In this document: positions 1-20,185 of the stretch, piece after piece | How positions within the stretch are numbered: position 1 is the stretch's first letter | Layout of the letters: every line of letters begins with the position of its first letter | DNA from: a virus | IMG/VR virus record: IMGVR_UViG_3300042691_040621 | Location: 1-20,185 of that record | DNA length: 20,185 bases | Strand: one strand, 5' to 3' | Made by a program: the position numbers and the translations under genes | The notes under the pieces: generated by a model | Told to the model about the DNA's origin: nothing | Seen by the model: only the letters and a program-made list of their open reading frames with translations | Databases searched by the model: none

Positions 1-1
1 G

Positions 2-241
2 GTTAAGCAACTCAAGAATCGCTATAATGATCCAGGGACTAATCGTAGGTTTTTCCTTGGCATTGATCGCAGTAAAATGCGGCTTTATGATGTAGAGCAA
101 TCTGCACAGGAAGATCTACTGGATGGTCCAAAGACTAAGTCAGTATTTGATAACTCTAAGTTTGGCTCTGAAGATACAGAAAGAAATCTACCAAAGTCAA
201 AGTTTACTTTTAACAAAGAAGCATTTGCGGGGTTTAAATGA
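2..241 (+). CDS. Replicative DNA helicase, gp41/DnaB-like (C-terminal end only)
   Basis: The frame is open from the window edge to TGA at 239-241 and gives the last 79 residues of a longer protein. It reads VKQLKNRYNDPG...FFLGIDRSKMRLYDVEQSAQ, followed by a charged tail. The pattern of a basic NRY-D segment, an F-x-x-G-x-x-x-x-x-M-R-x-Y/F-D-V strand and a short acidic tail resembles the C-terminus of T4 gp41-type helicases, which unwind the fork 5'-3' and pair with the gp61 primase. A gp61-type primase is present at 11740, which fits. No Walker motifs are visible because the ATPase core lies outside the window, so the family call rests on the tail alone. It could be another RecA-fold replication protein. 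The stop overlaps the start of the next gene. Confidence 0.55.
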   Translation, partial: VKQLKNRYNDPGTNRRFFLGIDRSKMRLYDVEQSAQEDLLDGPKTKSVFDNSKFGSEDTERNLPKSKFTFNKEAFAGFK

Positions 242-456
242 TGAATTATAAGATTATTGATAGCAAGGATATTCCTACGTGTTTTGATGTAGTAGAAACT
301 GCTACTAATGTAATAGTGAAGACTTTTCCACTGTATCAAGATGCTAGGAAGTTCTTAAGGCATCTTAACCTTGGTGGTGCATTTGACGGTTGGACTCCAA
401 TGTTTATGGTAAAAAAATTTCCTATTCCTAAGGAGAAAGTTGCTCCGACTGTATAA
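238..456 (+). CDS. Small hypothetical phage protein (72 aa)
   Basis: I do not recognise this protein. It starts with two consecutive ATG codons, and the first overlaps the TGA of the helicase gene (238-241), a typical coupled junction. The product is 72 residues, soluble-looking, with no signal peptide or membrane segment. It has a likely alpha/beta content, with a YKIIDSKDIPTCFDVVET strand region followed by an FPLYQDARKFLRHL helix and a W-containing C-terminus. It reads like an immunity- or modulator-sized cytosolic protein. Its stop codon lies within the late promoter box at 452-459, so it closes the helicase transcription unit. Confidence 0.6.
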   Translation: MMNYKIIDSKDIPTCFDVVETATNVIVKTFPLYQDARKFLRHLNLGGAFDGWTPMFMVKKFPIPKEKVAPTV

Positions 457-459
457 ATA
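452..459 (+). promoter_or_regulatory. T4-type late promoter box, upstream of the ncRNA
   Basis: This is an exact TATAAATA octamer, the single conserved element of T4-family late promoters read by a gp55-type sigma factor. Initiation about six bases downstream would start RNA near 465-466, just before the first hairpin at 469. No coding gene follows before the terminator at 588-615, so this promoter appears to serve the RNA. The octamer overlaps the stop codon of the preceding gene. Confidence 0.65.
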
Positions 460-464
460 ATAAC

Positions 465-615
465 AGTTCCGCTCTCATGGAGCGGCAATGCAACACGTTT
501 GTGCTGCAGCACAAGTGGCAAGCTGATATATCAGGAATGGAATTGACAGGATAAACGGTGGGGTTCCGCCTGTCCATGTTGCATATGAAGGCGAGTCGAA
601 AGGCTCGCCTTTTTT
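465..615 (+). ncRNA. Candidate structured phage small RNA
   Basis: The 187-base gap between genes can fold almost throughout. H1 pairs 469-474 with 480-485 (CCGCTC/GAGCGG). An 8-bp closing stem pairs 488-495 with 577-584 (ATGCAACA/TGTTGCAT). Inside it are H2, 496-504 with 509-517, a 9-bp stem with two G-U pairs and a TGCA loop; H3, 523-526 with 531-534; and H4, 545-550 with 569-574 (GACAGG/CCTGTC) with an inner CGG/CCG stem. The closing stem and H2-H4 make a four-way junction. An intrinsic terminator follows at once, and a late promoter box precedes it by the right distance. I match it to no RNA family: there is no tRNA T-loop and no tmRNA tag or acceptor end. A 25-codon frame at 477-554 lies inside it without a ribosome binding site. 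The boundaries are predicted. Confidence 0.6.
588..615 (+). terminator. Intrinsic (rho-independent) terminator
   Basis: AAGGCGAG (588-595) pairs with CTCGCCTT (604-611). Within it a U-G pair and a C-G pair close a GAAA tetraloop at 598-601. A run of six T (610-615) follows. This is a strong, textbook-shaped terminator, and it ends the structured RNA before the next late promoter at 618. Confidence 0.9.
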
Positions 616-617
616 AT

Positions 618-625
618 TATAAATA
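618..625 (+). promoter_or_regulatory. T4-type late promoter box, upstream of the nuclease-like gene
   Basis: This exact TATAAATA lies three bases after the terminator's T-run and 18 bases before the ATG at 644. The short leader contains an AAAAGG ribosome binding site. The terminator followed directly by a late box insulates the downstream late cluster from the RNA gene. Confidence 0.7.
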
Positions 626-643
626 TGTATAAAAAGGCATGAT

Positions 644-1630
644 ATGACCGAACCTCTCTATTTAAATTTAAAAAAAGTATATCCTAATGTGAAGTTTGAT
701 TATATGCCAAGATTAAGTTCTGGTAATAAAAAGCTTTATTCAATTAGAGGTATTGATAAGAATAGAGAAGAAGCTTTTAAAAAATTACAACAATTTTTAA
801 GCGATCTTAAGGTATCATATGAAATAAAAGAATCTAGAACAGTATCTAAAAACTTTCCGTACGTTATATCAATTAACTTCAAGAATACGCAATATCAATA
901 TACTACTAAGCCCGATATGGCCGGAAGAGTTAGCTCTGGCAGTGGTGCACAAGATAAATTTGCAGAGTTTGTTAAGTTGTTTGGTGCTACTAACGTTAAT
1001 ACTGCTAAAGTTGGATCGCAGGTTGCTGATGTTTCTTTTAATATTGGTGGCGTAACAGAAAATGCAGAAATTAAAAACTCTAGCAGCTTAACTCAGATAA
1101 ATGCATTTGATATTACAGTATATAGACAAGATAAAAAATCTTCAGCTTCTAAAGATCTTTCATTTGTTAATGACTTAATACAGGCCTTTAAAGGTTACCC
1201 TACATTAGAAGCTTATATTGATTATCTTCGTCAGAGTGATACTTCTATTGGATATTCTGGTGATCCTGGTGTAAAGAATAAGAGTGGAAATTTGCCAACA
1301 AGATATTTTAAATTTACAGATAGTCTTGATAAAGCAACTAATACTCTAAAATCTCACTGGAATAAAGATGATTATTTTGTTATAGTAAATGGCAATAAGT
1401 TTACTATCTTTAACACAAATAAACAGGGCGCTCTTGCAAGTGTTATTGAAAGATTAACTGGAACAACAATTCCTATATTCAGTACACTCAATCTTAAAGA
1501 AATAAGTTTTAAAACTTATGGTGGAACTAGACCCGGTACTATAAGAATGCAATTATCTATCAGCGTTGCTTCTACTACTTCTATAGATTACAATCAATCT
1601 TTGACTGATAAATTAAAGATAAATATTTAA
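644..1630 (+). CDS. Hypothetical phage protein with possible PD-(D/E)XK nuclease core
   Basis: This is a 328-residue soluble protein without signal peptide or membrane segments. The start at 644 follows an AAAAGG site; an ATG at 639 stops after two codons. The middle contains a segment compatible with the PD-(D/E)XK nuclease core: an upstream helix with glutamate near residues 106-110, D129 in a beta strand (VADVSFNIGG), then a strand with E142-I-K144 (AEIKN). A Gly/Ser-rich stretch (residues 94-101) precedes it. The N-terminal 75 residues look like a small alpha/beta domain, and the C-terminal third is beta-rich and low in charge. It is first in a late cluster with proteins that appear to be packaged in the capsid, so a virion-linked or DNA-processing nuclease is possible. 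The assignment rests on a short motif and is tentative. Confidence 0.65.
   Translation: MTEPLYLNLKKVYPNVKFDYMPRLSSGNKKLYSIRGIDKNREEAFKKLQQFLSDLKVSYEIKESRTVSKNFPYVISINFKNTQYQYTTKPDMAGRVSSGSGAQDKFAEFVKLFGATNVNTAKVGSQVADVSFNIGGVTENAEIKNSSSLTQINAFDITVYRQDKKSSASKDLSFVNDLIQAFKGYPTLEAYIDYLRQSDTSIGYSGDPGVKNKSGNLPTRYFKFTDSLDKATNTLKSHWNKDDYFVIVNGNKFTIFNTNKQGALASVIERLTGTTIPIFSTLNLKEISFKTYGGTRPGTIRMQLSISVASTTSIDYNQSLTDKLKINI
1618..1625 (+). promoter_or_regulatory. Late promoter-like box (GATAAATA variant)
   Basis: GATAAATA differs from the T4 late consensus only at the first base. It sits over the end of the upstream gene, 22 bases before the ATG at 1648. The surrounding 14-mer AGATAAATATTTAA recurs exactly at 5818-5831, again at a gene end but in another reading frame, which points to selection on the DNA rather than the protein. 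Confidence 0.45.
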
Positions 1631-1647
1631 AATTGGGAACTAAAATA

Positions 1648-2859
1648 ATGCATTCTTTTATAACATTCATAACAGAAGAAGCAGAAGAGTCTGGTTCTGG
1701 CAAGAAATTAAAACATCTGAAACACGTAGAAGATCTTTCTATACATGATGGTCATGAGGGTGTAGGTAATGCAGCACAAATGCTTGATGATGTGCATAAG
1801 TCTTTACTTGGTAAAAACACAAATACACATATCTCAACAAAGTATGATGGTGCACCATCATTAGTATTTGGTTATCATCCAAAGAATGGTCGTTTTTTTG
1901 TAGCTTCTAAATCTGCATTTAATAAGAATCCAAAAATAAATTATACTAATCAAGATATAGAAGACAATCATGGTCACGCTCCAGGATTAGTACAAAAATT
2001 AAAAGATGCTTTACAACACTTGCCAAAAGTAGCACCAAAAAATGGTGTGTATCAAGGCGATGTAATGTATTCAAAGAAAGACGTTGAGAGTGATAAAGGC
2101 AAGTTTCATTTTCAGCCAAACACTGTAAAATACTCTATAGATCGCGATACGCATCACGGTAAAGCAATTAGAAATGCTAAGTTTGGTTTAGTTGTACATA
2201 CAAAGTATAAGGGTAGAAATTTAGAAGACATGGAAGCAACACCACATGTTGACCACGAAAACTTCTCTCAACATCCAGATGTGCATAACATCAACCCATC
2301 TGTTAAGTTCGATTCATCTCACTATACACCTGAAAAACAAAATGAGTATCTAAATCATATCGAGAATGCTAAGAGAGTTTATTCAAAAATGAAACCCGAT
2401 GCGTTCGAGCCGCTCAAAGGCCATGAAGTAGACTTAGAGGCACACATCAATGATATGGTTCGCACAGACGGTACACCATCTCACGAAGGTTATCTAAATC
2501 ATATATCTAATAAACATACTAAAGAGATAGATAAACTAAAAACAGAAGCCGGAAAAGACAAAAAGAGACAGGCTCTAGCACAAAAACTAGAACACATACA
2601 AAGCAACAAAGATAGTTTCAATAAAGCACTTGAACTACATCAGCATCTTCAAAAAGCAAAGAACGTACTAACAGATGTTATGTCAAAGAATACAGATTTT
2701 GAACATAGCATAGCTGGACAAGAAACAGGTCCAGAAGGTTTTGTTGCTCATAACAAAGGTAACATGGCCAAGTTTGTTAATAGATCAGAGTTTTCTAAGA
2801 TGAACTTACTTGGTTACGGTGCGATATCTGCAGGGAAGAAAAAAGATGAAACGGTTTAA
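1648..2859 (+). CDS. Ligase/nucleotidyltransferase-fold protein (DUF6267-like) with capsid-targeting-like N-terminus
   Basis: This is a 403-residue protein. I chose ATG 1648 over an in-frame TTG at 1633 because it places a MHSFITFITE peptide at the terminus, matching the next gene. K65-Y66-D67-G68 is motif I of the covalent nucleotidyltransferase superfamily (DNA/RNA ligases), with K65 the expected AMP-accepting lysine. E363-G-F-V and K375-F-V near the C-terminus match motifs IV and V. A long His/Lys-rich helical insertion (about residues 200-350) lies between them. Related phage proteins are catalogued as of unknown function. The reaction could be nucleic acid joining or adenylylation of another target. 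The first ten residues resemble the T4 capsid-targeting peptide MKTYQEFIAE, cleaved after Glu10, so the protein may be packaged and injected. It overlaps the next gene by 14 bases. Confidence 0.75.
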   Translation: MHSFITFITEEAEESGSGKKLKHLKHVEDLSIHDGHEGVGNAAQMLDDVHKSLLGKNTNTHISTKYDGAPSLVFGYHPKNGRFFVASKSAFNKNPKINYTNQDIEDNHGHAPGLVQKLKDALQHLPKVAPKNGVYQGDVMYSKKDVESDKGKFHFQPNTVKYSIDRDTHHGKAIRNAKFGLVVHTKYKGRNLEDMEATPHVDHENFSQHPDVHNINPSVKFDSSHYTPEKQNEYLNHIENAKRVYSKMKPDAFEPLKGHEVDLEAHINDMVRTDGTPSHEGYLNHISNKHTKEIDKLKTEAGKDKKRQALAQKLEHIQSNKDSFNKALELHQHLQKAKNVLTDVMSKNTDFEHSIAGQETGPEGFVAHNKGNMAKFVNRSEFSKMNLLGYGAISAGKKKDETV

Positions 2860-3478
2860 AAACTTTATAACAGAAGAACAGATTAAACCAAAAAATCCAG
2901 TAGTATTCTCATTTGGTCGCATGAATCCGCCTACTACAGGTCATGAAGTTCTAGTTAATAAAGTGCAAGAACTTGCAAACAAGAATAAAGCTCACCATGA
3001 AGTAGTTTTATCTGCTACTCATGATAATGATAAAAATCCATTAACTCCAGAACAGAAGTTAATGCATGCAAAAAGATTCTTTCCTGATACTAATATAAAG
3101 ATGGCTTCAAAAGCAGAACCAACACTTATACATCATGCGCAGAGATTGAATAAAGCTGGTCATGATCATCTTATCATGGTTGCTGGAGAAGATAGAGTTC
3201 AAGAATATAAAGATCTTCTAAATCGATACAATGGTAAGCCAAATAAATCTGGTACTATACCATTTAGCTTTCATAAGATCGATGTGGTATCAGCAGGCGC
3301 AAGAGATCCTGATGCTGAGGGCGCAGAAGGCATGTCAGCTTCTAAGATGAGAGATCATGCTCGTAATAATAAGTTTAAAGAGTTTAAAAAGGGTATACCT
3401 TCACATGTAAACCCAGAACATGCTAAAGAACTCTTTAACCACGTTAAAGATTCTTTGAAAAAGCCTCAGACCGATTAA
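2846..3478 (+). CDS. Cytidylyltransferase/NMNAT-like nucleotidyltransferase with capsid-targeting-like N-terminus
   Basis: This 210-residue protein starts at ATG 2846, behind a GGGAAG site and inside the end of the preceding gene. An in-frame TTG at 2810 was rejected because it would bury the MKRFKNFITE terminus. The Rossmann-type nucleotidyltransferase signature is clear: a first strand VVFSFGRMNPPTTGH ending in the T-x-G-H motif (residues 30-33), which binds the ATP phosphates, and SASKMR (164-169), equivalent to the ISSTxxR motif. Family members join a nucleoside triphosphate to NMN, phosphopantetheine or a phospho-alcohol. NMN adenylyltransferase (NAD synthesis) is the likeliest analogue, but the substrate cannot be read here. 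The N-terminal ten residues match T4 IPIII at M1, K2, F7, I8 and E10, suggesting capsid packaging and a role just after injection, such as NAD restoration. That role is inference. Confidence 0.8.
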   Translation: MKRFKNFITEEQIKPKNPVVFSFGRMNPPTTGHEVLVNKVQELANKNKAHHEVVLSATHDNDKNPLTPEQKLMHAKRFFPDTNIKMASKAEPTLIHHAQRLNKAGHDHLIMVAGEDRVQEYKDLLNRYNGKPNKSGTIPFSFHKIDVVSAGARDPDAEGAEGMSASKMRDHARNNKFKEFKKGIPSHVNPEHAKELFNHVKDSLKKPQTD

Positions 3479-3480
3479 TT

Positions 3481-3488
3481 TATAAATA
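3481..3488 (+). promoter_or_regulatory. T4-type late promoter box (with a second partial copy)
   Basis: This exact TATAAATA follows the stop of the nucleotidyltransferase gene by two bases and lies 28 bases before ATG 3516. A second near copy, TATAAATT, follows at 3491-3498. The leader carries an AAAAGGAA ribosome binding site. Confidence 0.7.
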
Positions 3489-3515
3489 CTTATAAATTCA
3501 AAAAAGGAATTTAAA

Positions 3516-4505
3516 ATGGCCAAGAAACTTAGAGAAATCCTTGAAGGTGTAAAAGAACCAACTGGCGACTTAAAGAACGCTTGTTGGAAAGGTTATACTG
3601 CTGTAGGGATGAAGATGAAGAATGGTCGTAAAGTTCCTAATTGTGTTCCTGTAAAAGAAAATTTTGGAGCACATCCGGCTGATTCTGCAGATAGAGCAGC
3701 CGCAGCAAAACAAGTTGGTCGTAAAATGGCTGGCGGCCAAAGCGTAAATCCAAATCCTCCAACTCCAGAAAAATCATCTCTTGCTAGAGATGTTTTAGAT
3801 TGGACACCACTTGGTGCTGCTTTTTCTGCTAAAGATGCCTATGATAATGTAAAAAAAGGTGAATATGGCGATGCAGCTATAGATGCCGGTATAGGTGTTG
3901 CACAAGTATTTGGTGGTCCTATTGCAAAGGGTGTAGGAAAAGTCATAAGAAAAATTGGTCCAGCTAGGGGTGCTGCGGCTGGTTTAGCAGCTGGAACTTC
4001 TACAGCAGGTGATGTGAAAGAAGAAAACATCGAAGAAAAGTATGGCAAGGGTTATAAGTCTCCTTGGGATAAGATTGAAAAAGCTAAGCCAGGAATTGGC
4101 GCTAGGATTGATGCCCATGCAAAAGCTCTCGATGATTTAAATAAAAAGTATAAGCAGATAGTTGATAAAGATAAAAAAGAAGTAAAAGAAGAAGATATAC
4201 AAGAATGCAATGGTCAGTGTTCTTGTGGTCGTAATGAAGTAGAAGAAGACAAGAAGGGTCATAAGAGTCCATCTGGTGGTTTAACACAGAAGGGTCGAGA
4301 CTACTACAACAGAACAACTGGAAGTAACTTAAAAGCTCCAGTAACTACAAAACCTTCTAAGCTTAAGAAGGGAAGTAAAGCAGCGAATCGTCGTAAGTCA
4401 TTCTGTGCTCGTATGGGTGGAATGAAGAAACGTTTGACCTCTGCTAAGACTGCAAACGATCCAGATTCACGCATCAACAAAGCATTAAGAAAGTGGAATT
4501 GTTGA
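3516..4505 (+). CDS. Virion-associated protein with DUF6321-type C-terminus
   Basis: This is a 329-residue protein of mosaic build. Residues 1-11 read MAKKLREILEG and fit the (I/L)-x-E cleavage rule of T4-type prohead proteases with Glu at position 10. Residues 20-47 carry an ACWKGYTAVGMK...VPNCVP motif that recurs in marine T4-like phage proteins. Residues 94-160 form a Gly/Ala-rich segment (PLGAAFSAKDAYDNVKKGEYGDAAID, then two hydrophobic Gly-rich helices) resembling the pre-toxin segments that precede toxin tips in polymorphic toxins. A Cys cluster C231, C235, C237 follows. Residues 254-329 are the DUF6321-like end, with GLTQKGRDYYNRTTG, an Arg/Lys-rich KAANRRKSFCARMGGMKKR stretch and a terminal WNC. 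The basic, Cys-bearing end suggests DNA contact inside the capsid. The exact role is unknown. Confidence 0.75.
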   Translation: MAKKLREILEGVKEPTGDLKNACWKGYTAVGMKMKNGRKVPNCVPVKENFGAHPADSADRAAAAKQVGRKMAGGQSVNPNPPTPEKSSLARDVLDWTPLGAAFSAKDAYDNVKKGEYGDAAIDAGIGVAQVFGGPIAKGVGKVIRKIGPARGAAAGLAAGTSTAGDVKEENIEEKYGKGYKSPWDKIEKAKPGIGARIDAHAKALDDLNKKYKQIVDKDKKEVKEEDIQECNGQCSCGRNEVEEDKKGHKSPSGGLTQKGRDYYNRTTGSNLKAPVTTKPSKLKKGSKAANRRKSFCARMGGMKKRLTSAKTANDPDSRINKALRKWNC

Positions 4506-4506
4506 T

Positions 4507-5823
4507 ATGGCACAGTTTAGAAAAGACACGCACCGTTTTTTAGATGATGGTAAGACTATATTTGAAACGGTCATGTTGGCTGATCAATATGGTAACGCTG
4601 TCGGTGGTGCAAATCCAACAGGAATGGCAGTCGATGCGTTTGGCCGTGCAAGAGTATCATCACCGTTAACTCTATTTGATTCATCCCATAGATACAGAGA
4701 TAATGGGTTATGGACAACTTCCAATACTGCAGGTACTACTTATTCGCACAATGCTAATGCAGGATTAGTTGAATTAAATCTACCGACTACAGCTAACGCT
4801 GAGATTATTAGAGAAACAACAAAAGTATTTTCTTATCAGCCAGGTAAATCATTACAAAATTTAAACACATTTGTTTTTTCTACTCCAAAAGCAAATTTAA
4901 GACAGCGTGTTGGTTATTTTGGTTCAAACAATGGTATATTCCTAGAAGCAAATGGTACTAGTATCTCTTTTGTAGAGAGAACATTTTCATCCGGAACACT
5001 AGTTGAAAACCGTATAAGTCAAGCTAATTGGAATATGGACACATTGCTTGGCGCAGTTGCATCAAGCCCATCACAGAAAACTCTTGATCTATCAAAAGCA
5101 CAGATCATGTTTACGGATATTGAGTGGCTTGGTCTCGGCACTGTTCGCTGTGGCTTTGTTATCGATGGACAGCTTATTCATTGTCATTCGTTTCATCATG
5201 CGAATGCAATTGAAACAACATACATGACTACAGCTTCTCTACCATTAAGATATGAGATCAAGAATACAGGAACTACAGCAAGCAATAGTACTTTAAAACA
5301 AGTATGTTCTTCTGTTATCTCAGAGGGCGGTTATGAATTAAGAGGTGTACAACAAGCTGTTGGAACAGCTATTGGTGCACCAAGAGATTTAACGATAGTT
5401 AATACATACTATCCGATCATATCTCTTAGATTAAAAGCTTCACCTGATAGACTTGATGCTGTTGTAATTCTTACAGCCATTTCTCTATTAGGTATAACAA
5501 ACAACGCTAATTATAATTGGCGAGTTGTAGCTTCCGGAACAACAACAGGTGGGACATGGACAAGTGCAGGAACAGACTCTGCTGTTGAATATAACATTAC
5601 AGGGACAAGTTTTGCCGGAGGAAGAATCTTAGCTTCTGGTTGGACAAACGGTTCTGCACAGGGATCTACACCAGTAGATATTCTAAAAGAAGCTCTATTT
5701 AAGTTTCAGTTAGAAAGAGACGGGTTAACGTCAAGCCCATATGAATTGACATTAATTGCTGCTTCTGATCTCGCGACAGCCGATATCTATGCTTCGCTGG
5801 ATTGGGAAGAAATTTCAAGATAA
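4507..5823 (+). CDS. Phage virion structural protein (marine T4-like family)
   Basis: This 438-residue protein starts one base after the previous stop (TGA-T-ATG). It begins FRKDTHRFLDDGKTIFETVMLAD, a start that recurs in structural proteins of marine myoviruses. The rest is rich in Ser, Thr, Asn and Gly with alternating hydrophobic residues, as in a beta-sandwich or fibre-like virion protein, and it has no signal peptide or membrane segment. The central section (about residues 185-230) contains a WLGLGTVRCGFVIDGQ strand pair and a His-rich CHSFHHAN loop, which could bind metal. Placement between virion genes and in the late cluster supports a structural role such as a head decoration, fibre or baseplate accessory. 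I cannot tell which. Confidence 0.7.
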   Translation: MAQFRKDTHRFLDDGKTIFETVMLADQYGNAVGGANPTGMAVDAFGRARVSSPLTLFDSSHRYRDNGLWTTSNTAGTTYSHNANAGLVELNLPTTANAEIIRETTKVFSYQPGKSLQNLNTFVFSTPKANLRQRVGYFGSNNGIFLEANGTSISFVERTFSSGTLVENRISQANWNMDTLLGAVASSPSQKTLDLSKAQIMFTDIEWLGLGTVRCGFVIDGQLIHCHSFHHANAIETTYMTTASLPLRYEIKNTGTTASNSTLKQVCSSVISEGGYELRGVQQAVGTAIGAPRDLTIVNTYYPIISLRLKASPDRLDAVVILTAISLLGITNNANYNWRVVASGTTTGGTWTSAGTDSAVEYNITGTSFAGGRILASGWTNGSAQGSTPVDILKEALFKFQLERDGLTSSPYELTLIAASDLATADIYASLDWEEISR

Positions 5824-5826
5824 ATA
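5819..5826 (+). promoter_or_regulatory. Late promoter-like box (GATAAATA variant)
   Basis: GATAAATA lies across the stop codon of the structural gene and 28 bases before ATG 5855. The enclosing 14-mer AGATAAATATTTAA (5818-5831) is identical to the one at 1617-1630. A good ribosome binding site, AAGGAG (5841-5846), follows. Confidence 0.45.
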
Positions 5827-5854
5827 TTTAATATTCTACTAAGGAGAAAATAAA

Positions 5855-6133
5855 ATGGATAATACTATTGTTTGGACTATTATTGTTGGTGCTGTTGCGA
5901 TTTGGGCTCTCTACAAGTTTATGTTGCCAAAGGCTGATGTTAACAACGACGGTAAGGTAGATTCTGCTGATGCGGTTGCTGCTGTTACTAAGGCTGCAGA
6001 TGTAAACCAGGATGGCAAGGTTGATGTTGCTGACGCAGTTGAAGTAGTTAAGAAGACAACAAGAAAGACTAAGGCTGTCGCAACTAAGGTAGCCGAAAAG
6101 GTAAAGAAGCCAAGGGCAAAGAAGAATGGATGA
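5855..6133 (+). CDS. Membrane-anchored dockerin-like calcium-binding peptide
   Basis: This 92-residue protein has three clear parts. Residues 4-21 form one hydrophobic helix (IVWTIIVGAVAIWALYKF), a signal anchor. Residues 28-39 and 49-60 are two near-identical calcium loops, D-x-N-x-D-G-K-V-D-x-A-D, each followed by an Ala/Val helix, as in type I dockerins. Residues 66-92 are a Lys/Arg/Ala-rich basic tail. Dockerins bind cohesin domains in bacterial surface complexes. Here the repeat spacing (21 residues) is shorter than usual. No cohesin is visible in the window. The basic tail may touch nucleic acid or lipid. It has a strong ribosome site (AAGGAG, 8 bases before ATG) and its end overlaps the Dps gene by 8 bases, so the two are translationally coupled. 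Confidence 0.75.
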   Translation: MDNTIVWTIIVGAVAIWALYKFMLPKADVNNDGKVDSADAVAAVTKAADVNQDGKVDVADAVEVVKKTTRKTKAVATKVAEKVKKPRAKKNG

Positions 6134-6563
6134 GTTAGAACAGGCTTTAAAGGAAGCACAAGCTGATACTTTTGCTTTCTATCTAAAAGCACATTATTTT
6201 CACTGGAATGTTGAGGGAGTTGACTTCTCTCAACACCATTCGTTTTTAAAAGATCTCTACGAAGAAGTCTTTGCAGCTGTTGATACAATAGCCGAAGGCA
6301 TTCGTACACTTGACATATATGTTCCTGGTTCTTTTTCAAGATTTAAAGAACTAACATCTATTCAAGATGAGACAACTATACCAAGCGCTATATCGATGAT
6401 GACAAGACTTAAAGATGATAACGAAAAAGTTCTTGATACATTAACAAAAGCTTATGAACTAGCCGAAGAAGCTAAGAAGTATGGTATCTCAAATATTATT
6501 CAGGATCGCATTGAAGCACACGAGAAGCACGGCTGGATGCTTCGTTCAATCATAAAGGTTTAA
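6126..6563 (+). CDS. dps: Dps/ferritin-like protein
   Basis: This is a 145-residue helical protein of the Dps family, which forms a 12-subunit shell that oxidises and stores iron with hydrogen peroxide and protects DNA. H26-W27-N28-V29, H38, D53 and E57 align with the E. coli Dps ferroxidase ligands H51, H63, D78 and E82, with exactly conserved spacing. The position equal to D67 is K42, with D43 next to it, so the site is slightly altered. The product is shorter than E. coli Dps (167 residues) and lacks the Lys-rich N-terminal tail used for DNA binding. The preceding overlapping gene supplies a basic tail on a separate membrane peptide. Dps in a phage could guard injected or replicating DNA against Fenton chemistry, or handle host iron late in infection. 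Confidence 0.85.
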   Translation: MDELEQALKEAQADTFAFYLKAHYFHWNVEGVDFSQHHSFLKDLYEEVFAAVDTIAEGIRTLDIYVPGSFSRFKELTSIQDETTIPSAISMMTRLKDDNEKVLDTLTKAYELAEEAKKYGISNIIQDRIEAHEKHGWMLRSIIKV

Positions 6564-6567
6564 AAAT

Positions 6568-9126
6568 ATGGCTGACTATAGAACTTTAGAGAATAAGATT
6601 AAAGATATAGTCGGTCGACCATGGACTAAAGATCCGAAACAGGTTCATCACAAACAACAACAGATTCAAAAGAAAATTATAGACGAGGCTCCAGAAATGC
6701 TAAAAAATAAAGACTTAGGAATACCTGATTCGGTAGTAGAAGCTGCTAAAACAATTGCTAAACAACCCACAAAGGTTGAAATAAATCCTGATTATAAGCC
6801 AAGAATGGATCAGGAAGAAGAACTTGTTGGCAAGCAACATAAGATTGATGCTAATAAGAATGGAAAGATTGACGCAGATGACTTTAAGAAGCTAAGAGCC
6901 AAGACTCTTAAAGAAGCTCCGCCTACATCTTCTGATCCTGACTTTGCTGCGCCTCGTCATCCTAGCTCACCTAGCAATCCTAATGAGATTAAATTTAAGC
7001 CAGAACCAAAGAAGCCTGAACAAAAGAAACCGGAAGAAAAAAAGCCTGTTCCTCCTCTTCCACCAAAGCGTCCTTCTAACTTAAATACTGAAGGTTATTC
7101 TGGTACACCTAAAGAACCTAGAGTCGTGTTTACCGGATCTCCTTCACACACTGCAAAAAAAGCTGAGCAATATAAAGCTCGTGGTTATGAAGTAGAGAAG
7201 ATTAAGAAGGGCCCAAGCGGTATCTTCGGCGATAACTCTGAAAAGCACACGTATTCAATGGTGCATAAGAGTGTAAAAGAAGAAGCTAAGCCAGATTATC
7301 TTGACTTCGATAAAGATGGCAATGAAAAAGAATCAATGAAGAAAGCTTTAAAAGACAAGAAAAAGGTTGCTAAAGAGGAAGTTGTATTTTCTGATGAAGA
7401 AATTGCAAAGCTTGAAGCTATTTCTAAAGATGTAAACGAAGCTATACCGCTTGGAGCTATTGCTGGTGCACTTAGAAGTTTTGGTTCAGGAGCTATGAAG
7501 CAACTTCCAAAGCCACCATCATTCCCGCAGTTACCATCACCAGATAAATTTGCAAAACCAATGGACATGTTTCAACGTCAAAAAGACACGTTGAATAAGG
7601 GTTTAGCAGGTGATGCATTTAAAAATGTAAGAGATAGAGCTACAGATTTTATTGATAAGATTAAAGGAAATGGTGCAAAAAATAATGCGTTGTTAGGCCT
7701 ACAAGGTGTACATGACGTAACTGCACTTGCTACTGGAAAAGATCCTTATACTCAGGCAATGCAACAATCAAAGCCTGAAGATGAAGTTCCACAGGCAACT
7801 ACTCCAGATACACCTGAATCACCTAAAGCTGCTCCGACAGAAAAGAAAAAAATTAATGCTAAAGAAGAAGTTGTATTTTCTGATGAAGAGCTACAAAATC
7901 TTGAAGTAATATCCAAAGATATTGAAGAAAGTAAAGGTACTTTTTTAAGAAATCTGTTTAGAGGCGGAGCAAAAAAAGCAGATGATGTAACACCTCCTGC
8001 GCCATCAGCTCCTGCTCAACTACCTGCACCAGCAGCGCCAAAACAGTTGCCAGCTCCTAAAGCATCAGAACCAGCTGCACCTCCTTCAGCACGTGCTCCA
8101 GAAACGCCTTCAGCTCCTCGTGCACCAGAAACACCAGCACCAGCACCTAAGAAAGGTCCAGATAAAACTTTTGGTCCCGACGATATTGATATCATGCCGC
8201 CGGCAAGACCTCAAGCAACTTCACCAAGAGCTGCTGAGCCATCTGGACCATCAACAACATTTAAAGAGCCAACAAAAGCTCCAGATATTTTTGCTACTCC
8301 GAAGGGACAGCCACCCGCATTAAGAAATCGTCATCTGACACGTCCTAAAGTAACAGGCAAGAACAAGCTTCCTTCAGTTACAAAAGAACCACCAAAAACA
8401 AGAACAAGAGAGCCAGATAAGACATTTGGACCAGATGATATAGAAATTATTCCACCAACTCGTAAGGGTGGTGTGCCAGCTACACCTGATTCACTTAAAA
8501 AGCCAGGCGTAACTATTGATCAAACACCTACTCCAACTATTCCGAAAAATAGAACTCCTAAGCTAGATCAAAAAGGCTTAAGAAATCCAATGTCTCGTTT
8601 ACCAGATACGATGCCTCCGGATTTAACACAACCAGAAGATCCATTGGCTAAAAGAAAGCCTGAAACTGATACGCGTACTGACACTCGTACTGATACGCCT
8701 ACAAGTATTCCACCAAGAATCCCAACTCCACCTATCACTCCTCCGCCGGTACCACCAGCACCTATGCCTGTGCCGATAACTCCTCCGCCAGCAACTACAC
8801 CACAACCTAAGTGTAAAACATGTGGTCCAAATATTGCTTATAGAACATATGGAAGAGTTGAACCAAGAGTTGGTGCTCCATCGCCTACACAAGTTCAAGA
8901 TTCTTATGAACCAACTAAAGATGAAATTAGAGAAGCAAACCTTGCTGCTCAGATCAGAGACGCAAAACCATCTATCACTGGTCATATCGAAGTTAGTGTT
9001 GGTGACAAGAAAGTAAAGATTCCACATAGAAAAGCGCAAGATTTTCTAGGTTCTTATCATTCAAAGAGAACACCAGCAGAAAAAGATGCACATGAAAAAG
9101 CATTTAGAAGAGAGATTGGTGGCTAA
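6568..9126 (+). CDS. Large proline-rich, largely disordered virion-type protein with EF-hand loop
   Basis: This 852-residue protein is mostly low complexity. Residues 92-106 form an EF-hand/dockerin-like loop (D94-x-N-x-N-G-x-I-D-x-x-D-F), followed by a KPDYLDFDKDG acidic motif near residue 240, both seen in marine T4-like phage proteins. The segment EEVVFSDEE-(I/L)-x-x-L-E-x-I-S-K-D occurs twice, near residues 270 and 433, with 23 identical bases in DNA. The segment PDKTFGPDDI-(D/E)-I occurs near 530 and 615. Residues 478-750 are Pro/Ala/Thr-rich. A CxxC (CKTC) sits near 748 and precedes a more folded, charged C-terminal domain of about 100 residues. The character suggests a flexible virion tether or a packaged internal protein. 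I cannot name a function. It begins five bases after the Dps stop. Confidence 0.7.
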   Translation: MADYRTLENKIKDIVGRPWTKDPKQVHHKQQQIQKKIIDEAPEMLKNKDLGIPDSVVEAAKTIAKQPTKVEINPDYKPRMDQEEELVGKQHKIDANKNGKIDADDFKKLRAKTLKEAPPTSSDPDFAAPRHPSSPSNPNEIKFKPEPKKPEQKKPEEKKPVPPLPPKRPSNLNTEGYSGTPKEPRVVFTGSPSHTAKKAEQYKARGYEVEKIKKGPSGIFGDNSEKHTYSMVHKSVKEEAKPDYLDFDKDGNEKESMKKALKDKKKVAKEEVVFSDEEIAKLEAISKDVNEAIPLGAIAGALRSFGSGAMKQLPKPPSFPQLPSPDKFAKPMDMFQRQKDTLNKGLAGDAFKNVRDRATDFIDKIKGNGAKNNALLGLQGVHDVTALATGKDPYTQAMQQSKPEDEVPQATTPDTPESPKAAPTEKKKINAKEEVVFSDEELQNLEVISKDIEESKGTFLRNLFRGGAKKADDVTPPAPSAPAQLPAPAAPKQLPAPKASEPAAPPSARAPETPSAPRAPETPAPAPKKGPDKTFGPDDIDIMPPARPQATSPRAAEPSGPSTTFKEPTKAPDIFATPKGQPPALRNRHLTRPKVTGKNKLPSVTKEPPKTRTREPDKTFGPDDIEIIPPTRKGGVPATPDSLKKPGVTIDQTPTPTIPKNRTPKLDQKGLRNPMSRLPDTMPPDLTQPEDPLAKRKPETDTRTDTRTDTPTSIPPRIPTPPITPPPVPPAPMPVPITPPPATTPQPKCKTCGPNIAYRTYGRVEPRVGAPSPTQVQDSYEPTKDEIREANLAAQIRDAKPSITGHIEVSVGDKKVKIPHRKAQDFLGSYHSKRTPAEKDAHEKAFRREIGG

Positions 9127-9329
9127 TGCCTCTTATAGTTGTTAATCAACAGACTTCAAACAATCAACAGGAAGAAACTCTTGTTGAAACCGTGAATAGA
9201 CCGTTACGTGAACGTGCTATCGTCCAGAGAAGAAATCCTTCTGATCCGGTTCTTGTTGTTAATGGTAAAGAAAAGAAGATTGGTAAGAAGTCACAGTATC
9301 TCTTAGACATGATGATTATAGAAGAATAA
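9126..9329 (+). CDS. Small conserved-type phage protein (67 aa)
   Basis: This 67-residue product of unknown function has a start codon that overlaps the previous stop by one base (TAATG), a coupled junction. The N-terminal half is Gln/Asn/Glu-rich (NQQTSNNQQEETLVETVNR), the middle is basic (RERAIVQRR), and the C-terminus carries a compact VLVVNGKEKKIGKKSQYLLDMM segment that looks like two strands and a helix. It has no membrane segment. Its location at the end of the proline-rich gene's operon and before a new late-type leader suggests a virion accessory or chaperone. Confidence 0.6.
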   Translation: MPLIVVNQQTSNNQQEETLVETVNRPLRERAIVQRRNPSDPVLVVNGKEKKIGKKSQYLLDMMIIEE

Positions 9330-9335
9330 TAAATA
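9328..9335 (+). promoter_or_regulatory. Late promoter-like box (AATAAATA variant)
   Basis: AATAAATA differs from the late consensus at one base. It lies at the stop codon of the preceding gene and 27 bases before ATG 9363. A strong ribosome binding site, TAGGAGG (9348-9354), follows at 8-base spacing, as expected for an abundant virion protein. Confidence 0.4.
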
Positions 9336-9362
9336 ATAAAAACATTTTAGGAGGATATCTAA

Positions 9363-9992
9363 ATGTCACAATGGAAAAACGACGATAGCGCAGCAAATTC
9401 AGTTCTTTGGGGCGTTAGCGGTTATAAAGTAGTAGCAAACGCTGCAAATAGAAACGCATTCTTTGGTAACACAACTGCAGATGCTCTCATTACAGGTATT
9501 ACTGTTGGTCAGTATGGTGTTGATGCATCAGAAATGAGAGCAACACGTCAGAACGGCGAAAATAGAGCAGCACATGCTGGTTGGGTAAATCGTATTGAAG
9601 GTTCTGGTGGTCGTGCAGGTCGTATCCAGCACGAAGTTCTTGTAGCTATGGGTTCAATGTCAGCTGACGCAGAAGATACTGCATTCCCTGACTATGCAAT
9701 CACTATTACAACACAGCCTTCTGGTAACACAGCTAACACAACTGCTGCTCAACAAGCAACATTTAGAGTTGTTGCTGCATCAGTTCCTGCTGGCGCAACA
9801 TTATCATACCAGTGGACATATGCAAACGGCGATTCACTCGGCGCAGGTGCAAACGTTGGTGTAACAACAGCTGCAAACCTAGTTGTAAACTCGGGCGTAG
9901 TAACAACAAATACAAGCTTCAAGGTTACAGTTTCTGCTACAGGCGCAGACAACAAGGTATCTTCAAACGCTGTATTGACAATTACAACTTAA
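9363..9992 (+). CDS. Virion protein with C-terminal Ig-like domain
   Basis: This is a 209-residue protein of two parts. Residues 1-105 are a segment typical of marine T4-like phage virion proteins, with a FFGNTTADALITGITVGQYG stretch, an ENRAAHAGWV core and a GRAGRIQHEVLVAMGSM strand. Residues 110-209 form an Ig-like beta sandwich: an ITTQPS lead-in, a TFRVVAASVPAGATLSYQW core with the usual Y-x-W, and closing KVTVSATG and NAVLTIT strands. Such domains decorate phage heads and tails and bind cell-surface sugars weakly. It has the strongest ribosome site in the window, so high expression is likely, fitting a multi-copy capsid or tail decoration protein. The exact virion location is unknown. 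Confidence 0.8.
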   Translation: MSQWKNDDSAANSVLWGVSGYKVVANAANRNAFFGNTTADALITGITVGQYGVDASEMRATRQNGENRAAHAGWVNRIEGSGGRAGRIQHEVLVAMGSMSADAEDTAFPDYAITITTQPSGNTANTTAAQQATFRVVAASVPAGATLSYQWTYANGDSLGAGANVGVTTAANLVVNSGVVTTNTSFKVTVSATGADNKVSSNAVLTITT

Positions 9993-10004
9993 TAGTGATT
10001 TAAC

Positions 10005-10292
10005 ATGACAGATAATGCCAAGAAGACTTCAGAGCTACCTACATCTAATAATGCAGTAGCAAATGACAGGATAGTTATATTGAAGGATCCATCAGGAACT
10101 CCTTCAACAAGAACTATCAAAGTTGCAGATCTTCTTGGCAACTCTGCTGCCAATGTTGTCATACAACAAACGACTCCGGCAAATAGTACCGCGCTTACAG
10201 TAAAAGCCGGTACTTTATTTTTTGATAACTCATACTTATATGTAGCCACATCTAATAATAATATCAAGAGAGTTGCACTAAGTACATTTTAA
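10005..10292 (+). CDS. Small virion-type protein (95 aa)
   Basis: This 95-residue protein begins MTDNAKKTSELPTSNNAVANDRIVIL, a start I associate with small structural proteins of marine T4-like phages. The sequence alternates Ser/Thr/Asn turns with short hydrophobic strands (TIKVADLLG, TALTVKAGTLFFD, SYLYVATSNNNIKRVAL), suggesting a small beta-rich fold such as a fibre-tip or baseplate add-on. It lacks a signal peptide or membrane segment. It lies 12 bases after the Ig-domain gene and 6 bases before the next gene, so it shares their transcript. Confidence 0.65.
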   Translation: MTDNAKKTSELPTSNNAVANDRIVILKDPSGTPSTRTIKVADLLGNSAANVVIQQTTPANSTALTVKAGTLFFDNSYLYVATSNNNIKRVALSTF

Positions 10293-10298
10293 AATTTA

Positions 10299-10694
10299 AT
10301 GATAATGAATATTGAAAAAATAACTGATGATAATTTCTTTGTATTTTGTGCGAGGCATTATGATAAACAATGTCATAGTACTGAAGAGTTTATAGAAGAT
10401 TTACAAAGAATAAAGTATATAAAAAAACTAATAACTCGTTATGAAGAGACCAGTGAATTAAAAGAAAGACTGATACTAAACCATTTAATAATATTAGCTA
10501 ATGTTTTTGGCCCAGATATAGCATGTAAGATAATCTTTCTAAAGATGAGAGATCAGTTAAAATATTTAAAGCCATTCATGATTCTTTTAAATATGTTACC
10601 AAGTAGACTATATAATGTTGGTGAAGAAAAAATAATTAATACAGATCTTATCCCTATGGATAATAAAATTGTAGAAGCATTAAGGAAAATCTGA
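10299..10694 (+). CDS. Conserved marine-phage protein of unknown function (131 aa)
   Basis: This 131-residue, mostly helical soluble protein resembles a short conserved protein of T4-like marine phages. It has an N-terminal ITDDNFFVFCARHYDKQC motif, a helix with EEFIEDLQRIKYIKKLITRY, then ELKERLILNHLIILANVFG and a second helical repeat ending in FLKMRDQLKYLKPFMIL. No function is known to me. Its fixed place among virion genes suggests an assembly or tail role. ATG 10299 is followed by a second in-frame ATG two codons later, and either could be used. Its TGA overlaps the next ATG. Confidence 0.65.
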   Translation: MIMNIEKITDDNFFVFCARHYDKQCHSTEEFIEDLQRIKYIKKLITRYEETSELKERLILNHLIILANVFGPDIACKIIFLKMRDQLKYLKPFMILLNMLPSRLYNVGEEKIINTDLIPMDNKIVEALRKI

Positions 10695-11299
10695 TGATAA
10701 ACGAGATTTCTGCAGAGTTAGTTGGTAAAGTTAATAAGGCCAGAACTTTAGAAGGAAAGCCTTCAAAGACTTCTGCAGCTCAGAAAACACTTGATAAAGC
10801 TGTCAAAAAAGCTTGGTTAAAATCATCAGCTGGCAAGATTAAAGAAGATTCATCAGTAGCAGCAAACGTAACCGGGACAGGTGTAGTTGGTACAGGTGAC
10901 GATCCGGCTACATGGGTTAAGAAGAAAAAGCTTAAAACAATCTTAAAAAGAAAAGAATTAGAAGAAAATGATGATATTGAAAAAATCAATAGCATTGCTA
11001 ATAATTTAAAATCATTTGCTTTACAGAAAAGAAATGCTGATGGTAAATTAAAATTACCAAATGTTAATGATATTCCTGATAGTAATCCTGCTTCTAAATT
11101 ATTTAAAGTTAAAGAAGAAAAAGATTATGAAGGTCAAATGGCCAGAGCTCAGTTACAAATAATAGCAAAAAGAGCTGCAGCTTTAGCTGAGATGATGACA
11201 GATGATATGGAACTCGAAGCATGGGTTCAGAGTAAGATTACTACAGCAGAAGATTATGTTACCACTGTCCATGATTACATGACTACTCGTAGAGAGTAA
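10694..11299 (+). CDS. Conserved marine-phage virion-type protein (201 aa)
   Basis: This 201-residue protein starts on the base that ends the previous gene. Its N-terminal 50 residues are basic (VNKARTLEGKPSKTSAAQ, then a KAVKKAWLKSS helix). A Gly-rich linker with a TGTGVVGTGDDPATWVKKKK motif follows. The last 70 residues form helices, ARAQLQIIAKRAAALAEMM and ELEAWVQSKITTAEDYVTTVHDYM, which recur at the C-terminus of several T4-like marine phage proteins. That C-terminal module is a reliable phage marker, but its function is not known to me. It runs in one operon with the genes on both sides (1-base overlap upstream, 1-base gap downstream). Confidence 0.7.
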   Translation: MINEISAELVGKVNKARTLEGKPSKTSAAQKTLDKAVKKAWLKSSAGKIKEDSSVAANVTGTGVVGTGDDPATWVKKKKLKTILKRKELEENDDIEKINSIANNLKSFALQKRNADGKLKLPNVNDIPDSNPASKLFKVKEEKDYEGQMARAQLQIIAKRAAALAEMMTDDMELEAWVQSKITTAEDYVTTVHDYMTTRRE

Positions 11300-11300
11300 A

Positions 11301-11687
11301 ATGACAGAGGAAAGAAGACTCGATAGGATCGAGCAAACACTTGAAAAACTAGCAGATGTGCAGATAGATCTAACAAAGATGCTAGCTGTACATGAGCAAA
11401 GAATACAAAGCTCAGAAAAACACGTGACTTCAATCGAAGAGATACTTGAGCGCCGTCGCGAAGAATCAGATATTAAATTGAAAGATGTATATGATACGAT
11501 GAGAAGTGAAGACAAGAATATCATAGAAGAAATTCACAAGCTTAGAGATGAATCTACTAAGCAACACCAAATACTTACACATAAGATTGCTTCTCTTGAA
11601 AAGTATATCTGGATGTATATTGGTGGATTCACCGTGATTACTTTTATAATCACACACGGTGACAAAATCATACGTATATTAAAATAA
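11301..11687 (+). CDS. Coiled-coil protein with C-terminal membrane anchor (XhlA/holin-accessory-like layout)
   Basis: This is a 128-residue protein. Residues 5-100 are highly charged heptad-like helix (RLDRIEQTLEKLADVQIDL onward), predicted as a coiled coil. Residues 103-119 form one membrane helix (IWMYIGGFTVITFIIT), ended by a short basic tail. This layout, cytoplasmic coiled coil and single C-terminal anchor, resembles the XhlA-type proteins that accompany phage holins, and many marine phages carry such a gene near the virion block. No holin or endolysin is recognisable in the window, so a lysis role is only suggested. It is the last gene of the virion-type run, and a host-type promoter follows. 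Confidence 0.65.
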   Translation: MTEERRLDRIEQTLEKLADVQIDLTKMLAVHEQRIQSSEKHVTSIEEILERRREESDIKLKDVYDTMRSEDKNIIEEIHKLRDESTKQHQILTHKIASLEKYIWMYIGGFTVITFIITHGDKIIRILK

Positions 11688-11690
11688 GCA

Positions 11691-11719
11691 TTTACTTAGC
11701 CGGATAATCTGGTTATAAT
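11691..11719 (+). promoter_or_regulatory. Host-type sigma70 promoter for the primase operon
   Basis: TTTACT (11691-11696, four of six matches to TTGACA) and a perfect TATAAT (11714-11719) are separated by 17 bases. They sit in the only sizeable gap between the virion genes and the primase gene. An inverted repeat GGATAA (11702-11707) / TTATCC (11721-11726) brackets the -10 box and could be an operator. No late box is present here, matching early or middle expression of replication genes. Confidence 0.6.
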
Positions 11720-11739
11720 CTTATCCATGCACACTAATA

Positions 11740-12780
11740 ATGGATATTGTAATGCAAGCTACGTATTGGTTAGACCAAAAATATATCAATCTTATAGCAT
11801 TTAGATTAGAACGCTTTAAGCAGAGAAACAATGGATATAACTTCCGTTGTCCACTTTGTGGTGACTCCGCTCGTAGTAGATCAAAGAGTAGGGGTTGGAT
11901 CTATCAAGAATCGGGTAAATATAAGTTTCATTGCTTCAACTGTAATGCTCACTCAGACTTTCCTGTCTTCCTTAAGAAGATTGATGCTCAGTTGTTCTCT
12001 GAGTACAAGATGGAAAACCTTGCCGGCAACAAGACAGAACAGCAGGTTGAGTTAGAAACATTCGTTGATAAGATGAAGAAGCCTGTCTTCGTTAAGATGG
12101 GTCCGCTTAAGGGTTTAAAGAAAGTTTCACAGTTATCTCATGATCATAGGGTGAAGAAATTTGTTGAGAGCCGCAGAATCCCTAATCCTTTCCACGCAGT
12201 ACTTTTTTCCTGTCCTAATTTTAAGCGCTTTACTAATAATCTAGTGCCTGATAAGTTTGATGAAGATTCTATGGCGAGGGATGAGACTCGTCTTCTCATT
12301 CCTTTTATCGATGCAAACAAGAATGTACATGCGTACCAAGGTAGAGCGTTAGGCAGCTCAAACGTTAAGTATATTACTATTATTCTAGATGATAGTATAC
12401 CAAAAGTTTACGGGCTTGACCGTGCTAAATTCGATAAAGACGTCTATGTGTTTGAGGGTCCTATCGACAGCATGTTTGTTTCTAATTCTATCGCTACTGC
12501 AGGAGGTGACTTAGTCTCGGCTCTTCGTACGTTTGATAAGGATAAATTGGTCATTGTCTATGATAATGAACCACGATCAAAAGAAACAGTTAAGAAGATC
12601 GACAAAGCAATCATGCAAGGATACAGAGTATGCATATGGCCTGAAAACTTAGAGCATAAAGATATTAATGATATGATCCTTGCAGGCATGTCATCTGAAT
12701 TTATTGAATATATAATAAGACAGAACACCTATCGTGATTTGGCTGCCAAGTTGGCACTGACAAAATGGAGTAAAGTATGA
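11740..12780 (+). CDS. DNA primase, T4 gp61/DnaG-like
   Basis: This 346-residue primase would make RNA primers at the fork with the gp41-type helicase. The N-terminal zinc ribbon is C37-x2-C40 (CPLCGDS) and C65-x2-C68 (CFNCN), the usual template-reading domain. The catalytic TOPRIM fold follows, with its glutamate in VYVFEGPIDS near residues 235-244 and the metal-binding aspartate in VIVYDNEP near 275. The length matches T4 gp61 (342 residues). ATG 11740 is taken as the start, but ATG 11752, four codons later, is equally possible since neither has a good ribosome site. It follows the sigma70-type promoter and overlaps thyX by four bases (ATGA). Confidence 0.9.
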   Translation: MDIVMQATYWLDQKYINLIAFRLERFKQRNNGYNFRCPLCGDSARSRSKSRGWIYQESGKYKFHCFNCNAHSDFPVFLKKIDAQLFSEYKMENLAGNKTEQQVELETFVDKMKKPVFVKMGPLKGLKKVSQLSHDHRVKKFVESRRIPNPFHAVLFSCPNFKRFTNNLVPDKFDEDSMARDETRLLIPFIDANKNVHAYQGRALGSSNVKYITIILDDSIPKVYGLDRAKFDKDVYVFEGPIDSMFVSNSIATAGGDLVSALRTFDKDKLVIVYDNEPRSKETVKKIDKAIMQGYRVCIWPENLEHKDINDMILAGMSSEFIEYIIRQNTYRDLAAKLALTKWSKV

Positions 12781-13451
12781 ACACCGCTAAGATTATTGCT
12801 GTAACTGACCCATGGATTGATACTAAAGATGGTCATATGACTGCCAATGAGTTTATTGCTTATGTTGCTAGAGTTTCAAATCCATCTAATCAAAATAATA
12901 GTTTAACTGCTGATAAGCTTCTTCGCTATCTTGCAAAGCATAAACATTGGTCTCCTTTTGAGATGGTGAATATTGTTATGGAAATTAACACGACACGTGA
13001 TATTGCTCACCAGATCGTGCGGCATCGTTCATTCTCATTCCAAGAGTTCAGTCAGCGTTATGCAGATCCGACTAAGGATCTTGGGTTTGTTAGTCGCGAA
13101 GCTCGTCTTCAGGATCAGAAGAATCGCCAGAACAGTATTGAAACTAATGATGAGCAGTTAGCCAAAAACTGGGAGTGGTTGCAAATAGAGTTGCAGAACA
13201 AAGCTAATGAAGCATATTCTTGGGCCATTGAAAACGGCATCGCTAAGGAACAGGCACGTGCAGTTCTTCCTGAAGGTCTTACATCAACGCGTCTTTATAT
13301 GAATGGATCGCTTCGTTCGTGGATTCATTATTGTCAGATTCGTTCTGGTATTGAGACACAGAAAGAACACCGACTGATTGCTCTTGATGCTTGGTATCAA
13401 ATTACAGAAGTGTTTCCTTCACTTAAGGATGCGTTGGATCTAGGAGTTTAA
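12777..13451 (+). CDS. thyX: Flavin-dependent thymidylate synthase ThyX
   Basis: ThyX makes dTMP from dUMP using methylene-tetrahydrofolate, FAD and NADPH. The 224-residue product carries the full ThyX signature R-H-R-x-x-S-x-Q-E-x-S-x-R-Y at residues 82-95 and the second conserved block EQARAVLPEG (158-167) with LRSWIHYCQIR behind it. This is an intact, normal-length enzyme. ThyX is common in marine phages because hosts may lack spare thymidylate capacity and because ThyX releases tetrahydrofolate rather than dihydrofolate, avoiding the need for DHFR. It overlaps the primase stop by four bases, so dTTP supply and priming are co-expressed. Confidence 0.95.
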   Translation: MNTAKIIAVTDPWIDTKDGHMTANEFIAYVARVSNPSNQNNSLTADKLLRYLAKHKHWSPFEMVNIVMEINTTRDIAHQIVRHRSFSFQEFSQRYADPTKDLGFVSREARLQDQKNRQNSIETNDEQLAKNWEWLQIELQNKANEAYSWAIENGIAKEQARAVLPEGLTSTRLYMNGSLRSWIHYCQIRSGIETQKEHRLIALDAWYQITEVFPSLKDALDLGV

Positions 13452-13452
13452 C

Positions 13453-13719
13453 ATGCCGTTTTATTTGAAGAAGCCTATTCCGATTGAAGCAAGACAACTT
13501 ACACTAGATAATACTTCAGAGTTGACTGAATGGTCAAATGCTACAGTTGTCAAAAGACCTGATGGTACACCGTCTGGCATGATGGTATGGACACTAGAAG
13601 GAACAATGACAGGAAAGATTGGAGATTATCTTTGTAAGGGTATTCGCGGAGAGTTTTATTTCTGCGATAAAGATATTTTCCATGAATCATATTCTGAAAT
13701 AGAAGTATCGGAACGATAA
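13453..13719 (+). CDS. Small conserved phage protein (GEFY/DIF motif family)
   Basis: This 88-residue protein matches a widespread phage and prophage family of unknown function. It shows a KKPIPIEARQLT strand at the N-terminus, an IGDYLCKGIRGEFYFCDKDIF core near residues 56-76 and a short ESYSEIE end. In relatives the core reads like G-D-(Y/W)-I-I-x-G-V-x-G-E-F-Y-P-C-K-P-D-I-F, so the fold is clearly the same. I know no biochemical role. It is co-transcribed with thyX (1-base gap) and the radical SAM gene (1-base gap). Confidence 0.75.
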   Translation: MPFYLKKPIPIEARQLTLDNTSELTEWSNATVVKRPDGTPSGMMVWTLEGTMTGKIGDYLCKGIRGEFYFCDKDIFHESYSEIEVSER

Positions 13720-13720
13720 T

Positions 13721-15340
13721 ATGGATGAACAACTGTTAACGGCTATTGACTATAACGAAAAGTCTGGCTATAACATGATGATTGTGTGGGATATCGGTCG
13801 TAGGTGTAACTACGACTGTACTTACTGCACTTTATACATGCATAACTCATGGTCACCCCATGCTGAGATAGAAGAACTTAAAAAGACTATGAAATACATC
13901 GATGAGTATTACTCGGTGTATAAGTCTTTTCATAAAGTTGATTTTATGGTAACTATTAGTTTTACTGGTGGTGAACCTACCGTGAATCCTTATTTCTTTG
14001 ATTTTGTAAAGTGGATTCACGAAACTTATCCTAAAAAGTATCGTCTTAGCATGACTACCAACGCTACTTGGCCGCTGGATACAGGTGAGAAGATTCTTAA
14101 ACTGTTTAATATGATTACAGTAAGTTATCATACTGAAGCACATCCAACCTTAAAGGAAAAGGTTGTTAAGAATATTCTTAATCTCCAAGATATTGGTCAG
14201 CGTTTCAAAGTAAACGTAATGATGCATGAGAACGAACAGTACTTTAATGAGTGTGTTGATCTCATGGAAAATGTTCTTGCTCCAAGAAAGATTAGTTTTA
14301 TCCCAAGAATTATTGGTGAGAGGCTCGAGGAGCAGAAGAAGCAAGAAGTAGATCGTAAGAAGCAGAAAGTTATTACACGAAGCAAGATTCATGCTTATAC
14401 GCATGAACAGGCTGCATACATCATGATGTATTGGAACAAGAAGAATCTTGAACTTACCGATCATGCTTTCTCTAATATTAAAACTAACGATCTTAGTGTA
14501 GAAGATTCAGTTCAAGGTTTCTTTGATAGACTGCTTAAGTCTAAAGAAGTAGAAGTTGAATCCGTCGAAGAGTTTCTTTCTAAAGAACCTATTGAAGTCC
14601 AGAAAGAAATTAAGAAGATTGAAACTAAGCAGCAGAAGGTTGCTGAAGTCTCTATGCAAGGTAAACCTAAGAAGACTTACACCCTTGTCGATAACGTCAA
14701 TGCTCCTGCAAAGAAGAGTATTGAAAATGCTAACTTTGATTTTAATGCTAAGTTAGAAAAGATCAGAGAAGCTCGTAAGAACTATGAAGATCCACTCAAT
14801 ATTGTTAAGCCAGTTGAAACTCTTATGAAGTCTAAGTTCGAAGAGGGCAAAGTAGTAGGTCGATCAATTGGAAGGATGTGTTGTGGTGGTAGAGACCTAT
14901 CATGCCAAACTGTTCATTCAGAAAAAGATCAGTGGGATGAGATTAGGTTTGCCAAGAACACTAACTTCCAAGGCTGGAAGTGTATGATTAACTGGTTCTT
15001 CTTACATATTGAACAAGAGAAGGATATAGTATTCCATCACCAAACATGTAGAACAAGTCTTAACAGTGTCGAAGAACCTATTGGAAAGGTTAGTGAGTTT
15101 CCTAAGATCATTGATAAGGTTAAGGGTTATTTGTATGGCAACCTAGAGATCCCACTTATTACATGCCCTCATGATCTTTGTGGTTGTGGCATGTGTGTTC
15201 CAAAAGCCAAAGATGAAGAGACTGCTCGCAAACTATTTCACAAATATGTAAAATATCCAGTTGAACCCATTATGGAACCAATATTAGATGGTGACCCTGA
15301 TCTCCAGAAGCATATGAAAGAGATGCGGGATTATAAATAG
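13721..15340 (+). CDS. Large radical SAM protein with C-terminal cysteine-rich domain
   Basis: This is a 539-residue enzyme. C29-x3-C33-x2-C36 (CNYDCTYC) is the radical SAM motif that binds a [4Fe-4S] cluster and cleaves S-adenosylmethionine. T82-G-G-E-P86 is the SAM-binding GGEP motif. A lysine/glutamate-rich helical insertion covers about residues 215-375. The C-terminus holds many cysteines: CCGG near 387, one near 397, GWKC near 420, QTC near 444 and CPHDLCGCGMC near 481-491. They could bind auxiliary Fe-S clusters, as in SPASM/twitch enzymes that modify peptides or metabolites. The motif is not that of viperin or the short QueE. The substrate is unknown. The position after thyX hints at nucleotide or nucleic acid chemistry, but that is inference. 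Its TAG stop lies within the late box at 15332. Confidence 0.85.
   Translation: MDEQLLTAIDYNEKSGYNMMIVWDIGRRCNYDCTYCTLYMHNSWSPHAEIEELKKTMKYIDEYYSVYKSFHKVDFMVTISFTGGEPTVNPYFFDFVKWIHETYPKKYRLSMTTNATWPLDTGEKILKLFNMITVSYHTEAHPTLKEKVVKNILNLQDIGQRFKVNVMMHENEQYFNECVDLMENVLAPRKISFIPRIIGERLEEQKKQEVDRKKQKVITRSKIHAYTHEQAAYIMMYWNKKNLELTDHAFSNIKTNDLSVEDSVQGFFDRLLKSKEVEVESVEEFLSKEPIEVQKEIKKIETKQQKVAEVSMQGKPKKTYTLVDNVNAPAKKSIENANFDFNAKLEKIREARKNYEDPLNIVKPVETLMKSKFEEGKVVGRSIGRMCCGGRDLSCQTVHSEKDQWDEIRFAKNTNFQGWKCMINWFFLHIEQEKDIVFHHQTCRTSLNSVEEPIGKVSEFPKIIDKVKGYLYGNLEIPLITCPHDLCGCGMCVPKAKDEETARKLFHKYVKYPVEPIMEPILDGDPDLQKHMKEMRDYK
15332..15339 (+). promoter_or_regulatory. T4-type late promoter box driving the curli-like operon
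   Basis: This exact TATAAATA overlaps the TAG stop of the radical SAM gene and lies 20 bases before the csgF start. AGGAG (15349-15353) is the ribosome site, six bases from ATG 15360. No other promoter or terminator is evident up to the window end, so the six downstream genes are probably one late transcript. Confidence 0.7.
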
Positions 15341-15359
15341 CTTGTAACAGGAGTAAGTT

Positions 15360-15797
15360 ATGAAGAAGATAGCGTTACTAATATGCTTATTTTCTTCTGC
15401 TTCTTATGCAAGTGAACTGAGTTTTGGGTTTAAAAACCCATCTTTTTCTGGTGTCGGCTATTCGTCTCATGTCTTAACTATTGATAACCTTGAACAAACA
15501 AGGAAGCAGAAGATAATAGAAGACAAGAAAACGGAAGCAGCCAAAGCTGCAGCTGATGCCAAGAATACTAACTTGGCTAAGTTCTTAAATAATCTTGAAA
15601 GTAGAATCTACGCAACGATATCACAAAATATCGCTGCTGAGTTATTCAAAGAAGGCGGAGCAACTACAGGATCTTTCGACATTGGTGGGAATAATTTACA
15701 ATGGTCATCTGATGGAAGTACTATAACATTAAGAATTACTGATCCCGGTGGTAGTGTTACGCAGGTAGTAGTACCATACGGGAGTTTAGCATGGTAA
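15360..15797 (+). CDS. csgF: Curli assembly protein CsgF
   Basis: CsgF sits on the outer face of the CsgG pore and passes the curli subunit to the cell surface. The 145-residue product has a signal peptide (KKIALLICLFSSASYA, cut near residue 18), then ELSFGFKNPSFSG (19-31), the conserved F-(R/K)-N-P-x-F motif that plugs into CsgG. A helix with a Lys/Ala-rich run comes next, and a beta-rich end (residues 105-143). E. coli CsgF has 138 residues, so length and order match. It is the first gene under the late box and overlaps csgG by seven bases. I see no truncation. Confidence 0.88.
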   Translation: MKKIALLICLFSSASYASELSFGFKNPSFSGVGYSSHVLTIDNLEQTRKQKIIEDKKTEAAKAAADAKNTNLAKFLNNLESRIYATISQNIAAELFKEGGATTGSFDIGGNNLQWSSDGSTITLRITDPGGSVTQVVVPYGSLAW

Positions 15798-16612
15798 AGT
15801 ATGCATTTTTAATGGTTTGTGCTTTGGCATTAGTCGGTTGTACAGGTAGTAAGATTACATCTAGTAGAGATCTAGAAAGCCAAGTAGATAAGGCAGAAGT
15901 AATTACTACAAAAAGATTCAACGAACTCATAAATATGCCTGCTGTTAGTAGTGATCCTATACCAGTAGCTGTATATAAATTTTCTGATATGAGTGGACAG
16001 AGAAAACCATCTAGCAATTATGCTAGTTTGAGTTCAGCTGTTACACAGGGTGGAGAAGTTATTTTAATAAAAGCTTTACAGGATGCTTCAAAGGGTAAAT
16101 TCTTTAAGCCTATTGAAAGAGTTAGTCTTGATAATCTTGTAAAAGAAAGACAACTCATCAGAAGTCAACGTGAAGTTTATGAAAAAGAAGAAGCTAAACC
16201 ATTAACACCCCTTATTGTTGCAGGTATAATGATAGAGGGTGGTATAGTTGGTTATGATAGTAATATTGCAACTGGTGGAATAGGTGCTCGTTATCTTGGT
16301 CTTGGTGCTCAACAAGAGTATCGTAAAGATGAAGTAACTGTGATGCTAAGACTTATATCAATAAGCACTGGTGAGATATTAATATCAAGTGGTGTAACTA
16401 AAACAATTTATAGTACTGGTGTAAGTGCTAATATATTTAAGTTTGTTGATGCTGGTACAAGATCTGTTGAGTTAGAAGCTGGAACTTCTATAAATGAGCC
16501 AACTACTTATGCAGTAAGACTAGCTATTGAAACTGCAGTAGTTGATATAATAAAGCAAGGTGCTCAGAAGAAATTATGGAAGTATAAAGAAACAGGGAAA
16601 AAAGGAAAATAA
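15791..16612 (+). CDS. csgG: Curli secretion channel CsgG (outer-membrane lipoprotein)
   Basis: CsgG forms a nonameric 36-strand outer-membrane pore that exports unfolded curli subunits. The 273-residue product starts with a lipoprotein signal: hydrophobic residues 5-15 and lipobox L14-V15-G16-C17, followed by Thr, a non-retention residue, so outer-membrane sorting is expected. The rest follows the CsgG fold: a VAVYKFSDMSGQRKPSSNYAS segment (about 59-79), FKPIERVSLDNLVKERQLI (104-122), a TPLIVAGIMIEGGIVGYDSN region (138-157) and VMLRLISISTGEIL with its C-terminal helix. Length equals the E. coli precursor. It is coupled to csgF by overlap, and a substrate-like curlin follows three bases later. 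Confidence 0.9.
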   Translation: MVKYAFLMVCALALVGCTGSKITSSRDLESQVDKAEVITTKRFNELINMPAVSSDPIPVAVYKFSDMSGQRKPSSNYASLSSAVTQGGEVILIKALQDASKGKFFKPIERVSLDNLVKERQLIRSQREVYEKEEAKPLTPLIVAGIMIEGGIVGYDSNIATGGIGARYLGLGAQQEYRKDEVTVMLRLISISTGEILISSGVTKTIYSTGVSANIFKFVDAGTRSVELEAGTSINEPTTYAVRLAIETAVVDIIKQGAQKKLWKYKETGKKGK

Positions 16613-16615
16613 GAA

Positions 16616-17299
16616 ATGAAAAAACTCACAAGAATGATGACATTTATATCATTCTTGGTTATGTCTGGTTATGTAAATGCGGCAAACTTAATCTATATGG
16701 ACCAGATAGGTGATGGTTCTACAATAAACATCACACAAACGGGTGCAGGAAACGCAATTGGTACATCAGGTGTTAAGTCAACTTTTACTGGTGACAATAA
16801 CACAGTGACAATTGAACAAATTGGAAACAACAACGTAACTAATATGACTGTTAGTGGTGATGGTGCCACTATATCTTCTATTATTAATGGTAGTTCAAAC
16901 ATACTAAACTTAGAGTGTGGTGCTAATGGCGGATCTTGCGGACCATCAACTATAACTAAAACAATTACGGGCGATGGTAACCAAGTAACACAATCTACAG
17001 ATACATTAACTAATACAACTGTTACGATTCAATCAGATAATAACCAAGTAAATGTTACAAGTACTTCAACGGCAGTTGCTGGTACTAAGAACACAGTTGA
17101 TATCTCTGGTGGTAGTGGTAACATAGTTGATGTTGTGCAGGCTGGTACTGCTTCAACTGTTGGTCATGAAGTTGATTTAACAATAAATGGTGCTTTAAAT
17201 ACCATTGACTTTAGACAGGGTGGAGCAGTTGATTCTAAGATCGTTACAACTATTACTGGTTCTAGCAACGCCGTTACTATTAAGTCCAACCACAACTAA
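16616..17299 (+). CDS. Secreted curlin-repeat protein (candidate CsgG substrate)
   Basis: This 227-residue protein has a signal peptide ending near A22-A23 (SGYVNA-A). It is followed by imperfect repeats of the curlin type, S/D-x-N-x-(V/I)-x-I-x-Q-x-G-x-x-N, for example DGSTINITQTGAGN (33-46), GDNNTVTIEQIGNNN (59-73) and the blocks at about 138-152 and 165-180. These build the beta-helical rungs of curli amyloid. The composition is Thr/Asn/Gly/Ser-rich with almost no charged residues, as in CsgA. Two cysteines, C101 and C108, lie in one turn, unlike CsgA. It is longer than CsgA (151 residues). Its last 95 bases overlap the next gene in another frame. No CsgC or CsgE is visible, so export may use host factors. 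Confidence 0.82.
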   Translation: MKKLTRMMTFISFLVMSGYVNAANLIYMDQIGDGSTINITQTGAGNAIGTSGVKSTFTGDNNTVTIEQIGNNNVTNMTVSGDGATISSIINGSSNILNLECGANGGSCGPSTITKTITGDGNQVTQSTDTLTNTTVTIQSDNNQVNVTSTSTAVAGTKNTVDISGGSGNIVDVVQAGTASTVGHEVDLTINGALNTIDFRQGGAVDSKIVTTITGSSNAVTIKSNHN

Positions 17300-18338
17300 T
17301 GCTGCGGTTGGTGAAGTAACAGAACAATCTGGACCTACAGAGATAAAAAGACAGTCGACTGTTATACCCAGCGCTTTGCAGTTTGGTGTAGAGATGCAAG
17401 ATATCATCACTACAGCTAATGCAAAGGCTGGGATAACTTTTAAAGATGATACACGAGTCCAAATAACTGAACATAGTAAACTAGTAATTGATAACTTTGT
17501 TTATGATGGTGAAAAGAAAACCGGTAAACTTGGTATCAAGATGGCTCTTGGTACAATCAAGTATGCATCTGGTCAGATAGCAAAAAATGACCCACAACAG
17601 GTTGTAGTTACAACACCAACTGCAACTATTGGCGTTAGAGGTACTGACTTTTCAAGCACAGTTGATGAATTGGGAAGATCACAGATCATATTGTTGCCTT
17701 CATGTCCTGAAGGTTGGAAAGATATACAAAAAGACTGTGTGACTGGTAAAATTATAGTATCTTCTGCTATGGGAACAGTTTTACTAACTAAACCTTTTGA
17801 ATCTACTACAGTTGATACTGGATTTACGAGACCATCACCATCTGCAATATTAAATCTTGATCTTAATCAGATTAATAATCTTATTATTGTTACACCGCCT
17901 AAAATTTCAGAAAACAGCGAAAGAGTTTTAGAAAGAAGAGGATTCAACTTTTTAGATGAAGATTTTTTAGGTAAAGATCATCTTAAGTTTACTGAACTTG
18001 ATAGAGACTTTCTAAAAGAATTTAATAAATTAGATAAAGATTTCTTAGGAACAGATTATCTTTATAATTTCTTAGATGTAGCTTCTTCACAGCTCTTATC
18101 AGATGAGTTAGCTGAGTTTAATGCTTTATTACCTAAGTTTAATCCTACAAGTGGATTAAAGTTTTTTGTTGAGAATGAGATGCTAACTCTTTACAGAGAA
18201 ACAGTAAATAGCTATGCTGAACTCACTATGTCACAGTATAGATCTGGCACTCTTAAAATAACACAAGAAGGCCTTGAAGTTAAACAAATCATAAACAATA
18301 CGGGTACTACCGTAATTAACATAAAGCAATCAGAATGA
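17205..18338 (+). CDS. FecR-domain periplasmic protein
   Basis: The only usable starts are TTG 17205 and TTG 17229, since an in-frame TAA lies at 17196. Both give a Leu-rich signal peptide (LQLLLVLATPLLL, cut near TNA-A at residues 32-34), which is encoded over the 3' end of the curlin gene in another frame. The mature part is a FecR beta domain: AGITFKDDTRVQI (75-87) to VVVTTPTATIGVRGTDF (133-149), the latter being its hallmark. In FecR proteins this domain is periplasmic and senses or docks; here there is no N-terminal cytosolic sigma-regulator tail. C167 and C178 may pair. Residues 245-290 repeat an LDxDFL pattern. The C-terminus, NNTGTTVINIKQ, resembles a curlin rung. In bacteria FecR-domain proteins often neighbour CHASE2 cyclases, as here. 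Confidence 0.8.
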   Translation: MTLDRVEQLILRSLQLLLVLATPLLLSPTTTNAAVGEVTEQSGPTEIKRQSTVIPSALQFGVEMQDIITTANAKAGITFKDDTRVQITEHSKLVIDNFVYDGEKKTGKLGIKMALGTIKYASGQIAKNDPQQVVVTTPTATIGVRGTDFSSTVDELGRSQIILLPSCPEGWKDIQKDCVTGKIIVSSAMGTVLLTKPFESTTVDTGFTRPSPSAILNLDLNQINNLIIVTPPKISENSERVLERRGFNFLDEDFLGKDHLKFTELDRDFLKEFNKLDKDFLGTDYLYNFLDVASSQLLSDELAEFNALLPKFNPTSGLKFFVENEMLTLYRETVNSYAELTMSQYRSGTLKITQEGLEVKQIINNTGTTVINIKQSE

Positions 18339-18616
18339 AGATATTATTAGCACTCTTATTCATGACTTCATCAGTGTTTTCTCAGACGGTACCATCACCC
18401 GTCATGAATAATGCTACCGTGAATTTAACAGGAAACTTTAATAATGTTATTATTAATCAATCTGGTACTGGTTATCACACTGCTACTATTAATAGTACTG
18501 GCGATAACATCCCCATCAACATCACGCAATCCGGTAATACCAATAAGTCTATATCAATCGATATTCATTGCACTAGCAATTGTGCAGCTAATCCTTATAT
18601 TATTAATCAATATTGA
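18335..18616 (+). CDS. Small secreted curlin-repeat protein (second fibre-like subunit)
   Basis: This 93-residue product has a signal peptide (KILLALLFMTSSVFSQ, cut near S16-Q17) and a start overlapping the FecR stop by four bases (ATGA). The mature 76 residues carry two curlin-like rungs, GNFNNVIINQSGTGYHT (33-49) and STGDNIPINITQSGNTN (54-70), then a tail with C79 and C83 (HCTSNC) and a closing YIINQY. It is far smaller than CsgA and has a Cys pair like its larger neighbour. It may be a nucleator, in the role of CsgB, or a cap for the fibre. It is not a fragment of the first curlin, because it has its own signal sequence. Confidence 0.72.
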   Translation: MKILLALLFMTSSVFSQTVPSPVMNNATVNLTGNFNNVIINQSGTGYHTATINSTGDNIPINITQSGNTNKSISIDIHCTSNCAANPYIINQY

Positions 18617-18618
18617 AC

Positions 18619-20185
18619 ATGGAAACCTTAGGAAAAATATTAACCAGCGTATGGGCAGTTGTTATCTCAGCGATAATGCTATTGGCCGTATATGCTTATA
18701 ATCCTAACCCTGCACAAGTACTACAATTAAAAACATTTGATTACTTAATCAACACATTAGAAGATAAAAAATCTGAAGAGATAGTAATTGTTGATTTTGG
18801 TGAAAAATCAGTTAAGCAATTTGGTCAGTGGCCTTTTGATCGTAGAGATATAGCAAAAACAATAAAAAAGTTGAAAGAAAATGGCGCTGCTGTAATAGTT
18901 ATGCCAATACTTTTCTCTGAAAAAGATAGAGCAGGAGGAGATAATGAACTTACAAAATCTTTGGACGGTGTTGTCATCGCTCAAACTCCTACTACTCAAG
19001 ATGTACCACCTGATGCAGTACGTCGTGGGTTTGCTTCTATCGGTCCTGTTAACCCTGTCGATTATGTTTTTCGTTGGAGGGGCGGCATACGTCCTTTACG
19101 TGAGCATGCCGAAGTGGCCGGAGGTGTTGGAGTGGTCGCCACCGTTAGTGAAGTGGATGGTGTGGTTCGTCGTATCCCTCTACTTGTCAATATTGCTGGG
19201 GGTCTCTACCCTTCTGTACCTTTGGAAACGATTAGAGTCGCCGCTGGCGATCCTAGTTACCAAATTAAAACAAGTGAGATCGGACCAGAGTTCGTCCGTG
19301 TACCTGCTTTCGCGCCGATACAGACTGATGAAAGAGGAAGAATCTGGGCGACATGGAACACAAAGTTCGAAAGAATAGAAGCTACAGAGATTGATAATCG
19401 TGTTGAAGGCAAAATAGTAGTATTAGGCATTTCAATTGAGGGTGTTGGTGGTATAATAGCTACACCAGTCGGAGAGAAGTGGGCTCATGATATACAAGCG
19501 AGCGCTCTACAAACTCTTATAGATGGTACATCTATTTCACGCGCTTCTCATGCGCAAATAACAGAAGGACTACTATTAGCAGGAATATTACTGATAATGC
19601 TTGTCCTAGTACCACGACTGTCTGTGTTATGGACTGTTCCATTTTATGTTCTTTTTGTTACTATAATAAGTTATGGTTCATATTATTTATTTAAGTATAG
19701 CTTAGAACTGTGGAATCCTAGTTACATATTACTTGCTGGTTCTTTTGTTTATGGACACATACTATTTAATAATTTTGCAAGAGAATTTAGACTTAAACAA
19801 CAGATAAAGAAGCAATTTGGGACTTATCTCTCACCAGCTTTGGTAGAGAAGCTCCAGAAAAACCCGGAGTTATTGCAACTTGGTGGAGATACTAGAGAGT
19901 TATCAATCATGTTTACTGATGTTCGTGGGTTTACTACTATTAGCGAGCATTACGGAAGCGACGTTCAGGGACTAACTAAGATCATGAACCGTTATATGAC
20001 GGCTATGACTGCTAAGATCCTTGAGAATAATGGAACACTAGACAAATATATCGGCGATGCACAGATGGCATTTTGGAATGCACCACTCGATGATGCCGAC
20101 CATGCTAAGCACGCAGTTAAAACAGCATTGGAGATGTTAGATGATTTGGCCAGATTCAACGACGAAATCGCATCTGAAGGCGTAC
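18619..20185 (+). CDS. CHASE2-domain class III adenylate/guanylate cyclase (3' end cut)
   Basis: The frame opens two bases after the previous stop and stays open for 522 codons to the window edge. Residues 8-27 are a membrane helix. Residues 30-305 form a CHASE2 extracytoplasmic sensor, with FDYLI, WPFDRRDIA and the DGVVRRIPLLVNIAGGLYPS block (180-199). Three membrane helices follow (about 313-385), then a GTYLSPALVEKL linker (401-412) and the cyclase domain from about 426. D434 in MFTDVRGFTTISE and D480 in DKYIGDA are the two metal-binding aspartates, and K476 is the lysine usual in ATP-specific cyclases. The remaining transition-state Asn/Arg lie beyond the window. It would turn an envelope signal into cAMP (or cGMP). 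Bases 19021-19320 are about 52% G+C, far above the flanks. Confidence 0.88.
   Translation, partial: METLGKILTSVWAVVISAIMLLAVYAYNPNPAQVLQLKTFDYLINTLEDKKSEEIVIVDFGEKSVKQFGQWPFDRRDIAKTIKKLKENGAAVIVMPILFSEKDRAGGDNELTKSLDGVVIAQTPTTQDVPPDAVRRGFASIGPVNPVDYVFRWRGGIRPLREHAEVAGGVGVVATVSEVDGVVRRIPLLVNIAGGLYPSVPLETIRVAAGDPSYQIKTSEIGPEFVRVPAFAPIQTDERGRIWATWNTKFERIEATEIDNRVEGKIVVLGISIEGVGGIIATPVGEKWAHDIQASALQTLIDGTSISRASHAQITEGLLLAGILLIMLVLVPRLSVLWTVPFYVLFVTIISYGSYYLFKYSLELWNPSYILLAGSFVYGHILFNNFAREFRLKQQIKKQFGTYLSPALVEKLQKNPELLQLGGDTRELSIMFTDVRGFTTISEHYGSDVQGLTKIMNRYMTAMTAKILENNGTLDKYIGDAQMAFWNAPLDDADHAKHAVKTALEMLDDLARFNDEIASEGV

Follow-up and report, generated by a model that had tools for sequence, protein, structure and literature searches.

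The stretch of DNA analysed here, referred to as the window, comprises 20,185 nucleotides of a virus record (IMG/VR IMGVR_UViG_3300042691_040621). Its proteins include the end of a gp41 helicase, a gp61-type primase and phage structural proteins, which identify it as DNA of a T4-like phage. Behind a conserved small ORF lies an intergenic region whose features are collected in Table 1, and positions 452-615 are very likely to hold a real stand-alone gene for a structured RNA. That this RNA is transcribed late is likely, and is inferred from sequence alone: the start at 466 was inferred from a distance of ~6 nt past the late box, and the end was placed in the T-run of the terminator.

Table 1. 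Features of the RNA locus and of the two flanking ORFs (window coordinates).
Feature	Position	Strand	Remarks
Conserved ~70-aa ORF (72 aa in the window) preceding the RNA	238-456	+	Served as homologue bait
Late promoter box TATAAATA, T4-type	452-459	+	Shares bases with the TAA stop codon of the 72-aa ORF ahead of it
Predicted RNA transcript, ~150 nt	466-615	+	Inferred from sequence, no transcript data
P0 hairpin, 469-475/479-485	469-485	+	Confined to the window's sub-clade
Core four-helix junction RNA	488-584	+	P1 closing stem 488-495/577-584 (8 bp) plus G497-C575
P2 hairpin, 499-504/509-514	499-514	+	Palindrome CTGCAG at the tip (504-509)
Junction strand GTGGCAAG	515-522	+	Family consensus GNGGC plus A, rarely T
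P3 hairpin, 523-526/531-534	523-534	+	Register and length vary
GGAA immediately ahead of P4	539-542	+	
P4 545-550/569-574, 5-nt purine-rich bulge 551-555, P4a 556-558/566-568	545-574	+	
Heptaloop TGGGGTT (UGGGGUU)	559-565	+	Invariant
Intrinsic terminator 587-597/602-612, GAAA loop 598-601, T-run to 615	587-615	+	
Second late box TATAAATA	618-625	+	For the next gene (ORF 644-1630)
Downstream 328-aa ORF, hypervariable slot	644-1630	+	Outside the RNA gene; no Pfam match

The same layout is found in the homologous loci. A late box lies 80-111 nt ahead of the heptaloop stem in all 59 distinct loci; among random 32-nt intervals taken from coding DNA nearby, the proportion with such a box is 0.7%. 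A terminator follows the RNA in each of the 59, a second late box stands behind the terminator in 57, and late box, RNA and terminator are on one strand at every locus. The criterion for a T4-type late unit, a TATAAATA-type box just 5' of the transcript, is met at 59/59 loci, with the start site being inferred; that for a stand-alone RNA (own promoter, own terminator and a separately promoted next gene) is met as far as sequence can tell. The criterion for a riboswitch or leader is not met: the downstream gene varies, and the terminator is separate from P1. Since the next gene is unrelated from phage to phage, while a leader would keep the gene that it regulates, the RNA is not a leader. The initial annotation had proposed a late box, an 8-bp closing stem, a GAAA terminator and a second late box, and all of these are present, the stem pair for pair. 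Its reading of an insulated, late-promoted stand-alone RNA is supported by this layout, by the unrelated downstream genes and by the covariation described below, with promoter and transcript still inferred from the sequence.

Gene order around the RNA is constant, running uvsX, gp41, small ORFs, the ~70-aa ORF, the RNA and a hypervariable gene, which is often followed by a HAD-like gene, a DUF6267 gene and a nucleotidyltransferase-like gene. Each genome-length contig, among them those of 164, 167, 162 and 173 kb, has a single copy of the RNA, which is predicted to be roughly 130-150 nt long across the group. The hypervariable slot after the RNA terminator (L104, L050, L072, L122 and others) holds many unrelated proteins of 240-640 aa with a late box of their own; those that were tested gave no Pfam matches, and the slot is possibly a site for host-interaction or counter-defence genes.

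Initial protein baits yielded four related intergenic regions, and with a motif built from these at least 119 stretches were retrieved from viral contigs. The first alignment was seeded with a pattern that contains the heptaloop, so that loop invariance in it proves nothing. Two further samples, which used the upstream ~70-aa protein as bait and ignored the RNA, are free of this bias. In the first of them the RNA lies directly downstream of the bait ORF in 79 of 80 loci; the second brought in highly divergent members as well as a lineage (L338-L349) that lacks the RNA. At locus L146 the ORF is followed by a bare terminator, with the RNA missing. Because L146 and the L338-L349 group keep the ORF without the RNA, the RNA is dispensable for some lineages. 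Among carriers, the identity of gp41 to that of L003 drops to 57%, which is as distant as cyanophage P-SSM2 or Melnitz; with divergence this deep, the RNA is probably old. At L036 (1309-1407) coding-like sequence has seemingly taken the place of the 5' half, with P4 and the terminator kept; this is possibly a decaying or recombined copy.

Folding of 464-615 yields -60.9 kcal/mol (z = -4.3), which none of 200 shuffles equalled, whereas the core alone, once the terminator and the additional 5' hairpin are removed, reaches a z of only -1.2. Single-sequence energy is weak evidence for this reason, and the case therefore rests on the homologues and their covariation. In a plain MAFFT alignment of 56 sequences, 88.7% of the cells of P1-P2-P3-P4-P4a are paired and 18 of 22 pairs change on both sides, with 224 compensatory cells as against 76 in shuffled and at most 62 in slid alignments. 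When 94 sequences are aligned to the model, 93.7% of cells are paired, 21 of the 22 pairs change on both sides, and compensatory cells number 505 (143 shuffled, at most 73 slid). The larger alignment leans towards the model; the MAFFT alignment does not. The four-helix junction fold of this RNA family is real, as shown by covariation. The initial annotation had seen a four-way-junction-like fold, for which compensatory change among homologous intergenic regions would be the check; the check is strongly positive and the fold held, with the exception of its fourth arm. The minimum-free-energy placement of that arm in the window is wrong, the family fold being P4 plus P4a as in Table 1.

All six modelled pairs of P1 change on both sides (98% paired), and the stem reaches outward past them, flank pairing being -4.09 kcal/mol with the own flanks and -2.62 +/- 0.19 kcal/mol with swapped ones. 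In P2, 4/4 modelled pairs change on both sides and 97.6% of cells are paired; its loop sequence is not conserved. P3, when held in one fixed register, is paired in 62% of cells; the summed hairpin energy of 82 distinct segments, a few of which extend past GGAA, is -233 against -119 +/- 11 for shuffles. P3 is a genuine hairpin that slides in register. P4 and P4a are paired in 99.8% and 99.6% of cells over the 94 sequences, and the P4a stem occurs as CGG/CCG, UGG/CCA, AGG/CCU, GGG/CCC, CUU/AAG, CUG/CAG and CAG/CUG. Throughout the helices, 80 G-U pair cells are tolerated. The P4 bulge tolerates insertions, since some homologues carry extra sequence or a hairpin there (L205, 2685-2806; L365, 2701-2818; L315, 2727-2846).

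The conserved bases are concentrated in unpaired positions. The loop UGGGGUU is present in 94/94 homologues, 38 of them found without use of the motif, and stays the same while the sequence of the P4a stem beneath it is fully exchanged. The G.GGC columns of the junction strand are invariant in the alignment of 56 and are retained in divergent homologues; so is the GGAA ahead of P4, the fifth base of which varies. An H-type pseudoknot between GGAA and UUCC was considered and rejected, because the strands do not covary: GGAA is constant and UUCC becomes UUAA, UUCA or UUCU (L316, L360, L313, L296). Comparison of the P4 loop by eye with CRISPR repeats and tmRNA showed no likeness that is conserved across the family.

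No match to any of the 4,227 families of Rfam 15 was obtained at the gathering cut-off for the window or for 10 homologous loci, in agreement with the earlier statement that the RNA belongs to no known class. A permissive Rfam search of 440-640 gave best matches far under the cut-off (for example 17.8 bits against 50). ARAGORN and Rfam found no tRNA or tmRNA at the locus, and there is no T-arm or acceptor end. BLAST of the window and of consensus RNA sequences against 50,697 phage records returned chance matches only, as did model searches of Melnitz-type loci, P-SSM2, DLP6, C48C1, AG-345-F15/O18, HTVC008M, T4 and S-RIM50. A strict core pattern had no match in 257 Gb of genome contigs; as only exact matches count there, a divergent cellular relative is not excluded. 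Phage-encoded stand-alone RNAs form a broad kind, to which this RNA is likely to add a new family. It remains possible that it was listed earlier in one of the large motif surveys (Weinberg 2010, Weinberg 2017), for example as Ocean-VI, since their supplements were outside the comparison.

Within that broad kind, the RNA resembles GOLLD and ROOL (PMC12286853) in being stand-alone and highly structured; these too are partly phage-borne and were found through covariation in metagenomes. They are several hundred nt long, whereas the RNA described here has a core of 110-140 nt plus a terminator and matches no such model. The pRNA of phi29 is likewise a short phage-encoded junction RNA. It is defined by loop-loop oligomerisation, in contrast with the present family, whose palindromic loop is not conserved; the pRNA criterion of a conserved self-complementary loop is not met, and T4-type packaging is not known to require an RNA. 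Covarying RNAs of T4-like marine phages, namely wcaG, manA, PhotoRC-II and glnA, have been described as 5'UTR or cis-regulatory elements (PMC2864571, PMC9004378, PMC9964418). The present RNA differs from them in its own terminator, the second late promoter behind it, its unrelated downstream genes and the absence of an Rfam match, and by the Rfam search none of the RNAs described in the literature for aquatic T4-like phages (wcaG, manA, PhotoRC-II, glnA and abiF) resembles it. T4 itself makes the stable RNAs C and D (species 1 and 2), small stand-alone RNAs without known function that lie in the tRNA cluster; the family model finds nothing in the T4 genome. Phage tmRNA and tRNA-like RNAs are separate genes in the same phages, while the locus itself has no tRNA or tmRNA match. 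Several RNA-bearing genome-length contigs encode a permuted two-piece tmRNA (L367, 19033-19467; L377, 18259-18647; L371, L382, L383), with tags such as ANDNAPFAMAVAA and ANDNSPIEMRLAA and ~25 tRNAs per contig. In two such contigs the tmRNA is of the permuted alpha-type; the Melnitz case indicates that tmRNA and tRNA content of this sort is no proof of an alphaproteobacterial host (PMC9004378).

In the reading that we prefer, transcription by the phage-modified polymerase would begin at the TATAAATA box late in infection and end at the intrinsic terminator. The ~150-nt product folds into the four-helix junction shown by covariation, in which the long P1 stem ties up the 5' end, and would then be a free, trans-acting molecule. 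By inference, it most likely works by offering one conserved partner the invariant UGGGGUU on P4a along with the conserved GGAA and GNGGCA junction strands. A single conserved partner fits because the stem under the loop varies freely among distant phages and the loop is constant. That the RNA acts in trans via this loop is an inference towards which we lean by a modest margin, and the explanation as a whole, down to this step, deserves no more than the same slight preference. No partner has been identified. AACCCCA, to which the loop is complementary, shows no enrichment in two genomes (11 occurrences where ~12 are expected from base composition, and 8 where ~15 are), and E. coli 16S, 23S and 5S rRNA contain no perfect complement of the heptamer. 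For these reasons a protein would be favoured over an mRNA, the chance that the partner is a protein being, on inference, slightly less than even. There is no known RNA-chaperone family among the neighbouring genes, and no significant fold match was obtained for the 70-aa protein encoded upstream. It is also possible that the invariant loop serves an internal tertiary contact instead.

The best surviving alternative, and a possible one, is that of a late antisense RNA whose UGGGGUU seed pairs with sites of the AACCCCA type in mRNAs of phage or host, or else with a different RNA, for instance the C-rich 3' end of a tRNA. An invariant, G-rich, single-stranded loop on a covarying stem does resemble a seed, and the layout is that of a stand-alone sRNA gene. 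Against this stand the lack of AACCCCA enrichment and of an rRNA complement just described; moreover, no further conserved single-stranded stretch would obviously extend the pairing.

It is unlikely that the RNA is mainly a cis-acting element, the protected 3' end of the uvsX-gp41-ORF70 transcript, with the late box merely adding late copies. In favour of this, the RNA always comes after one and the same operon, whose terminator forms its end. However, the late box found at the right distance in 59/59 loci would be needless for a 3'UTR element, P1 begins right behind the inferred 5' end and ties it up, and L146 has the ORF and a bare terminator without the RNA.

An assembly made of RNA only, in which loop contacts join the copies, either as a G-quadruplex of four UGGGGU strands or as P2 kissing, is very unlikely. 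The sequence r(UGGGGU) is a classic tetraplex former, which lends the idea some support, as does the 6-nt palindrome present in 38/94 P2 loops. On the other hand, 56/94 P2 loops have no such palindrome, a strict central-palindrome test is without significance (P = 0.12), and a G-quadruplex from hairpin loops is sterically unproven. The suggestion in the initial annotation that the palindromic loop of its second hairpin (here P2) allows dimer kissing found no support as a family-wide trait.

Slightly less probable still is a DNA element (a replication origin, recombination or packaging site, or cruciform) whose RNA-like look is incidental. The stretch is found once per genome in a fixed spot next to replication genes, as such an element might be, but the 80 tolerated G-U cells would be A-C mismatches on the opposite DNA strand, conservation falls on bases of the loop and junction that do not pair, and promoter, RNA and terminator are always co-stranded. 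A small peptide, which would have spoken against the original RNA reading, is all but excluded: although an ATG frame of at least 20 codons lies inside the core in 22/94 sequences, core lengths span all three values modulo 3, most frames are interrupted, and the changes are compensatory rather than codon-conserving.

To return to the proposed trans-acting RNA, stand-alone RNA genes with proven structure have seldom been described in T4-like phages, the known aquatic ones being mostly cis-regulators. This RNA is fixed in place across aquatic phages whose gp41 differs by up to ~43%, with the loop unchanged, which points to a strongly constrained partner. A bolder reading would see a new class of viral non-coding RNA, made late from one copy per genome, whose UGGGGUU binds a conserved factor of host or phage, or lets copies of the RNA assemble with one another; we regard this as possible rather than probable. 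If true, a large group of uncultured T4-like phages would have a dedicated RNA part for late infection, of which no counterpart was found in T4. The model, the alignment and the loop make the binding partner of the RNA directly testable.

Several other genes of the window are of interest in their own right. The DUF6267 (phrog_455) protein at 1648-2856 contains KYDGAP and FVAxKS motifs. Its structure was predicted with a pLDDT of 86.6, and the best structural alignments are to RNA ligases (Naegleria Rnl, Z 8.3; TbREL1, 7.6; Trl1, 7.5; T4 Rnl2, 7.2). It is likely to be an RNA-ligase-like nucleotidyltransferase, a model-based prediction that is not proved, as Foldseek alone gave no significant match for this protein. 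It is also present in Melnitz-type phages, which are without the RNA. The region 15360-18616 encodes CsgF and CsgG (clear Pfam matches), followed by a curlin-repeat protein at 16616-17299 (20.5 bits against a cut-off of 20.7) and a second small repeat protein at 18335-18616. These two repeat proteins are possibly CsgA/CsgB, which have been reported missing in pelagimyophages and Melnitz (PMC7029224, PMC9004378). This phage contig also encodes a FecR-domain protein (17205-18338) and a CHASE2-adenylate/guanylate cyclase protein (18613-20184).

Follow-up and report, generated by a model that had tools for sequence, protein, structure and literature searches.

A probable type VIII (curli) secretion cassette with a FecR-domain protein and a CHASE2 cyclase on a viral contig

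A secreted amyloid system is an odd trait for lytic marine phages, and the question raised by this locus is what a virus would do with one. The DNA analyzed here, which we call the window, is 20,185 nucleotides long and corresponds to positions 1-20,185 of IMG/VR virus record IMGVR_UViG_3300042691_040621; the end of the window is also the end of the record. It has six genes on the same strand in the order csgF, csgG, Cur1, FecR, Cur2, and CHASE2 class III cyclase. The genes are tightly packed, with FecR overlapping Cur1, so the ORF coordinates bear out the tight order described in an earlier reading of this DNA made from sequence only. The features are as follows:

13721-15340, plus strand: radical SAM protein, outside the cassette and directly before csgF, 539 aa (PF04055, 2.2e-11)
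15332-15339, plus strand: TATAAATA, putative T4-type late promoter box, 20 nt before the csgF ATG and overlapping the stop codon of the preceding gene
15360-15797, plus strand: csgF, 145 aa (PF10614, 1.3e-17; phrog_35372, 3.2e-47), with an N-terminal signal peptide judged by eye
15791-16612, plus strand: csgG, 273 aa (PF03783, 2.8e-51), predicted outer-membrane lipoprotein pore
16616-17299, plus strand: Cur1, curlin-repeat protein, 227 aa (Curlin_rpt, E 0.00045)
17229-17299, plus strand: Cur1-FecR overlap, 71 nt, where the last Cur1 repeat also encodes, in another frame, the start and signal peptide of FecR
17229-18338, plus strand: FecR-domain protein, 369 aa from TTG 17229 (PF04773, 1.3e-11; phrog_37870, 1.4e-96)
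18335-18616, plus strand: Cur2, small curlin-like protein, 93 aa (weak Curlin_rpt, 0.026)
18613-20184, plus strand: CHASE2-cyclase from TTG 18613, with an in-frame ATG at 18619, open at the contig end (CHASE2, 1.6e-38; Guanylate_cyc, 9.9e-7)

We favor, with a probability of roughly 0.6 for the whole explanation, a virus-encoded curli export cassette that is expressed late and is combined with a FecR-CHASE2 cAMP sensor. The T4-type late sigma of the phage would switch on the type VIII (curli) cassette late, and CsgG, aided by CsgF, would assemble into an outer-membrane pore. Through this pore Cur1 and probably also Cur2, both encoded by the phage, would leave the infected cell and reach its surface, where they may form fibers. 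The periplasmic FecR, in contact with the inner-membrane CHASE2 cyclase, would sense how the envelope or export is faring and signal this to the cytosol by making cAMP. The most likely benefit, which we propose tentatively, would be a late surface coat or clumping that excludes rival phages or holds new hosts near. Counting against this explanation, no clumping was seen in Melnitz infections under the conditions used, according to excerpts of PMC9004378.

The gene identities given in the sequence-only reading are supported by Pfam domain matches, and both the CsgG pore protein and CsgF of type VIII secretion are present. The lipobox cysteine of CsgG, Cys17, is invariant in all eight aligned sequences, and the CsgG profile matches the solved E. 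coli-type CsgG structure 3x2r at 2.8e-64. The module had also been described as complete, which is too strong because CsgE was not found: the CsgE family matched in 0/12 records, window included and several of them fragments, and the E. coli control does match. This absence also weighs against the main explanation. The excerpts of PMC9599517 likewise describe the viral module without CsgE and say that Alphaproteobacteria modules lack it, and therefore our claim is for a CsgE-less type VIII secretion system.

By count alone, TATAAATA is unremarkable in the window (4 occurrences against 2.24 expected, a number reached by 19 of 100 shuffles); its support comes from its position in relatives. In 12 of 18 loci it precedes the csgF ATG by 13-33 nt, and it is enriched before gene starts in HTVC008M and G002. 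One of the two enrichment tests gave 0.62 for TATAAATA versus 0.50-0.55 for the top-scoring permutations, which include two versions of the late box displaced by one or two bases, and the other gave 0.67 versus 0.33 (3/9) for the best permuted motif. Six of eight relatives have a homolog of the gp55 late sigma; the window, itself only part of a genome, shows none. Taken together, the box position before csgF, the enrichment, and the gp55 homologs point to a probable T4-type late promoter, as had been proposed, from which all six genes may be read as one late transcript.

The combination of a curlin pair with FecR and a cyclase had been taken as undescribed, which is wrong, as PMC9599517 (2022) reports this order, with FecR, a second curlin, and a cyclase, for pelagiphages. 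The pelagiphage type VIII module also figures in PMC7029224 (2020), and Melnitz's GenBank entry lists a FecR protein, the cyclase, and two proteins with curlin repeats. The pelagiphage module (HTVC008M, Melnitz) has the same genes in the same order as the window, and the published papers call the function of the phage curli module unclear. Related ocean phages are thus already known to carry the gene set, to which the window copy adds a new branch and unreported details. Its proteins are only 27-48% identical to those of HTVC008M and Melnitz, and it differs from the pelagiphage module in its 71-nt Cur1-FecR overlap and very short Cur2. A histidine kinase is stated in PMC9599517, for podoviruses, to always precede the module, whereas a radical SAM gene takes this place in the window.

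To see how widely the set recurs, we surveyed the 80 best viral CsgG loci, limiting each count to loci long enough to tell. The csgF gene was present in 75/75 testable loci, a curlin after csgG in 73/73, FecR in 61/61, and a cyclase within 8 kb in 38/41, so the gene set that the sequence-only reading had suggested looking for in other phages does recur across viral CsgG loci. Given that csgF and a curlin are constant, we infer that pore and substrate travel together. One locus left out of the FecR count as too short, L176, shows two curlins but lacks FecR over the 1.8 kb covered downstream of csgG, which is a point against the main explanation. Seven of the viral CsgG loci are on contigs of 236-364 kb, and in a quick tree the window CsgG groups with this lineage and not with HTVC008M. 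These large contigs widen the range of the module beyond the pelagiphages described.

Bacterial curli operons share CsgG, CsgF, and curlin-repeat proteins with the window, which differs from them in having no CsgE found, in having FecR and a cyclase, and in the cysteine pair of Cur1. Among bacterial-type loci, FecR was found in 0/68, one Hyphomonas chromosome excepted, and a cyclase in 1/68. Hyphomonas sp. TMED17 (L028) shares the order csgF-csgG-curlin-FecR-cyclase with the window, on a contig of 705 kb, but its curlin is 504 aa long and has no cysteines, there is no second curlin, and its FecR is 29% identical to that of the window. In the order to which TMED17 belongs, its FecR was detected at E<=1e-12 in only 1 of 299 genomes, namely TMED17 itself.

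The FecR ORF opens at TTG 17205 (17205-18338), and its likeliest start is TTG 17229. The FecR signal peptide, recognized by eye, overlies the final 71 nt of Cur1, a stretch under synonymous constraint. All 20 FecR homologs examined match Pfam FecR. The AlphaFold2 model of FecR has a mean pLDDT of 56 and is too poor to use. We considered by eye that the C-terminus (..ITIKQSN) could be a curlin strand, and Pfam gives this no support, as Curlin_rpt matched 0/20 FecR proteins at E<=10. Only Cur2 separates FecR from the CHASE2 cyclase. Excerpts of PMC9239204 describe Campylobacterota gene clusters that hold a CHASE2 cyclase and a FecR-domain protein, and the window resembles these clusters in having a CHASE2 cyclase near a signal-peptide-bearing FecR-domain protein, which supports FecR as a probable partner of the cyclase. 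The Campylobacterota clusters add a phosphodiesterase and a TPR protein, whereas in the window curli export genes accompany the pair.

The window cyclase ends before the last three of what we take to be the catalytic residues of class III adenylate cyclases (the metal Asp pair, Lys, the specificity residue, Asn, and Arg). A complete homolog of 687 aa (L002:9385-11448) is 85% identical to it over the shared part and is of the Thr/Asn type; the residues of this nearest complete homolog fit an active enzyme. Searches for cAMP-binding families came up empty in 15 phage records and in 138 of 147 Pelagibacteraceae genomes. In a host of this sort nothing obvious would read the predicted cAMP output, which is a further point against the main explanation. 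A different reading is that viruses have rebuilt the curli machine in a form common to T4-like and very large phages, with disulfide-stapled curlins, an overprinted FecR signal peptide, and cAMP made for the virus's own ends (e.g. to drain ATP or to keep time) and not for a host regulon, in hosts that often have no cAMP receptor. We regard this as unlikely. The cysteine pairs, the gene overlap, and the cyclase with no obvious receptor are direct handles on what the module does.

Whether Cur1 and Cur2 make fibers at all is a separate matter. Counting against the main explanation, Cur1 scores 20.5 bits for Curlin_rpt, just below the Pfam cut-off of 20.7, and Cur2 matches weakly (14.9 bits, E 0.026). 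Cur1, FecR, and Cur2 each have a conserved pair of cysteines (Cys101 and Cys108 in Cur1; Cys79 and Cys83, invariant in 11/11, in Cur2), and these are predicted to form disulfides. AlphaFold2 predicts Cur1 to be an all-beta solenoid (mean pLDDT 83.9). A fold search with it aligned 209 chains, and among the 50 entries listed the best were SufB/SufD and other beta-solenoids, with no curli entry among those 50. The Cur1 profile matched only 5gge (0.0016) and 8c50 (0.82) among sequences of solved structures, the latter a curlin-repeat protein. The two proteins might be exported as single, disulfide-held beta-solenoids acting as a plug, adhesin, or receptor mask, and not as amyloid fibers; of 155 bacterial ORFs with curlin repeats, 139 lack the cysteine pair, Cur2 is very small, and the fold search shows beta-solenoids to be common in non-fiber proteins too, which also tells against our preferred reading. 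However, 15 of 19 Cur1 homologs match the curlin repeat at E<=0.01 and the linkage to the curli exporter is constant, and we consider the single-solenoid alternative improbable.

Another proposal, made for Melnitz in PMC9004378 as far as its excerpts show, is that the CsgG/CsgF pore is itself what counts, a gated opening in the outer membrane that resembles a pinholin or secretin and sets the time of lysis, with the other genes as accessories. The predicted late expression and the lack of clumping fit this idea. Some relatives have, before csgF, a pair of small membrane proteins that weakly match holins, but these were not seen in the window. Its premise was that curlin genes are missing, and this fails given the two annotated in Melnitz itself. 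That curlins accompany the pore so widely, in every testable viral locus, argues against a lone lysis pore, and we find this explanation improbable.

A role of the pore in taking up nutrients or cofactors, iron for example, is suggested in excerpts of PMC9599517 and PMC7029224, and FecR is named after iron uptake. We think this role quite improbable: the constant curlins would be left unexplained, and excerpts of PMC9239204 place FecR-domain proteins with CHASE2 cyclases in settings other than iron uptake, a pairing that also disfavors reading FecR as an iron regulator.

Lastly, the cassette gene types are bacterial in origin, and a bacterial chimera from about 15340 had been named as what could undo the whole interpretation, but the radical SAM-csgF junction recurs in five other contigs (L002, L003, L004, L020, L021), one of them 167 kb, and a phage late box sits at the junction, so we give a chimera almost no credence. 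Upstream of the radical SAM gene are a small ORF and ThyX. On a photosynthetic host the signs conflict: the psbA family was found in 0/6 relatives, some of them fragments, yet cyanophage proteins are among the best matches of one window structural protein and of the primase.

The window is an entire IMG/VR virus record of 20,185 bases, in which TATAAATA, a putative T4-type late promoter box, lies at 15332 and is followed by six ORFs on one strand. Pfam matches among these ORFs were to CsgF, CsgG, FecR and CHASE2 plus class III cyclase, and the curlin repeat was slightly below cut-off in the first curlin-like protein (Cur1) and weak in the second (Cur2). The ORFs and Pfam matches agree with the sequence-only reading, which had placed six closely packed genes after the box. 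PHROGs has families for CsgF, CsgG, FecR and the cyclase, every one labelled 'unknown function', and our search found none there for Cur1 or Cur2. The window cyclase is truncated by the contig end; that of a relative (L002) is 687 aa long and 85% identical over the shared part. Elsewhere in the window, by eye, we noted a Dps-like protein (6126-6563) and a cytidylyltransferase-like protein (2810-3478).

The same reading knew of no description of a linked curlin pair, FecR and cyclase, and this was wrong, because the module is already in papers and in the HTVC008M and Melnitz records. The sections we consulted describe the module with FecR, second curlin and cyclase in pelagiphages (PMC9599517), a pelagimyophage operon with csgF and csgG (PMC7029224), a Bacteroidetes-assigned T4-like virus that carries curli genes (PMC7198788), and csgG as common among marine phages (PMC7003362, PMC11309003). 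All six genes are annotated in the Melnitz GenBank record; in that of HTVC008M four are named (csgF, csgG, one curlin, the cyclase), and FecR and the other curlin are entered as hypothetical proteins. A phage collection search matched 6 records for FecR, 7 for CsgG and 6 for the cyclase: two HTVC008M entries and four Melnitz entries, plus one Salmonella phage record in the CsgG case. The latter (OR851715.1, H13; 39.6% identity) is 1,499 bases long, unannotated, and perhaps host DNA.

The window cassette truly belongs to this viral module as published; its branch is allied to that of very large phages, and it has several features for which we found no report in the literature examined. Seven of the best 80 viral CsgG loci (of at least 573 relatives) are on contigs of 236-364 kb, six of which matched the T4-type Gp23 capsid family; FecR is present in all seven loci and the cyclase is in view in five. 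A quick CsgG tree of 97 rows, built after removal of near-copies and with SH-aLRT support only, places the window clade and these seven loci in one 35-row group with support of 93, below the tool's mark of 95, and the HTVC008M/Melnitz group (32 rows, support 98) is separate from it. One branch (support 97) bounds all viral rows and Hyphomonas sp. TMED17. The literature on jumbo phage curli and viral-contig CsgG secretion, as far as consulted, gave no report of the large-contig branch.

Gene order was identical, wherever the sequence reaches, in the 20 loci from a FecR scan of IMG/VR, one of which (L019) has FecR broken into three ORFs. A CsgG scan gave at least 600 stretches and at least 573 relatives, and the best 80 were kept, including at least five contigs already in the FecR set. 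With the counts limited to those of the 80 loci that have sufficient length, csgF occurs in 75/75, a curlin in 73/73, FecR in 61/61, and a cyclase no more than 8 kb from csgG in 38/41 (missing in L126, L135 and L137). In L176, too short for the FecR count, the 1.8 kb past csgG holds two curlins but lacks FecR.

Gene content, order and conservation of the cassette are seen in the sequence, and export, fibre formation, sensing and a benefit are inferred. In the reading that we favor, with a probability of roughly 0.6, phage curlin would be exported late through CsgG/CsgF, and FecR and the CHASE2 cyclase would act as a sensor. A possible alternative, from the parts of PMC9004378 consulted, is that CsgGF of Melnitz is a lone pore for lysis timing; there csgA and csgB are stated to be missing in Melnitz, and no clumping was observed. 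The premise on which this idea mainly rests falls away, since all testable viral loci among the best 80 of at least 573 have a curlin after csgG.

In four loci a small ORF of 105-123 aa lies upstream of csgF and gives a cyclase-profile match (2.9e-6 to 1.2e-14); by look these ORFs are the cyclase C-terminal tail alone:
L130:6185-6556, small cyclase-profile ORF
L131:8126-8485, small cyclase-profile ORF
L133:6841-7197, small cyclase-profile ORF
L156:6909-7226, small cyclase-profile ORF

Pairs of membrane proteins of ~93-115 aa each (phrog_18771) lie directly or nearly before csgF in three loci:
L022:6900-7462, pair in HTVC008M
L023:6119-6757, pair in a second locus
L044:8836-9416, pair in a further locus

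Two of these have a weak holin-family match (best 1.1e-4), and in the window no such pair was observed ahead of csgF. The histidine kinase named in PMC9599517 may correspond to these pairs.

We compared 80 CsgG loci from bacterial genome records. Eleven look like MAG-binned phage contigs, judged by flanking genes (seven inspected) or place in the CsgG tree. FecR was found in none of 68 bacterial-type loci and a cyclase near csgG in one (L082), with at least 5 kb on both sides in 45 of the 68. The remaining locus, L028:9474-15497 from Hyphomonas sp. TMED17, carries the order csgF-csgG-curlin-FecR-cyclase on a contig of 705 kb, amid TonB-receptor-like and metabolic genes (by eye). This runs against the published view that bacterial curli operons lack FecR and cyclase, and makes 'never in bacteria' slightly too strong. 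The TMED17 branch is long in CsgG trees, and among 299 genomes from its order a search found this FecR in TMED17 alone.

Every one of 19 aligned Cur1 homologues, down to the most distant at 25% identity, keeps both Cys101 and Cys108. Within the best 80 of at least 573 viral CsgG loci, 68/72 Cur1 proteins have at least two cysteines and 59/72 have a pair 6-8 residues apart. FecR has exactly two cysteines after residue 45 in 61/69 (of the rest, 4 have four, 1 has one and 3 have none), and Cur2 has Cys79 and Cys83 in 11/11 aligned. These pairs probably form disulfides. By comparison, 139/155 bacterial curlin-repeat ORFs have no cysteine after residue 40, and the TMED17 curlin has none.

The FecR signal peptide of the window clade has no ATG at its head. 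A TTG after a GGTGG-type stretch, 71 nt before the Cur1 end, is in the identical place in 15/15 clade loci tested, and we picked it as the conserved candidate start; some loci have alternatives (GTG at 80 nt, ATG at 56 nt), and FecR overlaps Cur1 with each. At fourfold-degenerate third positions of Cur1, 147/787 comparisons (0.19) show a difference within the overlap and 3548/6658 (0.53) outside it, where none of 186 windows, each 22 codons long, falls below the minimum of 0.29. By eye, candidate starts ~47-77 nt inside Cur1 recur among window relatives and large contigs, and in many HTVC008M-type loci an ATG coincides with the end of Cur1 or adjoins it, several of these loci also having longer candidate overlaps. 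The overlap is absent in HTVC008M, 23 nt in Melnitz and 71 nt in the window clade. The consulted portions of PMC7029224, PMC9599517 and PMC9004378 have 0 mentions each of 'cysteine' and 'jumbo', use 'promoter' and 'overlap' in other contexts only, and show no mention of these features.

The cyclase profile is near CyaB and other class III cyclases. At two aligned positions, which we take to be the specificity and transition-state sites, 63 viral cyclases have Thr/Asn (36, L002 included), Asp/Ser (20), Ser/Asn (4) or Asp/Asn (1), with 2 unread. The Asp/Ser set (L023, L131, L138, L141, L144, L145, L146, L156, L158, L160, L161, L164, L166, L168, L169, L171, L181, L182, L185, L186) could possibly have a different activity or be dead enzymes. 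If the host is a Pelagibacter-family bacterium, cAMP would have no obvious reader, because a cNMP-binding domain was found in 0/15 phage records searched (several of them fragments) and 9/147 genomes from the family of a Candidatus Pelagibacter MAG (completeness not stated). A class III cyclase domain was found in 3 of those 147, two over cut-off.

Of 18 loci examined, the window among them and some being near-copies, 12 have TATAAATA at a distance of 13-33 nt ahead of the csgF ATG; it is missing there in L006, L007, L009, L013, L016 and Melnitz. In the annotated HTVC008M genome, 14/21 sites lie no more than 60 nt ahead of a start on the same strand, nine of them before structural genes (classed by product names) and one before csgF; the figure for 55 permuted motifs is 144/1611. 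The 167-kb contig G002, which belongs to the window clade, has 23/37 sites before starts versus 300/1605 permuted, using our own gene calls and a lenient start choice. A homologue of the late sigma factor gp55 is present in 6/8 relatives tested, including G002. The enrichment and gp55 lend support to the predicted late expression of the cassette. In the parts consulted, PMC7029224 reports late-promoter prediction as unsuccessful in pelagimyophages, and PMC9004378 uses TATAAAT in Melnitz.

At five HTVC008M genes, csgF among them, and before csgF in two other loci, TATAAATA is exactly 5 nt before the ATG:
L022:7549-7561, HTVC008M csgF
HTVC008M 6267, 18922, 31119 and 49747, the other four genes
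L010:6141 and L012:6138, csgF

Given the T4 late-box spacing, late mRNA at these sites would begin at the ATG and be leaderless.
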